Shown here in pieces: positions 1 to 64,000 of a stretch of 64,000 nucleotides of DNA. The translations under genes were made by a program, and so were the position numbers. The first letter of the stretch is position 1; each line of letters opens with the position of its first letter. The stretch spans positions 1 to 64,000 of the forward strand of contig NZ_WSZK01000010.1 of NCBI RefSeq assembly GCF_009791395.1, given 5' to 3'. The notes beneath the pieces are model-generated. The model worked only from the letters and a program-made list of their open reading frames with translations. It had not been told where the DNA came from and ran no database searches. Origin of the DNA: Halomarina oriensis (GTDB lineage: Archaea > Halobacteriota > Halobacteria > Halobacteriales > Haloarculaceae).

Positions 1-136
1 CGACGGACTCGTTCATGGGCCGACGCACCGGCGGACTTCGTCGGGCAAGGACTCAGTAGTAACCCCTGCGTATTTCGCGCCCACGAGCGGCCGACGGGCG
101 CACCCTGCGTGCCTTCGGTACTCCATGGCCTAGTAA

Positions 137-601
137 CCACACCAGCGACCAGCAGCGACGGCAGAGCCACTCGAACCCGTTCGAGAGCGAGGCAGGCCCA
201 CGAGTGGGTCGGGAGAGGCGACAGACGAGCCGCTGAACGCGCAAGCGTCGAGCGAATCGAGTGCGGACGGTTACGAGGACACACTGGGGGGAGACGAGCA
301 ACAGCCCCTTGGATATACTCGGTGTCCCGAGTGTAACGCCCGGCAGTTCGTGGCGAGACAGCTCGTCTACGAGACACGCACGTTCGACGAGCACGGAACA
401 ATCGAGTCGATTGAGTCCGACCTGCGCGGCGAACTTGAATTCGTTTGTGCGGACTGTGGGACCTGCCTGCGGGAGATGCCCGCCGCTCGGCGGACGTTCT
501 ACGAGGAGGTTGGCGTCCTCCAGCAGGACCTCGCACACGCCGTTCGTCGGCACCTTCGGCTGTGGGGACGGCGGCTTCGGGGCTGGCTCCCGCTGGTGTG
601 A
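137..601 (+). pseudogene. Zinc-ribbon protein with missing or unclear start
   Basis: An open frame runs from just after the TAA at 134 to a stop at 599-601. Its second half looks coding: a CPEC pair (323-334), about 35 acidic residues, then CADCGTC (from 446), the pattern of a small zinc ribbon. No ATG or GTG lies upstream of the first CxxC pair; the first possible start (GTG 350) would cut the zinc site in half. Either the 5' end has been lost or shifted out of frame near 230-300, or an unusual start is used. Function is unknown. The long antisense frame over the same stretch looks like a shadow. Confidence 0.4.
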
Positions 602-723
602 GTCCGACTCGCAGCGGTCCACGCTGGGTTCGGTGAGGAGCCAGGAGGAAGGTCGTCGCCCTCAACCCCCCGCCGAACGGCAACGGAGACAGATTGATAC
701 GGCTCCTCCGTCGACTAGCGCTC

Positions 724-951
724 ATGGCTACTGACCGTCGCAGTCCCGTCGACGACACCGAAGCGTTCGCGACGACGGTCGGCCTCTACGTCCTCGGCGA
801 GATCTCACTCGGGAAGGCCGCCGAACGCGTTGGCGTCACCCGCTGGGAGATGGAGGAGTTGTTACAGGAAGCCGGAGTGGAAATCCGGCTTGGCCCGCAG
901 TCGCGGGAGGACCTCGACGACGAAGTCGACGCAGCGCTCGATATCGAATGA
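724..951 (+). CDS. UPF0175-like antitoxin of a PIN-type toxin-antitoxin pair
   Basis: 75 aa. The middle (GEISLGKAAERVGVTRWEM) is a helix-turn-helix of the kind in UPF0175 proteins, which usually sit just upstream of DUF3368/PIN toxins. The acidic C-terminal tail would bind the toxin. I chose ATG 724 because it gives the natural N-terminus; a TTG at 694 would add ten unconvincing residues. Its TGA overlaps the ATG of the next gene (ATGA at 948-951), so the two are co-transcribed and probably translationally coupled. Family assignment comes from pattern and context only. Confidence 0.7.
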   Translation: MATDRRSPVDDTEAFATTVGLYVLGEISLGKAAERVGVTRWEMEELLQEAGVEIRLGPQSREDLDDEVDAALDIE

Positions 952-1478
952 GCGAACGGGTCGCACGGCCGGTCGTCCTCGACGCGACCGTTCTCAGCAA
1001 TTATGCGAGCACTGACTCGGTATCGTGGCTCACGACTACACTCGACGAGCTGTGGACCGTTCCTGCGGTTCAGGGAGAACTGGAACGCGGAGTGGCGCGT
1101 GACTACCGCTATCTGAGTCACGCACTCGACGCCCTCGCGTCGGGGGCTATCACCGTCGACGAGACCGCTGAAAAACGACTCGAGCAGGACCATCCATCGG
1201 TTCGAGCGAAACTCGACCGTGGCGAGGCTGAAGCCTTCGTCGCCGCACAGGCGGCTGGCGGAACCCTCGCCACTGACGATGCCGCCGCCCGGAGACTCGC
1301 TGGCGAGTTCGAGGTTCCAGTGACCGGGTCGATCGGGCTGCTCATCCGCGGAATCGCCCACGGTGAACTCTCGGTTGAGACGGCCGACGCGTGGTTGCAG
1401 ACGTGGATTACCGAGCGAAACTACTACTCGCCAGTCGACAGCATCGGTGCTGCACTTCCTGACGACCTCGAAGAGTAA
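948..1478 (+). CDS. PIN-domain (DUF3368-like) toxin/nuclease
   Basis: 176 aa. The N-terminus VVLDATVLSNYA carries the first PIN-domain aspartate (D12). A GEAEAFVAA segment near residue 86 and LATDDAAARRLA near 100 supply the other acidic residues of a PIN metal site, followed by the typical GSIGLLIRG helix. PIN toxins are Mg-dependent RNases held inactive by the antitoxin encoded just upstream. The start overlaps that gene by 4 bases, which fixes the ATG. The pair is a normal plasmid-stabilising module; the RNA target cannot be read from the sequence. Confidence 0.75.
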   Translation: MSERVARPVVLDATVLSNYASTDSVSWLTTTLDELWTVPAVQGELERGVARDYRYLSHALDALASGAITVDETAEKRLEQDHPSVRAKLDRGEAEAFVAAQAAGGTLATDDAAARRLAGEFEVPVTGSIGLLIRGIAHGELSVETADAWLQTWITERNYYSPVDSIGAALPDDLEE

Positions 1479-1907
1479 GCGAACGGATCTGTGAGGTGAT
1501 CCCTTCGATGGCAACCGGTCGGTGTCCAACGCGGGTGACGAGTTTCGCCACCAGCATCGGGGTGCGTCGGCATCCGCTATCGCTCACTAGGGCGTCAGCG
1601 TGCCGGTCGGCTGCTCGACTGCATGGAATCTGCCAGGGAGCTACTGTCCAGTGGCACGGGTCGCGGCGTTCGCTGGCCGTCGACTATCCGTCGCGTGCAG
1701 TCGTGCGCTCCTGAGGACCCCCAGAGGCCTGTTGGCAGCGACACTCGTTGTGGCTGTGTTTCTGTTACCCCACGCGTTGAAACGATTGGTCCGTGTGGGG
1801 TAACGTCTCGGTGACTCGTCAGCTGCATTCGCGCGTGGTGTTGGTCGGCCCCTGATAGGGTGCAGGGCGCACGACAGAACAATCGAGTAGGTGTGCCCGT
1901 GATTCCA
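1479..1907. other. Intergenic stretch with a GTTACCCCAC inverted repeat
   Basis: About 430 bases without a convincing gene. The only clear structure is the long-spaced inverted repeat at 1764-1804, listed separately, about 100 bases upstream of the antirestriction gene. A short frame at 1600-1803 with an unusual start encodes an arginine-rich sequence lacking haloarchaeal acidic character and is probably not a gene. Confidence 0.5.
1764..1804. repeat. Inverted repeat GTTACCCCAC-21 nt-GTGGGGTAAC
   Basis: Two perfect 10-base arms (1764-1773 and 1795-1804) separated by 21 bases. The same arms with a 20-base gap recur at 63901-63940, near the other end of the window. The arm centres are about three helical turns apart, which suits a protein dimer or pair of dimers binding one DNA face: an operator, a replication or partition site, or a recombination site. 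Confidence 0.75.
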
Positions 1908-2885
1908 ATGACGACTCGACAACACTCGACAGCCGACAGCACCGCCCGTGTTTCGTTCACCGACACTGAGGACCGCGCCGACCAGATGAGTGGCGCTATC
2001 GACGACTGGCTCGACCAGTTGCGCGAGGGCGTTGCGGACGCAGAGACGAACGAACAGTTCCAGCAGTGGCTGGACGTGGTGAGCCGGTTTCACGAGTACT
2101 CTACACAGAACCAGCTGCTCATCGCGCTCCAGCAGCCCGATGCGACCCGCGTGGCCGGATTCAACACGTGGCGTGAGGAGTTCGGTCGTACGGTCCAAAA
2201 GGGCGAGCAGGCCATCTGGATCTGGGCTCCGATCATGGCCAAACAGTGTCCCGCGTGTGGGAACAGCCCCTCGTACTGCGAACGCTCGGTGTGCGAGGGA
2301 ACCGAGATTCCGACTGACGAGTGGGAGCGCGGTGTGGTCGCGTTCAAACCCGTCCCTGTGTTCGACGTCTCTCAAACGGAGGGCGAGCCCCTTCCCGAGG
2401 TCGACATGGCCGCGTCTGGGGACGCGTCGGCGCTCTATCCCGCGTTAGAAGCTGTCGCGCAGGAGAGAGGGTACGACTACTCGCTCGTTCCCGAGGCCGA
2501 GTGGTCCCACGGGTCGGCCAGGGGTGTCTGTGCCCCGCGCGCTGACCCACCAGTCATCGAGGTTCTAAAACGCGAGAACACCGCCGACCTGGCTCGGACG
2601 GCCATCCACGAGTTCGCGCATGCCGAACTGCACGCTGAGCGCTCGGACGACGAGCCCTCGACGACGGAAGTCGAAGCCGAGGCGGTCGCATACGTCGTCG
2701 CCCAGCACTTCGGCCTCGACGCCAGCACGTCGGCGTTGTACGTCACCGCGTGGAGTGGTGAGGCCGTCGAGACCATCGACGAGCGACTCGGGCGGATTCA
2801 GCGGACCGCTCGTGAGCTCATCGACGCGGTCCGATCGCACGTGAATATCGACGAGGGGAAGGAGGAATCGGCCAGTCGTCGGTAG
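1908..2885 (+). CDS. ArdC-like antirestriction protein with zinc-metallopeptidase domain
   Basis: 325 aa from ATG 1908. Residues about 25-110 match the ArdC N-terminal single-strand-DNA-binding domain, ending in the family's GFNTWREEFGRTVQKGEQ and a tryptophan-rich strand. Four cysteines (C114, C117, C124, C129) could bind zinc. The C-terminal half has a peptidase HEXXH motif, HEFAH at 234-238, followed by a conserved E-A-EAVAY segment that would supply the third zinc ligand. ArdC proteins protect incoming plasmids from host restriction, so the gene fits a mobile replicon. Upstream lies the GTTACCCCAC inverted repeat; downstream a hairpin-rich tract. The extension before ATG 1908 is not needed for any domain. 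Confidence 0.8.
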   Translation: MTTRQHSTADSTARVSFTDTEDRADQMSGAIDDWLDQLREGVADAETNEQFQQWLDVVSRFHEYSTQNQLLIALQQPDATRVAGFNTWREEFGRTVQKGEQAIWIWAPIMAKQCPACGNSPSYCERSVCEGTEIPTDEWERGVVAFKPVPVFDVSQTEGEPLPEVDMAASGDASALYPALEAVAQERGYDYSLVPEAEWSHGSARGVCAPRADPPVIEVLKRENTADLARTAIHEFAHAELHAERSDDEPSTTEVEAEAVAYVVAQHFGLDASTSALYVTAWSGEAVETIDERLGRIQRTARELIDAVRSHVNIDEGKEESASRR

Positions 2886-3002
2886 TCGGTGGTGCTGGTG
2901 TGTCGTTCTGGCCCACCCCGCTCGGCGCGTGCCGCCCTCCGCTGCGGTCCCTCGCTATGCTCGGGCCCGCGATTCGCTCGCGACCGACCAGTCCGGGCGT
3001 GC

Positions 3003-3028
3003 GGGCGCTCTCCGCACTGCGAGCGCCC
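3003..3028. repeat. Perfect 8-bp hairpin
   Basis: GGGCGCTC (3003-3010) and GAGCGCCC (3021-3028) pair perfectly around a 10-base loop. First hairpin of the GC-rich tract. Confidence 0.6.
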
Positions 3029-3220
3029 GGTCCGGGCGTGTGCCCTCGACGCCAGCGGGTATCCGCCGGAGGTTCACTGTGTTCACCCCGCGACGCATAC
3101 TCCGCTGGCCGCTCGCTCCGGGCGGATCGCCGGGTCGCTCACTCCGTTCGCGCCCCGTGCCTCACCTCGCTGCGCTCGGTGAGACGCCGCGCGGGGCTCT
3201 GTGGTGCGGGTCACCTCGGA

Positions 3221-3270
3221 GCGCGCTCGCTCGCGCCCGGGGGCGCTCGCGAAGGCGCGAGCGAGCGCGC
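3221..3270. repeat. Perfect 17-bp inverted repeat with 16-base loop
   Basis: GCGCGCTCGCTCGCGCC at 3221-3237 is the exact complement of 3254-3270, separated by 16 bases. A 17-bp all-matched GC stem is stronger than any usual haloarchaeal terminator, and no T-run follows it. A cruciform or an origin hairpin is as likely as a terminator. Confidence 0.75.
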
Positions 3271-3302
3271 AGTCGTGACTGGTCGGGTCGTTGTGTGGAA
3301 AG

Positions 3303-3324
3303 CTGCGGTGTTGGAGCACCGCAG
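3303..3324. repeat. Perfect 8-bp hairpin just upstream of the OB-fold gene
   Basis: CTGCGGTG and CACCGCAG pair around the loop TTGGAG, ending 35 bases before the start codon at 3360. It could act as a terminator for upstream transcription or as an operator of the following gene. Confidence 0.55.
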
Positions 3325-3359
3325 TGTCGGACGCTCAGTGAGCGCCTTCGGACTCTGCA

Positions 3360-4208
3360 ATGGCAACTAGGAACGTATTCGGTAATGAGGTTTCGGTCGA
3401 TGAACAGCGCGTCGAACAGGCGGACGAGCAGGTCGGTGATGGCGTTGAGGCTGTCGATGAAACGCCAGAGCTGCGGCCCTCCGTCGAACAGGAGATCCAG
3501 GCGAAGGTGGACGCGAACCACCCGGACGGGATGGTCGACACGGGCGAGGAGCGGATCTACGGCGTGACCCTCGAACAGGAAGAGTGCATTCGCGCACGAG
3601 AAGAAGAGTTAGCGCACATCAGTGCGCAGGCGACGTTCGGCAGCCAGGAAGGACGGGCGGAGCGGACACGGGCGGTGGCCGAGGAGACGTGCGGCCGAGT
3701 GAAAGAGGACCGTGTGCATCCCCAGGAAGCCCTGACGAGCGCGGAGCTCGGCAAGGTGAACCGGCAGGCGAGTCGGGTGCACCAGCGGGTGCGCGGCGGT
3801 GAGAGTCGAGCGGTCGTGGCACGGCGGATCGCAGAGCGAGTCGTGAGCGGCGAGGATGTGGAGAGTGCGGTGCTGAAGACGGTCGAGGATGAGAAGCGCA
3901 TCTCGGGGGTCGTTGTGCCCATCGCGGAGGTGCCCGAGGTCCCAGTGGGCGAGGTGACGGTGGAAGGCGAAATCGTCGAACTATGGGAGCCCTCGACGCC
4001 GAACATCCAGCAGGTCGGGCTGATCGCCGATGAGAGTGCGGTGACGAAGTTCACGGTGTGGGAGCGCTCGAATCAGCCCGTCGTGGCGGAGGGCGAGGTG
4101 GTGCGATTCTGTAACGTCAAAAAGAGCTGGCACCGTGGTCGGTGTTCGCTCGTCGCGACGGGGTGGAGTCGAGTTGTTTTCCCCGAGCGCGGGCGCTGGT
4201 GGACGTAG
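3360..4208 (+). CDS. OB-fold (RPA-like) DNA-binding protein
   Basis: 282 aa, very rich in Glu, Arg and Val. The N-terminal two thirds are charged and probably helical. Residues about 190-275 form an OB-fold like those of archaeal RPA: VTVEGEIVELWEPSTPNIQQ, then an acidic loop, TKFTVWERS, and VVRFCNVKK. Such proteins bind single-stranded DNA and are common on haloarchaeal plasmids next to replication or transfer genes. It lies downstream of the hairpin tract, so it might act there. The B1 end of cassette 1 begins about 90 bases after its stop. Confidence 0.6.
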   Translation: MATRNVFGNEVSVDEQRVEQADEQVGDGVEAVDETPELRPSVEQEIQAKVDANHPDGMVDTGEERIYGVTLEQEECIRAREEELAHISAQATFGSQEGRAERTRAVAEETCGRVKEDRVHPQEALTSAELGKVNRQASRVHQRVRGGESRAVVARRIAERVVSGEDVESAVLKTVEDEKRISGVVVPIAEVPEVPVGEVTVEGEIVELWEPSTPNIQQVGLIADESAVTKFTVWERSNQPVVAEGEVVRFCNVKKSWHRGRCSLVATGWSRVVFPERGRWWT

Positions 4209-4300
4209 GCCGGTCGCGGGCTTTTTTCGCGAGCCACCGCCCCACCCACCTCCACGGTCCGGGCGGCCACGGCCGCCGGGCTTTCGCACTGGCCAGTACC

Positions 4301-4350
4301 GGCGTGCATAGCTTGCCGGTTTTGTTAGACAGAGAGCGTGCGTGTATCAG
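4301..4350 (+). repeat. Cassette end site B1
   Basis: Reading inward: GGCGTGCATAGCTTGCCGG, then outer arm GTTAGAC (4324-4330), 11-base spacer AGAGAGCGTGC, inner arm GTGTATC. Same layout as B2, B3 and B4; the spacer belongs to the B class. It marks the left end of cassette 1. Confidence 0.75.
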
Positions 4351-4372
4351 CCGACACCCACCGTTTGACGGT

Positions 4373-4648
4373 TTACAGGATAGTGGTTTGAAGCAGATAA
4401 TTGAGTTGTAACACACCCAGCAGCGTTCCGAACAGGAAGAACCAGATGCCACGTCGTCTCCAGTGCTTCTTCTGGGAACTCAGGTCGTCGTATTTCTGCG
4501 TATCCAGAATGAATAGTTTCGGGCGTTTGCGCATAGCCCACGCGCTTAGGTAGAACAGAACGACTGCTGGCCACAGTCCGATTCGGGGCGACGGCTCAGA
4601 CTGTATCAAGAGGCTGTTTGCCGTTACCAGCCACGTACTACCTATCAT
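4373..4648 (-). CDS. Small two-helix membrane protein (cassette 1)
   Basis: 91 aa starting at ATG 4648, which overlaps the TGA of the upstream gene (ATGA at 4645-4648). A longer frame begins at 4729 but would run through the neighbour. Two hydrophobic segments are seen: WPAVVLFYLSAWAM (about residues 26-39) and GIWFFLFGTLLGVLQLNYLL (about 66-86), separated by a basic loop. No family is recognised. It is co-transcribed with the 77-aa membrane protein, so the two may form one membrane complex. Confidence 0.65.
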   Translation of the reverse strand: MIGSTWLVTANSLLIQSEPSPRIGLWPAVVLFYLSAWAMRKRPKLFILDTQKYDDLSSQKKHWRRRGIWFFLFGTLLGVLQLNYLLQTTIL

Positions 4649-4878
4649 TCCTCGTAATCGGAGTTCGGGTAGTAGATGTTCGTCAGTATCAAGAAGGCAA
4701 AAATAAGCGCCCCCACTCCGACGACCCATGAGAATGCTATCGGCAAATCATACCGTCCTGCTTCTTCCCAGAGAGTAATCCGCCCGTCGGGGTTTGACAA
4801 CTCGATAGCAACAAGTGTACCGGTAAATGCGACACCGATTCCGGTCATGATGAGTCCGTCCTTGTGCCGTTGATTCAT
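4645..4878 (-). CDS. Small two-helix membrane protein (cassette 1)
   Basis: 77 aa. Two clear transmembrane segments (LIMTGIGVAFTGTLVAI and AFSWVVGVGALIFAFLIL) with an acidic loop containing WEEAGRYD between them. First gene of the cassette 1 operon, reading away from site A1. The start lies about 60 bases from the A1 inner arm, leaving room only for a core promoter. Function unknown; an immunity or stress membrane protein is possible but not supported by any motif. Confidence 0.7.
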   Translation of the reverse strand: MNQRHKDGLIMTGIGVAFTGTLVAIELSNPDGRITLWEEAGRYDLPIAFSWVVGVGALIFAFLILTNIYYPNSDYEE

Positions 4879-4936
4879 TGTATCTCATGACTACAACTCA
4901 TCGGATAGTCTTTACTCCGGGAAAGATGTGACCTCC

Positions 4937-4994
4937 TGATACACACGCGGCACAAGTCTAACAGTTGAATCAGTCGAGTTACGGTGAAAGAAAG
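4937..4994 (-). repeat. Cassette end site A1
   Basis: Read on the complement from the outside: CTTTCTTTCAC, a variable stretch, TGATTCAACT, outer arm GTTAGAC (4962-4956), spacer TTGTGCCGCGT, inner arm GTGTATC. Same layout as A2, A3 and A4. The recombinase gene starts 12 bases beyond its outer edge. Confidence 0.75.
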
Positions 4995-5005
4995 GTGGCA
5001 CTCAG

Positions 5006-5821
5006 GTGATGCAGCGTCCACCCCCGTCCAGTCGACGCACTAGCCCCGCCCGTAATTGGCGCCCCGACCGCCACCGCGAGTCCCCGCGTACCACCGGCTC
5101 CCAACACGGTTTCTGGCGTGACCAGCTCGTCGATGACGGGTCGGTCGCGAACTCCAAGGAGGACGCACTCTCAGATCGGCAGTTCCAGTTACTCCTGGAG
5201 GGAGCCCGCCGACTCGACGCGCCGTACGCGAATCAGGCGCGGTTCATCATCTTCGCGACCGGCCGGCTGGGCATGCGGGCCGGTGAGGTCGCCCACATGA
5301 GCGAGCAGTGGATCGACTGGCGCGAACGAACGATCCACATTCCACCGTTCGACCCGTGTACGAAGGGCCGGGGTGATGGCCAGCCGTGTGGCTACTGCAC
5401 GAAACGCGCCGAGTCCATCGCCGACCACAACCAGAACGTCACCGTCGAGCAGGCACTGTCGACGCGCTGGGCACCGAAGACAGCCGCTGGTGCACGCGCC
5501 ATCCCATTCGATTTCGAGACGCGCGTCGAGATGGCCGTCGAGCGGTTCTTTCAGACCCACGCTGAGTATCCCCACTCGCGGGTGAGCATCAATCGGCGCG
5601 TCAACCGCGCGGCCGAGGCCGCCGAGGGGCTCGACAGCACGCGTGTCTATCCACACGGTCTCCGCGCGACCGCGAGCACCTTCCACGCCGCTCGCGGGTT
5701 GACTGGCCTGCCCCTCCAGGCGTTCATAGGCTGGGAGAAGCTCGCGACTGCCGAGACCTACCTCAATGGGACGACCGAGGCGACCCGTCGAGCACTGCGG
5801 TCGGTCCACTCCTCGCGATAG
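5006..5821 (+). CDS. Tyrosine recombinase (XerC/D-type integrase)
   Basis: 271 aa. The catalytic set is complete: R91 in GMRAGE, K158 in the beta-hairpin region, H217 and R220 in HGLRAT, W243 in GWEK, and the nucleophile Y252 in AETYLN. A Cys-rich insert (DPC...PCGYC, residues 117-131) is common in small haloarchaeal integrases. The N-terminal arm is only about 50 residues, with no obvious full SAM-like core-binding domain. The gene is framed tightly by two oppositely facing A sites (4937-4994 and 5830-5888), which makes it the first candidate to act on the A and B sites. The start is a GTG; the next codon is ATG. Confidence 0.85.
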   Translation: MMQRPPPSSRRTSPARNWRPDRHRESPRTTGSQHGFWRDQLVDDGSVANSKEDALSDRQFQLLLEGARRLDAPYANQARFIIFATGRLGMRAGEVAHMSEQWIDWRERTIHIPPFDPCTKGRGDGQPCGYCTKRAESIADHNQNVTVEQALSTRWAPKTAAGARAIPFDFETRVEMAVERFFQTHAEYPHSRVSINRRVNRAAEAAEGLDSTRVYPHGLRATASTFHAARGLTGLPLQAFIGWEKLATAETYLNGTTEATRRALRSVHSSR

Positions 5822-5829
5822 CACGCCGA

Positions 5830-5888
5830 CTTTCTTTCACGCCGATTCGGTGTGACGCAGCTGTTAGACACGTGCCGCGAGTGTTTCA
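5830..5888 (+). repeat. Cassette end site A2
   Basis: CTTTCTTTCAC (5830-5840), a variable stretch, TGACGCAGCT, outer arm GTTAGAC, spacer ACGTGCCGCGA, inner arm GTGTTTC. It begins 9 bases after the recombinase stop and faces opposite to A1. Confidence 0.75.
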
Positions 5889-5904
5889 TTTCCCACAGAA
5901 GACA

Positions 5905-5911
5905 TTTATTA
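5905..5911 (+). promoter_or_regulatory. TATA-like element of the cassette 2 lipoprotein
   Basis: TTTATTA centred about 24-26 bases before ATG 5932 is the correct distance for an archaeal TATA box giving a leaderless mRNA. It lies between the A2 inner arm and the gene, so the cassette seems to carry its own promoter. Confidence 0.45.
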
Positions 5912-5931
5912 TTCGTTGACTGATACTCGGT

Positions 5932-6486
5932 ATGCACCGTCGTGCCCTCCTCGCCCTTTCAGGGACCGCTCTCACCGCTCTCGCAGGCTGCTCCCGCACC
6001 CGAGAGTATAAGGCGGGAGGAACTACCCCTGAAGCAGCCAGCGACCAGCCCTCCCCACAGGGTGCTTCCGACCAGACAGACGAGGCAACTTCAAAACCGG
6101 TAGTCACGGGCCCTGATGGTGGTGCCTGTCCATCCAATCAACGTACGCCAAGCCAATATCCAGATGTTCCCCCGACTCTCTCGGAGGAACGGGTCGTTGA
6201 GTTCGTGAAACAATTCGAGCGGGTGAAGGTTATCGACCAATACGCGCGAGACCGTTCGAACCTCACCATTCGAGTCACGGTGGAATCAGTGACCCAGACA
6301 GACGATGGCTGGCTGATTCAGCTCGGTGGTGGGTTTTCCCAGCGAGGATGTAGTGACGGTAACACCTACGTCAGTGACGGGGTAATCTCCGCTGCCTACT
6401 TTGTAAACGAAACTGGTGTCTACCGGGAGGATGCGTTCCTAAAAACCGCTGTCGCACCGCGGGAGAACGGAACGAGAGTGGCATAG
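5932..6486 (+). CDS. Secreted lipoprotein of unknown function (cassette 2)
   Basis: 184 aa. The N-terminus MHRRALLALSGTALTALAGC is a Tat-type signal (arginine pair, hydrophobic stretch) ending in a lipobox with the lipid-bearing cysteine at residue 20. A Ser/Thr/Pro-rich linker follows (to about residue 70), then a folded domain of about 110 residues with alternating beta-like strands. No known family is recognised. The only gene of cassette 2; its stop is about 30 bases before site B2. Confidence 0.75.
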   Translation: MHRRALLALSGTALTALAGCSRTREYKAGGTTPEAASDQPSPQGASDQTDEATSKPVVTGPDGGACPSNQRTPSQYPDVPPTLSEERVVEFVKQFERVKVIDQYARDRSNLTIRVTVESVTQTDDGWLIQLGGGFSQRGCSDGNTYVSDGVISAAYFVNETGVYREDAFLKTAVAPRENGTRVA

Positions 6487-6519
6487 TACCCATACGTTGT
6501 GGGTTCTGAGCTCCATGAA

Positions 6520-6568
6520 CTGATACACGCACGCTCTGTGTCTAACAAAACCGGCAAACAGTGCAACG
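6520..6568 (-). repeat. Cassette end site B2
   Basis: On the complement: a TGC-containing outer stretch, TTTGCCGG, outer arm GTTAGAC, spacer ACAGAGCGTGC, inner arm GTGTATC. It ends cassette 2. Confidence 0.75.
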
Positions 6569-6663
6569 GGTTCACCCTTGTCGATTCAGAGCGACTTACC
6601 CATAGGAAGCGTGCCATGGCAGTCTCCCGAACTGTTATTGAGGTGAATATAGTATCTCACGTC

Positions 6664-7095
6664 ATGTCCTCGCAGTTCCTTCCCCGAATTCATCGCCCAC
6701 AGTCCGCCTCCAAGGGATTCCAGCTCACCGTCATCGGGGGTGTCCTCCATGCCCTCCTCGCGGTTGGCGTTCGTATCGTAGCTGGTGCCCCGACTGCACT
6801 CTGGGACCCCTATATGCTGTGGGCGCTCCTCGGGGGGTTCGTCGTCGGAGCGTGTTTCACCGGGTTGTACGTGCGAGCGGGGCTACTACTTCCCGGCGTG
6901 GTGACGCTCAGTCTACTGGCGATAGGCGGCGTCCTCACGTCCAACGCATACGCATCACTCAACGGGGCGTCCCCATCGTTCGCATGGACCCCGATGACAG
7001 TCTACGTGACGTTCTGGCCATTCATCCTTGCCGTCGCCCTGCTCGTTGGGGGCGGCGAGTGGCTTGGCCGACGGTTGTTGCATCGAGCAGTCTGA
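6664..7095 (+). CDS. Four-helix membrane protein
   Basis: 143 aa from ATG 6664. A longer frame starts at 6499 but its extra residues are translated from site B2, so it is not credible. Four hydrophobic segments: LTVIGGVLHALLAVGVRIVAG, MLWALLGGFVVGACFTGLYV, a third around LLLPGVVTLSLLAIGGVL, and FWPFILAVALLVGGGEWLG. Short polar loops, no motif. Similar small integral membrane proteins of unknown role are common in haloarchaea. Confidence 0.6.
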   Translation: MSSQFLPRIHRPQSASKGFQLTVIGGVLHALLAVGVRIVAGAPTALWDPYMLWALLGGFVVGACFTGLYVRAGLLLPGVVTLSLLAIGGVLTSNAYASLNGASPSFAWTPMTVYVTFWPFILAVALLVGGGEWLGRRLLHRAV

Positions 7096-7293
7096 CCGGT
7101 ACTGGACGGTTAGAGGCACACTCTGTGTTCCCTCGATGCGTGTGGAACATCCCCTGCGGTGGCCAACGATGGTAGCGTGGAACCGGGTGGCTGACCCGCT
7201 ACTCGGTCGGTGCTGCAAGCCCGCGGCTGTTTCCGGTCGAACCGTTCGCACACTGCCGAAACATATCTCCCTCCTGCCACGGAGTACCACTGT

Positions 7294-7773
7294 ATGTTCA
7301 CCGTCGACGCCATCCTCACCACCGACGCGTCGGGCGTGGAACTCACCGCTGAGGAGTTCCAAGCGGCGTCCGCAGAGCACCCACCGCTGTTCGACCTCTG
7401 GGTTCGGAACGTGGGCGAGGACACCATCTACTTCTATGGAGGGTACACTTCACCACTGAGCCAGTTCGTCGCGGAGGACCCTGAACAGTCCCGTCAGCTC
7501 ATCGTCTTCCCGACCGGGCTGAACAGCCAACTCCCCGTGATTCCCCCAACCCCGACGGATGAGGTGTGGGTCGCAGACCATCGGCTGTTCTACTACGAGA
7601 CGAGACTCCAGACTAGACTCCGTCCCGGTGAGTCGTTCAGTCGCGAGTATGCGATACTCGTCGAGGAACCCACGGATGGTGGGTACCCACCGGGCCGATA
7701 CACCGTCACAGATGACGGTATCGAGGTCGACGATGCCCCGGCAACTGTTACGGTCACGATTACCGTCTCCTGA
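7294..7773 (+). CDS. Beta-rich protein, paralogue 1 of 3
   Basis: 159 aa from ATG 7294; upstream residues in frame look non-coding. It aligns along its whole length with the protein at 9112-9615 and less closely with that at 8485-9009. Shared features are a PPLxxLxVRN strand, GG near PLSQ, RQLIVFPTGLN versus RRIIVFPTVLN, REYAIL, GGYPPGRY versus DGYPPGQY, and a terminal TVTVTITV strand. The alternating pattern suggests an immunoglobulin-like sandwich. There is no signal peptide, so it may stay in the cytoplasm. No function can be given. Confidence 0.6.
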   Translation: MFTVDAILTTDASGVELTAEEFQAASAEHPPLFDLWVRNVGEDTIYFYGGYTSPLSQFVAEDPEQSRQLIVFPTGLNSQLPVIPPTPTDEVWVADHRLFYYETRLQTRLRPGESFSREYAILVEEPTDGGYPPGRYTVTDDGIEVDDAPATVTVTITVS

Positions 7774-7878
7774 CCACTCGCCCCCGATTCAGGCAATTAT
7801 CGAACTCATCCACGAGTGTATCAACGAGCGAGTTGACCAATGAGAACGATATTGGTGGGACGCCTTCAATAACGGAAT

Positions 7879-8451
7879 ATGAATCGCCGCCAGTTTCTCG
7901 GGGTCACTGTAGGACTCCTCGTACCAGTCACGGGGTGTCTCATTGGCGAGTCGAGTCCGCCGTCAAATGGGACGACCCCGGGCCGCACGAGCGGCGATAC
8001 ACACATGACCGACTCTGAGCTAGCACCTGCCATCGCTGCCCACCAATTCCGGGTCTTGGACTCTGCCGACGGGTACTCCGGGCCGACGTTCTCGTCGGTC
8101 GATACGGCCAACCATGCGGCGAAGGTACGCTTTCAACCGGCGTCGAATCGAATCGTGGTCGAAGGGTGGATGCACAGCGGGTCACGGTCGTGTCGAACGA
8201 CAATACTGGACACCGTGGAGTACGATGCCGAGTCACGCTCTCTTCAATTGACCATCCTTGACACGTTCGAGGAAGGCTCTGGTGGCTGTACGACCGAGAT
8301 TGACCCCGTTATCTACGAAGCAATCATCACCTTCGAATCTGACTATCCGAAGACCGTCCATATCACGCATCGCGACGAGTTGCAAGACGACGAGACCTAC
8401 AACGGAACGTTCCATAACGAAGCGGCCACCGCGACAGCCAATACGGACTGA
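7879..8451 (+). CDS. Secreted lipoprotein of unknown function
   Basis: 190 aa. MNRRQFLGVTVGLLVPVTGC is a Tat signal with a lipobox; cysteine 20 would be lipidated. A short Ser/Pro/Thr linker precedes a domain with paired cysteines (SRSC near residue 100, GGC near 135) that could form a disulfide. It sits among three paralogous beta-rich proteins and may be expressed with them, but spacing (about 105 bases) allows its own promoter. Confidence 0.7.
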   Translation: MNRRQFLGVTVGLLVPVTGCLIGESSPPSNGTTPGRTSGDTHMTDSELAPAIAAHQFRVLDSADGYSGPTFSSVDTANHAAKVRFQPASNRIVVEGWMHSGSRSCRTTILDTVEYDAESRSLQLTILDTFEEGSGGCTTEIDPVIYEAIITFESDYPKTVHITHRDELQDDETYNGTFHNEAATATANTD

Positions 8452-8484
8452 AAGCCCCACGCTCGCGTTATTCAACCCGTCACC

Positions 8485-9009
8485 TCACTCGCCCTCAGCA
8501 GCCTCGACGAGCAGCGAGAACGTCCAGTCTGGAGCACCCGATAGGAGTCGGTCACCCGTGAACACGTACTCGCCATCGGGGAGGCATGGGTCGTTGTCGG
8601 GAGCCGCAAGCACCGTGTAGTGTTCGCTCACCGTCTCACCGGGCGCGAGTTCTCGGATGTGTTCGGGGAGGTGCCACCCCGGGTCATGTGACGCTCGCCA
8701 GCAGCCGTCGGTAGGCTCGGCTGGCACGAGCGGCGGGGCCTTCCCCGATTCCATGATATTGTGGCGGTCGTCCGGTATCGCGTACAGCCACGCGTCGCTC
8801 GCGGTATGAAGACCTAGTGGCTTGCTGAACGGTGGCGACCCGCCGAAGTGGAACTGCCGCGTGGACTCAGCCCGGTTCGTACAGCGAATGTGGAGGCGGG
8901 CGGGACTCGTCTGTGTGAACTGCTGGTCGACGTCGACCGTGAACGCAACGGCTGGTGGAAGCGCCGACGTGTCGACGACCGCACGAACCGCGGGGAATCC
9001 ATCGCTCAT
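8485..9009 (-). CDS. Beta-rich protein, paralogue 2 of 3
   Basis: 174 aa on the minus strand. It shares the framework of its neighbours: an early strand with LHIRCTN, FHFGGSPPFSKPLG, EPTDGCW, LAPGETVSEHYTVL, LPDGEYVFTGD and a final strand. It lies back to back with the plus-strand paralogue starting at 9112. No signal peptide. Opposite orientation and low identity point to an old duplication rather than a recent tandem copy. Function unknown. Confidence 0.65.
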   Translation of the reverse strand: MSDGFPAVRAVVDTSALPPAVAFTVDVDQQFTQTSPARLHIRCTNRAESTRQFHFGGSPPFSKPLGLHTASDAWLYAIPDDRHNIMESGKAPPLVPAEPTDGCWRASHDPGWHLPEHIRELAPGETVSEHYTVLAAPDNDPCLPDGEYVFTGDRLLSGAPDWTFSLLVEAAEGE

Positions 9010-9111
9010 CTCCTGTCTCGCGCTACGCGGCCAGCACGTAAGTCCATCATCCCCGTGACCAGACCGGCCTGCCCCAACTGGTATCGCCCGTCAACCCATA
9101 CCCCGACCATC

Positions 9112-9615
9112 ATGTTCGACGTCGCCGCGACACTCGCCCCCGAGCCCTCCACGGTCGAACTCGTGGTGAGGGACCAGACGCCTGCGACCGCGGCTCACCC
9201 ACCGCTGGTCACGCTCTGCGTGCGCAATACGAGCGACGCGTCGATGACGCTCAGCGGCGGTCAGATGCTCCCGCTCTCGCAGTACTCCGCACACGATGCC
9301 TCCCAGCCACGGCGCATCATCGTCTTCCCCACGGTGCTGAACGCCAAGCAGCAGGTCATCCCTGATGAGCCAACTGACGCGACATGGGCGATGGCGAACG
9401 CGTTCCACGAATCGGAGGCCGGACTGGACGTCCGACTTGACCCCGACGAGGAGCACTGTCGAGAGTACGCGATTCTCACCTATCGCCCGTATGTCGATGG
9501 GTATCCCCCGGGGCAGTACGTGGCGACGGACGAGCTGACCATCGACGGTGCGGCGTCGACCGTCGAGGTAACGGTCACGGTTCCCGAACGGCAGGACCGT
9601 GCGGTGGAGGCGTAG
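9112..9615 (+). CDS. Beta-rich protein, paralogue 3 of 3
   Basis: 167 aa from ATG 9112; a longer frame begins at 8848 but overlaps the minus-strand paralogue. It aligns with the protein at 7294-7773 (shared blocks PLSQY, RIIVFPTVLNAK, REYAILTYRPYVDGYPPGQY and a terminal TVEVTVTV strand). Cytoplasmic by absence of a signal. The intergenic gap to the minus-strand paralogue is about 100 bases and should hold both promoters. Confidence 0.65.
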   Translation: MFDVAATLAPEPSTVELVVRDQTPATAAHPPLVTLCVRNTSDASMTLSGGQMLPLSQYSAHDASQPRRIIVFPTVLNAKQQVIPDEPTDATWAMANAFHESEAGLDVRLDPDEEHCREYAILTYRPYVDGYPPGQYVATDELTIDGAASTVEVTVTVPERQDRAVEA

Positions 9616-9627
9616 CGGTCGGTCGCC

Positions 9628-10077
9628 TCACTCCTGCGCGAGCTTCCGATACGCCGCAAGCAGGGCCAGTAGACCGAGCGAGATGAATCCAGAGAAGCCG
9701 AGCAGCGGCCCGACAAAGAACTCGACGAACGAACTATCGGTGCTTCGGTAGATGACCTGATAGTACGCACCGTCGTGTTCGACGAAGTCCAGTTCCGTGT
9801 ACGTCGACGACGGAGCGGGACTCTCCCACGACTGGGGCTCACCCATCGCATCCAGCAACCGGTCGTGCGTGTCCGCAGACAGGGAGGCAAGCGGCGTGAT
9901 GGCCGTGTTGGCGGGGGCTGCCGAGAGGTTCGGCTGGGCGGTTCCGGCGAGGCGGAGGTCGTTGGTTGTCTGACTGGTGTGGTAGACCTGTCCCGCGAGG
10001 GGCAGACTGAGAACGAAGGCGAGTATCGCGACGACCAGCAGAGGAGTGCGCACGGAGCTGAGTGTCGGGCGGTTCAT
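9628..10077 (-). CDS. Membrane protein with extracellular domain and two terminal helices
   Basis: 149 aa. TM segment near residues 11-30 (LLVVAILAFVLSLPLAG) and another at about 122-142 (PLLGFSGFISLGLLALLAAY) enclose an outside domain with LSADTHDRLLDAM and a tail YTELDFVEHDGAYYQVIYR. The same layout, LS-D-x-LRD helix followed by V-Y-x-YY strand, occurs in the proteins at 20096 and 61832, so these are members of one haloarchaeal family of unknown function (DUF7979-like is my guess). Confidence 0.65.
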   Translation of the reverse strand: MNRPTLSSVRTPLLVVAILAFVLSLPLAGQVYHTSQTTNDLRLAGTAQPNLSAAPANTAITPLASLSADTHDRLLDAMGEPQSWESPAPSSTYTELDFVEHDGAYYQVIYRSTDSSFVEFFVGPLLGFSGFISLGLLALLAAYRKLAQE

Positions 10078-10332
10078 GTGCTGTGCTTGGCATACTGAGT
10101 TACGTATTTAGTCTCTCGGGGGAGCCAAACACCCGAATTCACCGTTTCGAGTAGTGGAGGCAGACTCGAATTGGCGGAGCGTTTAATCTACTGAGTATCC
10201 TCGATGCAGCTACCGAATGGTTCCCCGCTCCACCGCTCACGTCCCCGGGACGGTCGTTCTCCGCGTTGGTGACCCGAGCAGCGCACACACGAGCCCAACT
10301 CCGACGACTCGCTCGCAAGGTCGCCGAGTAAC

Positions 10333-10842
10333 ATGAGTCGCTACGAACGCCACACCGTCACTCTCGACGTGTATCCTGTGGAGCGCCTGCGCGACCACGG
10401 AGTCGGACCACCGTTGCTCGATACCGACCACCCGTTCGAGGGGGCCGTGTATGCGACGACCGGACTCGCGTACAGCACGCTCGGCCCCCATCACGCTGGC
10501 CAACCAGTCCCCCTGACCGGTGGAGAGTGGGCTGCACTGCTCGATAGTGACGTCGAGCCGACGACTGCAGAGACGGTCGAGGTCGTCACGGGGGCAGGCG
10601 GCGTATTCCTCCCGCGGGAGTCGCGGGTGGTCGACACGATGGCGTGGTACTGGGACGTCGAACAGGACCTGCTGTACGAACCGGCGCGCGTCTTACTGCG
10701 ACCGCCATCGGACGACCGGGACAGTGCGTACGCGTTCTCGGTCCATGGGCAGCCCGAGCGCCCGGCCACCGTGCTATCGAAGAGCGAAGCGACCGAGCGA
10801 CTCGCGGATGGTCGGCTGGTCGAATTGTGTCGAGTTGGTTGA
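10333..10842 (+). CDS. Hypothetical protein
   Basis: 169 aa, ATG 10333. Acidic, no signal peptide, no membrane segment. Codon usage and charge are like its neighbours, and the frame is clean, so it is probably real. No motif or family is recognised. It is convergent with the DUF433-like gene whose stop lies 25 bases beyond. Confidence 0.55.
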   Translation: MSRYERHTVTLDVYPVERLRDHGVGPPLLDTDHPFEGAVYATTGLAYSTLGPHHAGQPVPLTGGEWAALLDSDVEPTTAETVEVVTGAGGVFLPRESRVVDTMAWYWDVEQDLLYEPARVLLRPPSDDRDSAYAFSVHGQPERPATVLSKSEATERLADGRLVELCRVG

Positions 10843-10867
10843 CCAGCCGTGGTCGCCGACCAGACCG

Positions 10868-11434
10868 TCAGTTGAGAAACGACTGGAAGTAGTCGCCGCC
10901 CGGCCCAGTGATATCGACCGAGAGAGGACGGCCAACGGGTTGGTTGATGGTGGTTAGTCGATGCGTCGACGGGCAGCGAGACGCAACTTGATGGGCAAAG
11001 AACGTCTCTGGAGAGGCGAACGTTGTGGCGCACGAGCAGGTGAAGGACATCCCCGACACGACACGACCTTCGTACCCGTGTTCGTCGCCGACGTGCTGGT
11101 GGGTAGTCCACCGTGTTCGCCATACCGGATACGGGACGATATCGCCACACGAACACTGGACGGGCCGAGCCTCATGCATCGCGTGATTCTCACGTCGTTG
11201 ACGCTGGATTTCTAGCATCTCTTCGGGGTGGTCCGCAGCATACTCCAACGCAGCCCGGACGTGTTCGACGGTCCAATCAGATTTGCTTTGTAACAGATTT
11301 AGCGGATTGCTGCCAAGGTGGGCGGCTCGGTGATGGACAAAGTAAACTGCAATGCCCGTCTCTCCAACGCTCGGACCGTTCAGCCCGCCCGCCCAGATAT
11401 TGATTCCGCGGTACGTACCCCGACAGTCAGACAT
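10868..11434 (-). CDS. DUF433-like domain fused to a zinc-finger tail
   Basis: 188 aa from ATG 11434 (a longer frame upstream looks non-coding). Residues 1-72 follow the DUF433 pattern: GTYRGINIWAGG for the strand pair, GIAVYFV, and WTVEHVRAALEYAADHPEEM for the final helix. DUF433 proteins are usually stand-alone antitoxins of about 75 residues. Here about 110 residues follow, with CSCGDIVPYP, CSCATTFAS and histidines spaced as in C2H2-type zinc fingers (H-x-x-H, H-x-V-x-x-R-C). The tail may bring DNA binding to an antitoxin-like fold. No PIN gene lies next to it. Confidence 0.55.
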   Translation of the reverse strand: MSDCRGTYRGINIWAGGLNGPSVGETGIAVYFVHHRAAHLGSNPLNLLQSKSDWTVEHVRAALEYAADHPEEMLEIQRQRRENHAMHEARPVQCSCGDIVPYPVWRTRWTTHQHVGDEHGYEGRVVSGMSFTCSCATTFASPETFFAHQVASRCPSTHRLTTINQPVGRPLSVDITGPGGDYFQSFLN

Positions 11435-11674
11435 AGGCGCATAGCACGGTGTATCGAATAAGAACGTTCTCCGAATCGGTCTGAACGCACGTCGGGGTGA
11501 GGCGACACAGGCTAAAGAGCTGTGTCGACGTGTCAGTTTTCTCGACGTGAGAGTGCGCGGAGATAGTCTTTCCTGTGTCAGCGTTCGTGTTGCTGTCCAT
11601 TCAGTGACTTCTGACGCCGTCTTCACAGTAGCAATCCAAGCAATTATTCGCTACATCGCCATCTTCAGTCATAC

Positions 11675-11795
11675 GAAGTCAGCCCTGACTTCGGAGGGTA
11701 GATTTCTGCAAATGGATGGTTGCGGACTATTCGATTCAGTTTGTGGGGATAAGCGGCTTCCATATCCCCGTAGACGGCATGCTACCCTACTCACA
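11675..11795 (+). repeat. Diverged direct repeat, copy 1
   Basis: Shares with 17214-17341 the blocks CGAAGTCAG, TCGGAGGGTRGATTTCTG, CCCGTAGAYGGYATGCTAYC and CTCACAG in the same order and orientation and at similar spacing. The two copies enclose the low-GC segment with the metzincin pair and the broken transposase. Confidence 0.6.
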
Positions 11796-11890
11796 GCAAA
11801 CACTATGTGGAGTATCTATCACGTTCCGATCGGTCAATCTATCTGCAGTCTCTCGAGTTTGACCGACACCGGCTGCCGGTCTGCTCGGGG

Positions 11891-12107
11891 GGTTGTGTTA
11901 ACTTAAGCGCTAATCGTATCGCAGCCCGTCGGTTTTCGATTCCAACTAATCGCAGACCGAAGGTACGACTGATCAGCTGAATCGCCGGCTCTGGCTGGAT
12001 TCCGTGGATGTGTTTCAATAGCAATAGACAATGGGTGAATACGGTGCTTCGCCCTTGGCGCTCAATCCTGCCGCTATCCACCGATTTCTACTTAACTTAA
12101 CACCACC
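11891..12107. mobile_element. Short element with 17-base terminal inverted repeats (decayed IS or MITE)
   Basis: GGTTGTGTTAACTTAAG at the left and CTTAACTTAACACCACC at the right match as inverted repeats in 15 of 17 positions. The 183 bases between hold a minus-strand fragment (HCLLLLKHIHGIQPEPAI...) that reads like the remains of a transposase. No target duplication is visible. Most likely an internally deleted insertion sequence, now unable to move by itself. Confidence 0.55.
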
Positions 12108-12208
12108 AGACAAGCAATGCATAAGTCTTTGAGTAGTGGTGTTGATTACTTGAAAGACCCATTTGACACTTCCCATAGAATATTACTATACGGATGTTAG
12201 GCCTGAGT

Positions 12209-12736
12209 ATGAAACGTAGGGGACTGTTGTGTTGGATTGGAATTACAGCTGCGACAAGTATGTCAGGGTGCGTCAGCCTGTCAGGAAACGCTGAGCAGAA
12301 TCGCTCACAGGAAGAAACGAGCAACAACTCAACAGAGATTGTGTCGTGTGGTGACTATGCTTATCAGCCGAAAGACACGAGTGATGATGACAGGTTACCT
12401 TGGCATGTCGCGATTAAAAATGTCGACCTCGAAAGCATTCCCGTTTCGATATCAATCATTGAGATTTCAGATGAGACCGAAAAAGAAGTTATTTCTTGTT
12501 TGGCTAAATCTAAAAGCCATTCTAAACTCATCTTCGACTTGTCACCAAATGTGGGGTATCGAGTGGACGTCACTCTTGAACGCCCTACCAGCTCAGAGAA
12601 AGCATCTACTACTGTAACTGGTTGGAATCGAGTAACTGGTGGAAATGAAGCTCTGGAAGCCACTGTCGAGGACGGTCAATTCGAAATAATGCATGTGCAT
12701 TACGACGCTGGATTGACTGCTGATAACAAGTCGTAA
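12209..12736 (+). CDS. Lipoprotein of unknown function
   Basis: 175 aa from ATG 12209. MKRRGLLCWIGITAATSMSGC is a signal sequence with a lipobox cysteine at 21, followed by a Gln/Asn/Thr-rich linker and a beta-rich domain (WHVAIKNVDLESIPVSISI; GYRVDVTLERP). Codons are markedly richer in A/T than in the flanks, so it was probably acquired with the low-GC segment. First of three genes in a row (12.2-14.1 kb) that may form a unit. Confidence 0.65.
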   Translation: MKRRGLLCWIGITAATSMSGCVSLSGNAEQNRSQEETSNNSTEIVSCGDYAYQPKDTSDDDRLPWHVAIKNVDLESIPVSISIIEISDETEKEVISCLAKSKSHSKLIFDLSPNVGYRVDVTLERPTSSEKASTTVTGWNRVTGGNEALEATVEDGQFEIMHVHYDAGLTADNKS

Positions 12737-12933
12737 TTGACTGAAACGTCGTCACTCTCTCGTAGCCAATAGCGACGGTCCGATCATTAGGATAGCTGGG
12801 ATTGGCAAAAAATCCGATAATCAGTAGTTCGACTCCAGTAGACTGCGCCGTCGGTTGCAGGTATTGTCTCTCTCATTCTGAAGTCTAATCGAATAATTGT
12901 TTCGGGGAAACATTTAATGCATAGAATTCATTT

Positions 12934-13641
12934 ATGCTAATTGGTTGGGGCAGGAATCAACCATACACCATGTCACATCTAAGAGTAGGCGTATGGATAT
13001 CGCAGGAGCTGTACAATGACTCAGGTTACACGGTTCGCGACAAAGCCGTAAGTTTCATTCAAAATAGTGACCGCAACGTAAGCTATGATTACAATGCGAT
13101 TGCAAAACCAGAGACTATATCAGCCCCCACTGAAGTTCCAAATCCAGACGATCCATTTGACGCAAGGTATCCTTGTGACCAGACGTTCACCATCAGCTAC
13201 GAGAATCTGTATGAATGGTGGAAGGACTACACCAGCTGTGAACTAAATAACCTAGAGCCTGATTGTAACCTTCTTATCACCAGAAACTCAGGCATCTGTG
13301 GAGGAGGTAGAGGAGGTGGAACACACGCTGTCGCTAATGGATACGCCATAGAGAACCTGACGGAAGGTCAAACCTATAATGAAGGTTGTGGTGCATTCAG
13401 CCTTGGGATTGTTCTTCAGGAGGTGGGCCACTGCACAATCAACGTGAGTGACTCTGATGGAGATGGTCACGGGGATCATGATACGTGCGACAACGTTTCG
13501 CACAATTCGAAGCAGTACATTACCCCGATGGGCGTTAGTTATGACGACGAGTTGAATTCGCAAAATGAATGCGGTGAGTACTTCCTGAAGCCAGAAACCT
13601 CGAAACATGTCCACTTCGAGTTTGACGGCTGCGCGGAGTGA
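12934..13641 (+). CDS. Metzincin-like protein with altered zinc motif
   Basis: 235 aa from ATG 12934 (223 from ATG 12970). A stop lies just upstream, so no classical signal peptide can be added. The family signal is VLQEVGHCTINVSDSDGDGH, placed like the metzincin zinc helix HEXXHXXGXXH but with Q for the first histidine, followed after about 30 residues by ITPMGVSY, which fits a metzincin Met-turn. Eight or more cysteines suggest disulfides, odd for a protein without a signal. It may be an inactive homologue, or use other ligands (DGHGDHD). The Tat-signal gene 6 bases downstream is probably co-transcribed. Confidence 0.5.
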   Translation: MLIGWGRNQPYTMSHLRVGVWISQELYNDSGYTVRDKAVSFIQNSDRNVSYDYNAIAKPETISAPTEVPNPDDPFDARYPCDQTFTISYENLYEWWKDYTSCELNNLEPDCNLLITRNSGICGGGRGGGTHAVANGYAIENLTEGQTYNEGCGAFSLGIVLQEVGHCTINVSDSDGDGHGDHDTCDNVSHNSKQYITPMGVSYDDELNSQNECGEYFLKPETSKHVHFEFDGCAE

Positions 13642-13647
13642 TTTGAT

Positions 13648-14145
13648 ATGAAGGACAAACGAACACGACGGAAGATCCTGAGTACGGTAGCAGTTGGTGG
13701 CGCAAGTACAGTGTTCCTTTCCGCAAGAGGACTAGCGTCGGCATCAGAGCCATCTGATGAGCGCGGTAAGTCTAGCAGAAGACTCTTTAGAGTTCTCAAC
13801 AACAGCACCGAAGACGGTGAAACTACTGTCCGAATCAGGCGGAAAGACAGTGGCAAACACGTCCAAGAATTTAGTTTGAAGACCGCTGGTGGAAACCATC
13901 CAGATCTTAGGTCGAAGCCCAGCAAAGCCAAAATCCCTGAAATTGCCGCCGAAATGAGTTCTTTCGGTGGTTTGGCTCGTGGAAAATGGGTGATGGAAAT
14001 CCTGCACGGGAGCAATTCTGAAGAGGTTGAGTTTGAGATGGGCCCATTCGGTTTGGTGGACGGGAATGTTGTTCAGGCCCGCATCCTACCGGGTGGGGAA
14101 CTCCGTGTATCTCAAAACCACGAAGACTCCGGAATAGAGGCATAG
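13648..14145 (+). CDS. Tat-exported protein of unknown function
   Basis: 165 aa. MKDKRTRRKILSTVAVGGAS is a clear Tat signal, ending near ARGLASA. The mature part begins with a basic/Ser stretch, then strands (RLFRVLNNSTEDGETTVRIR) and ends acidic. It starts 6 bases after the metzincin-like gene, so the two are probably one operon and may work as a pair (substrate, partner or inhibitor). A/T-rich codons as in the neighbours. Confidence 0.6.
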   Translation: MKDKRTRRKILSTVAVGGASTVFLSARGLASASEPSDERGKSSRRLFRVLNNSTEDGETTVRIRRKDSGKHVQEFSLKTAGGNHPDLRSKPSKAKIPEIAAEMSSFGGLARGKWVMEILHGSNSEEVEFEMGPFGLVDGNVVQARILPGGELRVSQNHEDSGIEA

Positions 14146-14369
14146 TTGGCCAGTTTAAAACGCGTTGTATATTATAAATTTTGCATTTCTAGTTGAGGAT
14201 AGGGATTGCAGACAGATGTTGACGCATAACATCCGTTTGAATAGTAAGGAACTTGTTAATTGGTTGTTCAGGCAAGCTGGCCCTGAGGGTCTATTGCTCA
14301 ATTTGACCCGATCTGTTCCCACATTATCACCCTCTGCAAGTGATTGTGTATATTGCCGAACTGATACTA

Positions 14370-15232
14370 TTACCCTTTCAACCCCTTCGATGGCAATAGT
14401 TGGCGAATCACGAGTGTCCACATACTGGTAATGCGACGACCGATGCCAACGACCCCTGAGTGTGGAACGTCGCTGCCGTCGTAGAGCGTCGCGTCGTTCG
14501 GCCCCTGCTCGGGAACGCTGATGACATCGTCATGGTCGACGAGACGGTCGAAGACATCGAGAGTGGGGGCGCTTCGAGATGCCGGTGTCGTCGTCAACCA
14601 CCCGGGCAGCCACCTGGCCCGGTGTGCTGCGGACGGCCTCAACGGTGCGGCGTTCCTTCTCGGTCCAGACCCCCTCGACACCGGCACCTGGACGTCCGCG
14701 AAGCCGACGGGTATCTCGTTGATTCGGACGAAGACGGTCGCCGTCGATAAGGGACCGTCAGGGTTGCGAACCCATCGACCCGTTGCTTGAGCCGAATGAT
14801 TCTCTTGGACGAGGATGAGGATGGCAGCGGCGATGTCGGCATCGTCACCGATGAGCCTCCGGACATGGGCGCGTTTGCGACCCCTACCGTCGCAGCGGGG
14901 ACAGCTATCGCCCTCGCAGTGGTCGCACTCCGTTTTAGAGCGCTCGGGAGTAGCTTCGAGGTCGAATTCGGGGAGCAGGTCAACGACGAAGTCGCCGCCG
15001 GGGTCCGTGCAGCCGTTGACGAACCTGACCACCTCGTCACCGAAGTCGTTCCTCGATTTCTCATCACCGTAGTGCATCGTACGGGGCTCGTTGACGCCGA
15101 CCTCCACCATGATGTCCATCTAGGTCGGACTCGACGCTGGAGGCCGTGGTGGCCGTCGAGAGCGCCTCGCCGTACTCGTGGTGGAGTTATCCGACGAGCG
15201 CGGGGGTCGCGTCTCACGAGCAGTACCCGCAA
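14370..15232 (-). pseudogene. Frameshifted gene for a zinc-finger protein
   Basis: Three stretches on the minus strand read as good haloarchaeal protein but in alternating frames. From 15119 to about 14665 the product has CDHCEGDSCPRCDGRG, a DnaJ-type zinc pair. From about 14665 to 14575 the neighbouring frame carries VWTEKERRTVEAVRSTPGQV. From about 14575 the first frame resumes with LDVFDRLVDHDDVISVPEQG. The switches lie at runs of five G/C (GGGGG and CCCCC). A further stretch upstream of the TAG before 15119 also looks coding. Two compensating indels at homopolymers may be real decay or sequencing error. Function unknown. Confidence 0.45.
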
Positions 15233-15568
15233 TTGGCAATTGGTTGCTAGTCTCCAATCTCTCCCTGTAGTAAGCGGTTGCCACCCTCGCTGGATATCCC
15301 ACCTACGTACAATATTTCGTATGTCTCTTGAGCAAAAGTCAAAGGAATCATATCTCCATCAAGAGTAGCCTGCATTAATCGACCGTCCTACATCCTAAGG
15401 TGTAGAAACCACTGCCGGTCTGCCGAGTTTCGGCCATCATTCTACCAATGTAGGGATTCAAATCCTGGTTCGGCCGATTTATGCCATTTCGGACGCTGTA
15501 CCGTTCTGATTCACCAGGATGGGTGTGGTCGAAGACGCCAGTTCAACTTCTAGGGGTGTTGGTGACTG
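15233..15568. other. Intergenic stretch, nothing recognised
   Basis: About 335 bases between the frameshifted gene and the broken transposase. A GGATTTGAATCC-like palindrome around 15455 recalls a tRNA T-arm, but no cloverleaf forms. One end of the insertion sequence should be here; I cannot place it. Confidence 0.4.
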
Positions 15569-17022
15569 GTGAGAACTACTTGGCTTCGCGATGCATCACT
15601 CGCCGACCACTGTCGACTGCTCGAAACAGCTTCGGACCACATCGAACTGGTCCGTCGACTGCCGCTGGCTGAGCTGGTTGGTTACGACGACCGCCACCGG
15701 TTTGCCGCTCGCACGTACTGTCCGCTTCCAATGGTTCGGGCACATCTCTGTCGTGACCTGCTTGGACTGTCGGGGAAGGGGTTCTACGAGTATCTCTCGT
15801 TAGACAACCGAGCAGAGCGCCTCGGCTTCGACGCGACGAGATTTGGGAAGTACAACACCGCGCCAACGCGCCAGACGCTCACGACCGTCTGGGACGAAGT
15901 ACTCACCGACACCACCAAGCGAACTATCCTCTCGCTCAGTCAGCGGCTCGTGGAGCACGCACACGAGAACGACCACGCACTCGACTGTCGACCACCACGG
16001 CGCGTCGACGACGACCACAGCAAGTCAGACCTGCGGGAGCGAGAGACCGGCGAGTTCTCCACCGACCAGATTCGTCAGACCGTTCGACTCGCTCGGGACA
16101 CCGTCTTCGGTGCGTTCGACTCTGGACGAGCTGACAACGCCGTCTACCCGGATAGCCGATTCGCCGAACTGCAGGCGTTCATGTCGCTCAAAAACTGCGG
16201 CACGCCGCAAGGATCGCGACGGATGGCGCAGTTCCGCGGCGACGATGTCACCCCGCACGGCGATACCCACCTCCGAACGGTCGCGAAGTTCGACAAAGAG
16301 CGCATCCTCGACGGATTCACTCAGTCGGTGGTGAACCTCTTGGAGCGGGTCAACCACATCCAGATTCTGCAGTCGCCGGTCACCGTCGCCATCGACATCA
16401 CGACGTGGCAGTTCCACGCTGATAGTGACTTCCCACCGGAGGTGAGCGGGACCGAGCACAGCAGTTCGTCAATGTCGACCTCGTGCTGGCGGACCGAGGA
16501 TTCGAGTCTCACAAGGTCTACCAGACGCTCGACAACCTCGGTGTCTACTACCTCCTGCCAAAGATTTCGCGGTCGCCGGAGTTCGAGGTCACCGAAGAGA
16601 TGGCCGACGCGGGCGTCGATACGCGAGTGAACTGCGGCCAACTGGAGACGACACTGGGGTGCCACGAGTGCCGTGTGCTGTACGTCCCAGAGCGAGACGG
16701 CAGCACACACGCATTCATTACCAATCGGTCGATCGGCCCGGAGCACGCCGCGGCGTGGGTCGAACGCTACGCGAACCGCTGGTGTATCGAGAACGAGTAT
16801 CGCGCCATCAAACAGGAGTTCCTCGCGACGACCTCCTCGACGAGTCACGCCCTCCGGACGTTCTACTTCGTGTTCGGCATTCTCATGTACAACGTCTGGC
16901 GGCTCACCGACGTCCTATTGAAGGCCTCGGTGACTCGCGAGCTGACGACGTACACGCCCGTGTTGACGGCGGGTGAGTTGGCTGACTGGGTTGCGCTCCA
17001 TCTGCACGCCGAACCGGACTGA
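15569..17022 (+). pseudogene. DDE transposase (IS4-superfamily type) with internal out-of-frame deletion
   Basis: The N-terminal 290 residues (15569 to about 16442) and the C-terminal half (about 16442-17022) are both well conserved but lie in different frames. The first part ends at VAIDITTWQFHADSDFPPEV, which has the first catalytic Asp; the second begins RAQQFVNVDLVLADRGFE with the second Asp and continues to RYANRWCIENEYRAIKQEFL with the catalytic Glu. Only about 35 residues separate the two Asp, where this fold usually has 60-80, so about 100 bases appear deleted, shifting the frame. The element is dead. Exact IS family and ends not determined. Confidence 0.8.
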
Positions 17023-17213
17023 AGGAGAGTAACGCGCCGAACATCCCGAGTGGAATAGCGACTGCTCTCTCCTTCTTGCGGCAGATCGGTACTCAGGGAG
17101 TGTTCTCTTGGTACTAGCCGGAGGAATCACATTTCGGGCGGCACTGATTGACCGATTCGACGCCAGCTGGTCGAGCATCAGGGGCAGAAGTCCGGTCGTT
17201 AGCGTTTACACTC

Positions 17214-17341
17214 CGAAGTCAGGGTCACCTGAGCTCGGAGGGTGGATTTCTGTAAACAGGTCGTTTCGGGTCAATAATTTCTCTGTGTGCAGCTGAGAGC
17301 CCACTGAATACCCGTAGATGGTATGCTATCCAGCTCACAGA
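17214..17341 (+). repeat. Diverged direct repeat, copy 2
   Basis: Second copy of the repeat at 11675-11795; same block order (CGAAGTCAG, CTCGGAGGGTGGATTTCTG, CCCGTAGATGGTATGCTATC, CTCACAG). It marks the right edge of the segment that holds the broken transposase. Confidence 0.6.
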
Positions 17342-17617
17342 ATTGGTGTACAATACAGCCCGTGTACGACAGGGAACCTTCACAGGAGGATTGGGGTCCC
17401 CGCTGGTCATCAGGGTCTGGGCCGAGGCACGCCGCGTCGAGTCGACGACGTCCTCGGCGTTGGCGAAGGAGGTGATGTCGTCCTCGTGGACGCCGAGGTG
17501 GATGTCGTCGACAGTGATGTAGAAGATGCGCTCGATGCCGGCGATGGTCGCTTTGGTCGTGGTGTCGACGAGATCGGCCAGTCGAACCTCTCCAGAGGGG
17601 GTGGTGATTGGAATCAT
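17225..17617 (-). pseudogene. Gene fragment of unknown origin
   Basis: The first 75 residues (RLADLVDTTTKATIAGIER, YITVDDIHLGVHEDDITSFA) look like real acidic haloarchaeal protein. The remainder is translated from the diverged repeat and looks random. It is therefore probably a piece of a larger gene that was cut at about 17390 when the repeat-bearing DNA was joined. No family recognised. Confidence 0.35.
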
Positions 17618-17626
17618 GAACTGTGA

Positions 17627-17848
17627 GTATCATACTTCGATTGTAATGTCCCTGCAGGCCATGCGACGAGTATCGCAATTTACTCGAATACCTACGCCTC
17701 ACAGGTATACTACAACGCTCTTCTGAATCCCAGCAACCCGCTTTCGGGCATCAACAACGTTGTTGAGAATTGTGTTGAACGAACTGAGATGTTCGTCATG
17801 GGTGTCATTGAGTACATCTACGACTACGACAACAAGAGTAACTGGTAG
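17627..17848 (+). pseudogene. 5'-truncated gene remnant
   Basis: An open frame with no start codon at its head reads YFDCNVPAGHATSIAIYSN, then NPLSGINNVVENCVERTEMF and VMGVIEYIYDYDNKSNW before a TAG at 17846-17848. The regular amphipathic pattern and codons suggest the C-terminal 70 residues of a former protein. No family recognised. Confidence 0.4.
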
Positions 17849-17880
17849 ACTAGAAATCTAGCAGCGAACTACCTCTATCC

Positions 17881-18053
17881 TTAGATTCGCTCTACTACAA
17901 ACGATAGCTCGTCCGCTATCGAACCGGACTCCTTGTACGCTCTAAGCAGATATCTGGCCCGTTCTGAAGGAGCTTCCACATCGAACTCAAAGGTTTCTTT
18001 TCCCTCATTCGGGGGGAAATCTGACTCCAAGAAGACCTTGAGTTCGTTTTCGC
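17881..18053 (-). pseudogene. 3' fragment of a minus-strand gene
   Basis: The C-terminal 55 residues of this frame (NELKVFLESDFPPNEGKETF, FEFDVEAPSERARYLLRAY, KESGSIADELSFVVERI) look genuine. Upstream of about 18053 the frame turns into the complement of the plus-strand gene and becomes basic. So the 5' part of this gene was replaced by the DNA that holds the next gene. Confidence 0.45.
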
Positions 18054-18859
18054 TACTACCGGTTGTCTTCCGCTCAGTCGGGAAACGGCGAGCAACGAAC
18101 GAGGAGATACGAACTATCCTGACGCGGTTCGCCAAACACATTGATCAGAGTATCGACGACTGGTTTACGATTCACCAGTTGGGAGGAGCGTGGGTCGGAC
18201 GAGGTCTCGAAAATTATGCTCGGACTCTCACATCTCTGCCCGACCGTTGGCAGGGTGCAGACTTCAGCATCTATAAAACAGAATTCGGATTGTACGTCGC
18301 AGAGTTATCTGACAGCGAACTCGTATTCGTGCGGACAGAAGCCGACGACCGTGATGAAGGCGTCTCTGAACTTGAAATTGGCTTTGTAACAGACGGGCAT
18401 CCGGTGCAGTCTCGGCGCTACACACAAATCGCCGCTCAGTTCGGGTTCGACGAACTGACTCCAGGCACTGACCGTGCGCTCCCTTCGCTGCGAGCAGGCT
18501 TCTCTGAGTCAATCCCATTGAACGTCACCGAGCGGGTTATGAAATCGGATCAGCTCGGCTCAGGCGATGAACCGTGGGTTGCTGGCGCGTTTGTCGAGAA
18601 CCCGTTCCGTGACGATGCAGTGAAGCAAGAACTCTTGGACGGCACTCCCGAGGCAGTGCTTGATGACATCGGTGACCACCACCTGTTTGATTTTGAGATG
18701 TTGGAATCATACGACGAGTTGTACTGCGAGTTCAAATCGCACCATCCCGCAAGCGAAGACCACGACTATGAGATGCAGGCGGCATCGATTTCTGCACTCG
18801 AACGAGTGTTCGGCTGGCAGAGCTCTGCTAACGTCAGTATCAGTGCCCGGTATCTCTGA
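18054..18859 (+). pseudogene. 5'-truncated haloarchaeal protein of unknown function
   Basis: The plus-strand frame is open from 17933, but its first 40 residues are the complement of another gene fragment. The believable part starts about 18054 (VFRSVGKRRATNEEIRTIL, FTIHQLGGAWVGRGLENYA) and runs about 265 residues to a normal acidic C-terminus. The chimera could be translated from ATG 17933, but the true N-terminus is probably lost. No family recognised. Confidence 0.5.
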
Positions 18860-18977
18860 GGGCCTCAACTCGGTGAAAGAGGGATACGCCAATACAGAGC
18901 AACGTGTGTGCTGGAATTCGCTGAAGAGGTCCTTCAGGTGGTTGTGTAGCGGCTCAGATTTGGTATAACAATCGCGC

Positions 18978-19496
18978 CTATGGTGAACCCCAAGAGAGGT
19001 TTACGTCTTCGATGGAAATCGTTGACAGCCCATACTCTGCAGGACTCACCTGTGCGAAATCGGAATCATCGGTGAGAATGTGTGGTTTTTCGAATCGGTT
19101 GTTGTATGCCTGCAGGAAGATCGGGACGTCCTTCGGCTGGATCCCAAGCAGCTTTCCGAGTAGTACTGTCGAAGGCTCCGTCCGAGTCTCGTGGAGCGAC
19201 AGTTCACGGACATCGCTAGGCGAAAACTCTGCTCGAATCGATTTGCAGTGAGCCATCACCGCATAGAGTTCTTCAAGCACGCCATCGACATCACGATTGT
19301 CTACTCGTTTTGACCGGTGGAGTCCCTGCGTGATTTCTTCGACAACATATGGGGTGACCTCAGTCTGGTAATCACCAGTGAGAATCCCCTCATTGAATAT
19401 AAGCCGTTCACCGAGCGCCTCAGAATAGATCTCGACAGGGTACTCGGATGCTGTTGCTATGTATATCCAGACGTTGCTATCTAGGACAAGAAACAT
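18978..19496 (-). CDS. PIN-domain toxin
   Basis: 172 aa. FLVLDSNVWIYIA holds the first PIN Asp (D6), a VVEEITQGLHR helix gives the second acidic position and ILTDDSDFAQV near residue 145 the others. The final IEDVNLSWGSP is an ordinary PIN tail. PIN toxins cut RNA with Mg ions. It starts 6 bases after the stop of a 54-aa gene that should be its antitoxin. Confidence 0.7.
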   Translation of the reverse strand: MFLVLDSNVWIYIATASEYPVEIYSEALGERLIFNEGILTGDYQTEVTPYVVEEITQGLHRSKRVDNRDVDGVLEELYAVMAHCKSIRAEFSPSDVRELSLHETRTEPSTVLLGKLLGIQPKDVPIFLQAYNNRFEKPHILTDDSDFAQVSPAEYGLSTISIEDVNLSWGSP

Positions 19497-19502
19497 CCGC
19501 CG

Positions 19503-19667
19503 TCAGTCGTCGGCAAGAAGGGGAGATTCTGTAGAGGTGTCGTCCTCTCGAAGCGCCGCCCGGTCCCAGTCGAGGTCCGAATTGCGTTCTTCGAGACGAG
19601 CCTGAGCAGCGACTGCGTCTTCGTCGCTGAGGGCACGTTCCCAGAGGGTGGCTGCTTTGTCGCTCAT
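19503..19667 (-). CDS. Small antitoxin partner of the PIN toxin
   Basis: 54 aa: a short N-terminal helix (MSDKAATLWERALSDEDAVA), a charged middle (ARLEERNSDLDWDRAALRE) and a disordered acidic tail. No DNA-binding domain is evident, so it may bind the toxin only. Gene order (small acidic protein, 6-base gap, PIN toxin) supports the assignment; no sequence family is recognised. Confidence 0.55.
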   Translation of the reverse strand: MSDKAATLWERALSDEDAVAAQARLEERNSDLDWDRAALREDDTSTESPLLADD

Positions 19668-20095
19668 AGTCGGTCTCTGTTAGTACAGTGGAGGGTAGTT
19701 GTCCGTATAAGAGTACTGGTCAGGAGGACAGCTCCGTACTCGCCCCGAGCTGTTGGGGGACTGGCTAACGGAGTATTGCCCACCGGTTGTGGGGCGGTCA
19801 ACACCCCACGTTTCCGCTGTAGGTGTGCCGTATCTGGGCTCTATTTCCACCTCTGGGGTACTCTCGCCGCGACAACCACTTTCCCGACTTGCACTTCCAG
19901 AGCAGGAAGTGAACTTTAGCTCGCCCAGGGGGTTTAGCGTCAGAACCAAGCGCAGTTTTTCAAATGCATACTACCTACTCGCTCCCCGTACTCGCTCGTT
20001 GAGGTGGGAGGCTTTGCGCCTATATTCAGCTAATATCGAGAAGCACCGTATGAACGCGTCACAAGGTATTTACCCCGATGTACGCTCGCTGACGT
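19668..20095. other. Intergenic stretch with an ORB-like element
   Basis: About 430 bases. It holds the ORB-like 22-mer at 19801-19822, a short hairpin CTTCC-AGAGCA-GGAAG near 19903, and an AT-rich TATATTCAGCTAATATC just upstream of the next gene. No initiator gene is near, and only one good ORB copy is seen. Confidence 0.45.
19801..19822 (-). promoter_or_regulatory. ORB-like origin-recognition element, copy 1
   Basis: Its complement reads CTACAGCGGAAACGTGGGG plus TGT, which resembles the haloarchaeal origin recognition box core GGAAACNNNGGGG bound by Orc1/Cdc6. The exact 22-mer occurs again at 56041-56062 in the same orientation. Confidence 0.45.
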
Positions 20096-20539
20096 ATGCC
20101 TTCCGTCTTGAATACGGTTGTCGCACTTGCAGGTGTCCTCGTCGTGGTTGGCGCTCTCACCGCAGGGTTCGGACTGTACGAGCAGGCAACCAACACGTGC
20201 ACGCCTGGAAGTAGCCTCCACATCACCCATCTCCAGCCGAACGAAACAGTCGAAGACACGCATCAGCAGGACTTTGAGAACCTCTCAGCGGACCAGCAAA
20301 CCGCCCTTCGTGACGAACTTCCGGTCAACGACTCTGTCCGCGTTGAAGAGACTGGGTCGTACGATGGCATCATCAATACCGTAGTGACGTACCAAGATGA
20401 GCGATACTACATTGGCCGCATCGAGCACTCGGACTGCTCACCAGACAACCGATCGTATCTCGTCATTGGAGGTGGGGCGATGCTGGTCGGTAGTTTTGGA
20501 GCGGCTTTCGTTATTGCCATACGAGCAAGTCGGTGGTGA
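20096..20539 (+). CDS. Membrane protein with extracellular domain and two terminal helices
   Basis: 147 aa. TM segments at about 8-26 (VALAGVLVVVGALTAGFGL) and 122-141 (YLVIGGGAMLVGSFGAAFV). Between them a domain with FENLSADQQTALRDELPVND and NTVVTYQDERYYIG, the same LS-AD-x-LRD helix and V-Y-YY strand as in the proteins at 9628 and 61832. Function unknown. Confidence 0.65.
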   Translation: MPSVLNTVVALAGVLVVVGALTAGFGLYEQATNTCTPGSSLHITHLQPNETVEDTHQQDFENLSADQQTALRDELPVNDSVRVEETGSYDGIINTVVTYQDERYYIGRIEHSDCSPDNRSYLVIGGGAMLVGSFGAAFVIAIRASRW

Positions 20540-20673
20540 AATACTGTCACGACCGAGACAAGTGTGCCGATGAGGAGGTATTTCCAACACTCTGCGAGCA
20601 GTGTGTATGACCGTTTCATCAATTCAGTAATAACAGCTGATATGCTCTCCTCCTGTGTTGGGAGGGTCACTCA

Positions 20674-21945
20674 ATGAGAGCGCTCACGAACGAAAAGGCA
20701 TCTGGCCTGCCTGCAGGTAGAATTCTCAAGTACTACCTGTACAAGGCCACGAAGGGGGTCGAGTTCTATCGGCCGATTATGTATCTCTTCTTTCTCGCGC
20801 AGGGACTCTCGTTTACGGAAATCGCAATTCTCGAAGTCATCTACAATCTCACGACCTTACTCGGTGAGATACCGACTGGGTACATCGGAGACCGAATCGG
20901 TCGTCGACAAAGCTTGCTCGTCGGAACGACGCTGATCACTGTCACGCTCGTCGGTATCGGATTTGCCGATTCGTTTCTCCCGCTAGCAGGGCTGTACGTG
21001 TTGTGGTCGATGGGCTATAACTTCCGCTCGGGAAGTGAGGACGCATGGCTGTACGATACGCTCTCTGATGAGGATTCGACCGACAACTTCGCCCATATCC
21101 GTGGTCGTGGCGAAGCCGTGTCGATGGCGGTCGGGGTCGGTGCAGCAGTTCTAGGTGGGTATCTAGGGAGTATCGACCTCTCGTATCCGTGGTTCGTCGC
21201 CGCTGGTGTTACTGGGATGGGTATCATCGTTCTACTGACGCTCGACGAACCAGAGTCGTTCGAACAGGAGGAATCCGATGAACTGAGTCTTCGTCAGACG
21301 GTCGGTATCGTCAGTGACGTCCTCGGGCACCCTACGCTCCGGGCGTTTCTCCTGTACTACTACGTCCTCTATGCGGCCGTTTCGTACCTCGTGTTCATCT
21401 TCTTCCAGCCGGTGTTTCAGACGGTCGTCCTCGATTTCGGCGTCAGTCAGTCGCTGGTTGAGTCGCTGCTCGGGTGGTTCTACGCTGCCTACAGTCTCGT
21501 CGGTGCGCTCCTCAGTTACTACACCGGAGCGATCAAGCGGGTGGTCGGCCTGCAGACGTGGTTCGTGGTCTTACCCTTCGCTGTCGGTACGACGCTCGTC
21601 GCGATGTATTTCGTCCCGATTCTGGCGTTACCGACGTTCTTGTTGATTCGAGGACTCTCTGATGTCACTCGATCACTCGCTGGACAGTACATCAACGACC
21701 GAATCGACTCGCTCGGCAGAGCAACCGTTCTGAGTGCGATGGCGATGGTCAGCGGTCTCGCGGTCATCCCATTCCAACTCGGGAGTGGCCTCATCTCAGA
21801 TACTGTCTCGCCACTGTTCGCGCTGGGTGTCGGTGGAATCGTTCTCCTGATCGGGTCGACCGTCATCCTCCTCTGGGAAACCCCCGTCACCGATGAACAG
21901 CCAGATACTCGTTCCGGGGGACGACATCAAGAAGAGCAAGTGTGA
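20674..21945 (+). CDS. MFS transporter
   Basis: 423 aa with about 12 hydrophobic segments in two halves. The MFS signature after the second helix is present as GYIGDRIGRRQSLLVG. SMGYNFRSGSEDAWLYDTL in helix 4-5 is typical of a subfamily of haloarchaeal and bacterial MFS proteins of unknown substrate. The C-terminus is a short hydrophilic tail. Single gene; the substrate cannot be predicted, though efflux is likely for this type. Confidence 0.8.
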   Translation: MRALTNEKASGLPAGRILKYYLYKATKGVEFYRPIMYLFFLAQGLSFTEIAILEVIYNLTTLLGEIPTGYIGDRIGRRQSLLVGTTLITVTLVGIGFADSFLPLAGLYVLWSMGYNFRSGSEDAWLYDTLSDEDSTDNFAHIRGRGEAVSMAVGVGAAVLGGYLGSIDLSYPWFVAAGVTGMGIIVLLTLDEPESFEQEESDELSLRQTVGIVSDVLGHPTLRAFLLYYYVLYAAVSYLVFIFFQPVFQTVVLDFGVSQSLVESLLGWFYAAYSLVGALLSYYTGAIKRVVGLQTWFVVLPFAVGTTLVAMYFVPILALPTFLLIRGLSDVTRSLAGQYINDRIDSLGRATVLSAMAMVSGLAVIPFQLGSGLISDTVSPLFALGVGGIVLLIGSTVILLWETPVTDEQPDTRSGGRHQEEQV

Positions 21946-22073
21946 GCCCTGAAACCTGGATTTGAGAGATGCCGTACATCGAGTGTCGGCTGCTTCCTCA
22001 AGTGGAGTCACAAGGCATCACGCGTTTTCGAACCTGATTCATCGAGTGAGTCTATGTGTCTGATTGCGCTCGA

Positions 22074-22418
22074 TCAGGCCATCATCGTCCGACAGCTCTC
22101 GGCGCATTCTCGAAGGACTTCCGCGCAGGTCTGGCAGTGGTCGGCGTCGTGCTGCTCGCACTCTTCAGCACAGGCCTCACACGCGCCTGCACAAGCCTCG
22201 GCGATGCCATGATTGTAGTCGGACTGCCGGAGACAGGTCCGGGCACAAAGTGCGGCGATGTCAGCGACGTCCCGACAGAGCCGGACGCACTCGGCCATCT
22301 CCTCGCCTTCGCCCGCACACTCGTCAGCGCACCACTCACAGGCCTGGACGGCCTCGAAACAGTCGTCGATGCAGTTCTGGGTGTTCTCGTCGAGGTGACT
22401 GAGGTCTTGCAGTACCAT
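22074..22418 (-). CDS. Csp-like four-helix copper storage protein
   Basis: 114 aa from ATG 22418. Seventeen cysteines are placed on amphipathic helices (CIDDCFEAVQACEWCADEC; CVRLCRD; LCARTC; ACAGACEACAEEC; CQTCAEVLRECAESC), the pattern of the DUF326/Csp family, whose four-helix bundles hold many Cu(I) ions inside a tube of thiolates. No signal peptide, so a cytosolic Csp3-like store. It lies close to the DUF4396 and TRASH-regulator genes, fitting a copper island. Confidence 0.85.
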   Translation of the reverse strand: MVLQDLSHLDENTQNCIDDCFEAVQACEWCADECAGEGEEMAECVRLCRDVADIAALCARTCLRQSDYNHGIAEACAGACEACAEECEQHDADHCQTCAEVLRECAESCRTMMA

Positions 22419-22459
22419 TGCCTTTCGATAAACGAGTGACTGCTTCAAGCGGTTTTTCG

Positions 22460-22639
22460 CTAACAGAATGAACCACCGTGTGCCAGCACTACGTTGATAC
22501 GGTATGAGCAGACCTCCCACTCAGCGGTCGTGAGCCGTCCGTCGGACGAATCATCCTCCCGCAACTGGTTTAGGAATCGAAAGTGAGCGACGTCTGGACT
22601 CGCCCTTCGAAAAACAGTGTCCGCGTGGTCGGCGCTCAT
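22460..22639 (-). CDS. Possible small protein
   Basis: A 59-aa frame (MSADHADTVFRRASPDVAHF...) directly upstream of the copper-storage gene on the same strand, with acidic composition up to residue 45. The last 14 residues look less natural. Could be a real small gene or chance. Confidence 0.25.
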   Translation of the reverse strand: MSADHADTVFRRASPDVAHFRFLNQLREDDSSDGRLTTAEWEVCSYRINVVLAHGGSFC

Positions 22640-22773
22640 CGGAGAACCATCAATCGTGGGTGGGCACCAAACCGTCCCACGGGCAGGATCGGAGGTATCG
22701 CAGTATCGAACGTTGGCTTTGGAAGCTAAGGGGTAAATGCGTTAAAAAAGGCGTTCGAACACTGTGACGAGCA

Positions 22774-23547
22774 ATGGTTGAAGATGTCGAGGTGACAGCG
22801 GCCCCACTGGCACAGTCGCCCGAAGGGATTGGCGGTCTCGTAAAACAAATCGAGCACACGCTGAAGCCGGCCCGGGAGGTCCTCGTGCCCATTCTCTCGG
22901 ACCCGGTCATCGTCGGTACGTGGGCGCTCGTCGTCCTCGCGTGTGTCGGCGTGTTGTGGTGGGACCTCCGGTCGAACAACGAGCCGCTCGGGTCGATGAT
23001 GAAGGGCGTCTGGACACTCGTCGTGCTGTATTCCGGGCCGTTCGGACTCGCCGTCTACTGGTACACCGGTCGAACGCAGATCGCACATGACTCGTTGTGG
23101 CGACGGGGGTTTCGCTCGACCGCGCACTGTTACTCGGGGTGTGGCGCGGGCGAGGTCGTCGGTATCACGCTCGCACAGGGGATCCTCGCACTTACTGTCG
23201 GGTGGGTCGCCGCCGTCACGTTCGGCTTCGCGTATCTCTTTGGCTACGCGCTGACCATCGGCCCGCTGATGCAGGATGGCGTCGGGTTCAAAGAGGCGAC
23301 CTGGGACGCACTGTTGAGTGAGACGCCGTCCATCACCGTCATGGAGATCTTCGCCATCGGGACCGACCTCCTGTTGGCCGCCGACGCGCACATGGGTGAG
23401 ATTCTGTTCTGGTCGGCACTCGCGTTCTCGCTGTCGATCGGCTTCCTCGTCGCGTGGCCGGTCAACGTCCTGCTCGTGGAGTTCGGGGTCAAAGAAGGAA
23501 TGAGCAACCCTGCTGAGATGCGCGAGAGCGCATCGTCGGCTGATTAG
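22774..23547 (+). CDS. DUF4396 membrane protein
   Basis: 257 aa. TM segments: WALVVLACVGVLWWDL, WTLVVLYSGPFGLAVYW, LAQGILALTVGWVAAVTFGF, a fourth after the acidic loop, and WSALAFSLSIGFLVAWPVNV. The central TAHCYSGCGAGEVVG, with its Cys-x-x-x-Cys near the membrane, is the DUF4396 signature. These proteins often sit beside copper and heavy-metal genes. The next gene, a TRASH regulator, follows 6 bases after the stop, so both are one transcript. Confidence 0.75.
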   Translation: MVEDVEVTAAPLAQSPEGIGGLVKQIEHTLKPAREVLVPILSDPVIVGTWALVVLACVGVLWWDLRSNNEPLGSMMKGVWTLVVLYSGPFGLAVYWYTGRTQIAHDSLWRRGFRSTAHCYSGCGAGEVVGITLAQGILALTVGWVAAVTFGFAYLFGYALTIGPLMQDGVGFKEATWDALLSETPSITVMEIFAIGTDLLLAADAHMGEILFWSALAFSLSIGFLVAWPVNVLLVEFGVKEGMSNPAEMRESASSAD

Positions 23548-23553
23548 ATTCTC

Positions 23554-24159
23554 ATGGCACAGTTCGATGACATCGACCGGCGAATCCTCGCGTTCTTGAT
23601 GGAAGACGCACGGCGGTCGTTCCGTGAGATTGCCGACGAGGTCGACCGCTCCGCACCGACCGTCTCGAACCGGGTCGAACGGCTGGAAGAACTGGGTGTT
23701 ATCCGACGGTTCACCGTCGATATCGACCGTTCGGCGCTCTCTGGGACCAACCGATCGTTGCTTACCGTCTCGACAGCACCGCGCACAGCATCCGCTCTCG
23801 GAAGCGAACTTGCTGACCACGATGCTGTCGAACACGTCTTCCGGGGAGTCGGTGGGAAGGTCGTGGCGACAGTCCTGATGAGCTCTTCAGACCTTGAGTA
23901 CCTCCTCAGCGACCTTTCGGAAGAGTTCGACACTGCTGACTGGTCGGTCGAACCGCTCGCCGAATCCAAGTGGCATCCGCAACTCGGTGGAGAAGATGCG
24001 TTCGGCCTGGTCTGCACTATCTGTGGGAACACGATTTCCGAAGGAGGGGAGACCGTCGAGGTCGACAGCGGTGACCGCCATGCTGTCTGCTGTTCGTCGT
24101 GTGCGACGGCAATCTCCGAGCAGTACGAACGACTGGCTGCCGAAGAAGAGACACCGTAG
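23554..24159 (+). CDS. Lrp/AsnC regulator with C-terminal TRASH metal-sensing domain
   Basis: 201 aa. Residues 1-60 are an AsnC-type winged helix (IDRRILAFLMEDARRSFREI, SNRVERLEELGVIRRF), followed by an effector-like domain. The C-terminus CTICGN ... HAVCCSSC is a TRASH motif, known from archaeal CopR/CopT-type copper regulators. Co-transcribed with the DUF4396 gene. A paralogue with the same layout lies at 37063-37653. Confidence 0.8.
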   Translation: MAQFDDIDRRILAFLMEDARRSFREIADEVDRSAPTVSNRVERLEELGVIRRFTVDIDRSALSGTNRSLLTVSTAPRTASALGSELADHDAVEHVFRGVGGKVVATVLMSSSDLEYLLSDLSEEFDTADWSVEPLAESKWHPQLGGEDAFGLVCTICGNTISEGGETVEVDSGDRHAVCCSSCATAISEQYERLAAEEETP

Positions 24160-24206
24160 GTGTAGACGCCACACCGCAAAACGACAGGAATTCATAACAG
24201 ACAATC

Positions 24207-24863
24207 ATGGTCCCCAACTCACCACAGAATCCGCGCACCATTGGTGGGATCGAGACGGCCCATCGTGAACTGCCACTCGTGTTGGCACAGTCTGCCCGTA
24301 CCGGCGGATATGCGTTCGTGATGGGAGCGGTTCTGATGGGGCTCGCCTTCATCACGAACCCGGTGCCGGACCCTTCGTTTCCATGGGCGACCCTCCCCGA
24401 CTCCATGCGCATCGGATTTGCTCAGCCACGAATCGAACACTGGCCAGTATCGTACACGGTCGGGCTCTGGCTCATCGTCTTTTCACTCCCGTTGGCCATC
24501 ATCGATGCATATCGGCGTACTGGGCGACAGCGCTTCCCAACTCCGCGGTTATGGTTCACTGCGGTTCCCGTCGCGTTGATGTTCACACTGACGACGTACT
24601 GTCGGTTTTTCTGGCCCAAACTCCATCCAGCGACGTGGAACGCCCCCTCGTATACGCTCGTCTGCTGGGGGTACTGTTCGACGTACATCCCGCTCTGGAG
24701 TAACCTTGCGTACGCAGTTGCATTGCTTGGCGTCGGAGCGACGCTCCTCATATATCGGAACGCGAAATTCGCTACACACTCGCTTGCAATCTTCGGCGTC
24801 CTCGCGTTCCCACTCGGTATACCAGCTCTGTACGAAGCATACCAGCAGCATACCTCACTCTAG
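24207..24863 (+). CDS. Membrane protein of unknown function
   Basis: 218 aa with about five hydrophobic segments (YAFVMGAVLMGLAFIT; YTVGLWLIVFSLPLAIID; LWFTAVPVALMFTLTTYC; LAYAVALLGVGATLLIY; LAIFGVLAFPLGIPALY). An outside loop has Cys and Trp residues around WNAPSYTLVCWGYC. Not recognised. It follows the regulator by 47 bases but could be separate. Confidence 0.6.
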   Translation: MVPNSPQNPRTIGGIETAHRELPLVLAQSARTGGYAFVMGAVLMGLAFITNPVPDPSFPWATLPDSMRIGFAQPRIEHWPVSYTVGLWLIVFSLPLAIIDAYRRTGRQRFPTPRLWFTAVPVALMFTLTTYCRFFWPKLHPATWNAPSYTLVCWGYCSTYIPLWSNLAYAVALLGVGATLLIYRNAKFATHSLAIFGVLAFPLGIPALYEAYQQHTSL

Positions 24864-24914
24864 ATGAAACGGAGTCGTGTTGTCAACGTGTCGTCCTTCT
24901 ACAACCAGATTCGA

Positions 24915-25559
24915 TTAGGACGAATCTGCAGTCGTGAGTTGACCGAACGTTCTGGCTTCGAGTTTCCGAAGGTGTTCTGAGGCAGTACTGGGTGCACAGC
25001 CAACACGGTTCGCAACGTCCTCAGCGGTCGCCGTACGGGGCGTTGCATAGTACCCCGTCGCCACTGCTGCGTCTAGCACCTCACGCTGTCGTTCTGTCAG
25101 GACCGACCGGATACCCAATCGAGCCGGGGTGTACTCACCGATGTGTTCGATACTAGTTCGGCGCTTCATCTCGGGCGAGAACGTGTCATATGCGGATTTG
25201 AGCGCGTCAAACGTCCCCAATACGTCGACAGTGGCCTCTGTCGTACTGTCGAACCGAATCGGGAGGGCGATCATGAGTCGGTGTTTTTCGAGTAGATTGA
25301 TTAGTGCCCGTACTTCAGCATGGGGACGCCCATATTGGAAGATGTAATGGCGAGCACCGCTTGTACCGAGATGGTCAAATGCCTCCGTCTCTTGAGCGTC
25401 TTCCAACTGACTCAGAATCGCTTCGAGGTCGCCCTCCACCGCGGAGAGTTCCATGACGGTCCCATCCGGGAGGTACTGAACGTTCAGTACTACTCCCTGT
25501 GACGCTGCAGTGCTCGGCGAGAGGAGTGCCGAATCGAGCACGAGGCGGAGGAGTCGCAT
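24915..25559 (-). CDS. HTH-10 (bacterio-opsin-activator type) regulator
   Basis: 214 aa. C-terminal LTERQREVLDAAVATGYYAT, TATAEDVANRVGCAP and STASEHLRKLE form the HTH_10 domain found in many haloarchaeal regulators. The N-terminal 150 residues are the variable sensor part with SP-x-x-KRRTSIEHIGEY before the HTH. Target unknown; it sits alone, convergent with the membrane-protein gene. Confidence 0.75.
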   Translation of the reverse strand: MRLLRLVLDSALLSPSTAASQGVVLNVQYLPDGTVMELSAVEGDLEAILSQLEDAQETEAFDHLGTSGARHYIFQYGRPHAEVRALINLLEKHRLMIALPIRFDSTTEATVDVLGTFDALKSAYDTFSPEMKRRTSIEHIGEYTPARLGIRSVLTERQREVLDAAVATGYYATPRTATAEDVANRVGCAPSTASEHLRKLEARTFGQLTTADSS

Positions 25560-25716
25560 CGTATCCCCAATATCAACGGGTTCTGTGAGGAACCTATCGA
25601 AGCAAGATTGTCAACCCCACCTGGTCAGCACGAAGGGTCGATTCCTCACAGTATCAATCTATGTCCGAAGCCCCATTAGAAGCCAACGGGCGACAAGCGG
25701 CAGGTCGAGTGGATGG

Positions 25717-26628
25717 TCACCGAGAGGTTTGAACGAGACTCCGAAGAATTGTCTCGAAGTGGCGATAGACGAGCAGGTGTCCCTCGTCGGGATAAGCTCG
25801 AAGCTCACTCTGTGGGATATGTCGGGCAAGTCGCTCCGCCATCGAGAACGGTGCGTTTCGGTCTTTCCCACCGTGCCACAATCGGACAGGAACGTCGATA
25901 TCGCCGACATCGAACCCCCAGTCCTGACTAAGTGCGACTAGATCGTCAACGTGGCCCCGGACCCCTTGCTGATACGCTGCCGTGAGTTCGCTCGTCATGC
26001 AACGGCGAATCGTCGCATCGTCCAAGAGGCTCTGGTCAGGTTCTGCGTACCGAGAACGGGCGGCGTCGATGACTAACGTGGGATCCGATTGGGATCTTCG
26101 AGCCATCGGACGTAGCACAAACGGTAGCAGTGCTGGAAGATACCGAGCTACCAGGAACCCAAATCGGTTAAATGTGGACATCCCTCTCGTCGTTCCCCAT
26201 CTCACTGGCGCCATCCCACTGATGACCCCGACACTTTGGACCCGAGACGACAGTGAAGCACCGCAGGCGAGAGCATGTGGCCCACCGCCAGAGAGCCCGA
26301 CGACAGCGAACTCATCGATCCCCAGCGTATCAGTTAGCTCCGATATATCCGCAGCCCAGTCAGAGAGCGCTCGATCGCGATGTTCTGTTGACTGTCCATA
26401 TCCGGGCCGGTCAACTGTGATGAGGTGAACGTCTGTGTTCGAAGTGGTGTCGATAGTTGGGATACAGACGCGCGATCCAGGTGTTCCATGGAAGAACAAG
26501 ACTGTTGTATCATCGCGGGACCCGTGCTCACGGTACTGAAGAGATCGACCATCTTCGAGTTCGAGAGCTGAATCGTCACGCAGCTGTCTCTCCGAGCGGG
26601 CCAAAGGAGAATCTGTGGGTGGCGTCAT
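25717..26628 (-). CDS. Alpha/beta hydrolase
   Basis: 303 aa. Oxyanion segment FFHGTPGSR at 46-53, nucleophile elbow GLSGGGPHAL with S113, and catalytic His in YPDEGHLLVYRH near 289; the acid is probably the Asp in WHGGKDRNAP. This is the fold of esterases, lipases and epoxide or haloalkane hydrolases; substrate cannot be told. Clear start at ATG 26628. No operon partner. Confidence 0.8.
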   Translation of the reverse strand: MTPPTDSPLARSERQLRDDSALELEDGRSLQYREHGSRDDTTVLFFHGTPGSRVCIPTIDTTSNTDVHLITVDRPGYGQSTEHRDRALSDWAADISELTDTLGIDEFAVVGLSGGGPHALACGASLSSRVQSVGVISGMAPVRWGTTRGMSTFNRFGFLVARYLPALLPFVLRPMARRSQSDPTLVIDAARSRYAEPDQSLLDDATIRRCMTSELTAAYQQGVRGHVDDLVALSQDWGFDVGDIDVPVRLWHGGKDRNAPFSMAERLARHIPQSELRAYPDEGHLLVYRHFETILRSLVQTSR

Positions 26629-26774
26629 AGCTTCGAGATGGCTGAGCTACTCGAAAGGTCGCCTGCGCCGTATCTCTGGTCGTTTTTATACCGACCACTC
26701 AGGAATTGGTACTCAGGTATCGCTGGCAGTCAATGCCCATTCGGTCACCGCCCCCTACTCTTGGTTAGCACCCC

Positions 26775-26783
26775 GATATAAGA
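26775..26783 (+). promoter_or_regulatory. TATA-like element
   Basis: GATATAAGA preceded by CCCC is a good haloarchaeal TATA box. Transcription would start near 26805, which is downstream of ATG 26795 and favours ATG 26828 as start of the small Cys-rich protein. Confidence 0.4.
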
Positions 26784-26794
26784 CGAGCGTAGTG

Positions 26795-26974
26795 ATGGAA
26801 GGTACCGACTCAGTCTACGGTCTGTGGATGCTCACTCTGGCCGGCCTCTGTGACCGACTCCGAGCGGTGGAACCAGCACAGTACTGCGAAGAGTACTGTC
26901 GGGAGCGCGATGAGTGTCTGTATTGCGTACTCGGATCGGTCCATACACATCGGTTCGAATGCCTCTCTCACTGA
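26795..26974 (+). CDS. Small cysteine-rich protein (possible zinc protein)
   Basis: 59 aa from ATG 26795, or 48 aa from ATG 26828, which fits the TATA position better. The C-terminal half has QYCEEYCRERDECLYCVLG followed by HTHRFECLSH, that is Cx3C, Cx2C and several His, enough for one or two metal sites. Tiny zinc-finger proteins are frequent and often real in haloarchaea. Not recognised by name. Confidence 0.4.
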   Translation: MEGTDSVYGLWMLTLAGLCDRLRAVEPAQYCEEYCRERDECLYCVLGSVHTHRFECLSH

Positions 26975-27081
26975 AATTGTTCTTAGCGGTGGTTGTGGTG
27001 ACCTAAAGGTGGTCTACGAATGCGAACTCACCTCCGTATCGTGAACCACTGTCCAAAGTCGAACTATGTTCGCTCAATCGC

Positions 27082-27861
27082 TCACTGGTCTATGTCGACG
27101 TCGAAGGGCGCTGTGATGAGGTGACTGTCCGGTTTCGTCTGTAAGAACACTCGATAGTCGCCGGGCGTCGGAAACGTCACGTCGAACTCGACGACCCCTT
27201 CGCGCTGTGTCTCAGCGCGAGGGTGGACGTGGAGGTATGCGAGGTCACCACGCCGCAGTGCGACGAGATGGCCACGGGCCCCGAGATACGGATCCAAGTC
27301 GGGAATGGTACCATCGGCTCGACGGACGGTGAAGGAGAGTAAAGCCGACTCATCCGCGTCAATTCGGTCGACTTGCCGTTCGATTTCGTAGCCATCGGTC
27401 TTGACGCGAGTTGTCGAGTCCCACGTCTCGTCAACGGCGAACTCGCCTGCAGCGAACAGATCGAGACCGAGCGTCGTCGCTCGGCCATCGATAACGACGT
27501 CGACGAACGCACGATAGACGCCAGGGGATGGGAGCACCAGGCGCTCAGCGTACCACGTTCCGTCGTCGCCCAGCCTGGGGTGGAGATGCTGAAATTCGAT
27601 GAGGTCCCGACGGACGATGATGAGATGACTCAGTTGACCGTGGGAGTCGTCGAACGTATCGATAGGTGTGCCGTCCGCATCGAGGATTCGGAACGCCCAG
27701 TCGACAAGCGTCCCTGGTTCGAACGTCGTGTCGTCGGTGACGAGTTGCAGACCATCCGCGGCGAGTGACAGGCCAGTGGCCGACGAGTGCGGTGGCGACG
27801 TAGGCCGAGCATCTGGTCCATCTGCTGCGTGGTCGTGAGGTGACGAGTGATGATTTCGCAT
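27082..27861 (-). CDS. YtkA-like beta-sandwich protein with His-rich N-terminus
   Basis: 259 aa. The first residues MRNHHSSPHDHAADG could bind metal. Two similar beta domains follow, each with a LxHLIIVRRDL...FQHLHP or LVALRRGDLAYLHVHP block and a (P)TPGxYRxF strand. This HLHP/HVHP pattern is typical of YtkA-like proteins that accompany copper and heavy-metal genes. No signal peptide is visible. Last gene of the sulfur/copper operon (32699-27082). Confidence 0.65.
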   Translation of the reverse strand: MRNHHSSPHDHAADGPDARPTSPPHSSATGLSLAADGLQLVTDDTTFEPGTLVDWAFRILDADGTPIDTFDDSHGQLSHLIIVRRDLIEFQHLHPRLGDDGTWYAERLVLPSPGVYRAFVDVVIDGRATTLGLDLFAAGEFAVDETWDSTTRVKTDGYEIERQVDRIDADESALLSFTVRRADGTIPDLDPYLGARGHLVALRRGDLAYLHVHPRAETQREGVVEFDVTFPTPGDYRVFLQTKPDSHLITAPFDVDIDQ

Positions 27862-27942
27862 ACCATAGAGATAGGCCCGGAGCTATATCTCCAATCTGCG
27901 AGGTCGCCGAGACCACCTTGGCGGTCGATACGTTCGGGCCAC

Positions 27943-28215
27943 TCAAACGGTGTCGTCGGGGGCGTGCTTCGATTGCATCCGTTTGACCTCCTCGGCGAAG
28001 CGTTGCTGAGTCTCAGCTGTATCGACCGACGAGAGGTCATCCTCAGAGACATCTTTCGCCGCAGTCACCGTCGACGTATCGACAGCGTGGACTGAGAGCT
28101 CCTTTCGGTACACGCGCTCTCCCGCAGGAGTGGCGTACTTCAAGATGATGAGGTCCCGGTTGTTGTACCCGCGTTCGACCAGCCAGACCCGAACGGTGTC
28201 CGATTCTTCTGCCAT
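27943..28215 (-). CDS. Small conserved-type protein in the oxidase operon
   Basis: 90 aa from ATG 28215. A beta-hairpin start (TVRVWLVERGYNNRDLIILK YATPAGERVYRKEL split here for clarity) leads to an acidic helix with ETQQRFAEEVKRMQSKHAPD. No motif, no signal. It lies between the multicopper oxidase and the YtkA-like gene with gaps of 57 and 81 bases and is probably in their operon. Confidence 0.6.
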   Translation of the reverse strand: MAEESDTVRVWLVERGYNNRDLIILKYATPAGERVYRKELSVHAVDTSTVTAAKDVSEDDLSSVDTAETQQRFAEEVKRMQSKHAPDDTV

Positions 28216-28272
28216 AGAGTGGTCCACGGTCAGAGGGCAGTTAGGAACTAGCCCCAACTCTCTCACAATCGA

Positions 28273-29718
28273 TTACTCGACGTACTCTATCACACGAGCC
28301 ATCCCTGCATCGAGGTGGTACAGGTTGTGGCAGTGGAACAGCCATCGACCAGGGTTGTCCGCACGGAAGTCCAGCGTCACCTCCCCCATGTGGCCAGGGA
28401 CCATCACGGTATCCTTGATAGCGTCCCCGACCCGGAAGAAGTGACCGTGGAGGTGCATCGGATGGACCACCGGGCTTTGGTTCTCCATGTGAATCCGTAC
28501 GTGCTCGTCGGGATGGATTCGGAGCGGGTCAGCGTCCGGGTAAGCCTGACCGTCGATGGTCCACGTGTACGATTGGCCCCTCCCACGCGAGAGCGTCAGA
28601 TCGAACGTCCGGTCGGGAGTTCCATCGACGCCATCGAGTGGGGTAACCGCTCGAAGGTCTTCGTAGCGCAACCGAGTACCCGAAGAAGACGGCGTCTCTG
28701 GGTTGCGAACGCCATCCAACTGGTCATAGGTCAGGACGGCTCTGGCAGGTGGTTCGTCCCCGTCAAGCGCGTCCGCTTGCACGAACCATGAACCCGGATT
28801 CGTCGCTTCCACCACGGCGTCGTACCGTTCGCCAGCACCGAAGGCAAACGAGTCCACGGCGACCGGATCGACCGGCCGACCATCGGCGTGCGTGACGTTC
28901 AGCTCGTGACCGGTGATACGGACGCCGAAGACCGTCGCACTGGACGCGTTCACGAACCGGAATCGAACGCGGTCACCTTCGGTGACATCGAAGGTCGGTG
29001 GGTCTTCCGGAAGTTGACCGTTGACGAGCAACCCCTCGTAGGGAGGGCGAACGTCGCCCATCATCCCCCCACCCATTCCACCTCCTCCCATCCCTCCGCC
29101 GCCCGCACCCTCATCCGACGGTAGCGTCGGTTCTCCGGGAAGGTAGTCGTCAAAGACGACGACGTAGTCGTAGTCGTACTCGACGTGGGGATCGCGTTCT
29201 TCGACGACGAGCGGACCGAGCAACCCACGATCGAGTTGGAGGCCGACGTGACTGTGATAGAAGTACGTTCCTGCGGGTTCTGCGCGGAACGTGTAGGTGA
29301 ACGAGTCGCTGGAAGCAACCGGCTCCTGCGTTACCTCAGGAACACCGTCGACGGAGTTCGGCACGGGAACGCCGTGCCAGTGAATCGTCGTCTCCGCGTC
29401 GAGGTCGTTGTTCAGTTCGACGCTCAGTACGTCGCCTTCCTGAACCCGTAGCTCGGGGCCGGGGAACTGGCCCTCGTACAGCCACGTCGTCGTGGACTGG
29501 TCGGTAGCTGGCCGAATGGCCCCATCACTCGCAGTGAGGCTGACAGTAGTGTCTGCATCACCCGTGACAGTCGGGCGTGGTGTGACCGCACTCCCATCGG
29601 CATCATCGCCGAATCCCGGTAGTTGGCTGGCACAGCCAGCCAGCCCACCGAGGGTGCTCGCTCCCACCCACTGGAGGAGTCTGCGACGAGAGAGCGACCG
29701 CGGTTCGTCAGGCTGCAC
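28273..29718 (-). CDS. Tat-exported multicopper oxidase
   Basis: 481 aa starting at GTG 29718, which overlaps the upstream gene by 11 bases; a longer frame is only a shadow of that gene. SRRRLLQWVGASTLGGLAGC is a Tat signal with lipobox. All four copper motifs are present: IHWHGVPVPNSVDG (about 112), YFYHSHVG (about 153), HPMHLHGHFF (about 419) and HCHNLYHLDAGM (about 462, with axial Met). A Gly/Met-rich loop near residue 205 (GGGMGGGGMGGGMM) recalls the Met-rich segments of CueO-type cuprous oxidases. Likely oxidises Cu(I) outside the membrane. Confidence 0.9.
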   Translation of the reverse strand: MQPDEPRSLSRRRLLQWVGASTLGGLAGCASQLPGFGDDADGSAVTPRPTVTGDADTTVSLTASDGAIRPATDQSTTTWLYEGQFPGPELRVQEGDVLSVELNNDLDAETTIHWHGVPVPNSVDGVPEVTQEPVASSDSFTYTFRAEPAGTYFYHSHVGLQLDRGLLGPLVVEERDPHVEYDYDYVVVFDDYLPGEPTLPSDEGAGGGGMGGGGMGGGMMGDVRPPYEGLLVNGQLPEDPPTFDVTEGDRVRFRFVNASSATVFGVRITGHELNVTHADGRPVDPVAVDSFAFGAGERYDAVVEATNPGSWFVQADALDGDEPPARAVLTYDQLDGVRNPETPSSSGTRLRYEDLRAVTPLDGVDGTPDRTFDLTLSRGRGQSYTWTIDGQAYPDADPLRIHPDEHVRIHMENQSPVVHPMHLHGHFFRVGDAIKDTVMVPGHMGEVTLDFRADNPGRWLFHCHNLYHLDAGMARVIEYVE

Positions 29719-30856
29719 AGTTGTTCGGTCCGAGTTCGAGCTCTGTCGCCTCACCTTCGTCGTCGACCGTCTCGTTACCGGTGTTGATGGCGATGACTGT
29801 CTCGTAGTTCGGCGGCTTTTCGGGCGTGTCACTGGAGAGTCGCTCAACGAACGACTCACGGTCGAGTCCGAGGAGGTCCAACTCGTCGCGCAAGTCTCCG
29901 AGCCGTGCCAGCAGTGGCTCGCCGGGAGCGCCATTCTCGTAGCGCCCGTCGTTGGTAACGGTGAGGTGTCCGGGGAGTATCTTTGTGTCTTCTGGGAGGT
30001 CGAGAATGGTGTCGTGCAAGGAGTCGTAGAGGAGTCCGGCCCCTCGCGACGCATCGTCCTCACCGAACTGGAGTTCCGTCCGCCCGACCGAGTCGACGAA
30101 CAGCGTGTCGCCGGTCAACAGGAGTTCGCCGTCGACGAGGTAGTTCACCATCTCCGACGTGTGGCCGGGGGTGTGGAGTGTTTCGATCTCGATGTCACCG
30201 AGTTCGATAACGTCGCCGTCGGACAGCGCTTCGTACTCGTATTCGACGCCACGCTCAGTGGCCTTTTGTCCGAGGTGATACGGAACACCGACCTCGTTGG
30301 CGAGCGCCGCACCGCCGGAGATGTGGTCGGCGTGGACATGTGTATCCAGAACCTGCTCGATCGAGAGGCCGGCATCCTGAGCGGCAACTTTGAACTGGTC
30401 GGTCTGTCTGGTCGCGTCGACGACGACGGCCTCGCCCGTCCGTTTTGACCCGACGACGTACCCGAGACAGCCCTTTGCGCGGCGCTGGACCTGCCGGACG
30501 ACGAGGTCGTCGTTCGTCGTTTCGATAGGGGCCACCTCGTAGAGTTTGCTCCAGTCTTCCATGCCACCTGTGACGACAGCTACGTCCTCGTAGCCACGTT
30601 CGTCGAGATCGAACGCGAACGGTGTCGAGGTTAGCGCCTTCCCGCACATCGCGACGATGGGTCGGCTCTCGACCATCGCATCCACCTCCTCGAGTTGGTC
30701 CTCGCTCAGGCCCTCGCGGGGATCGTACGGGACATTATTTGCGTCGGGCACGTGCCACGCCTCGAAGCTCTCCTCGGGGCGGGTGTCGATGAGCGTGAAC
30801 GGTTCGTCGGTGTCAATCTTCTCTGCGAGTTGGCGGGCGGTGATTTTGTTGACCAT
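29708..30856 (-). CDS. Rhodanese/metallo-beta-lactamase fusion (persulfide dioxygenase-like)
   Basis: 382 aa. N-terminal rhodanese domain with LIDTRPEESFEAWHV and the catalytic loop CGKALTS (C71). The second domain begins about residue 118 and has THVHADHISGG (174-179), HTPGHT and LTGDTLFVD, the metal ligands of ETHE1/persulfide-dioxygenase-type hydrolases, then GHLTVTNDGR. Such fusions, usually with the domains in the other order, oxidise sulfane sulfur to sulfite or thiosulfate. Overlaps the oxidase start by 11 bases. Together with the SoxB-like and TauE-type genes it points to sulfur metabolism. Confidence 0.85.
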   Translation of the reverse strand: MVNKITARQLAEKIDTDEPFTLIDTRPEESFEAWHVPDANNVPYDPREGLSEDQLEEVDAMVESRPIVAMCGKALTSTPFAFDLDERGYEDVAVVTGGMEDWSKLYEVAPIETTNDDLVVRQVQRRAKGCLGYVVGSKRTGEAVVVDATRQTDQFKVAAQDAGLSIEQVLDTHVHADHISGGAALANEVGVPYHLGQKATERGVEYEYEALSDGDVIELGDIEIETLHTPGHTSEMVNYLVDGELLLTGDTLFVDSVGRTELQFGEDDASRGAGLLYDSLHDTILDLPEDTKILPGHLTVTNDGRYENGAPGEPLLARLGDLRDELDLLGLDRESFVERLSSDTPEKPPNYETVIAINTGNETVDDEGEATELELGPNNCAA

Positions 30857-30914
30857 CGTTGTTCTTTCGTTTTCGTCGTTCGTCGTCCGATTCCTCGGCG
30901 GCTCTCATCGCTGG

Positions 30915-32699
30915 CTACCGTTTCCGGTTTCGGCCCTCCTCTGGGAAGACATTCCCTCGGGGAATCATCGCCGTCTCGCAGTACGCGTCGCCAGACCGGT
31001 AGTCGACGCCCGGTTGGATGAACGGGTACGGTCCGTCTGCTGGCGTGTTCTGGACGTGACCACCGTCATCGGCGGACTCGACAAGCCCCGTTACCTCGTA
31101 ATCGACGGGTGAGTGCGCATCGAGATACTCGGCGACGATGTCGACCGGTATCGTTCCCTCGTCAATCTCAACGTCTTGGAACGGGAATCCACAGTTACCG
31201 AGGTCTCGCTCGGGGTCGCCAGGTCGACGGTACGTCGCCACCGAGTATGTCTCCTCGGGGTCAACGGGGTCGCCGTTGACGCGCATCTCGACGAGTCGAC
31301 GACCGCGCTTTGCTGTTGGGTCGACGGTCACTTCGACGTTCGAGGAGAAGTTCCTAACGCGACCGTCCTCCTGATTGTATGGATATGGCGTGAAGTTGTC
31401 TTCGAGAAACTCTTCCATGTGACTCGTTAATTGCTGGCCGTACGCGACGCCACGGGCGACGGGGGTCGTCATCGGGAAGAACGTGTACAACTGCTCCAGC
31501 GTGATGTCACCGGCCGGAATCGCCGTCCCGTACCGAAACCCGTGACAGACTGCCAGGTCGGTGTTGAAGTGTGCCTGGAGTGCATCGTTGAACAGCGTGT
31601 TCCACGCGCTCTCGAGGAACGACTGCCGGTAGAGCGGTGTCTTCGTCTGCCCGACGACCGTATCGAGCGGCTGGTCGAGCGTTCCTGCTCCTTGTTCGAA
31701 CTCAGGATCGTCCTCGAAAAACGGTGCTCGGACTGACTCGACCGTCTCCGTCGCCGCCGGGTCGGGGTCGGGGGTGTACTCACCGTCTTCGGTCAGACAG
31801 TAGAGGTGATGACGGAACTGCACGCTCCCGTCACGGACACGGACGTCGACGCGACCGAGTGCCTCACCCATCCCAGACTCGACGACGACCGTCTCGGTCT
31901 CTTCTATGAGGATGGGGACGTACGTGTACTCGTGCGTATGAGCACTGAACATCACGTCGATACTACTGCAGTCCTTGGCGGCCTGGACCATCCAGGGAAG
32001 CCCTATCTCCGTGACCGCGACGACGACGTCCGCTCCGTCCTCGCGCGCTGCCTGTGCGGACTCCTCCAGGAGTGCAGGATGCTTCCCGAATCGGTATTTC
32101 CCCTCGTAGAACGCGGGCGCCATCCGATCGACGTAGATATTCGTCATCCCGACGACGCCGACGGAGAGACCACCGATGTCGAGGAGCCGATACGCATCGT
32201 ACAATCGGCTGTCGGTCTCGTAGTCGTAGAGATTGTTCGCGAGCACAGGCGCGTCGAGGCCGTCCATCAGCTCTAGAAGCTTGCCGTCTTCGGCGGCGTC
32301 GTTCGAGTAATCCCAGTTGCCGGGGACGTAGACGTCGGGTTCGACGTGGTCGTTAATCGGATCGAGCATCGCCCGACCATCGGTGTACGTCGTGGCGGCC
32401 GCACCGTGGAACGTATCGCCGCTCATCACCGTGCACACCTCGTGGTCGGCACGAAGCTGATCGAGTTTGGCAGCCAGCAACGGGATGCCCCCACCGCGTT
32501 TTATCACACGGTCGTCGTCACCGAACTCGAAGTCCGGCGTGGAGGTCGGATTGTCGTAGTAAACCTGGTAGCGGGGCGTCAACTGGCCGTGAAGGTCGCT
32601 GACGTGTGCAAAGACGATATCGGGCTCGTCCCCGTTGTTGTCGACGGATTCGCCACCCAAAGTCCTCCACTCGTCAATAGCTCTCTCACTCCCGCTCAT
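30915..32699 (-). CDS. SoxB/5'-nucleotidase-family metallophosphoesterase-like hydrolase
   Basis: 594 aa. VSDLHGQL (D35, H37) is the first metal motif, GDTFHG the second, GNWDYSND the third and SAHTHEYTYV the last; the C-terminal domain has YGTAIPAGDITLEQLYTFFP. In 5'-nucleotidases the third motif is GNHE/D; the Trp in place of His is like SoxB (GHWE), the thiosulfate-oxidising hydrolase. No signal peptide is visible, unlike periplasmic SoxB, and no SoxYZ genes are seen. First gene of the operon; the rhodanese fusion follows after 58 bases. Confidence 0.75.
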   Translation of the reverse strand: MSGSERAIDEWRTLGGESVDNNGDEPDIVFAHVSDLHGQLTPRYQVYYDNPTSTPDFEFGDDDRVIKRGGGIPLLAAKLDQLRADHEVCTVMSGDTFHGAAATTYTDGRAMLDPINDHVEPDVYVPGNWDYSNDAAEDGKLLELMDGLDAPVLANNLYDYETDSRLYDAYRLLDIGGLSVGVVGMTNIYVDRMAPAFYEGKYRFGKHPALLEESAQAAREDGADVVVAVTEIGLPWMVQAAKDCSSIDVMFSAHTHEYTYVPILIEETETVVVESGMGEALGRVDVRVRDGSVQFRHHLYCLTEDGEYTPDPDPAATETVESVRAPFFEDDPEFEQGAGTLDQPLDTVVGQTKTPLYRQSFLESAWNTLFNDALQAHFNTDLAVCHGFRYGTAIPAGDITLEQLYTFFPMTTPVARGVAYGQQLTSHMEEFLEDNFTPYPYNQEDGRVRNFSSNVEVTVDPTAKRGRRLVEMRVNGDPVDPEETYSVATYRRPGDPERDLGNCGFPFQDVEIDEGTIPVDIVAEYLDAHSPVDYEVTGLVESADDGGHVQNTPADGPYPFIQPGVDYRSGDAYCETAMIPRGNVFPEEGRNRKR

Positions 32700-32987
32700 G
32701 CTCTAGCTACGGGTAGTACGACGCCACCCCATTCATGTGTTGTGGTTGCAATTCCAAACTCACTGTAAAATGACCATTGGCGCCTAAAACGGATTTATAA
32801 CGTCTGTGCATTGCCGGACTCAACAATCACGGCTTGATTTAGTTGGGTAAGAATGCGCGATAGATGCAATTCCAAAGAGTAGGGATGATGTTGAGACACC
32901 TCTGTTAAGCACAAATCGCGTGAATCAGGGAGTCGAACTTCACAGCGTATCGATGTGTGTACTACTCGGGGGACGAGGACCGCACCG

Positions 32988-33773
32988 ATGACGAGCAACT
33001 GGGTGACGACGGGACTGTCTACGTTGGTCATTCTCGTGGCCTCTCTCGTTCACGGTATCGCCGGGTTCGGCTTTGCGCAGGTGTCGATGGGACTGATGCC
33101 GCTGTTCCGGTCGCCATCGAGTGCGTCGATCATCTTCACGGCGACCGCGGTGGTGAGCAACGCGCGTGTCTGGTGGAGCGTGCGTGGGGCGTTCGACTGG
33201 CGAAAGTGGGCCGTCCCCGTCGGTGGCCTCGTCGTCGGGATGCCGTTGGGTATCTACGTCTTCAGCCAGTTCGATGGGGATCAGATGCGCGTCGCTATCG
33301 GTGCCGTCCTCGTTTTGGCGGTCATCGTCGTCGGTGCGACCCAGCAGTCCGAGTTCGTCACGGACTGGATCGAGGCTAAAGACTACCGCCCGGGGAACGC
33401 CATCGGCGCAACGGCCGGTCTTCTCGCCGGCGTCTTCGGCGGGGCCGTCGCCGTCCCAGGCCCACCGATGATCGTCTACGGCGCGTTCATGTCAGCCAGC
33501 GGGTTCTGGAGCGACGAGGAGATGAAGGCGACGTTCACGGCCTTCTTCGGGACCCTCATGCTGTATCGGTTGGGCAGTCTTTCCTACACTGGGGCCGTGA
33601 CGACCCCGCTGCTGGTCGAAGCAACGGTCGCAATTCCGATGGTATTCGTCGGTGCCTGGGCAGGCGTCTACATCTTCGACAACATTCCCGAGCGCGTGTT
33701 TCAGTGGCTCGTCCTCGCACTGCTGACTGTGAACGCGTTCGTCCTACTCTTCACCGCAGTGCCGGAGCTGTGA
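32988..33773 (+). CDS. TauE/SafE-family sulfite/anion exporter
   Basis: 261 aa from ATG 32988. About eight hydrophobic segments. The two TauE repeats are marked by LVHGIAGFGFAQVSMGLMP near the start and AGLLAGVFGGAVAVPGPPM in the middle. The family exports sulfite, sulfoacetate or related anions. Divergent from the SoxB-like operon, with 288 bases between them that should hold both promoters. It would remove sulfite formed by the rhodanese/MBL enzyme. Confidence 0.8.
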   Translation: MTSNWVTTGLSTLVILVASLVHGIAGFGFAQVSMGLMPLFRSPSSASIIFTATAVVSNARVWWSVRGAFDWRKWAVPVGGLVVGMPLGIYVFSQFDGDQMRVAIGAVLVLAVIVVGATQQSEFVTDWIEAKDYRPGNAIGATAGLLAGVFGGAVAVPGPPMIVYGAFMSASGFWSDEEMKATFTAFFGTLMLYRLGSLSYTGAVTTPLLVEATVAIPMVFVGAWAGVYIFDNIPERVFQWLVLALLTVNAFVLLFTAVPEL

Positions 33774-34350
33774 GCTCAGCCAGGTCGTCTTCCGCTCGTT
33801 ATCCGATGATGAGCATCGCTCTGGCCAAGTCACGGACGCTCACTGGAATCCCGTCCGCTCCGACGAAGAAGGTAGAGCGCCGCCACGCTTGTCCTAAGTC
33901 GACGGTCGCTCGGCCATCTATTGGACGAGGATTCCTGCGACGGCGAGTCAAAGTATGAAAGTCGAACTCGAGAATCCGAAGAGCGGTCAGCTCCTCGTCT
34001 GTATCGCCTTCGATGTGCTCGCATTACCTCGTCACTCGTCTGGAGTCGCTTCTGCCCTCAGTATCTCTGCGATTGGAGTTCCAGTCGCAGGGCGAAAATG
34101 CGGTGACACTCCTCGAGTCAAACCTAACGAGTCGGGAGGGTTGGGACGAGTGTCGACCGACTCCTGAGCCAGATTTCGCACCGCTGTAGGTAAAGCGAGA
34201 GTACGACTCGTCGTCAGCGCATGGCGCTGACAAGATATCCACACGGACGGTGTGGGCTGACTTTCCCTCGCGCGACCAAGCCCACGAGTTGTTCGTGATA
34301 GCTGAAGAACTGTGGAGGAGAGTCGGTGGACGTTGGTAGTAGAAAGCCGA
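33774..34350. other. Mostly non-coding stretch with one gene remnant
   Basis: About 580 bases between the exporter and the CopA gene. One minus-strand remnant (33799-34023) is listed. The remainder shows no reading frame, promoter or repeat I can support. Confidence 0.4.
33799..34023 (-). pseudogene. Possible 5'-truncated gene remnant
   Basis: About 74 codons without start read CEHIEGDTDEELTALRILEF and FFVGADGIPVSVRDLARAML, with haloarchaeal acidic character and a TAA at the end. No ATG or GTG is in a sensible place. It could be the tail of a lost gene. Confidence 0.3.
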
Positions 34351-36960
34351 CTATCGGCGGAACCACCCGAGGAGCTTGTAGTCGTGGTCGGGGGTGTACG
34401 TCCGGAACAGTAGGCTGTTCGAGAGCACCGAAACGCTGGAGAACGCCATCGCACCCGCCGCGAGCACCGGCTGGAGCAGGCCGAGCGAGGCGAGCGGAAT
34501 CATCGCCGTATTGTAGCCGAGTGCCCAGACGAGGTTCTGTTTGACCTTCGAGAGTGTCGCATCGGAGATACGAATCGCCTTCACGACGTCCACCGGGTCG
34601 TTCCGCATCAACGTGACGTCCGCCGCCTCGATTGCGACGTCCGTCCCCGACCCGATGGCGGTTCCGACGTACGCAACAGCGAGAGCCGGAGCGTCGTTGA
34701 CACCGTCACCGACCATCATCGCCCGACGCCCGTCGTCCTGAATCGACTCGACGGCGTCGGACTTGTCTTCGGGAAGCACCTCTGCCCGGACGTTCTCACG
34801 GGGGATGCCGACCTGCTCGGCAACGGCGTGAGCTGTCCGCTTGTTGTCGCCGGTGATCATCATCACGTCGACACCCCGTTCGTGGAGTTGGGTGATGGCG
34901 TCTTTCGCGCTCTCTTTGACCGTGTCCGCGTTGGCGACCACACCGACGAGTTCCTGCTCGTAGGCGACGAGCATCGCCGTCTTCCCCTCGTTTTCGAGAC
35001 GCTCCATCGTCTCTGACGCGGGAGTGGGATCGATATCGTTGTCACGCAGGAGCTTCCGGTTGCCAACGAGCACCTTGCTGTCGCCGACTGTCGCCTTGAT
35101 TCCGTGGCCCGGAACGTTCTCGAAGTCATCCGGGTCGGTGATGTTGATACCGCGCTCTTCGGCCCCCTCGACGATGGCCTGTGCGAGCGGGTGTTCACTG
35201 CCACTCTCTGCAGTGGCGGCGAGTCGGAGGACGTCTTCTTCTGAAAGCCGGTCCTGAGCGGTGAGTTGGCCGCCATCCGTTGCCGCCTCGCCACCGTCTG
35301 TGACGGGGCCACCATCACCGTCGAACACGACCACGTCGGTCAGTTCCATCGCACCCTCGGTGAGCGTCCCCGTCTTGTCGAAGACGACGGTGTCGACGTC
35401 CTTGGCGCGTTCGAGGATGTCACCGCCTTTGAACAGCACACCGTTCTGCGCACCGATAGTGGTGCCGACCATCGTCGCGGCTGGGGTCGCCAGCCCCAAC
35501 GCGCAGGGACAAGCGATGAGTACCGCACTCGCGAAGACGACGACTGCGAATTCGAAGACTGAAATCGATCCTCCTGCAACTTCGGGGCCACCGGCGACCA
35601 GTCCCCAGAGTGGAAGCGACTGGATGAATCCCGCCAATGCCTCTGGGAACAGATACCAGACGACGCCCCACAGCAGCGCGTTGAAAATGACCGCGGGAAC
35701 GAAGTACGCCGAAATTCGGTCGGCGAGGTTCTGAATCTCTGGCTGACGCGACTGAGCGTCCTTGACCGTCTGGACGATCTGTTGGAGCGCCGTATCGGAC
35801 CCGACCTTCGTCGCTTCGATGAGGAGCACGCCGTTCTCGTTGATGGTCGAGCCGACGACTTCGTCGCCCTCACCCTTCTCGACGGGGACGGATTCGCCGG
35901 TCACCATCGACTCGTCGACCGCCGATTGGCCGTCGACGACTCGGCCGTCGGTGGGGACCTTCTCACCGGGTCGGACCTTTATCCGGTCCCCGACCTCGAC
36001 GTCTTCGAGTGGAATCTCCTGTTCGTTTCCGTCGTCGTCGACGACGGTGGCCGTCTCGGCTTCCATCTCCAGAAGTTTTCGGAGTGCCTCACCAGCCTGT
36101 CCCTTCGAACGAGCTTCGAGGTAGTTCCCGAGCGTGATGAACACGAGGATGAGCGCCGCCGTGTCGAAGTACATCCCGCCAGCGATGAGTCCTGCGAGGA
36201 CGGCGACAGAGTAGACGTACGCCGTACTCGACCCGAGTGCGATGAGTACGTCCATGTTGGCGCGGCCGTTCTTCACGAGTGCCTTGTAGGAGTTCTTGTA
36301 GAACGGCCATCCCAGGATGAGTTGGACGGGCGTTGCGAGGGCGAACTCGACCCACCCAAACTCGACACCGAAGACCGTCTCGGGGACGATTCCGCCACCG
36401 AGTAGGAACTTCTCGACGAGGAAGAAGAGCATAGGCGCCGACAGGGCGGCACCGAACAGTGTCAATCGACGTTGCCGTCGAATCTCCTCTCGCCGAGCGG
36501 CATCGCGGGCGTCCTCGTCCGGACCTCCGTCAGCCGACTCCTCACGTACGGGTGAGTACCCAGCGGCCTCGATGGCGTCGTACAGCGCCTCGATAGACGT
36601 GTCTGCAGGATTGTAGACGACCTGTGCCTCATCCGTGGCGTAGTTGACGGTCGCCTCGACGACGCCCGGTGTCCCTTCGAGTGCAGTCTCGTTCGTCTCG
36701 GCACAGTTCGAACACGTCATATCGGTGATTCCGATGCTCACCGACTCTGAGACCACGCCATACCCGGCGTCGTCGATCGCGTCGTAGATTGCACCGAGCG
36801 ATACCTGATCGGGGTCGTACTCGACCGACCCTTCGTCAGTGGCGAAGTTGACGTTCGCCGTGGAGACACCATCGAGAGATTCGACAGCGTCCTGGACAGA
36901 ACCTGAACAATTCGCACAGGACATCCCCGTGATGGTGAGGTGAGCTGTTCGCTGACTCAT
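34351..36960 (-). CDS. copA: CopA-type Cu(I)-exporting P1B ATPase with two metal-binding domains
   Basis: 869 aa. Two N-terminal heavy-metal domains (GMSCANC with C15/C18; DMTCSNC with C83/C86), then an eight-helix membrane part. The transport motif is CPC in [10 protein letters not shown] (about 483), the phosphorylation site [11 protein letters not shown] (about 528), then TGES in the actuator and [12 protein letters not shown] in the hinge. CPC with two CxxC domains marks Cu(I) (or Ag) export from the cytoplasm. It lies 102 bases downstream of a TRASH-Lrp regulator on the same strand and near a CopZ-like chaperone gene, a standard haloarchaeal copper cluster. Confidence 0.93.
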
Positions 36961-37062
36961 TGATACCTAGTACGGGTTCCTCCTTTTCACGAATTGCTAC
37001 TTCGAGACTGTCGTTCTGCGCGTCGTATTCTTACGAGAACTAAGCGAACAGGGCGAAACCCC

Positions 37063-37653
37063 TCACGCCTCGGCGTCGAACCGTTCGTAGCGCTCTTCGA
37101 ACCGAGAGCGACACGACGGACAGCAGAAGTGATAGACGCTCTCGTCGAGCCGTATCGATTCACCCTCGCTATCGACGGTATTCCCACACTCAGCACACGA
37201 CAGTGCGAACTCCGTCCCGTCGATCGACGGTGTCCACTCGACATCATCGACGAGCGTGACCGAGTAGTCAGTCGTCGAGATATCTTTGAGGAGTCCATTG
37301 ACCCAATTTCTGACGTTCTGGGCTTCTGACCTGCCGTAGAACCACACCTCACCGTTGACCGTGACGAAGAGGTGTTCGACTCCCTCGGCGTCGGCGAGAC
37401 GCTCGCGAAGCTGTTCGATTTCCTCACCCTGTGGCTTCACGCGAACGAACACAGGCACACCAGCACGCAGGATTCCGCGGTTGACGTCGATCGTGAATCG
37501 GTTGATGACCTCGGCTTCCTCTAAGCGCTTGACTCGATCGGAGACGGCAGGTCCAGAGAGGCCGACTGTTTCTCCAATATCACTGTACGGCCGTCGACCA
37601 TCCTCAGCCAACAGCGAGAGTATCTCTAAGTCGGTGTCGTCTAACTCGCGCAT
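37063..37653 (-). CDS. Lrp/AsnC regulator with TRASH domain (copper regulator)
   Basis: 196 aa. AsnC-type HTH (LEILSLLAEDGRRPYSDIGE, SGPAVSDRVKRLEEAEV), Lrp-like middle domain, and a C-terminal TRASH motif CAECGN ... YHFCCPSCRSRFEERY. Same design as the protein at 23554. Position upstream of copA and divergent from a copper chaperone suggests it controls both. The 134-base gap to the chaperone has a TTCGA...TCGAA imperfect dyad (about 37717-37744) as a possible operator. Confidence 0.85.
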   Translation of the reverse strand: MRELDDTDLEILSLLAEDGRRPYSDIGETVGLSGPAVSDRVKRLEEAEVINRFTIDVNRGILRAGVPVFVRVKPQGEEIEQLRERLADAEGVEHLFVTVNGEVWFYGRSEAQNVRNWVNGLLKDISTTDYSVTLVDDVEWTPSIDGTEFALSCAECGNTVDSEGESIRLDESVYHFCCPSCRSRFEERYERFDAEA

Positions 37654-37787
37654 GTTACTGCGAATTTGAGCCGCCCACCCATTACTGTTGTCCGTAGGTG
37701 GCTTACGAATACAAAGTTTCGATAGTTCACTACACTAGCCTCGAAGCAACAAACCACAAAGATGACCCTCCCGTACTTGAGTATGGA

Positions 37788-37985
37788 ATGACTCAGACCA
37801 TCACCGTCGAAGGAATGACGTGTGGACATTGCGAGCAGACTGTCGAAGATGCCCTCAACGAAGTCGCTGGCGTTACCGATGTCAGCGCCGATCGCGAAGC
37901 CGAACAGGTGAGCATTGAAGGCGACGCCGATACCGATGAACTCGTACGCGCCGCGGAAGATGCTGGGTACACAAGCCACGCCTAA
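37788..37985 (+). CDS. CopZ-like copper chaperone (HMA domain)
   Basis: 65 aa from ATG 37788; the 30 residues upstream in frame are basic/polar and not part of the domain. TITVEGMTCGHCEQTVEDAL holds the Cu-binding C12 and C15, and the rest follows the beta-alpha-beta HMA fold to DELVRAAEDAGY. It would hand Cu(I) to the N-terminal domains of CopA. Confidence 0.9.
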   Translation: MTQTITVEGMTCGHCEQTVEDALNEVAGVTDVSADREAEQVSIEGDADTDELVRAAEDAGYTSHA

Positions 37986-38193
37986 TCACGACACCTCTAT
38001 TCGGGCGTGAACTGCTTTCTCTCCCATCTTTTGACCAGCTACCCTCTATCAGTGTTTAGTACCAAACCGGATGGTTGAGATTCGTCGCGGCTCCTGACAA
38101 CCACAGAGGTCCCTGTACTGGTGAATGGGGCGGACGCTACTTCTGGCAAGAGTCCTGAGTATGTTTTATTTGGGTGGAATTATCCTCTCCCGT

Positions 38194-38850
38194 ATGTATG
38201 AGGCGACATTCGAATTCCAAGCAGATGGACTAGTCGCTGCACTCTCTCGAGAGTACGACGCTGCTATCCAGTTGTGGTGCAATGAGCACTGTGACTTGCT
38301 GTATGTCCGGTCAGAACGGATGGATGATTTGCGCTCGGAGTTGGAGGAACAAGTTGGGTTACAGGAATCTATTCAGGAGGGTAATCAACTTGTCACAGTG
38401 ACCGACCAGTGTCTGCGTCAAGAAGAACAGACACTCGTAGAGACTCATTTGGCGAATGAGGGCTGTCTCTCACTGCCTCCCTTAATCTACGAAAGCGGAC
38501 GAAAGCAGAGCAAGGTTCTCGCGCTTGACCCGGCAGCGCTCACTGCTGTGTATAATGGCCTCAGACAAGAAACACGGGTCAATGTATTGGCCAAGCGAGA
38601 AATCAACGGTCTCCATCCAGAGGTTCCCATTCTCGGTCTGGACGATGTCCTTCCACGACTTTCGGCCCGACAACTCGAGACGTTCCGAATCGCACATACG
38701 AGGGGCTACTACGAACTTCCGCGTGAGACGACCACAGCAAAGTTAGGCGATGAATTGGGGGTGAACAGGCGAACTGTAGAAGAGCATCTCAGACGAGCAG
38801 AAAATAAAATCGCCGCCGCGCTTGCAAACCACCTCACACTGTTGCAGTGA
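38194..38850 (+). CDS. HTH-10 (bacterio-opsin-activator type) regulator
   Basis: 218 aa from ATG 38194. C-terminal LSARQLETFRIAHTRGYYEL, TTTAKLGDELGVNRR, TVEEHLRRAENKI is an HTH_10. The sensor part has WCNEHCDLLYV near residue 30, a Cys-x-x-His-Cys cluster that could bind a metal. It lies 85 bases upstream of the ABC transporter operon on the same strand and is its likely regulator. Confidence 0.75.
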   Translation: MYEATFEFQADGLVAALSREYDAAIQLWCNEHCDLLYVRSERMDDLRSELEEQVGLQESIQEGNQLVTVTDQCLRQEEQTLVETHLANEGCLSLPPLIYESGRKQSKVLALDPAALTAVYNGLRQETRVNVLAKREINGLHPEVPILGLDDVLPRLSARQLETFRIAHTRGYYELPRETTTAKLGDELGVNRRTVEEHLRRAENKIAAALANHLTLLQ

Positions 38851-38897
38851 TTACATTATGGGGGTGAATATAAAGAATTGCGCGTTTGGAAGGGGTA

Positions 38898-38905
38898 TCT
38901 TTATC
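38898..38905 (+). promoter_or_regulatory. Possible TATA element of the ABC transporter operon
   Basis: TCTTTATC lies about 34 bases upstream of ATG 38936 and would start a transcript with a leader of only a few bases. A second AT-rich candidate, AATATAAAG, lies at about 38867. Confidence 0.35.
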
Positions 38906-38935
38906 TACAACCTATGGTAGATATGAGTCATACCC

Positions 38936-40567
38936 ATGGAAGATAGTATCACCCGCAGGACATTACTGGGGGCAGTTGGGGCAGGGGGATTCGTGAGTAT
39001 CGCAGGATGTGCGGGAGATTCGGGCGACGGGGGTGGCAACGATGACCCATACAGTAGTGAGACCAAAACTGGTGACGGGTCGTCGACAGACAACAACAGT
39101 AGTTCCGGCAACAACTCGACGGCTACCGGCGGATCAGCAAACGTCGCCTTGTCGATGGACCCGACTGAAGGGGTCTGGCAGGTGTACGGTGGGGTGAGTC
39201 CGTACTACACGAACATCCTCGAGCCACTCATCTGGGTGAGCGAGGAAATGAAGTTGGAACCGTGGCTCGCGACCGACTGGGAAGCGACCAGCGACACGAC
39301 GTGGGAGTTCACGCTCCGAGACAGCGTGAAGTTCCACAATGGGGAGGATCTCGTCGCAGAACACGTGGTCTGGTCGTTCGAGCAGGTGCTCAACGAGTGG
39401 TCATACGCCCCCGGATGGCTCCACGTCGAATCAGGTAGCGTGACAGCAATCGATGAGACGACTGTCGAATTCGAGACGTCCGATCCGTTCCCGACGTTCC
39501 CCGGAACGATTGCTCACAATATGATCGCAATCCAGCACCCAGACCGGAGTCGGGAGAACACCGAACCAATCGGGACTGGCCCGTATCAAGTCGAACAGCG
39601 GACACAGGGACAACACGTTCGGACGTCGGGTTTCGACGACTACTGGAACGGGACGCCGTCGTTGGACGAGTTGACGTTTAGTGTCATCACGGACCCGAAC
39701 ACGCGCGCACTCTCCCTCCAGAACGGGGACGTGGATGTCGCGTTCGACCCCCCGAAGAGTCGGGTCGAGAAACTCGACAGCAATGGTGGGACGAACGTCA
39801 CCACACAACTGTCGCCAGGTGCTGTGTACGTTGGCTGTAACATCTACAAAGCGCCGATGGACGACCCGAAGCTCCGTCAGGCACTCAACTACGCGACCTC
39901 TCAGTCGGACCTAGTCGAGACCATCCTCTCGAATATTGGCGTCCCCGCGAAGGGTCCGGTCGCCGAGAGCATCTTCTGGTCGGCCCACGAGAAGCTCCCA
40001 GCATACGAGCAGGATACGGAGAAGGCCAAGCAGTTGGTCGAGGAGTCCAGTTACGACGGAGAGGCTCTCCAATTCCATCTCTCGAACCAGCAAGTTGACG
40101 GGGAACTCCTCGCACAGGCACTCCAGCAGTGGTACGACGAAATCGGCGTCAACGTCGATATACAGGTGACAGAGGAGGCGAGTTTCGAGGATACGGTCCG
40201 CTCGGGAGAACCGCACCTCATCTTGGAGTCCTCGGGTACCAACAGCGGTGCAGCGGACTACCTGATCTACGAGACGTTCCACTCGGAAGGTGACGTGAAC
40301 GAACGTCTCTACAACGAGGAGGGGACTGGCATCTACAATCTCGGTGAAGAGGTCGACCAACTCATCCAGGCCGGCTTCCAGACCGGCGACCAAGCCGAAA
40401 AGGAACAGAAGTACGAACAGGCGCTACAGCGCATCATGGAAGAGGCGGTCGTCGTTCCCATCAACTACTCGGAGTACATCGTCGCTGCGTCAGACGGGGT
40501 CTCTTCGATGGACCTCAGACCTATCCCAGAGATGACTCGCTGGACGGGGCTGCAAACCGGCCAGTAA
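38936..40567 (+). CDS. ABC transporter solute-binding lipoprotein (dipeptide/nickel type, SBP family 5)
   Basis: 543 aa. Tat signal and lipobox at the start (RRTLLGAVGAGGFVSIAGCA, lipid Cys about 25), then an acidic Ser/Gly/Asn linker and an SBP_bac_5 domain with WEFTLRDSVKFHNGEDLVAE and IGTGPYQVEQ. It captures peptide, nickel-chelate or a similar ligand outside the cell. First gene of a six-gene unit (38936-44992). Confidence 0.88.
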   Translation: MEDSITRRTLLGAVGAGGFVSIAGCAGDSGDGGGNDDPYSSETKTGDGSSTDNNSSSGNNSTATGGSANVALSMDPTEGVWQVYGGVSPYYTNILEPLIWVSEEMKLEPWLATDWEATSDTTWEFTLRDSVKFHNGEDLVAEHVVWSFEQVLNEWSYAPGWLHVESGSVTAIDETTVEFETSDPFPTFPGTIAHNMIAIQHPDRSRENTEPIGTGPYQVEQRTQGQHVRTSGFDDYWNGTPSLDELTFSVITDPNTRALSLQNGDVDVAFDPPKSRVEKLDSNGGTNVTTQLSPGAVYVGCNIYKAPMDDPKLRQALNYATSQSDLVETILSNIGVPAKGPVAESIFWSAHEKLPAYEQDTEKAKQLVEESSYDGEALQFHLSNQQVDGELLAQALQQWYDEIGVNVDIQVTEEASFEDTVRSGEPHLILESSGTNSGAADYLIYETFHSEGDVNERLYNEEGTGIYNLGEEVDQLIQAGFQTGDQAEKEQKYEQALQRIMEEAVVVPINYSEYIVAASDGVSSMDLRPIPEMTRWTGLQTGQ

Positions 40568-40591
40568 CACCGAACACTACAACACTTCCCA

Positions 40592-41539
40592 ATGTACCAA
40601 TTTGTCGCGCGTCGCACGGCGACGATGTTGCTCGTTCTGGTGGGGGTGTCGATTCTCACGTTTCTCCTGTTGTTCCTCACACCTGGAGACCCCGCAGAGA
40701 CGATTCTCCGTCAGCAGATGGGAGGGCGAACGCCGTCGCTCGAAGCAATCGAGCAGTTCCGCCAGAGCGAGGGACTGAACCGGCCGATACCGATTCAATA
40801 CGTGGACTGGGTGACCGATGTCCTCCAAGGTAACCTTCGGGAGTCTTACTACCAGGAGACGCCAGTGAGTACGCTCATCATCAATCGGATTCCTGCCACG
40901 CTCGAACTCGCTGTCGCTGGGATGGCGGTTGCACTGACGATTGCGATTCCGACCGGAATCATCAGTGCCGTCCACAAAGGAAAGGCCCCTGACTACCTCA
41001 GTCAGTTCGCTGCGCTAGTTGGCGTCTCGATGCCGAACTTCTGGCTCGGGTACATCCTAATCATCGTCTTCTCGCTCCAGTTGGGACTGTTCCCGGTGGC
41101 GGGAGTCGGCGGTCTGGAGTCCCTCGTCCTGCCAGCGATAACGCTCGGGTCGGGGATGGCTGCAATCGTCACTCGGTTAGTCCGCTCCTCGATGCTCGAA
41201 GTACTCGACGAGGAGTACATCGACACGGCCCGGTCGAAGGGCCTGAGAGAACGCATCGTCATCTACAAACACGCACTCAGAAACGCGCTTATCCCAGTCG
41301 TGACCATCGTCGGACTCCAGTTCGGCTACCTGTTGAACGGAGCTGTCATCGTCGAGATCGTGTTCCAGCGACCGGGGTTGGGGGCACTCCTCATCGATGC
41401 GATTTTCGCACGCGACTACCCAGTCGTTCAGGGCCTCGTCCTCGTCATCGCTGTCATCTTCGTGTTGACGAACTTCGCCGTGGACCTGACCTATCGGTAC
41501 ATCGACCCACGAATCTCGTTCGGAGGTGAGAGTGCGTGA
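40592..41539 (+). CDS. ABC transporter permease, DppB type
   Basis: 315 aa, six TM segments, starting with FVARRTATMLLVLVGVSILT. The inner-membrane EAA-type loop is ARSKGLRERIVIYKHALRNA, which contacts the ATPases. The stop overlaps the next gene by 4 bases. Works with the DppC-type permease. Confidence 0.88.
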   Translation: MYQFVARRTATMLLVLVGVSILTFLLLFLTPGDPAETILRQQMGGRTPSLEAIEQFRQSEGLNRPIPIQYVDWVTDVLQGNLRESYYQETPVSTLIINRIPATLELAVAGMAVALTIAIPTGIISAVHKGKAPDYLSQFAALVGVSMPNFWLGYILIIVFSLQLGLFPVAGVGGLESLVLPAITLGSGMAAIVTRLVRSSMLEVLDEEYIDTARSKGLRERIVIYKHALRNALIPVVTIVGLQFGYLLNGAVIVEIVFQRPGLGALLIDAIFARDYPVVQGLVLVIAVIFVLTNFAVDLTYRYIDPRISFGGESA

Positions 41540-42459
41540 GCAATCAAGACTCTACTTCGAACCAGTCGGTCATCACGACGACCCGTCGTCGCTACCGTTC
41601 GGTGAAGAACTCGCGGCGACTCGGCCGCTTCCTCAGCAACCGTCTCAACGTGGTCGGCTTGCTGTTTGTCAGTGTGGTCGTTCTCTCGGCAATCTTCGCG
41701 CCGGTAATCGCACCGGAAGGCCCCAACGAGCAGGACCTGTTCAACCGTCTCGATTCGCCGTCGGCTGAGCATCCGATGGGGACCGACCAACTCGGCCGAG
41801 ACGTCCTCTCACGGTTGCTCTACGGCGCCCGTATCTCGCTGCAGATTTCGCTCGCTGTCGTGGCGATTACACTCGCCATCGGAACGGCGGTCGGACTCGT
41901 CGCCGGCTACGCTGGAGGGTGGGTCGACGAGGCCTTGATGCGGTTCGTCGATGTCTTGCTGGCGTTCCCTGGGATACTACTGGCACTCGTCATCGCAGGG
42001 ATACTCGGCCCGAACTTAACGAACATCATGATCGCCCTCGCAGTAGTCGGGTGGACGCAGTACGCCCGTATCATTCGGGGAAGCGTGCTGAGTGTCAAGC
42101 AAGAAGAGTTCGTGAAGGCAGCACAGTTGATGGGGGTCCCTCGGAGGCGTATTGTCCTTCGCCACATCCTCCCGAACGTGGTGACGCCGGTCATCGTCCT
42201 CGCGACGATGGACATGGCGTACGTCATTCTGGGCACGGCGGGACTGTCGTTCTTGGGCCTCGGTGCGCAGCCACCGACACCAGAGTGGGGAACGATGCTC
42301 TCTCAAGGGCGAAACTTCGTCGACACCGCGTGGTGGGTCGTCAACTTCCCCGGACTCGCCATCATGATCACCGTCCTCGGGTTCAACCTGCTGGGCGATG
42401 GACTACGCGATGTCCTCGACCCGCGTGACATGGGTGACGTCGAAAACAAGGGTATGTGA
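41536..42459 (+). CDS. ABC transporter permease, DppC type
   Basis: 307 aa with six TM segments. N-terminal oligopeptide-permease-C region (RRLGRFLSNRLNVVGLLFV), GTDQLGRDVLSRLLYGARIS before helix 2, and the EAA loop AAQLMGVPRRRIVLRHILPN. Starts with GTG 41536, overlapping the upstream stop. The next gene begins one base after its stop. Confidence 0.88.
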   Translation: MSNQDSTSNQSVITTTRRRYRSVKNSRRLGRFLSNRLNVVGLLFVSVVVLSAIFAPVIAPEGPNEQDLFNRLDSPSAEHPMGTDQLGRDVLSRLLYGARISLQISLAVVAITLAIGTAVGLVAGYAGGWVDEALMRFVDVLLAFPGILLALVIAGILGPNLTNIMIALAVVGWTQYARIIRGSVLSVKQEEFVKAAQLMGVPRRRIVLRHILPNVVTPVIVLATMDMAYVILGTAGLSFLGLGAQPPTPEWGTMLSQGRNFVDTAWWVVNFPGLAIMITVLGFNLLGDGLRDVLDPRDMGDVENKGM

Positions 42460-42460
42460 A

Positions 42461-43507
42461 ATGAGTGAGACACTACTGGAGGTCGAAGATCTCCACACAC
42501 GGTTCGCAACGAGAGAAGGAACAGTCCACGCTGTCGAAGGCGTGTCGTTCAGTGTCGATAGGGGTGAAATCGTCGGGGTCGTCGGCGAGAGTGGTTCGGG
42601 GAAATCCGTAACGGCTCGTTCGCTCATCCGCCTCGAAGACCCCGGCTACATCGAGCGTGGGTCGGTTCGATTCGATGGCATCGAGATGACTGACGCCGAT
42701 GACCGCACGATTCGTCGTGTTCGTGGCGATGGGATGGCGATGGTGTTCCAAGACCCGATGGAGACGCTGAATCCAGTGTTCTCCATCGGGGAGCAGATCG
42801 TCGAATCGATCAAGGTTCACGAATCGCCCGAGAAACAGGGGTTGCTCGACTACCTCAATGTCCCCCTGTTCAGTAGCAGGGGGAAACGGAGTCAGATGCG
42901 ACAGCGAGCAATCGATCTGATGAGCGAGGTTGGAATCCCGCATCCCGAGACCCGTGTCTCTGCGTACCCCCACGAGTTCTCGGGAGGGATGCGCCAGCGA
43001 GCGATGCTGGCCATCGCACTCGCCAGAGAACCCGACCTCTTGGTCGCCGACGAGCCGACGACAGCGCTCGACGTGACGATTCAGGCGGAAATCCTCCAGC
43101 GCATCCGGGACCTCAACGAGGAGTTGGACATGGCCGTCCTGATGATTACACACGACCTCGGTGTGGTCGCTGAACTCTGCGACAAGGTTGTGGTCATGTA
43201 CGGTGGTCAGGTCATGGAAGAGGGGCCCGTCGAAGACGTGCTGACGAACCCGAAACACCCGTATACAGAATCACTGCTCGGGTGTATGCCCCAGACGTGT
43301 GCCCGGGGGGAACCATTGAACGTCATCGAAGGTCGGGTCCCGTCGATGGTCGGTGAACCCACAGGGTGTCCCTTTGCCAGTCGGTGTTGGTGTTCGTCTG
43401 AGAGCTGTACCTCCGGGGAGTTACCGACGGAACAGGTAGGGGACGACCATACATCGCGCTGTCATCACGTCGAGGAACTTAGTGAATCGATGGAGGCCGA
43501 GCAGTGA
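42461..43507 (+). CDS. ABC transporter ATP-binding protein, DppD type
   Basis: 348 aa from ATG 42461. Walker A GESGSGKS (42-49), signature SGGMRQRAM, Walker B DLLVADEPTTALD, and a C-terminal oligopeptide/dipeptide domain with Cys residues (CPFASRCWCS). One of the two ATPases of the complex; its stop overlaps the start of the second by 4 bases. Confidence 0.9.
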   Translation: MSETLLEVEDLHTRFATREGTVHAVEGVSFSVDRGEIVGVVGESGSGKSVTARSLIRLEDPGYIERGSVRFDGIEMTDADDRTIRRVRGDGMAMVFQDPMETLNPVFSIGEQIVESIKVHESPEKQGLLDYLNVPLFSSRGKRSQMRQRAIDLMSEVGIPHPETRVSAYPHEFSGGMRQRAMLAIALAREPDLLVADEPTTALDVTIQAEILQRIRDLNEELDMAVLMITHDLGVVAELCDKVVVMYGGQVMEEGPVEDVLTNPKHPYTESLLGCMPQTCARGEPLNVIEGRVPSMVGEPTGCPFASRCWCSSESCTSGELPTEQVGDDHTSRCHHVEELSESMEAEQ

Positions 43508-44520
43508 CAAAACCCATCGTCGAAATCGACGACGTCGTCAAACGGTTCCCCGTCGATGACTCATTCTTCGCCAAGCTCCTCGGAAACGAGACGTACGTCA
43601 CTGCAGTCGACGGTGTGTCGCTCTCAATAGAACCCGGCGAGACACTCGCGCTGGTCGGTGAGTCCGGTTCTGGAAAGTCGACGCTCGCGAACATGGTCAC
43701 TGGCCTTCACTCACCGACGAGTGGAACAGTGAAGTTCGACGGAGAGGTCGTCGGGGAAGCAACCAGCCGAAACAAAGAGACCCTCGCGGCCATCGGAATG
43801 GTATTCCAGAACCCACGCGGGAGTCTCGACTCTCGGTTGACGATCAAGCAGATTATCGCTGAACCACTCAAGGCCCGTGGGTGGTCCGCAGCAGAGCGTG
43901 AGCAGAAAGTCGAGTCCCTCATCGAACGGGTCAACCTCTCCCAGGCTTACCTCCCGAGACATCCACACGAACTTTCGGGGGGTGAAGCCCAGCGGGTTGC
44001 GATCGCTCGAGCTATCGCACTCAATCCGCGGTTGATCGTCCTCGACGAACCAGTGAGTGCGCTCGACGTGAGCGTCCAAGCGAAGATCGTTAACCTGCTG
44101 ATGGAACTCCAAGACGAGTTGAACCTGACGTATCTGTTCATCGCCCACGACCTCAACGTCGTCGAGCACATCGCAGACCGCATCGCGGTTATGTACCTCG
44201 GACAACTCATGGAAATCGCCCCGACAGAGGTACTCTTCACAGAGACGAGTCATCCCTACACGGAGACACTCCTCTCTGCGATTCCGAGTGTCGACCCAAC
44301 GAAACAGAAAGAGCGGGTGATTCTCGATGGAGATATCCCGAGTCCAATCAACACGCCTAGCGGCTGTGTGTTCCATACCCGTTGCCCACTCGCAGACGAG
44401 CACTGTGCGACCCAAACGCCCGCGGCCGAGCATATTGGGGAGTCCACCTCATGGTGTCACTATGCCGCCGAGTTCGCCGATGATGAGAAACGGATTGCAG
44501 GAGTGATGAGTGATGACTGA
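43504..44520 (+). CDS. ABC transporter ATP-binding protein, DppF type
   Basis: 338 aa starting at GTG 43504. Walker A GESGSGKS (about 52-59), signature LSGGEAQRVAIARA, Walker B RLIVLDEPVSALD, and a C-terminal extension with CVFHTRCPLADEHC. Forms the ATPase pair with the DppD-type protein. Confidence 0.9.
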   Translation: MTKPIVEIDDVVKRFPVDDSFFAKLLGNETYVTAVDGVSLSIEPGETLALVGESGSGKSTLANMVTGLHSPTSGTVKFDGEVVGEATSRNKETLAAIGMVFQNPRGSLDSRLTIKQIIAEPLKARGWSAAEREQKVESLIERVNLSQAYLPRHPHELSGGEAQRVAIARAIALNPRLIVLDEPVSALDVSVQAKIVNLLMELQDELNLTYLFIAHDLNVVEHIADRIAVMYLGQLMEIAPTEVLFTETSHPYTETLLSAIPSVDPTKQKERVILDGDIPSPINTPSGCVFHTRCPLADEHCATQTPAAEHIGESTSWCHYAAEFADDEKRIAGVMSDD

Positions 44521-44992
44521 CGATAGTTCAGAGGCCGCTGAAGGCGCGATAGAGCCTGCAGAAAACGCACTACCGCCAGAGAAACTCAACTACCCCGAAT
44601 TCGTCTTCGAGGAAGGGAGCATCGATGCCGACGGTGGGTTCGACCTCACGGAGGGGATGAAGAGAGACGAGATCGTCTCGTGGCTTCGTGAGCTCGCAGA
44701 CGGACTCGAGAGCCACGACATCGCAGTCGAATCTCCAGATGGCCACGTGACGTTCGGTGTCGGGACTGGCGACGTCCGAATGCAGTTCGATCCCGACGAG
44801 AACCATCAAGGAACGCTCTCTGTAGAGTTTGGATTGAAAGCCAAAGCGATGTTCGTCTCGGACGACCCGACTCGTCGGAAAACGGGTGCGCGTGGGAAGA
44901 CGGGGTTCATCCCACTGTCGATGCTCACAGACGACAAACCACCCGAATCCTACCGGTGTTATAGTTGGATTCGGGACCCAACAGACCCGTAG
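44510..44992 (+). CDS. Amphi-Trp-like domain protein at the end of the ABC operon
   Basis: 160 aa overlapping the DppF-type gene by 11 bases, so part of the operon. The helix MKRDEIVSWLRELADGLESH followed by strands with VTFGVGTGDVRMQF and GTLSVEFGLKAK fits the amphi-Trp fold of haloarchaea. An acidic N-terminal arm of about 45 residues and a C-terminal tail with KTGARGKTGFIPLSML are extra. Its role in transport is unknown; it may bind the ligand or a nucleotide in the cytoplasm. Confidence 0.6.
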   Translation: MMTDDSSEAAEGAIEPAENALPPEKLNYPEFVFEEGSIDADGGFDLTEGMKRDEIVSWLRELADGLESHDIAVESPDGHVTFGVGTGDVRMQFDPDENHQGTLSVEFGLKAKAMFVSDDPTRRKTGARGKTGFIPLSMLTDDKPPESYRCYSWIRDPTDP

Positions 44993-45135
44993 CCGGGGAC
45001 ATTGAGGTGTCGAGGTCTTCGAGGGCTACAATCGCTCAATGCACGCTTCATCAGGCAGCAACAGGCGGATAGGGTGGCCCCCGACGACCCAAAAGAAGCC
45101 TTATCGATTAGACGAGTGACCTGCAGCGTCGTTGC

Positions 45136-46120
45136 TCACGTCGATGGAGTTTCGAGTAGCGTTTTCCCACCACGAAAGAGGATGAGGCTCCCAACGAGCA
45201 GTGCCGTCCCGAACAACAACGCGATGCTGAAGTCATGGAGCACACCGATATCGTACGCGTGGCTGATGGTTTTGCTCGCCATCGCTACACTATCGAGCAG
45301 CAGCATCAGGGCGAAGTAACCCATCAACGACGACTCGTCGAGAATCTCCGTCATCCGTGCGCCGATATAGGCCCCAGAGACGCTTCCACCGAGTAGTGGT
45401 AGGACGACCGAGAAATGAACGGCATCTTGCTGCAGGTAACGAGCGGACCCAAAGGCACTGGAGCCAGCAATTTGGAAAATATCGGTTCCAACAGCGACTG
45501 AGTTGGAGAGGCCAACGCCGTAAACGAGTGATGGAACCATCAGAAACCCACCACCAACCCCGAGAAAGCCAGAGAGAGTACCAATCGCGACGCCGATTCC
45601 GATGAGTAGCCAAAGCGAGACGATTCCACCTGATTTCAACCTCAGCCGAGGCGGTAATTGATTGAAAACAGACCGTTCAACCAGGGGTTGTACATGCCTG
45701 TCATCAACGGTTGGCATCTCATCAGCATGGATTTGTCGGAGGAGAAGAACACCAACTACTGCCAGCAATAGCACGTAACAGACACTAACGACGATATCAC
45801 CCAAGCCACGCGCGACGAGCCAAAAGAGTACCCGTTTACCGGTCTCAATACCAACAGACATTCCAATGACAAGAACGGCACCAAGACGGTAATCGATGTG
45901 ACCAGCAGACCGGTGAGTAATCGCGGCGGTAATGGCGGTTCCGAAAACAAACACCAGGCCAGAACCGACTGCTGCTTCAGCGGGATGTCCAAGCACGAGT
46001 AACGCAGGGGTGACGAAGAAGCTCCCACCCAGACCAAAAAAAGCCGAACAGGATCCCGATGAGAAATCCGAAACCCACAAAAAACGCAATCTCGGATTCT
46101 ATGAATACCACCAGAATCAT
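45136..46120 (-). pseudogene. TauE/SafE-type exporter with one frameshift at a T7 tract
   Basis: The N-terminal 28 residues (MILVVFIESEIAFFVGFGFL...) run from ATG 46120 to a run of seven A (46035-46041; T on the coding strand), and the remaining about 300 residues continue in the next frame from GLGGSFFVTPALL. With six T the protein would read LFGFFGLGGSFF, the normal TauE first repeat. The second repeat (GTLSGFLGVGGGFLMVPSLV) and all helices are intact. Either a fresh inactivating insertion, a sequencing error, or a gene read by slippage on the T tract. It lies beside the CopB-type ATPase. Confidence 0.75.
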
Positions 46121-46508
46121 CTTGGCTCTGCTCCGATATCGTTTCCAGACACGTGCGTTGGGCTGCGACAAAGAGTGTGATGGCCCCGGTGAACATCGAT
46201 GACCACCTTCGGGTCGTTCCTGTTCTCAGTGTGTCTCTGCCTTCGCTCACCAACCAGAGACTGACGAGGGGCCCAAGTTACCTCGTGGGCCCATCGACTA
46301 GTTGTGAGCTGGTATCCGTTCTCGTGTACGACGTCAAGAATCAGGTTTGCATCGGATAGACAGTGTACGTGATTGCCACCGTTGAGGGCCTGTGCATCTC
46401 GAATAGTCTTCGAGACAGCTACGGCAGCGACGCCTGTTGCTCGACACTGTTTGAGTCCATCGGCACCAATCATCATGGCAAGCCCGTCTCCACCGACAAC
46501 CAACGTCG
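46121..46508. other. Stretch with a doubtful short gene
   Basis: About 390 bases. A minus-strand frame beginning at ATG 46512 ([20 protein letters not shown]...) overlaps the CopB stop and reads well for some 60 residues (ADGLKQCRATGVAAVAVSK, GGNHVHCLSDANLILDVV) before turning random. It could be the remains of a small enzyme gene. No family can be supported. Confidence 0.3.
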
Positions 46509-48629
46509 TCATGTTGAGAGGTCGATTCCTTTGAGCCGCCGAGCGTTGATGGCGACGATGATGGTCGAGAGCGACATGAACACCGCCCCGATGGCCGGTG
46601 AAAGGAGGATGCCGACGGGGGCGAGCAGACCCGCTGCGAGCGGGAGTGCGACGACGTTGTAGCCCGTCGCCCAGACGAGGTTCTCCTGCATCTTCCGGTA
46701 GCTCGCCGCCGAGAGGCGGACGAGCCGAACGACGTCTCTCGGGTCGTTGTCGACGAGGACGATGTCGCCGGACTCGATAGCGACATCGGTTCCGGACCCG
46801 ATGGCGATGCCGACGTCCGCCCTCGCGAGCGCTGGCGCGTCGTTGACGCCGTCGCCGACCATCGCGACGAGTTTTCCCTCCGACTGGAGCTGGGCGACCG
46901 TCGTGTCCTTCTCGTCGGGGAGGACCTCGGCGAAGTACTGGTCGATGCCCAACTCCTCGGCGACCGCGCGGGCGACGTCCTCGGAGTCCCCCGTCAGCAT
47001 CGCCACCTCGATACCCATCGCGTGGAGGGCGTCGATCGCCTGCCTGCTCTCTGCACGAATCACGTCCGCGAGTGCGAACGCCGCCACGACGCTCGACTCC
47101 TCGTGAACGAGGTAGATGACCGTCTGGGCGTTCTTCCCGGCCTCGTCGGCGAAGGCGACAATGGAGTGCGGCCGCTCGACACCGAGTCGGTCGAGGAGAT
47201 TCGGTCCGCCCAGGTGGATCGTCTCGCCCTTGCTCGGGTTACTCGACGAATTGCTCGGCCGAGTCGAGGCAGGAACCATTTCAGGAGCTACTGTCGCCCG
47301 AACACCGAGTCCGCGGAGGTTCTCGAACGTCGAGACGGAGACCCGTTCGACCTCACGTTCGCTTGCAGCGGTGCGAATCGCGCGGGCGATCATGTGCTCG
47401 GAGTCGCCTTCGACACCGGCGGCGATGGCGAGTGCTCGCTGTTCGTCGTACCCCTCGACGGTCTCAATGCCGACGACACCTTGCTCGCCCTTGGTCAGCG
47501 TCCCGGTCTTGTCGAACATCACGGTATCGAGGTTTCGAGCCTCTTCCATGGCGATACGGTCGCGAATCAACATCCCGTTCTGGGCGGCCGTCGAGGTGTT
47601 GATGGCGACGACGAGGGGGACCGCGAGCCCCAGTGCGTGCGGGCAGGCGATGACTAGGACGGTAACGACCCGTTCGAGAACAGCAATCTCGAAGCCAGTT
47701 GCCAGTGTCCACGCGACGGCGGTGACGGCGGCGACGCCGAGCGCGACGTAGAACAGCCACCCGGCGGCGCGGTCGGCGAGCACCTGGGTCCGGGACTTCG
47801 ACTGCTGGGCTTCGTCGACGAGCCGCATGATACCTGCGAGCGCCGTCTCGTTGCCGGTCTTCGTCACTTGGACGCGGAGACTGCCGTCCTGGTTGACGGT
47901 CCCGGCGACTACCTCGTCGCCCGGTTCCTTTCCGACTGATCTGGACTCACCCGTAATCATCGACTCGTCTACCGATGATTCTCCCTCAACCACATCACCA
48001 TCTGCTGGCACCGACGCACCTGGCCGAACGAGGACGACGTCACCCTCCGAAAGGTCGGAGACGGCCACCTCCTCGACATCGCCGCTCTCGGTGACACGCT
48101 CGGCGGTGTCGGGCATGAGTTTGGCCAGTTCGTCGAGTGCGCCGGATGCTTGGCGGACCGAGCGCATCTCCATCCAGTGGCCCAGCAGCATGATGTCGAT
48201 GAGCGTGACGAGCTCCCAGAAGAACGGCGTCGTCCCCGGCAAAAACAGACTCGCGATGGAGTAGACGAACGCGACGGTGATTGCGAGCGAGATGAGCATC
48301 ATCATCCCCGGTTCGCGATTGGTGAGTTCTGTCCGGGCCATCGAGAGAAACGGCACGCCACCGTACGCGAAGACGACGACCGAGAGTACCGGTGTAATCC
48401 AGACACTCCCCGGGAACGTCGGCGCGGTGTAACCGACCACCTCCTGGATGAACTCACTGAAGTAGATAACCGGAATCGAGAGGACTAGTGACACCCAGAA
48501 GCGACGACGGAACATCCGTTCGTGGCCGCTGTGGTCCGTATGTGCGTGGTGGTCTTCGTCCCTCATCCCATGCTTATGGGAGTCGCCTCCACCCTCACTG
48601 GTTCCATCGTGGTTTTGGTGTGTCGTCAT
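46509..48629 (-). CDS. copB: CopB-type P1B ATPase with His-rich N-terminus
   Basis: 706 aa. The first 40 residues are His-rich ([26 protein letters not shown]) in place of HMA domains. The transport motif is CPH in [12 protein letters not shown] (about 328), phosphorylation site [12 protein letters not shown] (about 372), hinge [19 protein letters not shown] with a His-rich N-terminus marks the P1B-3 (CopB) group, linked to Cu(II) or Cu(I)/Ag export. It complements the CPC-type CopA in this window. Opposite to the YHS permease gene, with about 480 bases between. Confidence 0.9.
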
Positions 48630-49112
48630 GATGTCGTTCGATTGTTGTCGTTCGGTATGCTGTCCTATCGATTGGCCCTCATGGAGGGGGACTGTTCCTC
48701 TCCTCCTCTATCTTCGATTGGTTCCCCGGCACCCTACATCGGAGGCACTCTGAGGACCATCCTCGGTAGTGGCGGCCCTATTCATTCCATTATTCGCGCA
48801 TTGGTGGCTGTCTTTATCCTTGCCTGTCACTTACGTCTTGGCTGCTTATGCTGGTTCTTCTTTCGTGACTTCTGCCAAGGGTGCCCTCTACCGATGAAAC
48901 CAAAGCGAGACCGGGACCGGGACAGGTGTTCTGAGTCTGTCTAACCGGAGATAAAGCATTCGTCAACTGATTAGCCCGAAGAGTTCCAAATTCCGGTGAT
49001 CGATAGGTGATAATCGATCGAGACCTCCGTTTCGGCCCGTTGGTGTCCTGTGCATCTCTGTCTGAGTCTGTTAAGCAACACTGGCATAGCCCACGGTTGT
49101 CAATCTCTAGGT
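48630..49112. promoter_or_regulatory. Divergent promoter region of copB and the YHS permease
   Basis: About 480 bases between two divergent metal genes. No believable gene is present; a frame ending at 48944 is hydrophobic but basic and Cys-rich by chance. It contains GATCGATAGGTGATAATCGATC-like symmetry around 48997-49018 (TGATCGATA...TAATCGATCGA), a possible regulator site. Confidence 0.4.
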
Positions 49113-50510
49113 ATGCAAGTGGCACTCCTCGACGGCGTCTTTGAATCGCTGCGAATTGGCGTGGGGTTCCTCTGGACGGCCGCGTGGGCCATCATCATGG
49201 GGCTCGTCATCACGAGCTTCGTCCAGGTCTACGTCTCAAAAGAACGGATGGCGAAGGTTCTCGGAACCGAAGACATCGGAAGCCTCGCGAAAGCGACCGT
49301 GTTCGGTGCAGCGAGTAGTGGGTGTAGCTTCGGGGCGGTCGCTATCGGCAAGGGGTTGTTCAAGAAAGGAGCACACGCGGTGAACGTGCTGGCGTTCATG
49401 TTCGCCTCGACGAACCTCATCGTCGAACTCGGATTGATGATTCTCATCTTGCTGGGGTGGGAGTTTCTGGTCGCCGAACTTCTGGGGGGACTCATTCTCA
49501 TCGCGGTGATGGCGCTCATCGTCCACGTGACCCTCCCTGAGAATCGCTTCGAGGAAGTCCGCACAGCATTGAACCAGCGCGATGCCGAGGCGGGCGTCAC
49601 CGAAGACCCGACCTGCGGGATGGAAGGCTCAAAAGAACACTCGGTCGTGACCGACGGTGGGGAGACCCTCGAGTTCTGTTCGGCCGGGTGTCTGGAGACC
49701 TACCAGCAGGAAATTGCCAGTGCCGGTGGCTGGCGTGACGAACTGCTCTCGTGGGGCGGGTGGTACAAACTCGGCAACCAGTACCGCAAGGAGTGGTCGA
49801 TGATCTGGAGAGACGTCGTCGCGGGCTTTCTCATTTCGGGGTTCGTCATCGTTTTCGTCCCACAGTCGGTGTGGAACGCGCTGTTCCTGCGTGGGGATGG
49901 ACTGCTCGTGAGCGCGGAGAACGCCGTGATGGGTGTCACGATCGCCGTTGTGAGCTTCGTCGGCAGTATCGGTAACGTCCCGTTTGCAGTCGCCTTGTGG
50001 GGTGGCGGCGTCAGTTTCGCAGGCGTCATCGCGTTCGTCTACGCCGACCTCATCACGATCCCTGTGCTGAACGTCTACCGGAAGTACTACGGCTGGCAGG
50101 TGATGGCATACATCTTCGTCGTGTTCTTTGTGACGATGGCGTTCACGGGCTTCCTGATGGAAGAGCTGTTCGACGCGTTGGGCATTGTCCCCAATCTCGC
50201 CGGCGGACAGACCGCCTCCGAGCAGATGTACTTCGAACTGAACTACACGTTCTACCTCAATCTGTTCGCCTTCGCCCTCTCAGGGTTCCTCTTCTACGTC
50301 TATCGTCGGGGGCTCGGGGCACCGGGCCAGCACCGTGATCCAGTCTGTGGGATGCGCACCGACGAGAGCGGCCCCAGTCTCACCCACTACGGTGAGACCT
50401 ACTACTTCTGCTCGAATCGGTGTAAAGAGACGTTCCAGCAACACCCAACCAAGTACTCTCGTGAGCATCCCACTGCACACCCCGATAGGATGGATCATTC
50501 CACTCACTGA
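49113..50510 (+). CDS. UPF0718/ArsP-like permease with two YHS metal-binding domains
   Basis: 465 aa from ATG 49113. Eight or so TM segments in two halves; FGAASSGCSFGAVAIGKGLF and SFVGSIGNVPFAVALWGGGV are the paired re-entrant motifs of UPF0718 permeases. After the first half is a YHS domain (DPTCGMEG ... EFCSAGCLETYQQE, about 170-215), and a second follows the last helix (DPVCGMRTDESG ... YFCSNRCKETFQQHP, about 430-460). YHS domains bind metal and are typical of copper ATPases. It probably moves a metal or metal complex. Confidence 0.8.
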   Translation: MQVALLDGVFESLRIGVGFLWTAAWAIIMGLVITSFVQVYVSKERMAKVLGTEDIGSLAKATVFGAASSGCSFGAVAIGKGLFKKGAHAVNVLAFMFASTNLIVELGLMILILLGWEFLVAELLGGLILIAVMALIVHVTLPENRFEEVRTALNQRDAEAGVTEDPTCGMEGSKEHSVVTDGGETLEFCSAGCLETYQQEIASAGGWRDELLSWGGWYKLGNQYRKEWSMIWRDVVAGFLISGFVIVFVPQSVWNALFLRGDGLLVSAENAVMGVTIAVVSFVGSIGNVPFAVALWGGGVSFAGVIAFVYADLITIPVLNVYRKYYGWQVMAYIFVVFFVTMAFTGFLMEELFDALGIVPNLAGGQTASEQMYFELNYTFYLNLFAFALSGFLFYVYRRGLGAPGQHRDPVCGMRTDESGPSLTHYGETYYFCSNRCKETFQQHPTKYSREHPTAHPDRMDHSTH

Positions 50511-50586
50511 GTAGCACACCGACACCTGAAGTCGTGGGCTTTCTCCTAATGCTTCTACAACGTATAATTTCAATAACTCTTTTGAG

Positions 50587-51108
50587 ATGGCGGTTGAACT
50601 GCGACAAGCGATGTCCACTGAACGTACTGATCTCGATCTTCGAGTGGGAGGCATTGCACGACCGGACGTCGTGAGCGTCTCGAAAACGACGCCGGTCGGT
50701 GAGATTGCTCAGCTAATGGCTGACGAGAGAGTGGGCGATGCCATCGTCACAGACGATGGCGATATCGTCGGAATCGTCACCGACCGAGATCTTACAATCC
50801 ATCTCCTGACAGACGAATTCGATACGAACGTCCTCAGAGGGGATGTAGCAGCAGACCTCACTGCCACCGACGTGATGACTGCAGATCCGTTGACTATCGA
50901 TGCCCAAGCACGCGTCCCCCGGCTACTCCATCATATGACTCAATCGGGCGTCCGGCGAGTGCCGGTTGTTGATGAGGGTGCCATGGCCGGAATCATCACG
51001 TTTGACGACCTCATCGTCCACTTAACTGGCGAGAGTGCACACGTTACGGCGCAACTCAAAAGCCTCGCTGAAGTCGTCCACGCAGCCTCGCCAACTCTTG
51101 AGTCGTGA
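50587..51108 (+). CDS. Two-CBS-domain protein
   Basis: 173 aa: CBS1 (PDVVSVSKTTPVGEIAQLMA, DGDIVGIVTDRDL) and CBS2 (DVMTADPLTIDAQARVPRLL, VDEGAMAGIITFDDL). Such stand-alone pairs bind adenine nucleotides and act as energy sensors for partner proteins. Convergent with the Usp gene. No partner can be named. Confidence 0.8.
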   Translation: MAVELRQAMSTERTDLDLRVGGIARPDVVSVSKTTPVGEIAQLMADERVGDAIVTDDGDIVGIVTDRDLTIHLLTDEFDTNVLRGDVAADLTATDVMTADPLTIDAQARVPRLLHHMTQSGVRRVPVVDEGAMAGIITFDDLIVHLTGESAHVTAQLKSLAEVVHAASPTLES

Positions 51109-51138
51109 TTCGAGTAGTTTGAACGAGGGCGGGCACGT

Positions 51139-52050
51139 TCAGGTGAGTTTCCGGACTGACAAAACGGGAATGGAGGTCTCTCGAAGAACACGACTCGTCG
51201 TGCTGCCAATGAGTGCCCGGTTGATTCCCGAGCGACCATGTGTTCCCATCGCGACCATGTCGATATCGAATTCGTCGATGTATTCCAGGATTCTTCTATG
51301 GGGGATGCCATGTCGGAGAGCTTGCACGGTTTTGAGGTCCGCTGATTCCGCCTGAGAGGCAACACGAACGAGTTCGCTTCTCCCAGCTTGTTCGAGCGTC
51401 TCCTCTATGTCAGACCACGTTCTGCCAGGTTTCGTCGAGTATGCACGAGAATCGGCGACATACAGGAGATGGATAGTGGTATCAAACGCCCTCACAATCG
51501 CCATCGCATGGTCCAGCGCTGCGTGACTTAGCTTGCTCCCATCGACGGGGACGAGCACGTTCTCGAATGGCTCCCCTTTGGCGTGTTTCCGGGGTGTCTC
51601 CGGTGTGTTCAAGTTAAGGCAAAGAACAGGGACGTCGACGCTCCGGATGATGGTCGACGAAACGCTGCCTAAGAGATACCTTTGAAGACCTGTTGTACCG
51701 CGTGTCCCCATACTCACGAGGTCAATGTCGTGGTCGTCGATAAATGTACGAATCTCCCGAGCAGGGATGCCAAATCGGACTTCCGTCACCACATCGAGGT
51801 GCTGGTCAGAAACTCGGAGAGCGAGTTGCTCCGTTATCTGGTCTCCTCTTGAGACCCAATTATCTGGTGGCGACTGCTCCTCAACGTCTACCTCTGTGAG
51901 TGCAAGTTTCCGCTCTATCGGTGTACTATCAACGACGTGCAGTATGTGGATCGTTGCATCGTTCGCTCGAGCGATTTCAGTTGTGGGCTCTGCCACACAC
52001 TCCGCGTGGTCACTCCCATTGGTCGGGATCAGTATCGCGTTGTACATCAT
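51139..52050 (-). CDS. Tandem universal stress protein (two Usp domains)
   Basis: 303 aa. Two UspA folds: residues 1-150 (ILIPTNGSDHAECVAEPTTE, SMGTRGTTGLQRYLLGSVS) and 160-303 (VLVPVDGSKLSHAALDHAM, AMGTHGRSGINRALIGSTTS). Each keeps the GTxGxxG-(9)-GS ATP-binding motif. General stress role; close to CBS, DUF302 and copper genes. Confidence 0.87.
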   Translation of the reverse strand: MMYNAILIPTNGSDHAECVAEPTTEIARANDATIHILHVVDSTPIERKLALTEVDVEEQSPPDNWVSRGDQITEQLALRVSDQHLDVVTEVRFGIPAREIRTFIDDHDIDLVSMGTRGTTGLQRYLLGSVSSTIIRSVDVPVLCLNLNTPETPRKHAKGEPFENVLVPVDGSKLSHAALDHAMAIVRAFDTTIHLLYVADSRAYSTKPGRTWSDIEETLEQAGRSELVRVASQAESADLKTVQALRHGIPHRRILEYIDEFDIDMVAMGTHGRSGINRALIGSTTSRVLRETSIPVLSVRKLT

Positions 52051-52116
52051 CTGGATACTCTTACAACGATTTAGTCGTCGGAGCCATGGAAAACGGGCCG
52101 TAGCCTGTGTCAGGGG

Positions 52117-52413
52117 TCATCGAGCGAAGAGATTGTACAACCCGATGAGTGCATACGTGAGAACGAAGCTAATCACTGCGGCTTCGACCATCCCTCCAGC
52201 AGTCCCGAGTATCGTTGGTTCGAAGAACAGATGCCACTGTTCCATCATCCTCACTGCGCCTTCGTAAATCCCGATCGTGCCGAAGATTCCGAGGAGAAGC
52301 ATCACCCCAGCCGAAACGACTGCCGCTGCTTCAGCGAACGCAAGGCTATTCAGTCGAATCTGTTCAGTTCTCGATGCAGCATCGTACGATTCACGTTCAG
52401 CTGTTGTCACGCC
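52117..52413 (-). CDS. Small membrane protein
   Basis: 98 aa from ATG 52413 (an ATG at 52443 is in frame but less likely). Two hydrophobic segments, AAAVVSAGVMLLLGIFGTIG and MVEAAVISFVLTYALIGLYN. No family recognised. Divergent from the DUF302 gene. Confidence 0.6.
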   Translation of the reverse strand, partial: GVTTAERESYDAASRTEQIRLNSLAFAEAAAVVSAGVMLLLGIFGTIGIYEGAVRMMEQWHLFFEPTILGTAGGMVEAAVISFVLTYALIGLYNLFAR

Positions 52414-52591
52414 CATAGTTGACACTAGCCAATCATCGTTCAATGCTGTTTCCCCTACGAATCCAAAGCTAATGAGCGCTCAGTCTGTCTACTAACTCCA
52501 AACGTGTCCGTGAGAGATTCAGAACCGTCGCCTTCGACAGTCGTGATTCTAAGCCAACACGAATAAAAACGAACGAGTAGTATTGCACACT

Positions 52592-53002
52592 ATGGGCTAT
52601 ACAAACTCGGTGCGACTCAGGGGCAACTTCGATGAGGTCGTATCGGCCACGATAGACGCACTTGACCAAGAGGGATTCGGTGTTCTCTGTGACATCGACG
52701 TTCAAGAGACGTTCGCGAGGAAACTCGACGCCGAGTTTCAACGCTATCGGATTCTGGGTGCATGCAACCCAGAACTCGCCCACGAAGGGATGACCGAAGA
52801 GCCCGAACTTGGCGCGTTGCTTCCATGTAATGTCGTCGTCTACGAGATGGACGAGGAAGTCGTCGTACGGGCGGTGGACCCCGAACAACTCGTCGGGGTT
52901 GCTGACACCCCGGCGCTCGATGTTATTGCATCGGAGGTCCACGACCGATTCGCGCGTGTTCTCAGGACGGTTGGGCAAAAGTTCGAATCGGTGGAGGCCT
53001 GA
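52592..53002 (+). CDS. DUF302 protein
   Basis: 136 aa from ATG 52592 (a TTG nine bases earlier is possible). DEVVSATIDALDQEGFGVLC, VQETFARKLDAEFQRYRILG, ACNPELAHEG and LLPCNVVVYEMDEEVVVRAV are the typical DUF302 landmarks. The family is often found with stress and sulfur/metal genes; the function is not known. The long minus-strand frame opposite is a shadow. Confidence 0.85.
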   Translation: MGYTNSVRLRGNFDEVVSATIDALDQEGFGVLCDIDVQETFARKLDAEFQRYRILGACNPELAHEGMTEEPELGALLPCNVVVYEMDEEVVVRAVDPEQLVGVADTPALDVIASEVHDRFARVLRTVGQKFESVEA

Positions 53003-53059
53003 TCATGGCGACTACGAACCGTTTTTGGTACGTCAACGCTTCTCGTACTGCTTCTCATC

Positions 53060-53350
53060 GTGCTAGTTGGCCTGCCACTGCTCTGGATGGGGGTGATGGG
53101 GATCGGAGGGATGATGGGATTCGGTGGGATGATGTACGGCAGTAGAGCGGGGTCGGGGTGGTGGATAGTTGGTGCAGTTCTACAGTTCCTCTTCCTGCTG
53201 CTCGTCTTGGGTGGAGGCTACCTCGCCGTCCGACGCCTATTGAATGCCACTGAGTCGAGCGATCCTGCTATAGAGGAGCTTCGACGCGCGTACGCACGTG
53301 GCGACATCTCTGATGAAGAGTTCGAGACCCGTAGAGAGCGACTTGAGTGA
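53060..53350 (+). CDS. SHOCT-domain membrane protein
   Basis: 96 aa from GTG 53060; only a stop and no better start lie upstream. A Gly/Met-rich first helix (GVMGIGGMMGFGGMMYG), a second helix (VGAVLQFLFLLLVLGGGYLA), and a C-terminal SHOCT motif (IEELRRAYARGDISDEEFET). SHOCT tails are oligomerisation modules of small membrane proteins. It follows DUF302 by 57 bases, probably in one operon. Met-rich segments may bind Cu. Confidence 0.75.
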   Translation: MLVGLPLLWMGVMGIGGMMGFGGMMYGSRAGSGWWIVGAVLQFLFLLLVLGGGYLAVRRLLNATESSDPAIEELRRAYARGDISDEEFETRRERLE

Positions 53351-54054
53351 AGTAGTATACCTCTCTGGCCATTTACCTGAATTGAGGCGAAAGCCTCTTT
53401 CTCAACGAGTGAGCGGTGGGGTGGGTAGTTCACGAATCTCCCACCCACCTCTGTCTCGAGATTGAGGACTTCAACGAGAGTCGACTCTACGAGTACCTCA
53501 TTGAGAACGTCACTATGTTCCAGCGTATCTTCGGCGAAGACGAACGGAGCGACTACGTCCCCGTCATTGAACGGTGTGTCTGAGGAAACTCCTCAGAGAC
53601 TCACAGTTAGATTCCCCTTCCTCGTACAGTCTCGGATTCCGTAGACGCTCTCGTCTTCGTAGCCATTTGATTCGAAAGTTCAGGAGTACATTATATTGTA
53701 TATGCTAACAATGGACATGGTGAAGCACAATCGCCTATTCCCAACTATGCCCACTCAAACCGACTATCGAGGCGGAGGTTCTAGGCCGCGGATTCTCGAA
53801 CGGTTTTTGAGAAGTGGGCCGATAGCGTGTAAACGGTGGTGAGCAGACCCCTGTGGCCCCGACTTCTCACCACGTTGGGCAATTACCCCCTTCGTAGCGG
53901 CCGGGGCAGTGTACTGGTTTAGATTGTAAGCCAGAGGTGCAAAGAGCGATGCCCGACAATGGTGTGGTAGAGATGGGTCTCAGTCGTTCGGTCGTCGAGA
54001 GGTGGCGACGAGAATATCATCCGTTCTCAAGGCCCCGTCGTGATAAATCGACCC
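53351..54054. other. Non-coding stretch with one gene fragment
   Basis: About 700 bases. A hairpin of TGGGTGGGAG type around 53420-53450, the remnant at 53456-53583, and an AT-rich patch TACATTATATTGTATATGC (about 53688-53706). Nothing else is recognisable. Confidence 0.4.
53456..53583 (+). pseudogene. 3' gene fragment
   Basis: About 42 codons read LEIEDFNESRLYEYLIENVT, MFQRIFGEDERSDYVPVIE, RCV and stop. This is good haloarchaeal protein but without a start; the 5' part is missing. Family not recognised. Confidence 0.4.
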
Positions 54055-55053
54055 ATGGTTGAGGCAGGCCAATCCGAGTTCTCAGTACAGGACGGTCTGC
54101 CGAACAACCGTCTGCTCAGGTGGGGAATGGTGAGTGGCAGTCGACTTGTCTTACTTGGACTGTCGTTGGCTGCAATCGCGGGGGTGACCGCGCTGCTAGT
54201 CGGTGTTGGCGTCCTAACGGGTGATTCGTCAAGCCCCATGTCATTCCTCCTGAGCGGGTTTCTCGGTGGGAATCTCACGTTGATTACGGTCGTTATTTCC
54301 ATCAATCAACTCGTCCTCTCACGCGAGCTTGGAGCACCTGGCGAACTGCACCAGCGGCTCGATGAGGCGCTCACGTACCGAGAGACAGTGGATGAGGTCG
54401 TCGACGATGTTCCCCCAGTGACACCGGGGCGGTTCCTGGTGAAACTCCACGAGACACTTGCTCGCGACGCGGAAGCACTCGGTCAAGCAAGTGACGAGAT
54501 AGTTCGACCTTCCGAACAGTCGACCGTTGAACGGTTGGCTGCATCACTGCAGACGGATGCGGAAACAGTAATGGATGCGCTCGAACCTGCTGAGCCCGGC
54601 GTCTACTCCGTAATCTTGGCAACACTCGGGACGAACCACGCGAAACAGCTACACGAGATCGATAGACTTCGAGCGGGTCTAGATGATTCGCTGTCTACTA
54701 CCTCAGATGAGGTGTTGGGCCGCCTCCACGACACTCTCGTATACATCGACGTCGCGCGAAAGTACTTCAGGACAATCTACATTCAGAAGGAACTCGCATA
54801 CGTCTCACGCCTCATCCTGTACGTAGGCATCCCGGGGCAACTCATCCTGGCAGCGGGCCTTCTCGGGTACCATGCTGTCTCGACAGGAACGCTCACACCA
54901 GATGTGATGGCGCTCGCGCTCCCGTTCGTTCTCGCAGCGGGATTCGCCCCACTGCTCGTCATCGGTGTCTATATGCCCAGGCTCGCTTGGGTCGCTCAGA
55001 AAAACGCGGCAGTTGCCCCTTTCGCGGCGTCCGATGGGGGAGAGTACGTATGA
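54055..55053 (+). CDS. Four-helix membrane protein with central coiled-coil-like region
   Basis: 332 aa from ATG 54055 (a GTG at 54040 is also possible). TM segments LVLLGLSLAAIAGVTALLV, SFLLSGFLGGNLTLITVVIS, LILYVGIPGQLILAAGLLG and ALALPFVLAAGFAPLLVIGV. Between the pairs is a long helical, acidic cytoplasmic region (about 90-235) with LSRELGAPGELHQRLDEAL and ARKYFRTIYIQKELAYVSR. A haloarchaeal family without known function. Its TGA overlaps the next ATG. Confidence 0.65.
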   Translation: MVEAGQSEFSVQDGLPNNRLLRWGMVSGSRLVLLGLSLAAIAGVTALLVGVGVLTGDSSSPMSFLLSGFLGGNLTLITVVISINQLVLSRELGAPGELHQRLDEALTYRETVDEVVDDVPPVTPGRFLVKLHETLARDAEALGQASDEIVRPSEQSTVERLAASLQTDAETVMDALEPAEPGVYSVILATLGTNHAKQLHEIDRLRAGLDDSLSTTSDEVLGRLHDTLVYIDVARKYFRTIYIQKELAYVSRLILYVGIPGQLILAAGLLGYHAVSTGTLTPDVMALALPFVLAAGFAPLLVIGVYMPRLAWVAQKNAAVAPFAASDGGEYV

Positions 55054-55616
55054 GAATATCACAGGAGATACAACAGCACAGCGTCCTCTCGAACCTCAAA
55101 CTCTCCAATGCGTCGAGTATCGTTCGCTTCGAGTCACGGTCGGCCATCGCGTTCGGCTGCCCGATTACTGAGTGTCCCGCACTCTCGTGGGTACTCGGTG
55201 TCATCGGGGCGTCGCTCCTTCTGACCGTAGGTATCTGGTGGGTGTTCGAGATGTTCGTTCCCCTGATTCCACAGCGGACTGGCCTCTTCGGGGCGTCAGC
55301 GGTGTTCGCACAGGTATTTGATGGAGTATCGACGATCGTCGGCGTTGACCTTCTTTCGTTCACAGAGCAGGTCTTTGTCTCTCGTCAGATTCTCTCGGTT
55401 GCCAGTGAGCTCCCCACGGCGCCGTCCATCGGCGTCGGCTGGGCGCTGCTCGTCGTCAAGATCGGTGTCCTTACAGGTGCGTTGTATCTATTTTCGAACG
55501 AGTCCGAAGCCGATTCTCCCTACGGTCGCTGGTTGTTGGTGATCGTCGTAATCGTCGGCGTCATTCCAGGCTTGAACAACCTCGCTTTGATTTGGGAGAC
55601 GGTTGCCGCGGGCTGA
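55050..55616 (+). CDS. DUF63-like membrane protein, short form
   Basis: 188 aa from ATG 55050 (ATGA overlap). The part after residue 80 (FAQVFDGVSTIVGVDLL, EQVFVSRQIL, GWALLVVKIGVLTGALY, IVVIVGVIPGLNNLALI) resembles the C-terminal half of DUF63 proteins, which normally have about 270-300 residues. The N-terminal 45 residues are hydrophilic and different. So this is a shortened relative, perhaps working with the gene just upstream. Confidence 0.55.
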   Translation: MRISQEIQQHSVLSNLKLSNASSIVRFESRSAIAFGCPITECPALSWVLGVIGASLLLTVGIWWVFEMFVPLIPQRTGLFGASAVFAQVFDGVSTIVGVDLLSFTEQVFVSRQILSVASELPTAPSIGVGWALLVVKIGVLTGALYLFSNESEADSPYGRWLLVIVVIVGVIPGLNNLALIWETVAAG

Positions 55617-55639
55617 CCGATGTATTGGGTGGTCTTGAG

Positions 55640-55816
55640 ATGACAGCAGCCTCGTCTGAGCGCAAGAAGATGTGGTATTTACTCAGCACACTCATCTTAG
55701 TCGGCGGTTGGATGGTCAGCAGTCAGTGGTTCTCTGGTTGGCAGTTTACGGTGATCACCGTTGGCTTTCTCCTCGTTCAAGTTCTCATCGCAAAGTATTG
55801 GTTCTGGGGAGAATGA
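55640..55816 (+). CDS. Small two-helix membrane protein
   Basis: 58 aa from ATG 55640. MWYLLSTLILVGGWMVSSQW and FTVITVGFLLVQVLIAKYWF are two adjacent TM helices. It follows the DUF63-like gene by 23 bases and is probably the third gene of that operon. Function unknown. Confidence 0.6.
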   Translation: MTAASSERKKMWYLLSTLILVGGWMVSSQWFSGWQFTVITVGFLLVQVLIAKYWFWGE

Positions 55817-56171
55817 GAAGCACCACCAACGACACACGTAAGCCATCGGAGAGGGCCATAGCGTGAGCGTCACCGCCCAGCAGGTTCGATGTTTCGATCT
55901 GGACGCTCAGAAAGCACTACGATCCCCGGACCAAGCAGAGCTGGAAAGAGAACCAACCGACCCATGTGGATACGCGTGGCCGAGACAAGCTGTCAGAGCA
56001 GCTCGGAAGTCTCACTAGCTGTTCGATACCACTCGACAGTACACCCCACGTTTCCGCTGTAGATGTTTCGAACTCAGCCGACAGAGGCTCCGAGCGCCAA
56101 TTTTCTGAATTCTGAATAGAGGTATTACCGCGATAGCTTTGTATTACTTGAGCTCGTAGCTACTACCAGAG
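55817..56171. other. Intergenic stretch with the second ORB-like element
   Basis: About 355 bases. Contains the ORB-like 22-mer at 56041-56062, followed by an A/T-rich stretch with TTTTCTGAATTCTGAATAGAGG. No gene is supported; a 51-codon frame from GTG 55862 is not convincing. Confidence 0.45.
56041..56062 (-). promoter_or_regulatory. ORB-like origin-recognition element, copy 2
   Basis: Identical over 22 bases to 19801-19822 (ACACCCCACGTTTCC...). An AT-rich segment follows within 40 bases, but no second, inverted ORB and no orc1/cdc6 gene is seen here. Confidence 0.45.
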
Positions 56172-56195
56172 ATGGCAGCCAGCTGGCGGCGACCA

Positions 56196-56477
56196 ATGGT
56201 CGTTCGAGTCAGCCAAAAGGGGCAGGCGACAATCCCGAAGATGCTGCGTGAGGAGTTCGGTATCGAGGCCCCCGGAGAGGTGTTCGTCTACACGGAAGAT
56301 GGCCGACTCATCATCGAGCCAGTGCCAACGTTCGAGGAACTCCACGGCATCCACGCGGGCGACCACGAGTCCGGCGACGTGCTCGCGAAGGTTCGAGCAG
56401 AGAGAGAACGGGAGCGCCAGCGCGAGACAGAGCGCGTCGAGCGACTGCGACCCAGCGGTGAGGACGAGGCTGAATGA
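56196..56477 (+). CDS. vapB: VapB-type antitoxin (AbrB/SpoVT fold)
   Basis: 93 aa from ATG 56196 (or 101 aa from ATG 56172). VVRVSQKGQATIPKMLREEF is the AbrB/MazE swapped-hairpin DNA-binding domain; the C-terminal part is a charged helix (AKVRAERERERQRETERVER) that would bind the toxin. The stop overlaps the toxin start by 4 bases. Such antitoxins repress their own promoter. Confidence 0.85.
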   Translation: MVVRVSQKGQATIPKMLREEFGIEAPGEVFVYTEDGRLIIEPVPTFEELHGIHAGDHESGDVLAKVRAERERERQRETERVERLRPSGEDEAE

Positions 56478-56914
56478 CCGAGTCGTACGTCTTCGACACG
56501 GAGGCGATTATCGCCTTCCTGTACGACGAACCGGGGCACGATGTCGTCGCAGACCTGTTGAAAGCGGTCTTCGACGGAGACACGACTGGCTATCTCGCCG
56601 AGACGAATGCGTGTGAAGTCCTGTATCTCGTCGCGCGGTTCGAGGGAGCAGAAGACGATACCCCAACGACCGAGTCGCTGCGGCTCGCCGACCGTGATCT
56701 CCGGTCGCTCGAACGGAGAGGCTTGACCCTCGCACGCGCTGACTGGCGATTGGCGGCCGAGGTCAAAGCGGATGGACACATTTCACTTGCCGATGCACAC
56801 GCGGTTGCACTCGCCGATGAACACGATGCGACGCTCCTCGTCGGTGGTGACGACGACTTCGACGACCTTCCTGTAGACGTTGACGTCAGCCGATTCCGAA
56901 CTGGCAGTGGATAA
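56474..56914 (+). CDS. vapC: VapC-type PIN ribonuclease toxin
   Basis: 146 aa. YVFDTEAIIAFLYDE carries D8; the second acidic position is the Glu in AETNACEVLYLVAR (about 43); SLADAHAVALADEHDATLLV with Asp near 101 and GGDDDFDDL close the site. Partner of the AbrB-type antitoxin just upstream. Cuts tRNA or rRNA when free. Confidence 0.88.
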   Translation: MTESYVFDTEAIIAFLYDEPGHDVVADLLKAVFDGDTTGYLAETNACEVLYLVARFEGAEDDTPTTESLRLADRDLRSLERRGLTLARADWRLAAEVKADGHISLADAHAVALADEHDATLLVGGDDDFDDLPVDVDVSRFRTGSG

Positions 56915-57057
56915 TCGGCGTACTCTGAGAGTACCATCGGAGATGTGACCAAGTTGGGGCACGATCCCAGTGGTTTGAATTGCGTTGGTAGCTCGTTTCA
57001 CTTTCACCGAAGGCCAGTTGGACGTTTATGTACTGTCGGTCAAACGGTGGGCCTACG

Positions 57058-58431
57058 ATGCCCTACCGCGCGATTCGCACTGCGACCACCCCGCCGACAA
57101 CGATTCCCCCAGCTGACGACGTCCCCCGTGTGCTGCCAGTGACCGTTGACGCCGACGACGACCTGTGGTGTCCTGTCTGTGGCGACCCGCTGACCGTTCG
57201 CCGAGCATACCACCGCCAGGAGACCGCCGTCGCTCGCCACTTCGTCCACCTGCGCGAAACCGACTGCCCCGGTGAGTCCGACGTCCACTCTCGACTCAAA
57301 TCGCTCGCCGCGGATACGCTCGCTCGTCGGTTCACCGACGCGACCGTGACGGTCGAGGAGACCATTCCTGTTCCACGGTTCCGACCCACCCCCGACACCG
57401 AGGCCACTGGACACACCGCACGAACCGTACACACCGCAGACACCGAACAAACCGAACCAACCGGGGCCACCGAGCAAACCACGCTCACCGCCAGCACCGG
57501 AGCCACCAGCGACACCGAGCGAACCGCAGCCCCCGTGGGCACCGACCGAATACGCCGGGCCGACATCTGCGTGACGTTCGAAGAGCCACACCCCGAGTGG
57601 GGGCGAGGGCTGGTCGTCGAGGTCCAGTACCGGAATCACGCGAAGGATATCGAACGTGTCACCCGCGATTTCACCGCCGCCGAGTTCAGTGTGTTGTGGG
57701 TCGGTCCTGACGATTTCGATGGGACCTCGCTGGTCATCGACGAGGCCCAGATTCACACCGTCTGGCCGAGCGCCGTCCCTCCGGTCACCGCCTGGAGTGG
57801 AACGCCGGCATTCGTCGACGACCTCCGCGAGCCGCCCGAGTCGGTCGAGGTCGAGGTGCTGTTCCCCGCCGAGGTCCTCAAGACGATCCACTCAGACTGG
57901 CTCTGGGACCAGATGGAGACCGTTGAACTGCCCTACGAGTGGGAGACGGTGACGAACGCCTCGATTCGTGGAGGCACCAAACGGTGGCAGAAAGACACGC
58001 GCATCCACAGCTGGCTCTATCTCAAACGCGAGAGCAACGGCGACCTGCACCTCGAACTGTGGCGCAAGGACACGAAGGAAGGGGAGTCGGAGTGCGTCCG
58101 TTCGTTCGTCACCGAGGAGGATCTGGACCGACTCGTCGCCATCGACAAGGCGGCGATGCAGTACACCTACGAGGACCGCGTCGGCCACGACGACATCGTG
58201 TACCCCGACGAGTGGACGGTGCTCGAAGATGTGCAGTTCGACAGCGCCGAGGACCACCGAGCGCGCGTCCGGTTGTACGAGCCACCGGACGGCGGCCTCG
58301 CCATCAAGATGGAGCGCGTCGACCAGCAGGACGGCCACTCCGAACTCATCGTAAAAGCGAGGCACGAGACGCCGTTCAAGTGGCTCAGAAACGACTACCA
58401 CCGGATACGGCGTGAAGAAGCCGAGGAGTGA
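57058..58431 (+). CDS. CoiA-like nuclease-fold protein with Thr-rich repeat linker
   Basis: 457 aa from ATG 57058. Residues 36-90 have WCPVCGDPLTVRRAY, ARHFVHLRETDCPG and SRLKSLAADTL as in CoiA-type competence proteins. After a linker the nuclease core follows with RRADICVTFEE and GRGLVVEVQYRNHAKDI (E and Q of a restriction-endonuclease-like fold) and FSVLWVGPDDF. The linker (about 115-165) is built of imperfect short repeats with Thr every third or so codon (ACC-rich: TGHTARTVHTADTEQTEPTG). The C-terminal 180 residues are acidic and not recognised. Acts on DNA, perhaps during uptake or transfer. Site B3 follows the stop at once. Confidence 0.65.
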   Translation: MPYRAIRTATTPPTTIPPADDVPRVLPVTVDADDDLWCPVCGDPLTVRRAYHRQETAVARHFVHLRETDCPGESDVHSRLKSLAADTLARRFTDATVTVEETIPVPRFRPTPDTEATGHTARTVHTADTEQTEPTGATEQTTLTASTGATSDTERTAAPVGTDRIRRADICVTFEEPHPEWGRGLVVEVQYRNHAKDIERVTRDFTAAEFSVLWVGPDDFDGTSLVIDEAQIHTVWPSAVPPVTAWSGTPAFVDDLREPPESVEVEVLFPAEVLKTIHSDWLWDQMETVELPYEWETVTNASIRGGTKRWQKDTRIHSWLYLKRESNGDLHLELWRKDTKEGESECVRSFVTEEDLDRLVAIDKAAMQYTYEDRVGHDDIVYPDEWTVLEDVQFDSAEDHRARVRLYEPPDGGLAIKMERVDQQDGHSELIVKARHETPFKWLRNDYHRIRREEAEE

Positions 58432-58479
58432 CGCCGCACACCTTGCCGGTAATGTTAGATACAGAGCGTGAGTCTAACG
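58429..58479 (+). repeat. Cassette end site B3
   Basis: CCTTGCCGG, outer arm GTTAGAT (58454-58460), spacer ACAGAGCGTGA, inner arm GTCTAAC (58472-58478). Here the two arms are nearly a perfect inverted repeat. It starts inside or just after the stop codon of the CoiA-like gene. Confidence 0.75.
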
Positions 58480-58522
58480 CCTCAGCAAAACAGCTAATTG
58501 CTCAAGTATTCTTCAGACTTAT

Positions 58523-58672
58523 ATGGACCAACGCTTCGCCCTCCTCGGAGCTATCGTCTCCGGAAGCTTCCTCTTCGCCGTCTTCGCGGAGAGTAGTGGA
58601 AATCCACTCGTCGCCGCTATCAGTGTCAGCGCACTCACCGTGCTGACTCTACTCTTCGCTCGGAGCAAGTGA
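58523..58672 (+). CDS. Small membrane protein (cassette 3)
   Basis: 49 aa: MDQRFALLGAIVSGSFLFAV, then FAESSGNPLVAAISVSAL and TVLTLLFARSK. Two TM helices joined by a short ESSGNP turn. It fills cassette 3 completely. Function unknown; the repeated cassette ends are the main evidence that it is a real gene. Confidence 0.6.
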   Translation: MDQRFALLGAIVSGSFLFAVFAESSGNPLVAAISVSALTVLTLLFARSK

Positions 58673-58678
58673 CCAATC

Positions 58679-58736
58679 GATACACACGCGGCACGTGTCT
58701 AACAGCTGAATCACCACAAGCTGTTGTGAAAGAAAC
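58679..58736 (-). repeat. Cassette end site A3
   Basis: On the complement: GTTTCTTTCAC, variable stretch, TGATTCAGCT, outer arm GTTAGAC, spacer ACGTGCCGCGT, inner arm GTGTATC. Same layout as A1. Confidence 0.75.
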
Positions 58737-58833
58737 GTAGCGGAGGCGCGGCAGCCCGTTCACGACCGAACCCACCGAGGCCGGGGGTACTGCGGAGACA
58801 ACCCAGTCTGTACGGCTGGCGACCGACGGCCGC

Positions 58834-59556
58834 TCAGTTCGGAGTGGTGGTCGTCTCGGGAACGCGATGCTTCCCGATCTCCCACGCGCCGTGCTTCGAT
58901 TTCCACCAGACCGAGACAGTGGTGCCTTCTCTCACGGGCTCACGCGTTCGGGTGGCCATCCCCTCACGGAGTGGCTTTCCCGACCCCGCCCACCGCTCGG
59001 TATGCCCTCGCGCGTCTCGGTCGGAGTACTTCACCCTCAGGCGGTGGTCCTTGACCTCGTCGCCACCGTCGTAGCCCACCTGAACCGTTCCGGCGCTCAT
59101 TCGCCGAAACGAGAATCGCACCGTCGGTGGGTCGTCGACCCACGGCGGACTCCGATTCGGGGCCGTGACTTCTGCCGACACCGGCTCTTCACCACCCGTC
59201 CACGTCGCCCGCACCTTCGTCCCCGGATAGGCGTTGAGTATTCGCCCGGCACTGTCCTGCGGTCCGACGACCGTCCGGGGCGTCTGCCACGAGTGGGTGG
59301 CGAGCTTCTTCATCGACGTGTGATACCGGAGGTGCAGCTCATCACTGTAGAAGGGGTCCGACCCGGTGTACTCCAGCCGAAACTGCTCAAAGTCGACCTT
59401 ATCGAGGTCGAACGATAGGTCCGGCTGCTCGCCGGTCGGCGTGCCAATCGGCGTCGTCGGTGTTGGCTCGCGGTCGTGGTTCGTCAACGCGCTACAGCCG
59501 CTCAACCCAGTGAGCGCGCCGACGACCGACCCCAAGAGCGTTCGTCGAGAGGGCAT
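58834..59556 (-). CDS. Secreted lipoprotein of unknown function
   Basis: 240 aa. PSRRTLLGSVVGALTGLSGC is a Tat signal with lipobox (Cys 21), then a Thr/Pro linker and a beta-rich domain with two similar halves (VRATWTGGEEPVSAEV; TVSVWWKSKHGAWEIG). No family recognised. Last on the minus strand of a group of five genes starting at 61651; the gap of 76 bases may contain its own promoter. Confidence 0.7.
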   Translation of the reverse strand: MPSRRTLLGSVVGALTGLSGCSALTNHDREPTPTTPIGTPTGEQPDLSFDLDKVDFEQFRLEYTGSDPFYSDELHLRYHTSMKKLATHSWQTPRTVVGPQDSAGRILNAYPGTKVRATWTGGEEPVSAEVTAPNRSPPWVDDPPTVRFSFRRMSAGTVQVGYDGGDEVKDHRLRVKYSDRDARGHTERWAGSGKPLREGMATRTREPVREGTTVSVWWKSKHGAWEIGKHRVPETTTTPN

Positions 59557-59632
59557 CAGTCAGTCGGAGATATGCATACGGAAAACAGTCACGGTGCGAT
59601 GAACTAACGGGCGGGTCGCGGGGTAGATTGAC

Positions 59633-60004
59633 TCACTCCGTGTCGGGGATATCGAGTTCGACCGACCTCTCGAAGACGGTGGGGTCGGTGGCGGCGAGGA
59701 ACACCTCCGAGAATCGGGTGTCCGCCTCGTAGCCGTGGCCTCGACCCGGGAACGAGCCCTGAATGTCGAGATGCGCGCGGGTGCCGTCGTGACTGGCGAG
59801 CGCGCGGGTGACGCGGCGCTCGGGACCACTCGCCCGCTCGATGACCGTTCGTAGGTCTGTGACGATGGTGGTGGCCAGCTCCTCGTCCTCGGCAGCGGGC
59901 TTGCCCTCGATGGCGAACACGCGTTCGTCGAACGACTCGGACGCCGGAAGGATGGTGACTGCCCCCGGTGCCTCATCGGGTTCGGCTGTCTCGTGGCCCG
60001 ACAT
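59633..60004 (-). CDS. Hypothetical acidic protein
   Basis: 123 aa, acidic, no signal, no motif. GPERRVTRALASHDGTRAHL and a C-terminal VFERSVELDIPDTE. Its start is 3 bases after the stop of the upstream zinc-type gene, so it belongs to the 61651-59633 operon. Not recognised. Confidence 0.55.
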   Translation of the reverse strand: MSGHETAEPDEAPGAVTILPASESFDERVFAIEGKPAAEDEELATTIVTDLRTVIERASGPERRVTRALASHDGTRAHLDIQGSFPGRGHGYEADTRFSEVFLAATDPTVFERSVELDIPDTE

Positions 60005-60007
60005 GGC

Positions 60008-60439
60008 TCAGGCACTCGCCTCCGGCTGGTCGGCTTCGACGTCGAGTGCGCGAACGGCGATGTGGTAGGTGTTCACGACGAGATACGCGTCCTGGCCGGC
60101 GACTTCGATGAAGACCACCGTCTCGGAGTCGCTGGCCCAGTCGGGGAGTTGACGCGCGCTGATGACGCCGAACGCCTTCTCCTCGACGAAGATGCTGAGA
60201 GCACTCGCACAGCCGTCGCACTCGTGGGGTGCGGTTCGTCGGCCTTCGCGTCGCCAGAACACGTCGCGGTCCTCGACGATGGCGTCGGTGACGTCCGGGT
60301 CGATATCGGCGTCGCACTCCGGGCACGTCGCGAACTGTCGGACGATGATGGAGGCCGTCGACGGTTCGATGCCCTCGGTCGGTCGGGAGCGGGCCATCGC
60401 TCGTGTGTTCCACTCGACGTCGTCGTGACTCAAGATCAT
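60008..60439 (-). CDS. Zinc-ribbon-type hypothetical protein
   Basis: 143 aa from ATG 60439; the longer frame upstream does not look coding. Two Cys pairs, CPECDADI near 44 and CDGCASAL near 82, should bind zinc. The remainder has IVRQFATCP, VVFIEVAGQDAYLVV. Part of a four-gene operon. Function unknown. Confidence 0.6.
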   Translation of the reverse strand: MILSHDDVEWNTRAMARSRPTEGIEPSTASIIVRQFATCPECDADIDPDVTDAIVEDRDVFWRREGRRTAPHECDGCASALSIFVEEKAFGVISARQLPDWASDSETVVFIEVAGQDAYLVVNTYHIAVRALDVEADQPEASA

Positions 60440-60495
60440 GGGTCTCTCACCACTCTCGGAGGCTAGAAACACCCCTGCGAGAGCGAGGCGACTGG

Positions 60496-60843
60496 TTAGC
60501 TGTCCTCCCAGAGTGAGTCGCCCGGTGCGGGGCCGGCGGCATCCATCGGCACGACTTGGTAGGCGTTCGCTTTGATGATGGCCCGCAGCGCCGCTTCGGT
60601 GAGCGAGTCCCGACCCGACGCGTCGGCGCGTTCCCAGCCCGACCCGGTCGCACGAATCCACTCGGTGCCGGAGGCTCGGTCGACGGCCAGACAGACATCG
60701 TGGGCGCGAAGATACGCCATGAGGTCGGCGACGATCTCGGCCTCGGTCTTCTGGCTCATCGCTGGGTCCTCCATTCCGAGCAGGGCGTGGAAGACGCGAA
60801 TCCAGACGGGAGCGGGTGTCTCGCGACCATATTCACGCCGCAT
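60496..60843 (-). CDS. Hypothetical protein
   Basis: 115 aa from ATG 60843, which overlaps the upstream gene by 11 bases. Helical start (RVFHALLGMEDPAMSQ; EAEIVADLMAYLRAHDVCLA) and a C-terminal LTEAALRAIIKANAY. No recognisable motif. Second gene of the operon. Confidence 0.55.
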   Translation of the reverse strand: MRREYGRETPAPVWIRVFHALLGMEDPAMSQKTEAEIVADLMAYLRAHDVCLAVDRASGTEWIRATGSGWERADASGRDSLTEAALRAIIKANAYQVVPMDAAGPAPGDSLWEDS

Positions 60844-61651
60844 CGGTGGGCTTAAACGTTCCGGTGGTCGGGATGGGCTCGCCGTCGTAGGTGGTGAGAT
60901 GGGTGTATAGCGCGTCGTGAACGTCGAGTTCGCTCGCGAGCAGGAGGATGTGGCGGTTGGGCTGGGTGTCGTGGGGGTCACCGCCCGTCGCGTGCCAGTT
61001 CTCGAGCGTCCACTCGTGGGCGCGGCGCTGGCCTCGTTCGTTTTCGTAGATGGCGGCGATGACGGGCGTCCCGTGAACGACTGCGGTGTAGGCCAACAGC
61101 ACGTCGTCGTGGTCGACGTCGGTCTTGGTCCAGCCGTCGACGTGGTCGGGGGGGTCCTCGGCGAAGTCGTCGATGAATGCGTCGTACTCCACGTCCTCCG
61201 CTGCGGCCTCCCAGAGGCCCACCACGCGCTCGGCGTAGTCGGTCTCGATCTCCTGCAGGACGTCGTCGTCGATGGCGGTGCTGGCCCAGGCGAGGATGAC
61301 GTCGGCCTTCTCGACGCGCTCGGCAGTTTCCCCGGAGAACACACCGGTTCGGAGCGCGCCGATACGAATCGACCGGACGGCCTCGTCGGTCACGTCGGGA
61401 TGCTCACAGCGGCGCAGGGAGACCTGGACGTCGGTGTGGTGGCTGAACCCCGTTCGATTCCCGCCCGCGAGGATGAGCTCGCGAGCGAGTCCGATGCGGC
61501 GCTCCGGTTCGGTTCGTGGGGCATCGCGGGGGTATTCAACTTCCTCGGGTGTGCGGTCGAAGCGCTCAGCGAGGAACGCCGAAAAGCCGACATCGAGTGC
61601 GGACTCCTCGACGAACGTCGTTTCGAAGGACTCTCCGTAGGTGTCAGACAT
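60833..61651 (-). CDS. Hypothetical protein, first gene of the operon
   Basis: 272 aa, very acidic. Notable stretches are RIGLARELILAGGNRTGFSH, VSLRRCEHPDVTDEAVRSI, DDVLLAYTAVVHGTPVIAA and a C-terminal LLASELDVHDALYTHLTTYD. No signal or membrane helix. Starts just outside site A4 of cassette 4 and reads away from it. Not recognised. Confidence 0.6.
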   Translation of the reverse strand: MSDTYGESFETTFVEESALDVGFSAFLAERFDRTPEEVEYPRDAPRTEPERRIGLARELILAGGNRTGFSHHTDVQVSLRRCEHPDVTDEAVRSIRIGALRTGVFSGETAERVEKADVILAWASTAIDDDVLQEIETDYAERVVGLWEAAAEDVEYDAFIDDFAEDPPDHVDGWTKTDVDHDDVLLAYTAVVHGTPVIAAIYENERGQRRAHEWTLENWHATGGDPHDTQPNRHILLLASELDVHDALYTHLTTYDGEPIPTTGTFKPTDAA

Positions 61652-61713
61652 CGCACTCCCGGTGGGAAGCTACAAACAGACCCCTACGACACTCCCTCTG
61701 GTCCGGGTGGCGA

Positions 61714-61773
61714 CTTTGTTTCAGTCTGATTCGGCGTGACTCAGCTGTTAGACACGTGCCGCGAGTCTAACAG
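61714..61773 (+). repeat. Cassette end site A4
   Basis: CTTTGTTTCA, variable stretch, TGACTCAG, then CTGTTAGAC (61745-61753), spacer ACGTGCCGCGA, GTCTAACAG (61765-61773). The two 9-base arms are a perfect inverted repeat, the cleanest of the eight sites. Confidence 0.8.
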
Positions 61774-61831
61774 CGGTCCGATAATGTCTGAGTCACAGAA
61801 AGTACTTACCACAAGTGAGAATATTTTCATC

Positions 61832-62347
61832 ATGGTCCACCCCAACCGAAAATCGCTCTGTTGCCTCCTGCTCGTGTGCCTCTCGGTGTCGCTCGCAGGT
61901 TGTGGAGCGTTCAACGCATCGCCTTCTGGAACGCCTATTACCGAAACCACCCCGACACCGGACCCAACAGCATCACCGACGCAGACGACAGGGGGCGTCC
62001 ACGGTACCACGTACCCGGTTGACATTGAAGTAACTGTCAGCGTGGTCAGCAACGTATCGGCGCTTGATGTCGAGGCCCCAACACTCGCAGATGCAAATCT
62101 CACAGAGGAGCAACGAACGGCGGTGATAACTGCAATCGAAGCAGACGAACCCGTTACGTGGAGCGGCCAGAGTGATGAAACGGCTCCAGCAGACATTCGG
62201 ACACTCGTTGCCGCCTCCGACCGCCTCCCACCGACCAACGCCGACCGCGACCCAGCAGAGGCGTGGCAGGTCGCCCGTGAGACGACCGGGTACGTCACCT
62301 ATCAGAACACGACGTACAAACTCCAAATGGTGAAAATCGCACCGTAA
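61832..62347 (+). CDS. Lipoprotein of unknown function (cassette 4)
   Basis: 171 aa from ATG 61832; longer frames run through site A4. SLCCLLLVCLSVSLAGCGA is a signal with lipobox. After a Thr/Pro-rich linker a domain follows with LADANLTEEQRTAVITAIEA and GYVTYQNTTYKLQMV, matching the LT-EQR-helix and V-Y-Y-strand design of the proteins at 9628 and 20096. AGTACTTACC about 27 bases upstream could be its TATA box. Confidence 0.75.
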   Translation: MVHPNRKSLCCLLLVCLSVSLAGCGAFNASPSGTPITETTPTPDPTASPTQTTGGVHGTTYPVDIEVTVSVVSNVSALDVEAPTLADANLTEEQRTAVITAIEADEPVTWSGQSDETAPADIRTLVAASDRLPPTNADRDPAEAWQVARETTGYVTYQNTTYKLQMVKIAP

Positions 62348-62360
62348 CAAAACTCGCTCG

Positions 62361-62409
62361 TGATAGACCCACGCTCTGTGTCTAACAATTCCGGCAAACC
62401 ATGCACGCC
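62361..62409 (-). repeat. Cassette end site B4
   Basis: On the complement: GGCGTGCATGGTTTGCCGG, outer arm GTTAGAC, spacer ACAGAGCGTGG, inner arm GTCTATC. The outer 19 bases match B1 in 17 positions. Confidence 0.75.
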
Positions 62410-62526
62410 CCCAGTGACAAGTATCAACCACCATCTCGATCTGCATCGCTCACCGCGCCAGCCGGTGGTGTTTTTCGCCCCCTGAGGGGTGCGGGGTGTT
62501 CTGAACAATGCCTCGCGACACCAGCA

Positions 62527-63468
62527 ATGTCGACTCGAGACATCTACCAGACGGGCTTCGATGAGCATCGAGAAGCGACCAACCAGTACACGAAGAGTTG
62601 TCCGGAGTGCGATGGCGTGGTGCGGACGACCAGCCAAGAGACCGTGTGCGAGGACTGTGGGCTCATCCTCGACGAGCAGCACATCGACCGGGGGCCGGAG
62701 TGGCGGCCGTTCGACTCCGCGGAGCGCGAACGGACGGGTGCCCCACTCACCGAACGGCGTCACGACCGGGGACTGTCGACGGAGATCGGGTGGAAACGCG
62801 ACGGGCGCGGGAAGACGCTCTCTGGACGGAAACGGCGGCAGCTCTCACGGCTGCGACGTCAGCAGTCTCGGGCGACGTGGCAGTCGACGGCTGACCGGAA
62901 TCTCGCACACGGTCTGGGTGAAGTGCGGCGAATCGCGGGCGAGATGGACCTTGCGGATTCCATTATTGAACAGGCGTGTGCGCTGTTCCGACGGGCTCAG
63001 AGCGAGTCCCTCCTGTTAGGTCGGTCAGTCGAAGCGATGGCGGGGGCGGCTGTCTACGCGATCTGCCGGACGAACGGTCTTCCTCGCACCTGTGGTGACG
63101 TTGCGGCACTCACTCGGGTTGCTGACGGACGGGTCGAACACGCCTACTCAGTGCTGAATCGTGAGCTCTCCTTGCCTTCGGTGCCCGTCCCACCGGGCGC
63201 GTACGTGCCCGGACTCGCCTCGACGGTCGGGCTCTCAGATGGGACACGGCGACAGGGGGCGCATGTCACCGAGCAGGCCCAAGAGCGCGGCCTGACCAAC
63301 GGGAAGCATCCCGCGGGGGTGGCCGCCGCGGCGCTGTATCTGGTCGCCGAGGCACGCGTCGAGAGCGTCACGCAGGCGGAGTTGGCGGAGGCAGCGGACA
63401 TCTCGACGGTCACTCTCAGAGCGCGCTGGGCGGAGTTGCGCGAGCATATCGAGGTCGAGATCGTCTGA
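62527..63468 (+). CDS. tfb: Transcription initiation factor TFB
   Basis: 313 aa from ATG 62527 (the upstream extension runs into site B4). N-terminal zinc ribbon CPECDG ... CEDCG (C25, C28, C41, C44), B-reader/linker region with RGPEWRPFDSAERERTG and RGKTLSGRKRRQ, then two cyclin-like repeats (LGRSVEAMAGAAVYAICRT; HPAGVAAAALYLVAEARV) ending in a helix-turn-helix (AELAEAADISTVTLRARW). Recruits RNA polymerase to TATA promoters. A plasmid copy could reprogramme expression for genes of this replicon. Confidence 0.93.
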   Translation: MSTRDIYQTGFDEHREATNQYTKSCPECDGVVRTTSQETVCEDCGLILDEQHIDRGPEWRPFDSAERERTGAPLTERRHDRGLSTEIGWKRDGRGKTLSGRKRRQLSRLRRQQSRATWQSTADRNLAHGLGEVRRIAGEMDLADSIIEQACALFRRAQSESLLLGRSVEAMAGAAVYAICRTNGLPRTCGDVAALTRVADGRVEHAYSVLNRELSLPSVPVPPGAYVPGLASTVGLSDGTRRQGAHVTEQAQERGLTNGKHPAGVAAAALYLVAEARVESVTQAELAEAADISTVTLRARWAELREHIEVEIV

Positions 63469-63502
63469 GCGCGACCTTGCAGTCTCTTCTTTCCGGGGTC
63501 GT

Positions 63503-63530
63503 CTGTTAGACGGCTGCCATAGGTTGATAC
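63503..63530 (+). repeat. Degenerate A-like site
   Basis: CTGTTAGAC, 11 bases with TGCC at the same position as in A sites (GGCTGCCATAG), then GTTGATAC in place of the inner arm GTGTATC. A pyrimidine stretch CTTCTTTCC precedes it, nearer than in A1-A4. A small gene follows as in cassettes 2 and 4. No matching B site is seen downstream. Confidence 0.35.
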
Positions 63531-63562
63531 CCACAGAGGCGCAATCGTACGTTATCCGGCGT

Positions 63563-63787
63563 ATGCCTCGAAACGACCGCACGCAGTTGAGTGCCGCCGC
63601 GACCGATGCCCTCGAGACTCTCGACGAGCCGATCGATCGAGCTGAGGGACTCTCTCGTGAGGAGGCCGCGACGGTGCTCACCGACGATGGGTTTGACGCA
63701 GTCGACGCTGACGTCTTCCTCGATGAACTCCTCTCGAAGGGGTATCTCTACGCCGTCAATGACGAACTGCACGTAACGCCAACCTGA
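63563..63787 (+). CDS. Small winged-helix-like protein
   Basis: 74 aa from ATG 63563. Acidic helices (TQLSAAATDALETLDEPIDR; LSREEAATVLTDDGFDAVD) and a terminal VFLDELLSKGYLYAVNDELHV, which resembles the recognition helix and wing of a winged-helix domain. No family is recognised. It follows the TFB gene and a degenerate A-like site. Confidence 0.5.
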   Translation: MPRNDRTQLSAAATDALETLDEPIDRAEGLSREEAATVLTDDGFDAVDADVFLDELLSKGYLYAVNDELHVTPT

Positions 63788-63900
63788 GCCAGGGCGAGAA
63801 GCGGGGGACCATCGGGGCCTCTGACACCCGATACGTTCCATTCGTTGGGCTGTCATTTTAAGAATTCTCCAATCGCCCTGCCCGCCACACTCGTGGATTC

Positions 63901-63940
63901 GTTACCCCACAGTCCCAAACGAGTTCTCCAGTGGGGTAAC
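63901..63940. repeat. Inverted repeat GTTACCCCAC-20 nt-GTGGGGTAAC
   Basis: Perfect 10-base arms at 63901-63910 and 63931-63940. Same arms as at 1764-1804. It lies in the otherwise empty right end of the window, about 110 bases after the last gene. Confidence 0.75.
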
Positions 63941-64000
63941 GGAGTCGCGTGGTGTCTGTCGTCGCCAGCAGGGGTGCTGGCTTCGGAGTAGTTGGAGCCA

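Follow-up and report, generated by a model that had tools for sequence, protein, structure and literature searches.

The window studied here, a 64,000-nucleotide stretch of the Halomarina oriensis genome (contig NZ_WSZK01000010.1, positions 1 to 64,000), raises the question of why genes of sulfur chemistry and of copper handling stand side by side, and of what a SoxB-like hydrolase might do among them. An earlier note on this DNA had proposed that overlaps and short gaps tie the two parts together. The features concerned are as follows.

27082..27861, minus strand: two-repeat His-rich protein, weakly YtkA-like (PF13115 below threshold; homologue in Halegenticoccus)
27943..28215, minus strand: 90-aa protein without a family match (homologue in Halorarius litoreus)
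28273..29718, minus strand: multicopper oxidase (MCO), 481 aa, Tat lipoprotein (three Cu-oxidase domains; copper-site and Tat motifs)
29708..30856, minus strand: rhodanese (N-terminal)-metallo-beta-lactamase (C-terminal) fusion (rhodanese-MBL), persulfide/sulfur dioxygenase type (Pfam, PDB relatives, motifs)
30915..32699, minus strand: SoxB-like binuclear-metal hydrolase, 594 aa (Pfam Metallophos and 5_nucleotid_C, motifs, trees)
32700..32987, no strand: intergenic region shared by the divergent TauE and SoxB-like genes (alignment of intergenic regions)
32988..33773, plus strand: TauE/SafE-family exporter (PF01925)
34351..36960, minus strand: CopA-like copper-exporting P-type ATPase, neighbor of the cassette (TIGR01511/TIGR01525 above cutoff)

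All of the genes named in the note are present. The SoxB-like and rhodanese-MBL genes are 58 nt apart, and the GTG start of the MCO gene sits 11 nt inside the rhodanese-MBL gene, an overlap that recurs in annotated relatives. The exporter (PF01925, 81.4 bits against a gathering score of 32.6) is indeed divergent from the SoxB-like gene, across a 288-bp gap, and TauE is also divergent in 31 of 35 testable loci among the 36 close (core) loci, which come from many haloarchaeal families. In the alignment, most relatives have a gap of ~280 to 293 bp here, and a block directly upstream of the SoxB-like start is conserved. Inspection by eye for a regulatory palindrome common to these gaps showed one in several relatives but none in the gap studied here. 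The conserved cassette was found in 57 dereplicated loci. Because TauE, rhodanese-MBL (whole in 25) and MCO recur across the 36 close loci, the association of these genes is not due to chance.

The public annotation of the hydrolase reads 5'-nucleotidase, and its Pfam domains and fold are indeed common to such enzymes; its neighbors would then be incidental to an ordinary 5'-nucleotidase or UDP-sugar hydrolase. We consider this very improbable. The hydrolase carries the motifs DLH, GD, GNWD (residues 127-130, confirming what had been read there), TEIG, AHTH, and FRYGT, with GNWD instead of GNHE and R[YF]G instead of the GGGIR motif. Both the Trp that replaces the nucleotidase catalytic His and the R[WY]G motif (FRYGT) are common to the hydrolase and SoxB, SoxB is its top PDB match, and the UshA profile gives it 54.5 bits. 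In trees, it sides with SoxB against the nucleotidases and UshA (97/95 support). A true haloarchaeal 5'-nucleotidase (L089, 28% identity), in contrast, has a Tat signal and the motifs GNHD, SH, and GGGIR, and it adjoins nucleoside hydrolase genes, whereas linkage to TauE and rhodanese-MBL is conserved for the protein studied here. Motifs, tree, and context together rule out an ordinary nucleotidase as a working explanation, and, judged by its sequence, the hydrolase is of the sulfur type.

Nor is it SoxB, although the two have in common the fold, the Trp, the R[WY]G motif, and a sulfur context (SoxB: TIGR04486; PDB 2wdc). Its score of 203.7 bits is far below the equivalog cutoff of 550, its clade is separate, and in none of 31 sequences does a convincing export signal precede the domain, an RR motif occurring only in two overextended ORFs. 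SoxY and SoxZ were found neither in the window's own genome nor in 33 carrier genomes (0/33), in a search for which a control plasmid gave a positive result. The lack of a signal and of SoxYZ noted earlier is thus borne out, and a classical Sox system is ruled out. Since SoxYZ is absent, the hydrolase must act on something other than the substrate of classical SoxB, as had been anticipated; the compounds proposed below are predictions. The hydrolase is a member of a wider, mostly uncharacterized family of SoxYZ-independent SoxB-like proteins, and its bacterial relatives are also found in sulfur operons. Such proteins are widespread, mostly annotated as nucleotidases, and almost unstudied. The haloarchaeal family offers an archaeal example that is clean, conserved, recurrent, and open to expression and testing; its active-site change is distinctive, and its link to copper is a repeated one. 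If our reading is true, the annotation of the whole clade would be corrected.

The active-site change lies in TEIG, with Glu231 at the position of the usual metal-ligand His, again unlike SoxB. All 31 haloarchaeal sequences carry it, no bacterial relative that was examined does, and it could mean altered chemistry or lost activity. One can envision that the protein no longer hydrolyzes sulfur esters and has become metal binding or regulatory, leaving the cassette's chemistry to the dioxygenase and exporter alone. This we think improbable: the family strictly conserves every other metal ligand, as well as both the Trp and the Arg motif, and Glu is able to bind metals. The ligand change nonetheless weighs against the role in sulfur disposal proposed below. 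Because the predicted structure is of low confidence (mean pLDDT of 57.5) and a fold search with it confirmed only the 5'-nucleotidase/SoxB fold, we make no claim about active-site geometry.

The rhodanese-MBL protein is, as the earlier note had it, a fusion of the persulfide dioxygenase type. Its PDB relatives include 3tp9, 3r2u, BpPRF (5ve3), and ETHE1 (4chl). The conserved dioxygenase motifs THVHADH (HxHxDH), HTPGHT, GDTLF, and GRTEL (GRT[DE]) are intact, as is the catalytic Cys of the rhodanese domain (PF00581, 49.9 bits), which lies in a conserved CGK[AG]LTS loop. In the cst operon of Staphylococcus aureus and in bigR/blh-type operons, a TauE exporter likewise accompanies a dioxygenase-rhodanese fusion, in persulfide detoxification. 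Unlike those operons, the cassette has the rhodanese first in the fusion, adds the SoxB-like hydrolase and MCO, and is without the cst regulator or SQR.

Our best explanation, to which as a whole we give about an even chance, is that this is a horizontally mobile haloarchaeal cassette, recruited into copper-resistance islands, that would dispose of reactive sulfane sulfur and S-sulfonates in coupling with copper defense. The gene set, its conserved order, the family assignments, the motifs, the absence of SoxYZ, and the copper neighborhood are read from the DNA; the enzyme steps we infer. In favor of this reading are the conservation of the cassette, its copper surroundings in many genera, the grouping and motifs that the hydrolase has in common with SoxB, the sulfur-related neighbors of its relatives, the intact dioxygenase motifs, the absence of SoxYZ from carriers, and the precedent in Erythrobacter flavus described below. 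We propose that the SoxB-like protein acts in the cytoplasm as a two-metal hydrolase and would split sulfate off a small-molecule S-sulfonate or polythionate instead of off SoxYZ. Tetrathionate is a candidate substrate, as is a thiol-S-sulfonate, for example the one derived from gamma-glutamylcysteine. The rhodanese-persulfide dioxygenase would oxidize the freed persulfide or sulfane sulfur to sulfite, which might exit via TauE; substrates vary within the TauE family, which also weighs against a disposal role. The exported MCO, where present, would oxidize Cu(I) outside the cell, and the cytoplasmic part would clear the sulfur species arising when copper poisons thiols and iron-sulfur clusters. 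If true, archaeal copper resistance would be tied to sulfane-sulfur clearance.

The MCO has all three domains above cutoff (PF07732, PF00394, and PF07731), type 1/2/3 copper motifs (HWHG, HPMHLHG, HCHxxxHxxxGM, and HSHVG), and a Tat lipoprotein signal (SRRRLLQ...LAGC). Its Met-rich loop, already noticed, is real, and most of the other MCO copies whose loop can be read have this Met/Gly-rich stretch as well. It resembles CopA/CueO-type oxidases in its three cupredoxin domains, intact copper motifs, loop, Tat export, and nearby CopA ATPase; unlike them, it is a lipoprotein of a haloarchaeal subfamily, scores 272 bits against TIGR01480 (copper-resistance CopA oxidase; cutoff 478.95), and has a gene that overlaps the one for a sulfur dioxygenase. 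The cassette frequently includes the MCO but can do without it: of the 28 core loci in which it could be tested, 11 have a whole copy and 4 a decayed one, and elsewhere it is often absent; several loci retain only TauE and the SoxB-like gene. Both observations count against the disposal role.

The copper surroundings could also be explained by megaplasmid cotransfer rather than a joint response. The cassette would then chiefly serve the utilization of sulfur compounds, as a supplementary oxidation of thiosulfate or tetrathionate like that in Erythrobacter flavus, a possibility we regard as rather unlikely. Many copies are on plasmids, and a YeeE/DUF6691 thiosulfate-transporter pair adjoins TauE in one core locus. 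Among the neighbors of divergent family members and of bacterial cousins are rhodanese-MBL, TauE, YeeE/DUF6691, DsrE, thioredoxin, DUF302, and a molybdenum/4Fe-4S oxidoreductase, which also fits the disposal reading; some divergent members pair the oxidoreductase with TauE, and others have DsrE, a class-V aminotransferase, DUF302, and thioredoxin, in both cases without the copper set. However, no thiosulfate-oxidizing entry enzyme is recognizable in the cassette, the 11-nt overlap of the MCO and dioxygenase genes is conserved, and the core clade is repeatedly embedded among copper genes in different genera; a CopA-like ATPase adjoins the cassette here and in L035, L038, L052, and L064, from several other genera. 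The most divergent haloarchaeal members (55 to 65% identity) had no recognizable sulfur neighbors, another observation that speaks against disposal of sulfur species.

Among open-license papers, we found no report of the haloarchaeal cassette and none that links persulfide dioxygenase and sulfane sulfur to a multicopper oxidase. The nearest studied case, by analogy, is that of E. flavus 21-3, in which a SoxYZ-independent SoxB acts on tetrathionate together with the sulfur dioxygenases SdoA/SdoB (PMC7608252). Its SoxB-domain protein, too, is annotated metallophosphatase/5'-nucleotidase, and the thiosulfate-induced cluster also contains a rhodanese/MBL sulfur dioxygenase (PMC7608252). The likeness, a SoxB-type protein without SoxYZ and with a rhodanese/MBL partner, is drawn from description rather than from sequence. 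In E. flavus, the periplasmic cytochrome TsdA makes tetrathionate (PMC7608252), whereas no TsdA-like gene was seen in the cassette, which differs further in the Glu at the metal position and the linked TauE and copper genes. SoxB-like paralogues are also present in E. flavus, and their deletion had no effect (PMC7608252), which weighs against our disposal reading. A more speculative and improbable idea is that copper chemistry (MCO and halocyanin) replaces the bacterial TsdA step in an archaeal route oxidizing thiosulfate, polythionates, or thiol-S-sulfonates without SoxYZ and without cytochrome c, using a cytoplasmic SoxB-like enzyme whose metal site is remodeled (His to Glu).

The joining of a sulfur part to a copper part thus stands insofar as the linkage recurs in other genera, but the copper part is more variable than the earlier note implied. 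The His-rich gene is present, and its product is His-rich; the match to YtkA is subthreshold (PF13115, 12.6 bits, E value of 0.22), and the gene lies outside the conserved cassette. Family searches gave no match for the 90-aa protein. We rejected both genes as core members, since they are not conserved across cassette loci, and regard them as lineage-specific extras. Homologues do occur near the same cassette elsewhere: one of the YtkA-like protein (51%) in Halegenticoccus (L035) and one of the 90-aa protein (60%) in Halorarius litoreus (L041), the latter beside a four-helix copper protein.

The genes and coordinates proposed in the earlier note were borne out by gene calls and family searches. 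The host is a haloarchaeon close to Halomarina rubra (99% identity at its locus, L031), and the window holds the following:

30915-32699, minus strand: SoxB-like hydrolase
29708-30856, minus strand: rhodanese-metallo-beta-lactamase (rhodanese-MBL) fusion
28273-29718, minus strand: multicopper oxidase (MCO), with a GTG start 11 nt inside the preceding gene
27943-28215, minus strand: 90-aa protein
27082-27861, minus strand: two-repeat His-rich protein, YtkA-like
32988-33773, plus strand, divergent: TauE
After TauE: CopA-type ATPase
23554-24159, plus strand, roughly 3 kb away from the operon: AsnC/Lrp-type regulator whose C-terminal domain is of the metal-sensing TRASH type (PF24273)

The His-rich gene is there as described, but its match to YtkA stays below the threshold.

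The hydrolase combines metallophosphatase and 5′-nucleotidase C-terminal domains; its profile score is 203.7 bits for SoxB versus 54.5 for UshA, and its closest solved structure is SoxB. In motif comparisons, its GNWD places Trp at the position of the nucleotidase catalytic His, and its FRYGT resembles the RWG motif of SoxB. One tree branch (97/95) divides all Trp-motif proteins, SoxB among them, from nucleotidases, and the SoxB-like set splits from SoxB at 97/92 (98/94 in the other tree), although the long branches of these trees call for caution. Glu231 replaces a metal-ligand His (SHNG in SoxB; H217 in UshA) in 31/31 haloarchaeal sequences, whereas no bacterial sequence examined has Glu there. 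Because the predicted structure is of low quality (mean pLDDT 57.5), a metal-site role for Glu231 is proposed from the alignment alone. A useful contrast is the true haloarchaeal exported 5′-nucleotidase at L089:4740-6428, which combines a Tat signal with GNHD, SH and GGGIR and is surrounded by nucleoside hydrolase and nucleoside-salvage genes.

The SoxB-like protein had been described as lacking both a signal and SoxYZ. Indeed, no export signal was found ahead of its domain, and neither SoxY nor SoxZ was found in the window's genome or in 32 other carriers, with a control plasmid positive. In the rhodanese-MBL protein, every dioxygenase ligand and the rhodanese Cys loop are conserved; the relatives with solved structures are persulfide dioxygenases or fusions of these. 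The MCO, a Tat lipoprotein, has kept its copper motifs intact, and the Met-rich loop noted earlier recurs as a Met/Gly loop in most copies with a readable loop. These features predict a cytoplasmic location for the hydrolase and dioxygenase and an extracellular one for the MCO.

Homologues of the hydrolase occur in 38/292 sampled haloarchaeal genomes and 22/77 genera, a count that includes one true nucleotidase (G031) and some fragments. A second collection yielded 33 named loci. With near-duplicates taken out, the comparison covered 57 loci, 36 of which form a core clade (at least 76% identity). There, divergent TauE is present in 31 of 35 testable loci and a whole downstream rhodanese-MBL in 25 of the 36, mostly after 58-73 nt. 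The MCO is whole in 11, decayed in 4 and absent in 13; in 4 it runs past the end of the retrieved sequence, and 4 loci were not testable. The 11-nt dioxygenase/MCO overlap recurs on independently annotated plasmids. The patchy distribution, the plasmid copies and sister pairs spanning families (L033 with L050, L036 with L039) indicate horizontal transfer. At six loci (L036, L042, L046, L051, L060 and L062), MCO and rhodanese-MBL genes are partly deleted or frameshifted beside a retained tauE/soxB-like pair, which suggests that loss begins with the oxidase.

By eye, an inverted repeat, CTTAGG...CCTAAG, lies in the tauE/soxB-like gap of L033, L035, L036, L041 and L050 (CTTAGGGA-AGTTC-TCCCTAAG in L033, within 7709-8000); it is not evident in the window's own gap.

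Raw counts over 22 long loci with TauE place near the cassette a MarR-type regulator (13), a secreted Met/His-rich protein (12), two SHOCT proteins with Gly/Met repeats (12 and 9), DUF302 (11), an ArsP-type permease with a YHS domain (9), a CopA-like ATPase (7), a four-helix copper protein (6), thioredoxin (6) and halocyanin (4). The Halegenticoccus island (L035) carries homologues of the window's CopA, an Lrp regulator and the YtkA-like protein, and that of Halorarius litoreus (L041) homologues of the Lrp-TRASH regulator and of the 90-aa protein. Since the Lrp-TRASH homologue (50%) adjoins the cassette, the regulator at 23554-24159 may serve the cassette as a copper sensor. Alternatively, sulfur utilization may be primary, with the copper linkage reflecting plasmid hitch-hiking.

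The nearest studied arrangement, likened by published description, is that of Erythrobacter flavus 21-3, where the conversion of tetrathionate into zero-valent sulfur requires a SoxYZ-independent SoxB, rhodanese-MBL sulfur dioxygenases work downstream of it, and deletion of two SoxB-like paralogues gave no phenotype (PMC7608252). We found no paper in the open-licence literature describing the haloarchaeal cassette. Its gene set, order, families and motifs, SoxYZ absence and copper neighbourhood are established by the sequence; for the mechanism, we infer that the SoxB-like protein would hydrolyse a small-molecule S-sulfonate or polythionate, that the resulting persulfide would be oxidized to sulfite and exported by TauE, and that the MCO would oxidize Cu(I) outside the cell.

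Most bacterial relatives of the hydrolase also lack signal peptides, and their neighbours include sulfate or TauE exporters, rhodanese, DsrE, thioredoxins, Dsb proteins, MBL proteins or YeeE; in the core clade, a YeeE/DUF6691 pair lies close to TauE at one locus. Around the most divergent haloarchaeal members in the 57-locus comparison, no recognizable sulfur neighbours were found. Other divergent haloarchaeal members lie near rhodanese-MBL, TauE and a 4Fe-4S/molybdenum oxidoreductase, or near DsrE, a class-V aminotransferase, rhodanese-MBL, DUF302 and thioredoxin. At L067:9001-19767 and in L082, divergent SoxB-like genes cluster with rhodanese-MBL, TauE, a 4Fe-4S dicluster protein and a large molybdopterin oxidoreductase; this cluster may be a haloarchaeal respiratory sulfur module.
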